The notes beneath the pieces were generated by a model that searched no databases, was not told where the DNA came from, and worked only from the letters and a program-made list of their open reading frames with translations. Source: a virus. From it: a stretch of DNA of 24,272 nucleotides. The DNA lies in the IMG/VR virus record IMGVR_UViG_3300032296_004068, positions 1 to 24,272 of that record, one strand, 5' to 3'. Shown here in pieces: positions 1 through 24,272 of this stretch. Made by a program: the position numbers and the translations under genes. Each line of letters starts with the position of its first letter. The first letter of the stretch is position 1.

Positions 1-3000
1 CAATATGTTACACAGATAATAAATTTTAATCCTATTGAATTTCCTGAAACAGGTTTATCCTATCGTAATAAAGAAGAATTGAAATTTTTCTATGAGATTT
101 GGGAAAGACAATTTGTTACATCTCATTACTCTAACTTTTCAAGGTTAACAATTAATGCAAACCAACTGAATCAACTCGTTAATTTTAATAGAGATGCGGA
201 AACAAATAACATCGTAAAAAGTTTGGGATTAAGTTCACCTTTCATAACTTTTAAACTTAAGAATTCAAACTTAACGGCTAACAACTATGAGGAATTTTTG
301 AGAGTAAGTTCAAATGATGGAACGGGTAGAAATTATCAACAATTCGTGAGAGATTTCTATGTGACCCCATACCTCAAAGCTGTTACCGAAAACCCATTTA
401 GTATTTTATCTATAACAGATTTAGGATTAGAACCACAGTATTCTGTTCAGTCACAAGACGCATTAAATCAAATTGTTAATGGGACGATAAATACCCCTCT
501 CATAATAGATACCTATCCATTCACAAACTCCAAATGGGTTTCTGAAAAAATGGTTAATGGAGCATCGGCAACAAATAATACAATCTATAATACAAATAAG
601 AGTTTGAAAGTTTTCGAAGATAGAAACACTATTTCAAATTTCACAAATCTATTTGATTACACGACAAACCGACCTGTAACGAATTTTTCTTACGAGACAT
701 TTACAAAACCTGAAATTTTAGCTCAAACAAATTCTCAATCTATACCACAAGAACTAAAAGATTTTTACATTAAAAGAGCTCCATCCAATTTCATATCAAC
801 GGAGGGATATTGTATACAAAATTCTCCAGCAAGAACTTTGGATACAAGATTGACAACTTCTATACTCAACACCCCTTATTTTATTAACGCAATACAAGAG
901 GGGGTTCAGAAGGAAGCTAGTGGAAACGAATATCCATATGTAAGTGCGGCGTATCTTTTCTTGAGTTCTTTACCCGCCGCAACCCTAAAAGAAAAATATA
1001 AAACAAAAGGGATAACTTCAGACTTGGATTATATTGCTTCTTGTTTTAACAAGTATGCAGCCCTTCATAAAATGCCTTATGTATGGATTTTGAAACTCGG
1101 GGCAATTTGGCATAGATATAAAAACTATATTCAAAATAATAATGATATACTAACCAATAGTTGGAAAAATTTTGATTATGTTCAAAACTATGACCCCAAG
1201 ACAAACTCCACAAGTAAAACATATACATTCAAAATACCGCAAAATTCAAACGACACTAACATTACTCTTGAGACAACAACACCAAACCAAATCTCAATTC
1301 AGGTTGGATTCTATCCGAAACTTATAAACGACTTCAATTATTTTTTGAATGGAACAAACCTATATAAAGATTACACTAATCAAGAAATTCAAAATTCGGT
1401 TAACAGTGGAATGTTGATTCACAATTTTAACGGCTCAAATATTAATTTGGCAAAACAAAATAACATTCCACTTAATTTGAACACTTGGTCAGTTTTAATC
1501 CCATCCGCCATACCAAACGCAAATACACAAACACCGGGTTGTGATGATAAAAATAATATTCAAACAGACAAAGAATATTTCATCATACCTTCTTTTGGTT
1601 GTAATTTGAATCAGACATCAGTCACTTGTATTCAGAATCCTACAACGCCAAGTGCCTCAACAATAGTCAATTTAACACAAAACCCATCCATGTATAATGG
1701 GAGTGTAAGAACTATGTGGGCATCACCAAACTTCGGATATTTTGATTCTGCATTTATCAAGAAACCTTCACCGGATTCATACATGACAAGATTTCTATCT
1801 AATGAAAACGATATATCACCACTTTATTTGGATGAGACTGATTCATATTCCAAGATAGAAGAAATTTTTTCAGTATTTGATAAAAATTCACTCGATATAA
1901 TTGAAAAAGAGTTTTTGAATTTTTGTAAGCCAGCCACCAATATCTTTTACAACCCATCGGCTCCCGAATTCGACAGAACCTTATCACAACTTAATGGAGG
2001 ATTAAGAAACTTCCAAAATATGATGAGGAATATTATGAAAATTTCTCCACCAAATAGTAATGAAGGGACAGGACAAATTTTCAATAAGGCTATAGGACAA
2101 CAATTAGATAATTTCAGAAATCAAATGGTTTCGTTTTTCCAATATGATTTCTTATTAAGGAACGGAAACCCATCGAAATACTCAAGGAGAGTTTTTGATT
2201 CATACCTATCTCAAAACTCAAATAACCCAAGAGTTATAAACCCAATCACATTTCAACCTTATGTGGCAGGGACTCTCCCTGTCAAATCGGGGGCAATTAC
2301 TTTGGCTCAATCCAAATTAAGGTTTCCAGCTGAATGGGTAACATTACAGACTGAAGTAGGTTTTTCTACAATTCCTGGTATAGAATATACTGACACAGGT
2401 TCTACAATCTTTGATTTCTTCATAGATAATAATATTGCATTCACTTCACCTAACATAATATTGTTATCACAATTAATCAAAATGTATGCAACCCAAAAAA
2501 ATAATGGAACAATACGAAACGCCGAAGGATTCAAAACTTTACTGACAGAATACCTCAATCAGGAAGAAAACCTACAAAATTTGTTATTGGGACAAGTATT
2601 ATCAAAAACCCAAAAAGAATTACCTAATCAATCACAACTTCCAGAGTCTGCAATTCAAAGTAGATTAGAGAGTCTTCAAGGTAAAGTTGAAATGTATGAA
2701 GTTTTCAAATCTCTCAATGACAAATGGATATCGGGGGCTGATTATACAACCAGAACTTTATTCGAAGACATCCTGTTTTTAGATAGGGCATCAAGAAATA
2801 TTGGAGATACAATAATATTGGATGTTTTCGCAATCAAGAAAATGTTGAATAAAGACAAACTCAACGAGAACATGAGTGTCTACACATTGATTGCAGGAAT
2901 GTTGATTGATAATAATTTCAATGTTATGCCATTACCTGCCTATGTTAACTTTTATAATGTTCAGCAGGCGGATGGTGTCTCAATACCAAATCCTGAAGGG

Positions 3001-4650
3001 TCACTTGAGTTTGCAGATAATCTTTGGGGGACATTTAATAATGTGGACTATAGAAACTCTGGTCCCAAGATGGTTTGTTTTTTTGTGGGTAAACCATCAG
3101 GACAGGTAAAACTACCTAAAGAGATTTCTCCTTATGGTGATGATTCTTTCGAGATGAGAAGAGCATCACAAAATCCCCTGATAGAAAATATTGAAGGGAA
3201 AAAAGATTATGCATTTTCTAACAAATGTGTTGGATTTAGTGTAGATGTCGGAATAAGAAACCAAAACATTTTCACACAGATGAATGTTTCTCAAGACAAC
3301 GGTAAGGCAACTTCCGAAGCAATCCAAGCATATATGGACATGGTTAATAATGCGGGAGGAAGAAATACAGGAACACAGAATCAAAGTCTTTATAACCTAT
3401 ATAAAAACAGAAGTTATCAATGTGAGATAACATGTTTGGGAAATGCTCTTATACAGCCAACAATGTATTTCAACTTGAGGCATGTTCCCATGTTCAACGG
3501 ACCATATTACATAACAGAAGTTTCTCACCAAATCAATCCTGGTAGTTTTGCAACAACATTCACAGGAACGAGACAATCTGTTTATGATTTACCGGCAATT
3601 GACAATTTCTTACAGAGTATCAATCAAAATCTTGTAAGTCAATTAGAAAGAATTATTGTTAATAAAGAGAACAAACAAAATCCTGTTGCTACCACAGACC
3701 AATCTAAAGCCAATCAAACAACAGGAACAGGAGGTCAAACTTCACCAGCAACTCCAAATAGTTGTGTTGGAAAGACTGCGGAAGCGTTCAATTCATGGGA
3801 ACCAACCGTTCAAGAGACAAAGACTAGTATCACACCAACAGAATTTGTTAAGGTGTTGAAACAAAAAATACCAAGTAATGAAAGATTACAAACCATGATT
3901 TATTTGTTAAGTTATGTGAGAACCTTCAACACGGACAGATTCCAAGCCTTGGATTATAACTTAGCCCTTTTAGACCTAACAAAGAATTTACCAAACACCC
4001 AAAATGTTGCTGGAAGATTTTATTTCTGTCAAAATGTGACTCAAGCAAATGGAACAGAGGCAAAACCAATGATTATTTTTTCTAGCTTGGAAAAATATAT
4101 AGACCACATGTCTGCAATATTAACTCAAAGAGTTAATCAATTCTACGATGATATTGTAAAATATTATGTTTTATATTTCCCAGTGAATACAGATATAACT
4201 AGTGAATGGTGGGACAAAAACAAAGATACAGACCCTGCAGTCCAAACTTACAAAAAATCGTTTGATGAAGCAAAGAAAAGTGCCGAAATTATGGGATTGA
4301 AAGTTGATTTCTCTGTTACCCCACAACCTGTAACTCAACAAACAACAATTACACTCCCTGTATGTCCACCAACTGTAATCACAAAGTTTTCACCTCAATC
4401 CGGAACAACTGGTACTATCGTAACTTTAGAAGGTGACAACTTGCAATTTGTTAGAAATATCTCAATAGTCTATAACAACTTAACTCAAGATGCCGACAAG
4501 AGGTCTTTCCAATTTATAAGTAATAATAAGATTAAGTTCTCAATTCCTTCAATAAATGTAACAACACAAACAAATAGCACAATTACAATAACCTCTTCAA
4601 CATCCACCACTCCAATTTCAGTAACTCCTCCTTTCGTATTTAATCCATAA
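1..4650 (+). CDS. Large virion protein, tail-hub-like with C-terminal IPT/TIG domain (5' partial)
   Basis: The reading frame is open from base 1, so the true start lies upstream; the first possible in-window start (TTG at 79) is only internal. The visible part is 1549 residues with no membrane segment. Residues about 1075-1195 look like the beta-barrel domain of phage tail hub proteins (gp27/gpD type): the stretch ending in GPYYITEVSHQI (about 1167-1178) followed by an F-x-T-x-F-T-G pattern resembles the common close of that domain. A Thr/Gln/Asn-rich linker (about 1220-1260) leads to a helical region (about 1280-1390) that faintly resembles a glucosaminidase/lysozyme fold. Residues about 1456-1549 form an IPT/TIG-like immunoglobulin fold (FSPQSGTTGTIVTLEGDNL). 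I infer a baseplate hub or central tail component, perhaps with cell-wall or glycan contact. The virion role is likely; the exact part is uncertain. Confidence 0.6.
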   Translation, partial: QYVTQIINFNPIEFPETGLSYRNKEELKFFYEIWERQFVTSHYSNFSRLTINANQLNQLVNFNRDAETNNIVKSLGLSSPFITFKLKNSNLTANNYEEFLRVSSNDGTGRNYQQFVRDFYVTPYLKAVTENPFSILSITDLGLEPQYSVQSQDALNQIVNGTINTPLIIDTYPFTNSKWVSEKMVNGASATNNTIYNTNKSLKVFEDRNTISNFTNLFDYTTNRPVTNFSYETFTKPEILAQTNSQSIPQELKDFYIKRAPSNFISTEGYCIQNSPARTLDTRLTTSILNTPYFINAIQEGVQKEASGNEYPYVSAAYLFLSSLPAATLKEKYKTKGITSDLDYIASCFNKYAALHKMPYVWILKLGAIWHRYKNYIQNNNDILTNSWKNFDYVQNYDPKTNSTSKTYTFKIPQNSNDTNITLETTTPNQISIQVGFYPKLINDFNYFLNGTNLYKDYTNQEIQNSVNSGMLIHNFNGSNINLAKQNNIPLNLNTWSVLIPSAIPNANTQTPGCDDKNNIQTDKEYFIIPSFGCNLNQTSVTCIQNPTTPSASTIVNLTQNPSMYNGSVRTMWASPNFGYFDSAFIKKPSPDSYMTRFLSNENDISPLYLDETDSYSKIEEIFSVFDKNSLDIIEKEFLNFCKPATNIFYNPSAPEFDRTLSQLNGGLRNFQNMMRNIMKISPPNSNEGTGQIFNKAIGQQLDNFRNQMVSFFQYDFLLRNGNPSKYSRRVFDSYLSQNSNNPRVINPITFQPYVAGTLPVKSGAITLAQSKLRFPAEWVTLQTEVGFSTIPGIEYTDTGSTIFDFFIDNNIAFTSPNIILLSQLIKMYATQKNNGTIRNAEGFKTLLTEYLNQEENLQNLLLGQVLSKTQKELPNQSQLPESAIQSRLESLQGKVEMYEVFKSLNDKWISGADYTTRTLFEDILFLDRASRNIGDTIILDVFAIKKMLNKDKLNENMSVYTLIAGMLIDNNFNVMPLPAYVNFYNVQQADGVSIPNPEGSLEFADNLWGTFNNVDYRNSGPKMVCFFVGKPSGQVKLPKEISPYGDDSFEMRRASQNPLIENIEGKKDYAFSNKCVGFSVDVGIRNQNIFTQMNVSQDNGKATSEAIQAYMDMVNNAGGRNTGTQNQSLYNLYKNRSYQCEITCLGNALIQPTMYFNLRHVPMFNGPYYITEVSHQINPGSFATTFTGTRQSVYDLPAIDNFLQSINQNLVSQLERIIVNKENKQNPVATTDQSKANQTTGTGGQTSPATPNSCVGKTAEAFNSWEPTVQETKTSITPTEFVKVLKQKIPSNERLQTMIYLLSYVRTFNTDRFQALDYNLALLDLTKNLPNTQNVAGRFYFCQNVTQANGTEAKPMIIFSSLEKYIDHMSAILTQRVNQFYDDIVKYYVLYFPVNTDITSEWWDKNKDTDPAVQTYKKSFDEAKKSAEIMGLKVDFSVTPQPVTQQTTITLPVCPPTVITKFSPQSGTTGTIVTLEGDNLQFVRNISIVYNNLTQDADKRSFQFISNNKIKFSIPSINVTTQTNSTITITSSTSTTPISVTPPFVFNP

Positions 4651-4653
4651 CGA

Positions 4654-4670
4654 TATATTTATAATAAAAC
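4654..4670 (+). promoter_or_regulatory. Candidate phage promoter motif (copy 1)
   Basis: TATATTTATAATAAAAC lies 5 bases before the ATG at 4676 and just after the stop of the large hub-like gene. It is the best copy of a motif repeated before several genes in this window. It contains TATTTATA, the reverse complement of the T4 late promoter core TATAAATA. No -35-like element is evident. The promoter function is inferred from recurrence and position. Confidence 0.45.
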
Positions 4671-4675
4671 AATTT

Positions 4676-4900
4676 ATGAGTTTAAAAACTATTTTGGACA
4701 ATTATCTTGGTAAGAATACAAGATTCACTGAACAAGACAACGGGGATGGGAGTAAAGAGGTTTGTGATTTGGACACAGGAGAATGTTATGTAGTCAGAGA
4801 AAGAGATGGTCTAATCGAAAGAGCAGGTCACCAAGTTTATTCAAATAGAAGAGTAAAAGTTGAAACCGCTAAAGGTATAAAACAATTAATAAACGGATAA
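4676..4900 (+). CDS. Small hypothetical protein
   Basis: This 74-residue protein starts at an ATG directly after a promoter-like motif. It is charged and soluble, with no signal peptide or membrane segment. A pair of cysteines lies in the middle (CDLDTGEC, about residues 30-37), followed by a beta-rich, basic second half (YVVRERDGLIERAGHQVY). The two cysteines seven apart could form a hairpin-like turn but do not make a recognised metal site. It ends 2 bases before the next gene, so the two are probably translated from one message. Its place between a virion protein and another likely virion-associated gene suggests a late function. I do not recognise the family. Confidence 0.7.
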   Translation: MSLKTILDNYLGKNTRFTEQDNGDGSKEVCDLDTGECYVVRERDGLIERAGHQVYSNRRVKVETAKGIKQLING

Positions 4901-4902
4901 AG

Positions 4903-5580
4903 ATGAGTATTGATTACAAAATATTAAGTGAAATTGAAAGATACAAAAGTATCAACAAATATATAACGGAACAAGCGGCACCTCCACCGCCAGCACTTGG
5001 TGATGAACCAATTCCAGGTGGTGAAGCGGGAGCACCTCCACCAGCAGGAGCCCCTGCACCTGGCGGAGCACCAACTGCACCTACATCTGAACCAATAGAT
5101 GTAGAGGCAGACCCTGATGTAGAAAAAATCGATGACGAGGGAAAGTCAGAAGAAAAAGGTGGTAAAGATGAAGAAACAGAGGAGTTAGATATAACTGACC
5201 TTGTAGACTCACAAAAAAACATCGAATCCAAACAAGAAGAGTATTTTGAAAATTTATTCAACCAAATCAGTAACTTGGAAGGTAAGTTGAAAGAGATGGA
5301 TTCTATCATGAATAAGTTGAATACTATCGAAAACAAAATTGAGAAGTATAGAGAAAAAACACCTCAAGAAAAATTAGAGTTGAGGTCTTTTGATTCATAT
5401 CCATACAATCAAAAACTTTCAGATTTCTTTACTGATAAGAAAGAAGAGATGGAAAAAACAGGTAAGAGAGATTATGTTCTTACTTCAGATGAGGTTACAG
5501 ATATTAATGTGGCTGACATCAAGAACTCTTTCCAACCAGGAAATGAAAATCCTGATTCGTTTGATTTCAGAAGAAGATAA
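4903..5580 (+). CDS. Pro/Ala-rich, acidic, coiled-coil protein, probably virion or assembly related
   Basis: The 225-residue product has a modular layout. Residues 1-25 are a short helical head. Residues about 26-60 are a low-complexity Pro/Ala/Gly linker. Residues about 66-100 are strongly acidic (many D, E and K). Residues about 105-150 form a heptad-like coiled coil (NLEGKLKEMDSIMNKLNTIENKIEKY). A C-terminal tail rich in charged residues ends in FDFRRR. This layout (head, flexible linker, coiled coil) is common in phage structural and scaffold proteins, but I recognise no specific family. It starts 2 bases after the previous stop and is closed by a strong terminator, so it is the last gene of the left-hand unit. 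The linker DNA is locally GC-rich, which also produces a long spurious reverse-strand frame. Confidence 0.75.
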   Translation: MSIDYKILSEIERYKSINKYITEQAAPPPPALGDEPIPGGEAGAPPPAGAPAPGGAPTAPTSEPIDVEADPDVEKIDDEGKSEEKGGKDEETEELDITDLVDSQKNIESKQEEYFENLFNQISNLEGKLKEMDSIMNKLNTIENKIEKYREKTPQEKLELRSFDSYPYNQKLSDFFTDKKEEMEKTGKRDYVLTSDEVTDINVADIKNSFQPGNENPDSFDFRRR

Positions 5581-5599
5581 AAATGAAATCAATTTATAC

Positions 5600-5624
5600 A
5601 AAGACCACTTTTGTGGTCTTTTTT
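5600..5624 (+). terminator. Rho-independent terminator
   Basis: AAGACCAC (5601-5608) pairs perfectly with GTGGTCTT (5613-5620) around a TTTT loop, with a T run following to 5624. It lies 20 bases after the stop at 5580 and ends the left-hand structural unit. Confidence 0.88.
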
Positions 5625-5649
5625 ATTTGACATAAAGGGTAAACCCAAT

Positions 5650-5663
5650 TATATTTAATAAAC
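5650..5663 (+). promoter_or_regulatory. Candidate phage promoter motif (copy 2), upstream of the SSB gene
   Basis: TATATTTAATAAAC lies between the terminator and the SSB start codon at 5682. It matches copies 1 and 4 closely. It would give a leader of about 15-25 bases. No -35-like sequence is apparent. Confidence 0.4.
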
Positions 5664-5666
5664 AAT

Positions 5667-5681
5667 CTAAATTTAAAAAAA
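5667..5681 (+). promoter_or_regulatory. A-rich translation initiation leader
   Basis: The bases before the SSB start read CTAAATTTAAAAAAA. There is no Shine-Dalgarno sequence. Nearly the same leader precedes the reductase gene (10796-10811). A-rich leaders of this type without a Shine-Dalgarno are known for well-expressed genes of Bacteroidota, so this is evidence for the host group. Confidence 0.5.
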
Positions 5682-6530
5682 ATGAGTAATGTATTAGACG
5701 CCGTATTGGCACAGTATGAAAAAAACCAACAAGGGGGCGGGGCCCAATCGAAAATGTCGCAAGACGAAAGAATGAAAAAGTATTTTGCACTTATCCTTGG
5801 CGATAAGGAAAAATCAGGTCAGAGAAGAGTAAGAATCCTTCCTACCACAGATGGTTCCTCACCATTCAAAGAGGCTTGGTATCACGAAATCCAAGTGGGT
5901 GGTCAATGGCAGAAATTCTATGACCCAGGAAAAAATGACAATGAGCGTTCACCTCTTAACGAAGTATACGAAGAGTTGATGTCTACAGGTAAAGATTCAG
6001 ACAAAGAACTTGCAAAACAATATAAATCTCGTAAGTTTTATATTGTCAAGGTTATCGACCGTGATAACGAACAAGACGGTCCAAAGTTCTGGCGTTTCAA
6101 ACACAATTATAAGAACGAGGGAATCCTTGATAAGATTATCCCAATTTGGAGAAACAAAGGTGATATTACTGACCCTGAAAAAGGTCGTGACCTTATCATC
6201 GAACTTGCTAAATCCAAAACTCCAAAAGGGAAAGAGTATACAACTGTTTCAGCAATTATGTATGATGACCCAACCCCTGTGTCTGAAGACAAGGACTTGG
6301 CCAAAGCATGGACAAACGATGAGTTGAGTTGGACTGATGTATATTCTAAAAAACCTGTGGAGTATCTTGAGGCAATCGCACAAGGTAAAACACCAAAGTG
6401 GGATAACGAAAAGGGTGGATATGTTTATGGTGATGATGAAGTTTTTGAAACATCTATGGGTGGTTCAAAATCCAAATCAATCGTTGACCCACAAGCAGAC
6501 TCTGACGCAGATTCCGATTTACCATTCTAA
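5682..6530 (+). CDS. 32: Single-stranded DNA-binding protein, T4 gp32-like
   Basis: The 282-residue product fits the gp32 family (T4 gp32 has 301 residues). A short basic/glutamine N-terminal arm is followed by a core with RRVRILP (about 48-54) and aromatic/basic strands (WYHEIQVGG, FYIVKVIDRD, FWRFKHNYKNEGILDKI). It ends in a Ser/Asp-rich acidic tail closing with DSDLPF, which in SSBs recruits partner replication proteins. The protein would coat ssDNA at the fork and during UvsX-driven recombination. Unlike T4 gp32, it contains no cysteine, so the zinc site made by one His and three Cys in T4 cannot form; the place expected for it reads KFYDPGKND...SPLNEVYEEL. The gene has its own promoter-like motif, an A-rich leader and a strong terminator, so it can be expressed as a single-gene unit. 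It mixes CGT and AGA arginine codons, as expected for high expression. Confidence 0.92.
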   Translation: MSNVLDAVLAQYEKNQQGGGAQSKMSQDERMKKYFALILGDKEKSGQRRVRILPTTDGSSPFKEAWYHEIQVGGQWQKFYDPGKNDNERSPLNEVYEELMSTGKDSDKELAKQYKSRKFYIVKVIDRDNEQDGPKFWRFKHNYKNEGILDKIIPIWRNKGDITDPEKGRDLIIELAKSKTPKGKEYTTVSAIMYDDPTPVSEDKDLAKAWTNDELSWTDVYSKKPVEYLEAIAQGKTPKWDNEKGGYVYGDDEVFETSMGGSKSKSIVDPQADSDADSDLPF

Positions 6531-6539
6531 TTTATAACA

Positions 6540-6570
6540 AAGGGCGGTCCAAGGCCGCCCTTAACTTTTT
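6540..6570 (+). terminator. Rho-independent terminator after the SSB gene
   Basis: AAGGGCGG (6540-6547) pairs with CCGCCCTT (6555-6562), followed by AACTTTTT. The stem is very GC-rich for this genome. It ends only 2 bases before the next start codon (6573), so read-through or a promoter inside this region must supply the downstream genes. Confidence 0.85.
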
Positions 6571-6572
6571 AT

Positions 6573-6785
6573 ATGAGTTTCATTTTAAAAAAACAAGCAA
6601 CGAAGATTTTTGAATCTGTAACTTATCAATTTACTGTTATGGATGAAAACAACAATGAGTTTGAATTGAGAAAAACTGAAGATAGTAATGGGGAGGAATA
6701 CACCATATATCAAAATGGAACTTGGTCTGAATATTATCCAAAAATGGAATTAATTGAATTTATCGATTCCGAAATAGAATTTTAA
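6573..6785 (+). CDS. Small acidic hypothetical protein
   Basis: This 70-residue protein lies between the SSB and UvsX genes. It starts at an ATG 2 bases after the T-run of the SSB terminator and stops 2 bases before UvsX, so it is likely co-translated with UvsX. It has a short basic N-terminus (MSFILKKQATKIF), beta-like strands with polar residues (TYQFTVMDENNNEFELRKTED) and an acidic C-terminus (ELIEFIDSEIEF). There are no cysteines, membrane segments or known motifs. Its position suggests a minor recombination or replication accessory, but I cannot assign a function. Confidence 0.65.
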   Translation: MSFILKKQATKIFESVTYQFTVMDENNNEFELRKTEDSNGEEYTIYQNGTWSEYYPKMELIEFIDSEIEF

Positions 6786-6787
6786 TT

Positions 6788-7789
6788 ATGGCAATCAAGA
6801 AAAACGATTTTAGTAACCTTAAGAAGAAGTTTTCAACTTCTGCGAAATATAAACCCCAAAGATTCTTGGACTTGGGTTCCGACTTCTTGGATGCGGTAGG
6901 ATTACCTGGTCCAGCAATCGGACACATTAATATGTTCTTGGGTCACTCCGATACAGGTAAAACAACTGCGGCAATCAAAGCGGCTGTGGATGCGCAGAAA
7001 AAAGAAATACTTCCTGTATTCATCATTACCGAGCAAAAGTGGAGTTTTGACCACGCAAAACTTATGGGTTTCCAATGTGAAGAAGTTACTGACAAAGAAA
7101 CAGGTGAGATGGATTGGGATGGGTTTTTCTTATTTAATAACAATTTCAGTTATATCGAACAAATCACCGATTATATCAATGAACTCCTTGACGCACAAGA
7201 AAAGGGTGAGTTAAACTACAGCTTGTGTTTTATTTGGGATTCCGTTGGTTCAGTTCCTTGTAAAATGACTTATGAGGGTAAAGGTGGTAAACAACATAAT
7301 GCTTCTGTATTGTCTGATAAAATCGGAATGGGTATCAACCAAAGAATTTCAGGTTCGAGAAAGGCAGATACAGAATATGAAAATACTCTAATTATTATAA
7401 ATCAGCCTTGGGTTGAACTTCCCGATAATCCATTCGGTCAACCAAAAATTAAGGCGAAAGGTGGAGAATCTGTTTGGTTAAATTCATCTTTAGTATTCTT
7501 ATTTGGTAACCAAAAAGGAGCGGGAACTACGAAAATTACCGCGACAAAAGATAAGCGTTCTGTTAAGTTTGCCGTTAGAAGTAAAATATCCGTCATGAAA
7601 AATCACATTAACGGATTAGGGTTCGATGATGGAAAAATTATTGTAACACCTCACGGATTTTTGGCGGGTAAAGATTCAGCTGAAGAAAAGGCATCTATCG
7701 AAACCTACAAAAAAGAATACGCTGACTATTGGAAAGATATCATTGGAGCGGCTGGTGATTTTACATTGACTGAAGAAAAAGAAGATTGA
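6788..7789 (+). CDS. uvsX: UvsX, RecA-like recombinase
   Basis: The 333-residue protein has the RecA/UvsX core. Walker A is GHSDTGKTT (residues 52-60, catalytic K58). Walker B is LCFIWDSVGS (D151). DNA-binding loop-like sequences follow (KGGKQHNASVLSDKIGMGINQRIS, then INQPWVELPDNPFGQPKIKAKGGESVW). UvsX polymerises on ssDNA and catalyses ATP-dependent strand exchange, which in T4 starts recombination-dependent replication and repairs breaks. It works with the gp32-type SSB encoded just upstream. It is somewhat shorter than T4 UvsX (391 residues) and ends in an acidic tail (LTEEKED). The start follows the previous stop by 2 bases. No UvsY gene was recognised in the window. Confidence 0.93.
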   Translation: MAIKKNDFSNLKKKFSTSAKYKPQRFLDLGSDFLDAVGLPGPAIGHINMFLGHSDTGKTTAAIKAAVDAQKKEILPVFIITEQKWSFDHAKLMGFQCEEVTDKETGEMDWDGFFLFNNNFSYIEQITDYINELLDAQEKGELNYSLCFIWDSVGSVPCKMTYEGKGGKQHNASVLSDKIGMGINQRISGSRKADTEYENTLIIINQPWVELPDNPFGQPKIKAKGGESVWLNSSLVFLFGNQKGAGTTKITATKDKRSVKFAVRSKISVMKNHINGLGFDDGKIIVTPHGFLAGKDSAEEKASIETYKKEYADYWKDIIGAAGDFTLTEEKED

Positions 7790-7809
7790 TTCACCACTAA
7801 ATAGATTAT

Positions 7810-8805
7810 GTGACAAAGACATTGTTGGTAGATGGGGATAACCTATTTAAAATTGGATTTCATGGTGTCAAAGATTTGTATGATGCCAACAATCACATTG
7901 GTGGGATTTACCATTTCATTAATACTTTGAGGAAGTTTCTCGAAGAACATAATCATGATAGGGTGGTTGTTTTTTGGGACGGAGATTCAAATTCATCCAT
8001 AAGAAAATCCTTGTATCCTCAATATAAAGGGAATCGTCGTCAGGACATGAATGAATACAAATATGAATCTTACTTACAACAGAAGGCAAGAGTTAAGATG
8101 TATTTGGAAGAAGTTTTTGTTAGACAAGTTGAAATGCATGATAATGAGGCCGATGACTTAATTGCTGAATATTGCAAAACATCTCACAACGAGAAGATTA
8201 TTATTTTTTCCGCAGATAAAGACCTCACCCAACTTATATCAGAAAATGTAACCATCTATTCGCCCGTATCTAAAAGATACTTCAAGATGGGAGATAAAAT
8301 TACCATCAATAAGGTGGACATACCTCACCAAAATGTTTTATTGTGTAAAATTTTCACAGGTGATAAATCTGATAATATTGATGGTATCGAGGGATTAGGT
8401 GAAAAAACTTTGGTAAAATTATTCCCCCAAGTGCAGGATAAATCATGCACTGTCCAAGATATCCTTGATAATGCACGAAATATCGAGCAAAAGAAACTAC
8501 CAAAATCCTTACAAAATATTTTGACGGGACGGACAAAAAATGGTATACTTGGAGAAGAGTTTTATAAGTTAAATAAAAAAATTGTTGACCTTCAAAATCC
8601 TCTGATAACCGATGAAGGTAAAGAACTTGTAAAACAGATTCAAACCGATACCATTGACCCAACAGACAGAGGATATAAAAATTTAATGAGAATGATGATG
8701 GAAGATGGTTTATTTAAGTATCTTCCGAAAAATGATGAGGCTTGGGTAAATTTCCTAAAACCTTTCATGAAACTAACAAGAAAAGAAAAGAGAAACATCA
8801 AATAA
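7810..8805 (+). CDS. rnh: RNase H / 5'-3' exonuclease of the FEN family (T4 Rnh-like)
   Basis: The 331-residue product has the acidic metal-binding motifs of the FEN/PIN nuclease family in order: LLVDGDNLF (D8, D10), VVFWDGDSN with YPQYKGNR, NEADDLIAEY (E113, D115, D116), FSADKDLTQLI (D136, D138) and FTGDKSDNIDGIEGLGEKT (D185, D188 and the helix-hairpin-helix). T4 Rnh (305 residues) removes RNA primers and adjacent DNA from Okazaki fragments. The start is GTG at 7810, because a GTG there gives the conserved MTKTLLVDGDN beginning. The ATG two bases earlier is out of frame and is followed at once by TGA. The gene lies 20 bases after UvsX and 10 before the next gene. Confidence 0.9.
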   Translation: MTKTLLVDGDNLFKIGFHGVKDLYDANNHIGGIYHFINTLRKFLEEHNHDRVVVFWDGDSNSSIRKSLYPQYKGNRRQDMNEYKYESYLQQKARVKMYLEEVFVRQVEMHDNEADDLIAEYCKTSHNEKIIIFSADKDLTQLISENVTIYSPVSKRYFKMGDKITINKVDIPHQNVLLCKIFTGDKSDNIDGIEGLGEKTLVKLFPQVQDKSCTVQDILDNARNIEQKKLPKSLQNILTGRTKNGILGEEFYKLNKKIVDLQNPLITDEGKELVKQIQTDTIDPTDRGYKNLMRMMMEDGLFKYLPKNDEAWVNFLKPFMKLTRKEKRNIK

Positions 8806-8815
8806 AAACTAAACT

Positions 8816-9268
8816 ATGAAAGAACAAGACAGCACAAAAATGGAATTTCTTTTGACACTAAACGACAATATCGTAGTCCAAAGATTTTTCAATGTGAAGG
8901 GTTTCAACCCTCAAGCAAAAAACTCAATGGAGTTTTATGATTTCATCAAGAGACTAAAGGAATCTCTCCAATATGCTCTCAAAATGAAAACAGTTATCTA
9001 CATGATTGATAACAAAGAAGCAATCATGGATGACCCCAAAATCATGGAAACATCTCAAACAGATGGTCCTGAAATCTTTAACATCTTCGTAAAAGTTGGT
9101 GATGAGACAATTTGTCATAGAATTTTCGACGGAAAATTATTTCCACCAAAAGTTCGTTATACAGTTGATGTAAGACCATTTTTGAAAGAAGTGTTGAAAG
9201 AACTCACTGACATTTTTTCCGAAAAGGATTTATCTTACGATTATCTTGAATTTGACTTGAGAGACTGA
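8816..9268 (+). CDS. Conserved-looking hypothetical protein in the replication cluster
   Basis: The 150-residue soluble protein is not recognised. It has mixed alpha/beta character: a beta-rich start (MEFLLTLNDNIVVQRFFNVKGF), a central helix (FYDFIKRLKESLQYALKM), a second beta region with one cysteine (IFVKVGDETICHRIFDGKLFPP) and a C-terminal helix (FLKEVLKELTDIF) ending in acidic residues. There is no nuclease, helicase or zinc motif. It starts 10 bases after the RNase H-type gene with an A-rich leader (AAATAAAAACTAAACT) and ends 27 bases before the gp41-type helicase. T4 carries helicase loaders and small accessory factors near such genes, so a replisome accessory role is a guess from position only. 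Confidence 0.75.
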   Translation: MKEQDSTKMEFLLTLNDNIVVQRFFNVKGFNPQAKNSMEFYDFIKRLKESLQYALKMKTVIYMIDNKEAIMDDPKIMETSQTDGPEIFNIFVKVGDETICHRIFDGKLFPPKVRYTVDVRPFLKEVLKELTDIFSEKDLSYDYLEFDLRD

Positions 9269-9281
9269 ATATTTAAATAAA
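9269..9281 (+). promoter_or_regulatory. Candidate phage promoter motif (copy 3), upstream of the helicase gene
   Basis: ATATTTAAATAAA directly follows the previous stop codon and lies 14 bases before the helicase start at 9296. It is a looser copy of the repeated motif. A GAGGGG stretch at about 9284-9288 could act as a weak Shine-Dalgarno, which is unusual in this window. Confidence 0.3.
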
Positions 9282-9295
9282 TAGAGGGGTTTAGT

Positions 9296-10678
9296 ATGAA
9301 TAAAAATTTTGATTATTTAGGTAACACATTTCAGATACAGTTACTTAATCAAATTATAGAGGATAAAGATTTTTCATCATCAATCATTGATGTAATTGAA
9401 CCCTCGTATTTCGACAACAAATATTTCAAAATCATTCTACAAATGATTAAGGAGTATTATAAGAAGTATGAATCTTGCCCCAACTTTGAGACTTTGGAAC
9501 AAATCTCCAAGTCTGAGATTTCTCAAGAACTTGTCTTGAAGATTGTTTTGGACACTCTGAAACAAGTTAAAGATGCACCATTTGAAGGAACCTCATTTGT
9601 CCAAGAAAAGGCTCTGAAGTTTTGTAAACAACAAGAACTTCAAAAGGCAATGGACAAAGCTCAGAAAATTATTACTGAAGGTGATTTCGAATCCTACGAT
9701 AAGGTTGAAGGTTTGGTAAGAGATGCTCTACAAGTAGGTGAAATAGAAAAAAATGTGACAGACATTTTCACAGGACTTGATACCGTTTTGGAAGAAGATT
9801 ACAGACATCCTATTCCAATGGGTATTCCAGGAATTGACAAACTTCTCAAGGGAGGATTGGCTAAAGGTGAAATCGGAGTAATCCTGGCACCAACGGGAGT
9901 AGGTAAGACAACAATCTTGACAAAGATAGCGAATACAGCCTTCAATCTTGGATATAATGTTCTTCAGATATTCTTTGAGGATAACCCCAAAATCATTCAA
10001 AGAAAGCATTTCACTATTTGGACAGGAATTGCTCCCGACGAATTGTCTAACCACAGAGAGGAAGTCATGGGAAAGATAACCGAGATTAAAGAAACAATGC
10101 ATAACAAACTTGTTTTGAAAAAATTGGCATCTGATTCTATGACAATGAATCAAATCAAAAACCAAGTCAGAAAGATGATTGCTGAAGGAAATAAAATTGA
10201 TTTGATTATGTTGGACTATATCGATTGTATCCTTCCTGAAAGTAGTAGTAAGGATGAGTGGAAGGCGGAAGGTTCTGTGATGAGAGCATTCGAAGCTATG
10301 TGTCATGAGTTGAACATAGTTGGCTGGACCGCCACACAAGGTAATAGGTCCTCAATATCGTCCGAAGTTGTAACGACTGACCAAATGGGTGGTTCAATCA
10401 AAAAGGCTCAGGTTGGTCACGTAATCATCACTGTGGCAAAGACCCTCCAACAAAAGGAAATGAACTTAGCCACAATCGCAATTACCAAGTCAAGATTAGG
10501 TAAAGATGGTGTTGTATTCGAAAACTGCAAATTCAACAACGAGTTGTTAGAAATAGATACAGAATCTTCAATTACATTCTTGGGATTTGAAGAACAACAA
10601 GAAGAAAGAAAAAGAGATAGAGTTAAAGAACTTTTGGAAAAGAGAAAACAAAGAGAACAAACCCAAAAAACAAATTAA
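9296..10678 (+). CDS. 41: Replicative DNA helicase, T4 gp41 / DnaB-like
   Basis: The 460-residue protein fits gp41 (475 residues in T4). The N-terminal helical domain (about 1-110) has FQIQLLNQIIEDKDF and FKIILQMIKEYYKKY, as in DnaB-type helicases. The RecA-like motor domain begins with the GIPGIDKLLKGGLAKGE approach. Walker A is APTGVGKTT (198-206, K204). Walker B is IDLIMLDYID (D307). A later conserved stretch reads WTATQGNRSS and GSIKKAQVGHVIITVAKT. The C-terminus is a charged helix rich in E, K, R and Q. It forms a hexamer that unwinds the fork and couples to primase; no primase gene is visible here. It is the last gene of the replication run and is followed by a 133-base gap holding a hairpin and a promoter-like motif. 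Confidence 0.93.
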   Translation: MNKNFDYLGNTFQIQLLNQIIEDKDFSSSIIDVIEPSYFDNKYFKIILQMIKEYYKKYESCPNFETLEQISKSEISQELVLKIVLDTLKQVKDAPFEGTSFVQEKALKFCKQQELQKAMDKAQKIITEGDFESYDKVEGLVRDALQVGEIEKNVTDIFTGLDTVLEEDYRHPIPMGIPGIDKLLKGGLAKGEIGVILAPTGVGKTTILTKIANTAFNLGYNVLQIFFEDNPKIIQRKHFTIWTGIAPDELSNHREEVMGKITEIKETMHNKLVLKKLASDSMTMNQIKNQVRKMIAEGNKIDLIMLDYIDCILPESSSKDEWKAEGSVMRAFEAMCHELNIVGWTATQGNRSSISSEVVTTDQMGGSIKKAQVGHVIITVAKTLQQKEMNLATIAITKSRLGKDGVVFENCKFNNELLEIDTESSITFLGFEEQQEERKRDRVKELLEKRKQREQTQKTN

Positions 10679-10727
10679 TTAAATATCTACTTTTTTAGAA
10701 AAAAACTTATTTTTTTAACCAAATTTA

Positions 10728-10750
10728 ATGGTCGGTTTTAAGCCGACCAT
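10728..10750 (+). terminator. Perfect hairpin after the helicase gene, possible terminator
   Basis: ATGGTCGG (10728-10735) pairs with CCGACCAT (10743-10750) around TTTTAAG. It is the strongest structure in the 10679-10811 gap. The sequence after it is ATATTTAATAA, not a clean T-run, so termination would be weak. It may instead be an RNA-processing or regulatory hairpin. The rest of the gap is A and T runs plus the motif and leader listed separately. Confidence 0.5.
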
Positions 10751-10766
10751 ATATTTAATAATAAAA
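10750..10766 (+). promoter_or_regulatory. Candidate phage promoter motif (copy 4), upstream of the reductase gene
   Basis: TATATTTAATAATAAAA starts at the last base of the 10728-10750 hairpin and lies 45 bases before the reductase start. It is nearly identical to copies 1 and 2. Of all copies it gives the longest leader. Confidence 0.42.
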
Positions 10767-10795
10767 TCGACGATTTTTTTAATAAAAATTAATTC

Positions 10796-10811
10796 CCTAA
10801 AAATTTAAAAA
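10796..10811 (+). promoter_or_regulatory. A-rich translation initiation leader of the reductase gene
   Basis: CCTAAAAATTTAAAAA immediately precedes the ATG at 10812. It closely matches the leader of the SSB gene (5667-5681) and, like it, has no Shine-Dalgarno. Confidence 0.45.
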
Positions 10812-12668
10812 ATGGACATTTCGAACAGAATACTCTCGGACATTACAGTGTATATGAAATACGCAAAATACATGCCAGAGTTGAAGAGAAGAGAAACGTG
10901 GCAAGAGTTAGTCACAAGAAACATGGAGATGCATATCAAAAAGTATCCCCAATTAGAACAAGAAATTCGTGAGAACTACAAGTATGTTTACAAGAAACAA
11001 GTATTACCTTCAATGAGGTCAATGCAGTTTGCTGGTAAACCAATTGAAATCTCACCCAATAGAATTTACAACTGTGCATATGCACCTGTTGATGATTGGA
11101 GAGTTTTTTCTGAAATCATGTTCTTATTACTCGGTGGAACTGGGGTAGGATATTCTGTTCAGAAACATCATGTTGACCAACTTCCTGAAATCAGAAAACC
11201 AAGTAGAGATAGAGGTAGAAGATGGTTGGTTGCTGACTCAATCGAAGGATGGGCTGACGCTGTAAAAGTTTTAGTTAAAACTTATTTTTATGGTGGTTCA
11301 CACATAATTTTCGATTTCAGTGACATCAGACCAAAAGGGGCAAGACTTGTTACTTCAGGTGGAAAAGCTCCTGGTCCTCAACCACTTAAAGAATGTTTGA
11401 TAAAACTTGAAGGTATCTTGGAATCAAAACAAGATGGTGAAAAATTAAAACCAATCGAAGTTCACGACATGGTTTGTCACATCGCAGACGCAGTCCTCGC
11501 GGGTGGTATCAGAAGAGCGGCTCTTATTTCATTATTCTCTGCAACTGATGAGGAAATGATTGGTTGTAAGAGTGGTTCTTGGTGGGAAACAAATCCACAA
11601 AGAGGAAGAAGTAATAACTCAGCGGTTCTCATGAGACACAAAATCACCAAAGATTATTTCATGGACCTTTGGAAAAGAATTGAAGCAAGTGGAGCGGGAG
11701 AACCTGGAATCTACTTGAGTAACGACAAAGATTGGGGGACTAACCCTTGTTGCGAAATTGCTTTGAGACCTTTCCAATTCTGCAATCTAACAGAGGTAAA
11801 CGTATCGAATGTTGTCTCTCAAGAAGACTACGAAGACCGAGTAAAGGCGGCTTCTTTCATAGGAACACTTCAAGCAGGATATACTAATTTCCATTACTTG
11901 AGACCTATTTGGCAAAGAACAACCGAAAAAGATGCATTGATTGGTATCTCGATGACGGGAATCGGTTCAGGGGCAGTTCTTGGTTTGAATATGAAATCTG
12001 CTGGAAAAGTTGTAAAAGAAGAAAACAAAAGAGTTGCTGAATTATTGAAAATTAATCCAGCAGCAAGAACAACAACTGTTAAACCCGCAGGAACTACATC
12101 CCTTACATTAGGAACATCAAGTGGTATCCACGCATGGCATAACGATTATTATATCAGAAGAATTAGAGTTGGTAAAAATGAGGCAATATATTCCTATCTT
12201 GCAACAAACCATCCCGAGTTAGTTGAAGATGAATACTTTAGACCTCACGATACTGCAGTAATCGGAATCCCACAGAAAGCACCTGAAGGGTCTATCTTGA
12301 GAAATGAATCACCAATTCAACTTTTAGAAAGAGTTAAGAAGGTTCAACAAGAATGGATTAAACCAGGACATAGAAGTGGTTCAAATGCACATAATGTTTC
12401 TGCTACGGTTTCAATTAGAGAACATGAGTGGCCTGCAGTTGGTGAATGGATGTGGGAAAACAAAGAATACTATAACGGTCTTTCGGTTCTTCCGTATGAT
12501 GGAGGAACATATATCCAAGCTCCTTTCTCTGATTGCACAAAAGAAGAATATGAGAAATTGATGGAGACATTACATGAAGTCGATTTATCAAAAATTGTAG
12601 AATTAGATGATGATACAGATTTGAGTGGTGAATTGGCTTGTAGTGGAGCGGGATGCGTACTTGTATAA
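10812..12668 (+). CDS. nrdJ: Adenosylcobalamin-dependent (class II) ribonucleotide reductase
   Basis: The 618-residue enzyme reduces ribonucleotides to deoxyribonucleotides using coenzyme B12, supplying phage DNA synthesis. It resembles the monomeric ribonucleoside-triphosphate reductase type of Lactobacillus leichmannii. YNCAYAP places the first redox cysteine at C88. NPCCEIALRPFQFCNLTE gives C313, E315 and C324, matching the spacing of C408, E410 and C419 in that enzyme. KPAGTTSLTLGTSSGIH is the glycine-rich substrate-phosphate loop. The C-terminus ends in a C-x4-C pair (C610, C615; CSGAGC) that would re-reduce the active site. Other core motifs are FLLLGGTGVGYSVQ and GGIRRAALIS. At 618 residues it is compact (about 739 in L. 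leichmannii). No radical-generating small subunit gene is near, as expected for class II. It has its own leader, promoter-like motif and terminator. Confidence 0.93.
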   Translation: MDISNRILSDITVYMKYAKYMPELKRRETWQELVTRNMEMHIKKYPQLEQEIRENYKYVYKKQVLPSMRSMQFAGKPIEISPNRIYNCAYAPVDDWRVFSEIMFLLLGGTGVGYSVQKHHVDQLPEIRKPSRDRGRRWLVADSIEGWADAVKVLVKTYFYGGSHIIFDFSDIRPKGARLVTSGGKAPGPQPLKECLIKLEGILESKQDGEKLKPIEVHDMVCHIADAVLAGGIRRAALISLFSATDEEMIGCKSGSWWETNPQRGRSNNSAVLMRHKITKDYFMDLWKRIEASGAGEPGIYLSNDKDWGTNPCCEIALRPFQFCNLTEVNVSNVVSQEDYEDRVKAASFIGTLQAGYTNFHYLRPIWQRTTEKDALIGISMTGIGSGAVLGLNMKSAGKVVKEENKRVAELLKINPAARTTTVKPAGTTSLTLGTSSGIHAWHNDYYIRRIRVGKNEAIYSYLATNHPELVEDEYFRPHDTAVIGIPQKAPEGSILRNESPIQLLERVKKVQQEWIKPGHRSGSNAHNVSATVSIREHEWPAVGEWMWENKEYYNGLSVLPYDGGTYIQAPFSDCTKEEYEKLMETLHEVDLSKIVELDDDTDLSGELACSGAGCVLV

Positions 12669-12687
12669 AAATTTCAAAATCTAAAAT

Positions 12688-12715
12688 AAAGGGGACCATG
12701 TTGTCCCCTTTTTTT
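12688..12715 (+). terminator. Rho-independent terminator after the reductase gene
   Basis: AAAGGGGAC (12688-12696) pairs with GTCCCCTTT (12703-12711) around CATGTT, continuing into a seven-base T-run (12709-12715). It lies 20 bases after the stop at 12668. Confidence 0.9.
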
Positions 12716-12731
12716 CATTTCACAACAACCA

Positions 12732-12750
12732 CATATTTATTATAAAAAAG
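12732..12750 (+). promoter_or_regulatory. Candidate phage promoter motif (copy 5), upstream of the HNH gene
   Basis: CATATTTATTATAAAAAAG lies 8 bases before the HNH start codon at 12759, just downstream of the reductase terminator. This gives the HNH gene its own transcription start if the motif is a promoter. Confidence 0.4.
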
Positions 12751-12758
12751 ATTGTGAA

Positions 12759-13515
<757 letters not shown>

Positions 13516-13521
13516 ACCAAG

Positions 13522-13536
13522 TATATTTATGTCTAT
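13522..13536 (+). promoter_or_regulatory. Candidate phage promoter motif (copy 6), abutting the gp25 start
   Basis: TATATTTATGTCTAT ends at the base before the ATG of the gp25-type gene. If this is a promoter, the transcript would be leaderless or nearly so. Alternatively the motif has a role in translation here. Confidence 0.35.
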
Positions 13537-14010
13537 ATGGCAGAAGGTATCACATATGGTTTAAATTTCCCATTTCAAGATTCTGTAAGAGGGGACTATC
13601 TTCAACTCACCGAATTTGAATCTCAACAAATAAGGTCAGATTTAATCCATTTACTATTAACAAGAAAAGGGTCGAGATACTTTTTACCAGATTTTGGTAC
13701 TAGATTATATGAGTTTATATTCGAACCTTTAGATGGATTAACATTTGATTCTATTGAGGCAGATATAAGAGATTCCGTCCAAAGATACATGCCAAACCTT
13801 CTTATAAATCAAATAACAATAGAACCTTTGAATCTTGAAGAAGAGGCAGGATATTCAACAAATTTAGATAATGCAGACACAGGAAGACTTTATGACATTT
13901 ATAGAGTTCCTGGTAAAGGGACAAGTGAATACACTGCAAAAATCAAAATAGATTATTCCACCACTAAACAAACATTTGCTCAAAGCGATTTTGTAATTAT
14001 CAATATTTAA
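13537..14010 (+). CDS. 25: Baseplate wedge protein, T4 gp25-like
   Basis: The 157-residue protein belongs to the GPW/gp25 family. It shows the N-terminal GLNFPFQDSVRGD segment, LLLTRKGSRYFLPDFGTRLYEFIFEPLD (about 39-66), which matches the family pattern of T-x2-G-x-R followed by P-x-F-G and FEP, and later ADIRDSVQRYMPNLLINQITIEPL. In T4, gp25 sits in the baseplate wedge core with gp6 and gp53 and helps start sheath assembly; relatives occur in type VI secretion (TssE) and other contractile systems. It starts at an ATG immediately after a promoter-like motif. The next gene starts 5 bases after its stop, and that gene is gp6, the same order as in other contractile-tail phages. Confidence 0.9.
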   Translation: MAEGITYGLNFPFQDSVRGDYLQLTEFESQQIRSDLIHLLLTRKGSRYFLPDFGTRLYEFIFEPLDGLTFDSIEADIRDSVQRYMPNLLINQITIEPLNLEEEAGYSTNLDNADTGRLYDIYRVPGKGTSEYTAKIKIDYSTTKQTFAQSDFVIINI

Positions 14011-14015
14011 ATTAG

Positions 14016-15854
14016 ATGGCAAATCGTCAAATATCTTATACTACCCGTGATTTCCAAGCATTAAGAACAGAGTTACAAAACTATGTTAGAACTTATTATC
14101 CCGATTTAATTCAGGATTTTAATGATGCCTCCGTGTTTTCTGTTTTCTTGGATTTGAACGCTGCAATCGGAGACAACTTGAACTATCAAATCGATAGAAG
14201 TATTCAGGAAACCGTCTTACAATATGCCCAACAGAAATCATCCATTTACAATATTGCCAGAACTTATGGTCTGAAAATACCGGGTCAAAGACCATCAGTT
14301 GCATTAGTGGACTTTTCAATTACAGTTCCAGCGTTTGGAGATAAAGAAGATGAAAGATATCTTGGGATTCTACAAAGGGGTTCTCAAATAATAGGGGCGG
14401 GAATAGTTTTCGAGAATGTAAATGACATCGATTTTTCCTCACCATATAATTCATTAGGAGAATTAAATAGATTGAAGATTCCGAACTTTAACGCTAACGG
14501 AACTTTGGTCAATTACACAATTACCAAAAGAGAAATTGTTGTCAACGGAATAACTAAAGTTTTCAAAAGAGTTATTACACCAAATGATGTTAGACCTTTC
14601 TTTGAATTATTTTTACCTGAAAAGAATGTTTTAGGTATTACAAGTGTGTTATTAAAGAATGGAACAAGCTATACAAATGTGCCTACTACATCAGAATTTT
14701 TAGGGGTGGCTAATAGATGGTATGAAGTTGATGCTTTAGCGGAAGATAGAATTTTTGTTGAAGACCCAACAAAAGTTTCAGACCAACCTGGTGTAAAAGT
14801 CGGTAGATATATTCAAACACAAAATCGTTTCATTTCTGAATTTACAGCCGAAGGTTTTAAGAAATTGACTTTTGGAGGAGGAACAAATACCGCACAAGAT
14901 GCTTTAGACCAATTTACTACGTTGGGAACTACTTTAGATATACAAAAATATTCAAATAATATTTCTTTGGGTGCAACACTCTCACCGAATTCAACGTTGT
15001 TTATACAATACAGAGTTGGTGGTGGATTAGCAACAAATTTAGGAACCAACGTTATAAATCAAGTCGGAACAATATCTTTCTTTGTCAACGGTCCATCGGA
15101 AAACACAAACTCATCAGTTGTAAACTCATTGAGGTGTACTAATGTAACTGCAGCAATTGGAGGTGCGGGAGTTCCATCAATTGAAGAAGTAAGAAATTAT
15201 GTATCCTTCAATTTCTCGGCCCAAAAGAGAGCAGTAACCGTTCAGGATTATGAGGCGATTATAAGAAATATGCCATCACAATTTGGAGCACCCGCAAAAG
15301 TATCAGTTACTGAAAATGATAACAAAATACTTATCCAAATTCTCTCTTATGATTCTTCAGGAAAGCTGTCCAATATAGTATCAAACACCTTGAAACAAAA
15401 TATTGCAAATTATTTGTCAAATTATAGAATGATGAATGATTATATCTCAATATTCAGTGCTCAAGTAATCGACTTAAGTGTAGATATTTCTTTAATTTTG
15501 GATTCGGCTCAAAACTCGGGTCAAGTAATCACAGATGTGATTAATAGAATTTCTTCTTTCTTCAATCCACAAATAAGACAACTTGGTCAGAATGTTAACT
15601 TGTCGGAGTTGAAAAGCATAATTCAAAATCAAAATGGAGTCTTGAGTGTTGCTAATTTGGAGATTTACAACGAGGTAGGTGGTCAATATTCATCATCGGA
15701 AACTTCAATGCAATATGCAGATGAAGAAACAAAGTTAATCAAACCTGTAGACGACACAATATTTGCACAACCAAATCAGGTTTATCAAATAAGATATCCG
15801 AATAAGGATATTAGAGTATCTGTTAAGAACTTCCAATCTACAACATTCTCCTAA
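14016..15854 (+). CDS. 6: Baseplate wedge protein, T4 gp6-like (gpJ family)
   Basis: The 612-residue protein has the gp6-type N-terminus: ISYTTRDFQALRTELQNYVRTYYPDL, then DFNDASVFSVFLDLNAAIGDNLNYQIDRSIQETVLQYA, then IYNIARTYGLKIPGQRPS. The C-terminal half has the baseplate J-like region with SIEEVRNYVSFNFSAQKRAVTVQDYEAIIRNMPSQFGAPAKVSV. T4 gp6 (660 residues) forms the ring that joins the wedges of the baseplate and works with gp25 and gp7. Two residue blocks rich in N and T lie between these parts. Immediately downstream is an 89-base gap with a hairpin, a promoter-like motif and the start of the 1615-residue gene. The call is very secure from motif order, length and neighbour. Confidence 0.92.
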   Translation: MANRQISYTTRDFQALRTELQNYVRTYYPDLIQDFNDASVFSVFLDLNAAIGDNLNYQIDRSIQETVLQYAQQKSSIYNIARTYGLKIPGQRPSVALVDFSITVPAFGDKEDERYLGILQRGSQIIGAGIVFENVNDIDFSSPYNSLGELNRLKIPNFNANGTLVNYTITKREIVVNGITKVFKRVITPNDVRPFFELFLPEKNVLGITSVLLKNGTSYTNVPTTSEFLGVANRWYEVDALAEDRIFVEDPTKVSDQPGVKVGRYIQTQNRFISEFTAEGFKKLTFGGGTNTAQDALDQFTTLGTTLDIQKYSNNISLGATLSPNSTLFIQYRVGGGLATNLGTNVINQVGTISFFVNGPSENTNSSVVNSLRCTNVTAAIGGAGVPSIEEVRNYVSFNFSAQKRAVTVQDYEAIIRNMPSQFGAPAKVSVTENDNKILIQILSYDSSGKLSNIVSNTLKQNIANYLSNYRMMNDYISIFSAQVIDLSVDISLILDSAQNSGQVITDVINRISSFFNPQIRQLGQNVNLSELKSIIQNQNGVLSVANLEIYNEVGGQYSSSETSMQYADEETKLIKPVDDTIFAQPNQVYQIRYPNKDIRVSVKNFQSTTFS

Positions 15855-15887
15855 CTTATTTATTTATTACATTAAGAACTTATAATT

Positions 15888-15920
15888 TAATGGCGTGGGT
15901 TTGGTAAAAATTACGCATTA
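15888..15920 (+). other. Hairpin between the gp6 gene and the 1615-residue gene
   Basis: TAAT (15888-15891) and GCGT (15893-15896) pair with ACGC (15913-15916) and ATTA (15917-15920), leaving one bulged G (15892) and a 16-base loop. There is no T-run after it; TATTTATA follows. It could be a weak terminator or a regulatory hairpin. Confidence 0.3.
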
Positions 15921-15921
15921 A

Positions 15922-15936
15922 CTATTTATAACAAAA
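15922..15936 (+). promoter_or_regulatory. Candidate phage promoter motif (copy 7)
   Basis: CTATTTATAACAAAA lies 7 bases before the start of the 1615-residue gene (15944). Like copy 1 it contains TATTTATA. It follows the hairpin at 15888-15920. Confidence 0.38.
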
Positions 15937-15943
15937 GGTCTTA

Positions 15944-18900
15944 ATGGGGAATTCCTATAGAATTAGAACGGAACTAGGTGTAAACAAGACAATAAATGTA
16001 AACCTTGAACAAGATTTCGAATTTTTAGAAATTCTATCTTTACAACTATTACAAGAAGACATTTATATTAGGGCATGTTCTGATTACGGAGTATTAGTCG
16101 GTAGAGTCACTGCTAATAATGGTCTCGGGATACCAAATGCGAGAGTCTCGGTATTCATTCCTATAGAGATATTAGACGAATCCAATCCCATTATATCGAG
16201 CATTTATCCTTATAAATCTCCGACCGATATTAATGAAGATGGTTTTAGATATAATCTTCTACCATACGAAAAGTCCTATTCAACTCACTCAGCAACAGGA
16301 ACCCTGCCAACTCGTTTGGATGTTCTAACAGGAAATACAGCGATTGAAATTTACGACAAATATTATAAGTTCACCGCAAAAACAAACGAAAGTGGTGACT
16401 ATATGATTATGGGAGTTCCGTTAGGTGAACAAACAATTGTGATGGATGTTGACTTATCCGATATTGGTGAGTTTTCATTGACTCCGCAAGATTTAATAAG
16501 AATGGGTTTAGCAACAGAAGCTCAAGTTGCTGGTAATAGATTTAGAACCTCATCAGACTTAAGTTCCTTACCGCAAATTGTTAATAACACAAAAGTGGTT
16601 GATATTGTCCCTTTGTGGGGTGACCCAACTCTTTGTGATATTGCAATCAACAGATTAGATTTCGATTTAAGAGATGATGCAAATATTGACATACAACCTA
16701 CGGCTGTTTTCATGGGTTCTATGTTTTCAACTCCTGAAAAATATAGGTTAAGGCCACCAACTACGGTTGGGGGTTTCTCTGTTGGTGGATGTAAACCAAG
16801 AGATGATATGGGAAATCTCTGTGATTTACAAGCGGGGCCAGGACAAATATTAGCAATAAGACAGACTATTCAACAAGATTCAGATGGAAATCCAATATTG
16901 GAACAATATGAATTAGAACAGAATGGAAATGTTATCGATGGTAACGGTACTTGGTTAGTTGAAATGCCAATGAATTTGGACTATTATGTGACAAATGAGT
17001 TCGGGGAAAAAGTATTGTCGAATGACCCTACAATAGGAATACCAACTAAAGCAAAGTATAGATTCAAAATAAAATGGCAACAACCCAACACTTTGACTGA
17101 ACAAACTAGAAGACCATATTATCTAGTACCTAATGTAAGGGAGTTTGGTTGGACAGGTAGTACTACAGACCCGAATACAACTTCAGTGAGCCAACAACAA
17201 AAAGACCAATTACAAAGCTCATATTATTTCGGATTAGATTGGAGTGGATACACAAAGGGAATAACAAATAATTCCTTAAAAAACAGAAAACTCAATGAAA
17301 TTATAGATTGTCAAGACACATTTTTCCAATTTGATTTTAATAGGGTTTACACAGTTGCGAGTCTAATTGACCAATACAAAAAAGGTAATAATCGAGGAAG
17401 ATTTATAGGTGTCAAAGAGATTGATGATGATGAATGTGCAACCACTGTGAATAAGTTTCCCGTAAATGACGGTGTTAGAAACTTCGATTTAATTTACTTT
17501 CTTTTTTCTATACTTTTTACATTTGTACAACTCATAGGGACTCCCTTAATCATAATTTTTCACATTGTTGCATTCTTGTGGAATAACTTTGCCACAGTTT
17601 TACTACCAATTTTAATTGGTTTATTTTCATTTTTGGCTTACAATGCTTTTGCCGAAGCCGCAGCAAGTTTCCCTGCTTTAGGTTTGATTATACCCGCAGT
17701 AGCAAGAGGAATCTTTCTCATTATTCTTGTAATTCTTATGATTAAGAATTTTAGTACAATAACCAGAAAGAAGTTTGGGAGGATAAAATTTGGTATGATA
17801 ACATATCCTGATTGTGAATCATGTGAATGTCCCCCTGACGTACTTTCAGATGAGGGAGGTTCTACTCCTTCGGGTATTCTTACACCATTTGCAAGTAACG
17901 GATTATATTTTGAAAGAATAAAACCTCAAATTGGAGGTTTAGTACCGAATGCAGATTCTGAAGAGCATGACATTTATGCAAATTCATGGGCAATTGCTAT
18001 GGGAACTAGAGACGGGGACAAAACTCAAAACTCTGTCTATAAAAGCACGGAAACTACTGAATATAGATTGATTGAGGGTAACAATAAATATTTTGCGGTT
18101 TCATTTGACGTTCCGATGGGAGAACGAATCAATCTATTCAATTTGAGAAGTTCATACTTCAACAACTTGAATAAAATAAGTGTAAGTTTCGACTATAAAC
18201 AGAATAACTCACAACATTTTGATAACACGTTAACCGTAATAACAAACCGAACATTCGACTCAGGGACAATATTAACTTTCGTAAGTCCTGAAACAACACA
18301 AGATGAGAATTACTTATTTGTGTCCGCAACAACAGAGTTCGGAGAAGTTCAAGGAATTACAGGAACTCCATTGAACCCTTCACAAAGTGTCTTAACTGTT
18401 AATTATGCAACTTCACAATCAGTAAACAGCCAAGTCACTTATACTTTGAATACAGGTTCGACAATCTCAAGATGTAAGTTTCCCGCCGACCTTGAATACT
18501 ACCAAGTGATAACGGGTATTACAATAAGTGAAGCATCGAAAATTTGGAACCCTAATTCAAGTAATACAATACCCAATATATTAACATCATCAACTTTAAT
18601 TCATTACAATGAAAAAAGGGGTGGATGGGGTAGGTGGCAAGACGTAAGTTTCAAAACTCAAAATGTTTTCGAAGATTTTGATAGTCAATACATACTAATA
18701 TTACAACGTGGGGTGGACCCCTATTCTCCAAAATTTGATAATAAATTTGGAATAGGAAGAATTTTAGGATTAACTAATCCAAATGATTTTGTAATTACAG
18801 CGTCTACAAGAATTAATTTTCCAATTCGAGCGGTTACGAGCTCATCTATATCAGTACAAAATCACACCGTTCAATCCGAAATATTCAATCAGTCCCATTT

Positions 18901-20791
18901 CTTCGTTGCTGGTATCGGATATTCCTCATATACTACCTCAAATGTTGGTTATTATGGTAAATTAGATGCTCAAAATTTAGTTAGTAGGACAGTTCGAAAT
19001 GGAAACAGAGTACAATCAAGTCAGTTTAACTTAGCGTATACCTCATCTAGTAATACTCCACAAAAATATTCGGCGTCAGAAGATTTATCTGGTGGTGATT
19101 ATTATTTTATGAATGCAACAGATGGTGAAAGGTCGAAACCTAGTGAAATCAATTCAATTTATTATTCCCCGAGTTTACTACCACAATTTACCGCATCTCC
19201 ACTTAACATGGTCACAAAAACCTTGAATGTTATGAGAACTGATAGGTTACCATCATCTGATTATTTGGACAGTTCTGCGTGGACTTATCAACCTGCTCTT
19301 TTACAACAAAATATTGGTTTTGCGACATACGTCATAAATGCGGATGATGATAATATTAGTTCCGAGGCTTATGGGAGTGGTGCAAGCACCGTAACTCCTG
19401 ACTTGGAAAACCAAGTAGCCAGTACGAATGTAATTGAAACTTTGGGTGACTGTCAGAAAATGGTAGGTCTCACTTGTTACAGCGGAAATGGTGTAACTTT
19501 CGGAATAAAGGAAAATTGTCAGAGTGAAGATAGAATAGAAAATGGATGTTATATATTCATGGAAAGACCATTACGTGATATTGGAAAAGATATAAGGTCA
19601 TTTGCAGAGTGGAGTTTCAGATTCAGATTTTTTTATGGGTTATGTCGAGGAGTTTTGGGACAAACCTTCACAAATAATTGGGTTAATGGAACTTTATACG
19701 CATTTCCAATTCAAGTTAATACATATTTTGACAAAAAAAACCAACCGTTACCTCCTATCTTCTGTAAAGATTTGGTGTATTTTGATTCTAGCTCAAATAA
19801 TTTTTATTATAGAAGTTCCCCATATTTGAGTGGAAGCACTAAACCTTTTATTGGAATACCGGCACCACAGCCGCAAGACCCAAAAAATCTATTAAATAAA
19901 AGAAATCTCTTGTTCCCAACAACAATTGCAAATCTCGGAATGAAAGATTCCTTTTATAATGAAATAGTTTTAGACCCAAGTGTTGGTGGATATATCATGA
20001 GAGGCTTAGATTCGACAAGTTATGGAGACACATCGGATTTGGTAAATTTATTTGTTATTTCTAGAATAACAGATGAAAAATTCATGCAACAATTATTTGC
20101 AGTTCTCAATAAAAATAATTCATTGGACCAATTATTTTCTAGACCTGAAAAAAGAGTTGATGGGGACTTGGCTCAATTGATGTCTATAAATTCGGAAATT
20201 GGAGTCATAAAATTTTCACCAGAGTTTTATCAATCATCAGGTTTACCTGGTGACCCAGTCACTATACTAGCACCACAAGGGAATCTAAAATATCCGACTA
20301 TGGCCGTATGGTTTTCTTCAACGACCCAAGATTTACAATTCAAAGACTTTATGAGTCCAGGAAGAATTGATTTCAGAAGTGCAAACGGAACACTTTTTCC
20401 ATTCAATTATGGGATTAAATCACAAATCGTTCCCATGTATAAGTGGCAATCAAAATTTGCGGCACAAAGTGTTCAAGGGGTAATTTTTGGAAGTGAACTA
20501 AATAATTGGGCTACTGACTTAAGCGACATTGTTCAGGGAAGACTATATCAAGGTTTGGATAGATTGACGAGTGCAGACCCAACATATTTTTATAGTACCA
20601 CTTCCCCAACGAATACTGATATATACCAAAGAGGTTATATTTTTAGTGTTGACTCACAAGGAAATTATACAACAATAGGAGCACCAAAGAATCCATTTAT
20701 AGTTGGGGCACCGAACCATTTTTATTTCGGATTAATAAAAGGGGAATCTGCTTTAGATAAATTTAAAACAAAGTATCTGCCAAATGAATAA
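15944..20791 (+). CDS. Giant baseplate-region protein with an Ig-like domain and a membrane-like segment
   Basis: The 1615-residue product follows gp6, the place of gp7 in T4, but no gp7 motif is recognised. Residues about 48-175 resemble a carboxypeptidase-regulatory/Ig-like domain (GVLVGRVTANNGLGIPNARV and TNESGDYMIMGVPLGEQTIVMDV), apparently with an inserted segment at about 74-140. At about 515-600 (bases 17486-17740) lie roughly three very hydrophobic helices, including IGTPLIIIFHIVAFLW, FATVLLPILIGLFSFLAY and FLIILVILMI, ending in KNFSTITRKK. A Cys cluster (CESCECPPD) follows. The remaining ~1000 residues are beta-rich with Asn, Ser and Thr stretches, as in wedge or fibre proteins. Hydrophobic segments are not expected in a soluble baseplate component; they suggest membrane contact during injection, or a buried core. 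It overlaps the next gene by 8 bases. The virion role is inferred from position and composition. Confidence 0.65.
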   Translation: MGNSYRIRTELGVNKTINVNLEQDFEFLEILSLQLLQEDIYIRACSDYGVLVGRVTANNGLGIPNARVSVFIPIEILDESNPIISSIYPYKSPTDINEDGFRYNLLPYEKSYSTHSATGTLPTRLDVLTGNTAIEIYDKYYKFTAKTNESGDYMIMGVPLGEQTIVMDVDLSDIGEFSLTPQDLIRMGLATEAQVAGNRFRTSSDLSSLPQIVNNTKVVDIVPLWGDPTLCDIAINRLDFDLRDDANIDIQPTAVFMGSMFSTPEKYRLRPPTTVGGFSVGGCKPRDDMGNLCDLQAGPGQILAIRQTIQQDSDGNPILEQYELEQNGNVIDGNGTWLVEMPMNLDYYVTNEFGEKVLSNDPTIGIPTKAKYRFKIKWQQPNTLTEQTRRPYYLVPNVREFGWTGSTTDPNTTSVSQQQKDQLQSSYYFGLDWSGYTKGITNNSLKNRKLNEIIDCQDTFFQFDFNRVYTVASLIDQYKKGNNRGRFIGVKEIDDDECATTVNKFPVNDGVRNFDLIYFLFSILFTFVQLIGTPLIIIFHIVAFLWNNFATVLLPILIGLFSFLAYNAFAEAAASFPALGLIIPAVARGIFLIILVILMIKNFSTITRKKFGRIKFGMITYPDCESCECPPDVLSDEGGSTPSGILTPFASNGLYFERIKPQIGGLVPNADSEEHDIYANSWAIAMGTRDGDKTQNSVYKSTETTEYRLIEGNNKYFAVSFDVPMGERINLFNLRSSYFNNLNKISVSFDYKQNNSQHFDNTLTVITNRTFDSGTILTFVSPETTQDENYLFVSATTEFGEVQGITGTPLNPSQSVLTVNYATSQSVNSQVTYTLNTGSTISRCKFPADLEYYQVITGITISEASKIWNPNSSNTIPNILTSSTLIHYNEKRGGWGRWQDVSFKTQNVFEDFDSQYILILQRGVDPYSPKFDNKFGIGRILGLTNPNDFVITASTRINFPIRAVTSSSISVQNHTVQSEIFNQSHFFVAGIGYSSYTTSNVGYYGKLDAQNLVSRTVRNGNRVQSSQFNLAYTSSSNTPQKYSASEDLSGGDYYFMNATDGERSKPSEINSIYYSPSLLPQFTASPLNMVTKTLNVMRTDRLPSSDYLDSSAWTYQPALLQQNIGFATYVINADDDNISSEAYGSGASTVTPDLENQVASTNVIETLGDCQKMVGLTCYSGNGVTFGIKENCQSEDRIENGCYIFMERPLRDIGKDIRSFAEWSFRFRFFYGLCRGVLGQTFTNNWVNGTLYAFPIQVNTYFDKKNQPLPPIFCKDLVYFDSSSNNFYYRSSPYLSGSTKPFIGIPAPQPQDPKNLLNKRNLLFPTTIANLGMKDSFYNEIVLDPSVGGYIMRGLDSTSYGDTSDLVNLFVISRITDEKFMQQLFAVLNKNNSLDQLFSRPEKRVDGDLAQLMSINSEIGVIKFSPEFYQSSGLPGDPVTILAPQGNLKYPTMAVWFSSTTQDLQFKDFMSPGRIDFRSANGTLFPFNYGIKSQIVPMYKWQSKFAAQSVQGVIFGSELNNWATDLSDIVQGRLYQGLDRLTSADPTYFYSTTSPTNTDIYQRGYIFSVDSQGNYTTIGAPKNPFIVGAPNHFYFGLIKGESALDKFKTKYLPNE

Positions 20792-22475
20792 CGTTACTTT
20801 GATTCCAAGTAGATTGAGATATGCTGCCGCTCCAGCTACTGACCAAGATTTGGATATCACTTTGAATCAAACTCAACAGTTAATGAATGAGTATGCGAGA
20901 AACTCAACTATCAGTTTGGCTCAAGTTTATGATAATGAAAGACAAGGTTGCACTGTTTTCAGACCTACTTTTAAGGTTACCTATCTATATGGAAATGAAA
21001 TAACAGGGACAACTACTTATTTGCCATTTCAGTATAATTTGTATTATGTTGATGCGGTTGAATCCAAAAACTCTAACATTTGGAAAGGGTTTCCACAGTT
21101 CTATGAATTTGATTTTTACAGGTCTGATTTCAGAGATGGTCATTTGGATTACACCGCTAAAAGTGCTTATACCTACAATTGGACATACTATTTAAGTTAC
21201 CCATTTGAGAATAGTCCAAATCAAAAATTATTTACTTCAATCTATTCTATTGGTAGTTGGTTGGCAAAAGATGGAATTCCATTTGTTATAAATAACACAC
21301 AAATAAATGGAAATAGTGTCATCTCTTTCGAATGTATTGCACCGCACGGGTTAATAGTTGGAGAGTTTGTAGAGACATCATTTTCATATAACGGTGCGAA
21401 TTTGTTCGAGGTTTATTCTTTAGGAAATGGATTGGTTGATAGTGATGAATATGTGTTCAACATCCAGAATGTTGGATTTACTGGAAGAACTTTTCTAAAT
21501 GGGTCTACAGGAACATTCAAGAGGGTCATAAATCCTGATAATTTACTAGAAACGACCTCCAAATATTATGTAAGAAAACACAAAATATTGACTGATGTAA
21601 ATGATATGATTGTTACGAAATCAGGATTTGAAAAAAATGTTTTCCTTGAGCAGAAAAAGTTAGAATATAGCTCTATAACACCAAATAATACAACAAGAGT
21701 TGTCCAAAAAACGAGCTCCAACGCCTACAATTTTACTTTAAAATACGATTTAAATTTAGAGGGAATTTTGGATAATCAAAAAAGACCCCTATCACAACTT
21801 TTCTTAACAATAATTTCGAAAGGGTATACGGGATATTTTAATGAACCATCTAATGGAATTGGAATTAAACAAGGTTGGGGATTCAATATAGCGAAAAGTG
21901 CCGATACTTGGTGGTCACAAACAAATTTTGATTCCAATACTAATATTCCTCTTTCGTCATACACCAAAACTAGTGGGGTTACTAAAACATTTTTCTATAG
22001 TTCAGATTTGAAAAAGGATGATTCGATTGACGGAGACTTTTGCGAATGGAATGATTACGAACAACTCGAAAGAGTTGTTTCACCCTATTTCCAAAAAATG
22101 AAATTTAATCAGAATGTTTTCTCAACAACTCCAACACCGAATCCAAATGCACCGGGTTATTACTATCGACCACATTTGGAAATGCAAATAAGAGTTTTTT
22201 CTGATTATATTGAGACGGGTGATGTGGAAAATGTGGATAATATCCCATCATATTCCTATTACTCAAAAACAGATAATCAATTCAGATGGAGAGATTTGTA
22301 TACCTATGGTTTCAAAGATAATTTAGATAGAGGGGTTGATTATCCTTTTTTGAACTCAGCCCATTACCCTTATGAAAACGCGGTATTTAGATTGATACCT
22401 GAAGGCTCAAATTACAATGAGAGACTCACAGGAATAAACTTCCCTGTCAAACCATTAGTAGATGAGTGCGAATAG
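20784..22475 (+). CDS. Hypothetical virion protein (baseplate/tail region)
   Basis: The 563-residue protein is beta-rich and full of aromatic residues (many YY, FY, YW pairs), Asn and Ser. There is no membrane segment, and its two or three cysteines are scattered. The N-terminus MNNVTLIPSRLRYAAAPATDQDLDITLNQTQQLMNEYAR is helical. The middle contains an Ig-like-looking stretch (SVISFECIAPHGLIVGEFVETSFSYNG). The end (FLNSAHYPYENAVFRLIPEGSNYNERLTGINFPVKPLV) suggests a structured C-terminal domain. It overlaps the genes on both sides (8 and 14 bases), so it is translated with them. By order it would be at the place of T4 gp8, but no sequence similarity was recognised. A structural component of the wedge or fibre attachment is the most likely role. 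Confidence 0.6.
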   Translation: MNNVTLIPSRLRYAAAPATDQDLDITLNQTQQLMNEYARNSTISLAQVYDNERQGCTVFRPTFKVTYLYGNEITGTTTYLPFQYNLYYVDAVESKNSNIWKGFPQFYEFDFYRSDFRDGHLDYTAKSAYTYNWTYYLSYPFENSPNQKLFTSIYSIGSWLAKDGIPFVINNTQINGNSVISFECIAPHGLIVGEFVETSFSYNGANLFEVYSLGNGLVDSDEYVFNIQNVGFTGRTFLNGSTGTFKRVINPDNLLETTSKYYVRKHKILTDVNDMIVTKSGFEKNVFLEQKKLEYSSITPNNTTRVVQKTSSNAYNFTLKYDLNLEGILDNQKRPLSQLFLTIISKGYTGYFNEPSNGIGIKQGWGFNIAKSADTWWSQTNFDSNTNIPLSSYTKTSGVTKTFFYSSDLKKDDSIDGDFCEWNDYEQLERVVSPYFQKMKFNQNVFSTTPTPNPNAPGYYYRPHLEMQIRVFSDYIETGDVENVDNIPSYSYYSKTDNQFRWRDLYTYGFKDNLDRGVDYPFLNSAHYPYENAVFRLIPEGSNYNERLTGINFPVKPLVDECE

Positions 22476-23262
22476 TTTTAAAATAGTTCCGAACGCTCAA
22501 GATAAATCCTTGACTATTCCTGTAGAATTAACATGGGATTATTTGGGTATTGACCAAAGTATAGAACTTTATGAGGAGCAGATTATTACAGAAGTAATTG
22601 GTGTCGGTAGAGATTTCGAAGTTTCTAGATTTGCTAATCAACCTTACACTGGTTTAACTAATGTTGTAACAGAGTTAAATTATGAATTTTTCTTTTTTTC
22701 GGGCACAGCATTAAGTTCACAAACAAATTGGCAAGTAAGTTATCTCGGTGAGGGATTTAGCCCTCAAGATGTATATTATTTCAATAATAATTTTGCTAAC
22801 TCGTTTTTCAAATTAGACTTTTATGATTCAAGAGATGAGAAAAAACAAATTAATTATATAACCGCAATAATCCCAACACAACAGGGATTGAAGATGAATA
22901 CAATGATGCAAAGAACTCCTGTCGAAATAAAAAAACCAAAGTTTGTTTTGGATTATGTTGGGGACAAGGAAGGTTTTTTTCTTTATTGGTTAAAGAAAAG
23001 AGAATTTTTAAATATAGATACATTCTATATGACCGCGAAGTTCTACAATGCCGAAACAGGTAGGTTTACAAAAATGATGAATAGGGGACAATATACTTTG
23101 ACAGGTAGTCCTTATACTTTCGACGGACCAAGTTATTTTTATTATTATGTAAAATTCGACTACCCAACGCAAACATATCAGATACTTGATTACAATCTAC
23201 AAAGGGTAGGTGCACCAACAACGCCCATAAAATGGTATGAATATGTTAATCCTCCTCTATGA
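22462..23262 (+). CDS. Hypothetical virion protein (baseplate/tail region)
   Basis: The 266-residue protein has no recognised family. It has a beta-rich composition with many aromatic residues. The N-terminus (FKIVPNAQDKSLTIPVELTWDYLGIDQSIELYEEQIITEVIG) is followed by beta strands in NVVTELNYEFFFFSGTAL and a C-terminal region with FYNAETGRFTKMMNRGQYTLTGSPYTFDGPSYFYYYVKFDYP. The start overlaps the previous gene by 14 bases and the stop overlaps the next start by 4 (ATGA). It therefore belongs to one translational run with its neighbours and is probably a virion component made in a fixed ratio with them. No membrane segment, signal peptide or zinc site is visible. Confidence 0.6.
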   Translation: MSANSFKIVPNAQDKSLTIPVELTWDYLGIDQSIELYEEQIITEVIGVGRDFEVSRFANQPYTGLTNVVTELNYEFFFFSGTALSSQTNWQVSYLGEGFSPQDVYYFNNNFANSFFKLDFYDSRDEKKQINYITAIIPTQQGLKMNTMMQRTPVEIKKPKFVLDYVGDKEGFFLYWLKKREFLNIDTFYMTAKFYNAETGRFTKMMNRGQYTLTGSPYTFDGPSYFYYYVKFDYPTQTYQILDYNLQRVGAPTTPIKWYEYVNPPL

Positions 23263-24272
23263 CAGATTATTATAACATTATAATATCACCTGAAACAATC
23301 AAGGGCGACTTAAAAGACTTCAACTATAACGGAACGGAGGTTGGGTATTATGTTCCAATGTCCACTTTATTGTCTTCAGGACCTAATGGAACATCACCAT
23401 TGACAGGACTTACAATCCCTATCTTATTGAAACAAAGTGCCTTGGATGCGGGATATTACACACCATTTGATGGAGCTGTTTTACAAAAAGATGTGGTTGT
23501 CAACTTTATATTTTCATCAACCACAAGCTCACCTTATAGATATTACCTATATAATACTTCGAGTGAGTTTCAAAAATTTTTAGAACTCTCGAGTTATTCT
23601 GTTAATTGGGGGGACGGAACAGTTCAATCTCTAACAAGTTATACTCCAAACTTCATTTTTCATGATTACCCTGTTGCAAACAAAGAATATAAAATAACCT
23701 TAACACAGATTAACCCATGGGGAACCACAGTAGTTGAAAAAAATGTTACAACTCCTTTTACCAATATCATACCTTCAAATCCAAATGGAACTGCGTTTTT
23801 CGTTTCTAATAATGGTAGTTGGTCAGCAACACCAATAAGTTACAATTACATTTTTTCGGGGGATGCGGTTAATGTGGTATCTGCTCAAACATCCAATAAC
23901 TATGTTTCGGTCCCATTTACGATATCAGGACTCACAAAATCAAGGATAACTGAACTGAAACTATATGGAACACCTCCATACAAGATAGGGGTTCCCGTTA
24001 TTAGTAATGGACAGATATGGGGTGCTGTAAATAGTATTGGTGTCAATGCCACAGGTTACACAATACAAGGAGTTGACTTTTTTGATTTCAAAGACGGGAC
24101 TACAATATATTTCCAACAATCATCGGGACTTACTGAATTTAATTTAACCGCAGAACCCATAACTAAAGATGAAGCGCTTTTGAAGGTAATGGACCAACCT
24201 CAAATTCAAACGGATGTATTCGTTGAGAGAGGAAAACTCAGCGCATACGAGAGAATTCAAAGATTGGGAGAA
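23259..24272 (+). CDS. Virion protein with a PKD-like domain (3' partial)
   Basis: The frame starts at ATG 23259, overlapping the previous stop by 4 bases, and stays open to the right edge (338 residues seen). Residues about 110-165 resemble a PKD-type immunoglobulin domain: SVNWGDGTVQSLTS carries the WGDG signature (117-120), followed by FIFHDYPVANKEYKITLTQINPWGTTVV. Later beta-rich sequence ends in a charged region (VMDQPQIQTDVFVERGKLSAYERIQRLGE). It has many Ser, Asn and Thr residues and no membrane segment. PKD and similar Ig-like domains in phage tail proteins are often placed on the outer surface, where they can bind glycans. A wedge-fibre connector or decoration role is an inference. 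The rest of the gene lies outside the window. Confidence 0.7.
   Translation, partial: MTDYYNIIISPETIKGDLKDFNYNGTEVGYYVPMSTLLSSGPNGTSPLTGLTIPILLKQSALDAGYYTPFDGAVLQKDVVVNFIFSSTTSSPYRYYLYNTSSEFQKFLELSSYSVNWGDGTVQSLTSYTPNFIFHDYPVANKEYKITLTQINPWGTTVVEKNVTTPFTNIIPSNPNGTAFFVSNNGSWSATPISYNYIFSGDAVNVVSAQTSNNYVSVPFTISGLTKSRITELKLYGTPPYKIGVPVISNGQIWGAVNSIGVNATGYTIQGVDFFDFKDGTTIYFQQSSGLTEFNLTAEPITKDEALLKVMDQPQIQTDVFVERGKLSAYERIQRLGE

Follow-up and report, generated by a model that had tools for sequence, protein, structure and literature searches.

A conserved membrane-like helical block in a baseplate-operon protein of large uncultured phages

The 24,272-nucleotide stretch of DNA analysed here, hereafter the window, comprises positions 1 to 24,272 of the IMG/VR virus record IMGVR_UViG_3300032296_004068 and encodes a 1615-residue protein with a strongly hydrophobic block, the core of which is retained throughout a large family of homologs. 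The conserved membrane-like helices suggest that the baseplate becomes in part embedded in a membrane in the course of infection. Our preferred reading, which is tentative and falls short of probable, takes the 1615-aa protein for a baseplate (wedge-region) component specific to this lineage of large contractile-tailed phages, with a membrane-embedding element. The family itself, its position in the genome, the hydrophobicity of the block, its pattern of conservation and the distinctness of the protein from gp7 can be read from sequence comparison. A conserved membrane-like element thus occurs in an obligate baseplate-operon protein of a large uncultured phage family. The features of the window that bear on this reading are as follows.

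13537..14010, plus strand: gp25-like baseplate wedge protein or sheath initiator, 157 aa (PF04965, 42 bits, over the cut-off; phrog_261, E = 7e-17)
14016..15854, plus strand: gp6-like baseplate wedge protein, 612 aa (phrog_219, E = 1.7e-26; Baseplate_J, PF04865, over the cut-off)
15944..20791, plus strand: ORF of the 1615-aa baseplate-operon protein, a new family and not gp7, with an 8-base overlap with the next gene
16076..16468, plus strand: N-terminal beta domain (residues about 45-175), possibly transthyretin-like or CarboxypepD_reg-like, a weak assignment
17483..17581, plus strand: core hydrophobic helix (residues 514-546) with a polar stripe of D515, S522, T526, Q529 and H540
17588..17752, plus strand: accessory hydrophobic helices (residues 549-603), present in long-form clades only
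17744..17788, plus strand: basic stretch after the hydrophobic block (residues 601-615), from the sequence
17813..17830, plus strand: Cys cluster C624-x2-C627-x-C629, invariant columns in alignments A1 and A2
17861..19330, plus strand: large domain modelled with confidence (residues about 640-1129), with no relative recognised
19097..19186, plus strand: variable hydrophilic loop (residues 1052-1081); in one subclade a second hydrophobic hairpin takes its place
20784..22475, plus strand: 563-aa protein, the conserved next gene of the operon by synteny, with no family match and no function assigned
22462..23262, plus strand: 266-aa protein of the same operon by synteny, with no function assigned
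23259..24272, plus strand: 338-aa partial protein of the same operon by synteny, running past the end of the window

The genomic position of the gene is strictly conserved. In every locus that is long enough, the order is gp25, gp6, the 1615-aa-type gene, genes of 565, 276, 363 and 302 aa, and gp7, with an additional ORF ahead of the 302-aa gene in some loci. The 1615-aa-type gene directly follows gp6 wherever both are present, and the records of relatives also carry contractile sheath and tail tube genes. By its operon position the 1615-aa protein is most likely a baseplate protein, and from this synteny we infer that it is present in the virion. It was also considered as a tape measure protein and rejected, since its gene sits after gp6 and not between the tube/sheath and hub genes. 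The likely tape measure of a 309-kb relative (L045) is a 601-aa candidate located between the tube and hub genes, and this candidate has no TM-like segment.

Several other genes of these tail regions are unusual. The tail sheath protein of L045 (contig positions 136108-139320) is 1070 aa long and is covered by the PHROGs sheath family at residues 857-1068 only, the rest being unexplained. The first ORF of the window (1-4650) is incomplete and shows a weak match to the tail-protein family phrog_52; by position alone, it may correspond to a hub-like-looking protein of 2559 aa in L045 (118646-126325). A compact, 618-aa class II-like ribonucleotide reductase is encoded at 10812-12668 of the window and shares 68% identity with that of Microcystis phage Mel-JY01, as against only 26% identity for the baseplate genes of the same phage. 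An Endonuclease VII / HNH-like gene (12759-13349) separates the ribonucleotide reductase from gp25, and small zinc-type ORFs (METKVCSKC...) resembling it recur in the tail region of L045.

At least 587 relatives of the 1615-aa protein were found among the IMG/VR matches listed (489 in the first search), and none in Pfam, PHROGs, NCBIfam, PDB sequences, the 50,697 phage records (cultured phages) or the species genomes searched. As judged from these searches, the family is undescribed in the libraries covered and includes a large folded domain without a recognised relative. At the N-terminus, PF13620 is detected below threshold in 20 of 29 members, and the window protein does not reach the Pfam cut-off for such a CarboxypepD_reg / transthyretin-like domain (15.5 bits vs 32.3 bits); strands are present at this place in the AlphaFold2 model. 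That model, covering residues 1-890, is poor (mean pLDDT 57.5, pTM 0.31) except for the helices of the hydrophobic block and parts of the following domain. The core helix is modelled at a pLDDT of about 75-90, a helix at 579-601 is also seen, and residues 516-574 are drawn, in this model of low overall confidence, as one unbroken helix longer than a bilayer. The N-half model gave no significant fold match and is too poor to conclude from, and it is uninformative for the block. In the C-terminal model, the domain at residues about 640-1129 is beta-rich, with pLDDT mostly 85-96. Foldseek searches of PDB and BFVD gave no significant match to it, and the best VIA-align hit (Z = 3.1) is located outside it; the absence of a fold match for this modelled domain does not show that its fold is new.

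We then considered the relation of the protein to gp7, an identity implied by an earlier note on this sequence. It does not hold, as the gp7-like protein of this lineage is encoded by a separate gene, five or six genes downstream in the relatives. A helical domain with the motif K-G-T-x-R/G-S is common to T4 gp7 and its counterparts in Flavobacterium phage immuto, Microcystis phage Mel-JY01 and the uncultured LR756508. The profile of this gp7-like domain matches a 995-aa protein of L045 with E = 5e-13 (41 bits vs 4 bits for the best shuffled sequence) and finds nothing in the 1615-aa protein at E values up to 10 (hhalign probability 0.1-0.2%). The 995-aa protein (contig positions 91239-94226) has no significant PHROGs match. 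The finding of the hydrophobic block thus does not concern gp7, and the window ends before that gene. Homology of the 1615-aa protein to the large post-gp6 proteins of immuto, Mel-JY01 and LR756508, the closest annotated phages, was likewise rejected: these proteins resemble T4 gp7 and are without a TM-like segment. T4 gp7 itself (L120:5061-8159) has a TM-like segment at residues 879-900, with a score of -0.22, and its GenBank annotation reads 'C-terminus is predicted integral membrane domain'. The statement that T4 gp7 is not known for such segments was therefore inaccurate.

The hydrophobic block of the window protein is a single one, spanning residues 514-603 (17483-17752), and the position first reported for it, 17486-17750, was right within a few bases. 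Its mean Kyte-Doolittle hydropathy over 19 residues peaks at 2.79, compared with at most 0.99 in the rest of the protein. A TM energy scan on the biological scale (glycophorin A as calibration control, -1.65) identified three segments, all within residues 516-603, at 516-538 (-1.10 kcal/mol), 549-570 (-0.83 kcal/mol) and 581-603 (-1.56 kcal/mol), and no segment in the protein outside the block. The basic stretch KNFSTITRKKFGRIK and then the cluster C624/C627/C629 follow downstream, as had been noticed earlier, and the three Cys are invariant in our alignments. Such scores are rare among tail proteins. The comparison covered 146 proteins of at least 150 aa, drawn from the window, the L045 tail module, T4, GAP32 and three related phages. 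Only five of them have a negative energy, and the two that lie under -1 kcal/mol are both members of the 1615-aa family.

It is also evident that the hydrophobic character of the block is conserved. At least one segment has a TM energy below 0 in all 66 aligned homologs, which have one to four segments below 1, and a hydrophobic core is kept in 127 of the 127 readable homologs (78 distinct core regions), with a minimum Kyte-Doolittle value of 2.01. The TM-like nature ascribed to the block by the earlier note is thus borne out across the family. Three distant members, L126 (35% identity), L128 and L129, keep the block with a largely different sequence and retain a histidine equivalent to H540. 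No homolog without the block was found with distant queries used in the search, and chance hydrophobicity or an assembly artefact is ruled out by more than 100 intact homologs.

The part of the block that is always present is the core helix at about 513-546 (~32 residues), which is ungapped in 70 of 70 distinct blocks and bears an aromatic residue close to each of its ends (Y/F at 518 and W/Y at 546). The extra hydrophobic helices after the core are clade-specific. Long-form members, the window protein among them, have two or three further hydrophobic helices after the core helix. The short form has a shorter hydrophobic stretch at this place, and 25 of its 35 blocks show a four-Cys pattern there; in the single form nothing strongly hydrophobic comes next. 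The four-Cys pattern, CxxC-x(9-24)-C-x(5-11)-C, lies in the hydrophobic segment that replaces the later helices, for example in L018, L032 and L042, and could be a metal site. In a tree built from the remainder of the protein, the short form makes up a single clade, and the single form has two separate origins. Accordingly, the proposal of roughly three TM helices stands for the three segments of the window protein and fails as a description of the family, where the number ranges from one to four and only the ~32-residue helix is universal. Because single-helix blocks (9 of the 70 distinct blocks) occur in two separate lineages, the number of membrane crossings cannot be conserved, and the members, with one to four predicted segments, share no common topology. 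It is unlikely that the protein simply spans the membrane several times with its C-terminal part of about 1000 residues always on one given side. We had also considered that both flanks might be basic, as in a hairpin with its two ends on one side, and the sequences contradict this: averaged over the members, the N-flank is acidic and the C-flank basic, the 20-residue C-flank of long-form members having a mean net charge of +4.5. These mean charges do not settle the topology.

One subclade (L031, L034, L039, L042 and L060) has a second hydrophobic hairpin, glycine/alanine-rich and about 50 aa long, in place of the hydrophilic loop of the C-terminal folded domain. A hydrophobic hairpin on a loop is hard to explain as core packing and counts for contact with lipid.

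The core helix shows a further pattern. One of its faces is conserved (D515, S/A522, Q/T526, Q529 and H540) and on the other faces I, L, V, F, A and M replace one another freely. Between the variable and the hydrophobic face the angle is -9 degrees, as opposed to 110-166 degrees for seven of the nine other helices of this protein that served as controls. The hydrophobic moment (P = 0.0002) and the correlation between entropy and hydrophobicity (P = 0.027) are significant, and the variability moment alone is not (P = 0.13). The variable face is therefore the hydrophobic face, a pattern expected of lipid-facing helices and the reverse of that in most other helices tested in the protein. A soluble, amphipathic helix bundle, which the earlier note had set against its own proposal, is unlikely, as the core helix presents hydrophobic residues on almost every side and is hydrophobic on the face that varies. 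Overall, the conservation pattern and the second hydrophobic hairpin favour lipid contact, and the single-helix members leave room for a buried core.

From these observations we infer lipid contact, its timing and the purpose of the 1615-aa protein as follows. The protein encoded between gp6 and the true gp7 would carry the block as a membrane-embedding element and not as an ordinary protein core, with the single ~32-residue helix at 514-546 as its obligatory part. The conserved polar stripe would pack on copies of itself or on another part of the baseplate, and the variable hydrophobic faces would touch lipid. Clades add one to three more hydrophobic helices, and one subclade has the second hairpin on a surface loop. 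The helices may be covered in the assembled baseplate, to be released against the host envelope upon baseplate opening and tail contraction, where they could anchor the baseplate or help to breach the membrane. An extended version, which we regard as improbable, is that six (or three) copies insert the core helix into the host membrane on contraction with the polar stripe (Q/T526, Q529 and H540) facing the inside of a ring, so that the baseplate, and not the tape measure protein, would supply the anchor or channel for DNA entry. Against any embedding in a membrane stand the TM-like segment of T4 gp7, a baseplate protein without a known membrane role, the non-conserved number of helices, the AlphaFold2 helix at 516-574 that exceeds a bilayer, and the non-significant variability moment.

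Some of these points are shared by the main rival explanation, which sees in the block a bundle or hairpin of hydrophobic helices, buried inside a trimeric or hexameric baseplate protein and never exposed to lipid, with Q529 and H540 as polar layers. Baseplate wedges are held by helical core bundles (PMC10457771, PMC8894135), and the single-helix members and variable helix number would suit a packing element better than a fixed topology, as would the length of the predicted helix and the occurrence of a TM-like segment in T4 gp7. We consider this explanation doubtful, though well worth weighing. In a soluble core helix, conservation would be expected on the hydrophobic face and variation on the polar one, whereas here the variable face is hydrophobic and nearly all positions from 516 to 546 are hydrophobic; moreover, the strongest TM scores among the 146 tail proteins belong to the 1615-aa family, and a buried core leaves the second hairpin unexplained. 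An unlikely alternative places the insertion earlier, in the inner membrane of the infected cell, where the block would nucleate baseplate assembly and its helices would take no part in entry. Segments with energies of about -1 to -3.6 would be expected to be recognised for co-translational insertion, the long forms have a clear basic C-flank, and membrane docking of contractile systems is known (PMC8894136); on the other hand, one or three crossings would send either the 513-residue N-terminal part or the C-terminal part of about 1000 residues across the membrane, and the baseplate would have to leave the membrane again for packaging in a free virion. That the protein is no virion component at all, but a membrane protein or assembly factor acting during infection and encoded in the baseplate operon by coincidence, would fit its lack of homologs in any annotated phage or solved structure and is quite improbable given that every locus has it after gp6 and ahead of the next tail genes, the overlap with the next gene, and a giant size and large beta-rich folded domain typical of tail parts.

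The host is likely a member of the Bacteroidota, because gp6 resembles that of a Flavobacterium phage (27% identity over 98% of its length with the baseplate wedge protein of immuto), the gene after gp7 encodes SprB repeats and one relative carries bS21. In L045, the gene after gp7 (89104-91239, 711 aa) has six SprB repeats, the repeat of Bacteroidota adhesins. The bS21 ribosomal protein gene is located at 103802-103954 of L121, the contig of L111, and had no match in the 309-kb relative. The relative with bS21 is similar in that respect to the bS21-encoding freshwater Bacteroidetes phages; the passages of PMC9723584 considered here describe those phages and not the 1615-aa protein.

Little is understood of how contractile-tailed phages move their DNA across the inner membrane, and the search for membrane-active components has largely centred on tape measure and ejection proteins. 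If the block inserts into membranes, baseplates would act on the bilayer themselves; if it does not, it would represent an unusually hydrophobic baseplate core and a warning about TM predictors. Among known systems, T4 gp7 is similar in following gp6 in the gp25-gp6 baseplate operon and in having one TM-like segment (879-900), but it shows no detectable homology, and most members of the 1615-aa family have two to four hydrophobic helices. The part of contractile injection system (CIS) baseplates that resembles gp7 has been called an evolutionary hotspot (PMC8894135). According to PMC11126660, the entry pore of several phages is believed to be made by tape measure proteins with TM helices. The resemblance of these, and of the podophage ejection proteins, to the 1615-aa protein is that they carry TM-like helices, which in these virion proteins are believed to line up as a channel through the host membrane; the difference is that the 1615-aa gene is in the wedge operon and not between the tube and hub genes. 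A precedent for membrane helices associated with a baseplate is the thylakoid-anchored CIS of Anabaena, where the tail-fibre protein Cis13 anchors the machine by a TM helix, removal of which frees it, and Cis12 reaches the membrane through an extension (PMC8894136). The system of Cis13 and Cis12 is cell-borne, and these fibre and gp6/gp7-like proteins would be analogous in use, with no homology claimed. The likeness would be one of function, in that baseplate-region or fibre proteins of a contractile machine carry a TM helix or an extension contacting the membrane.
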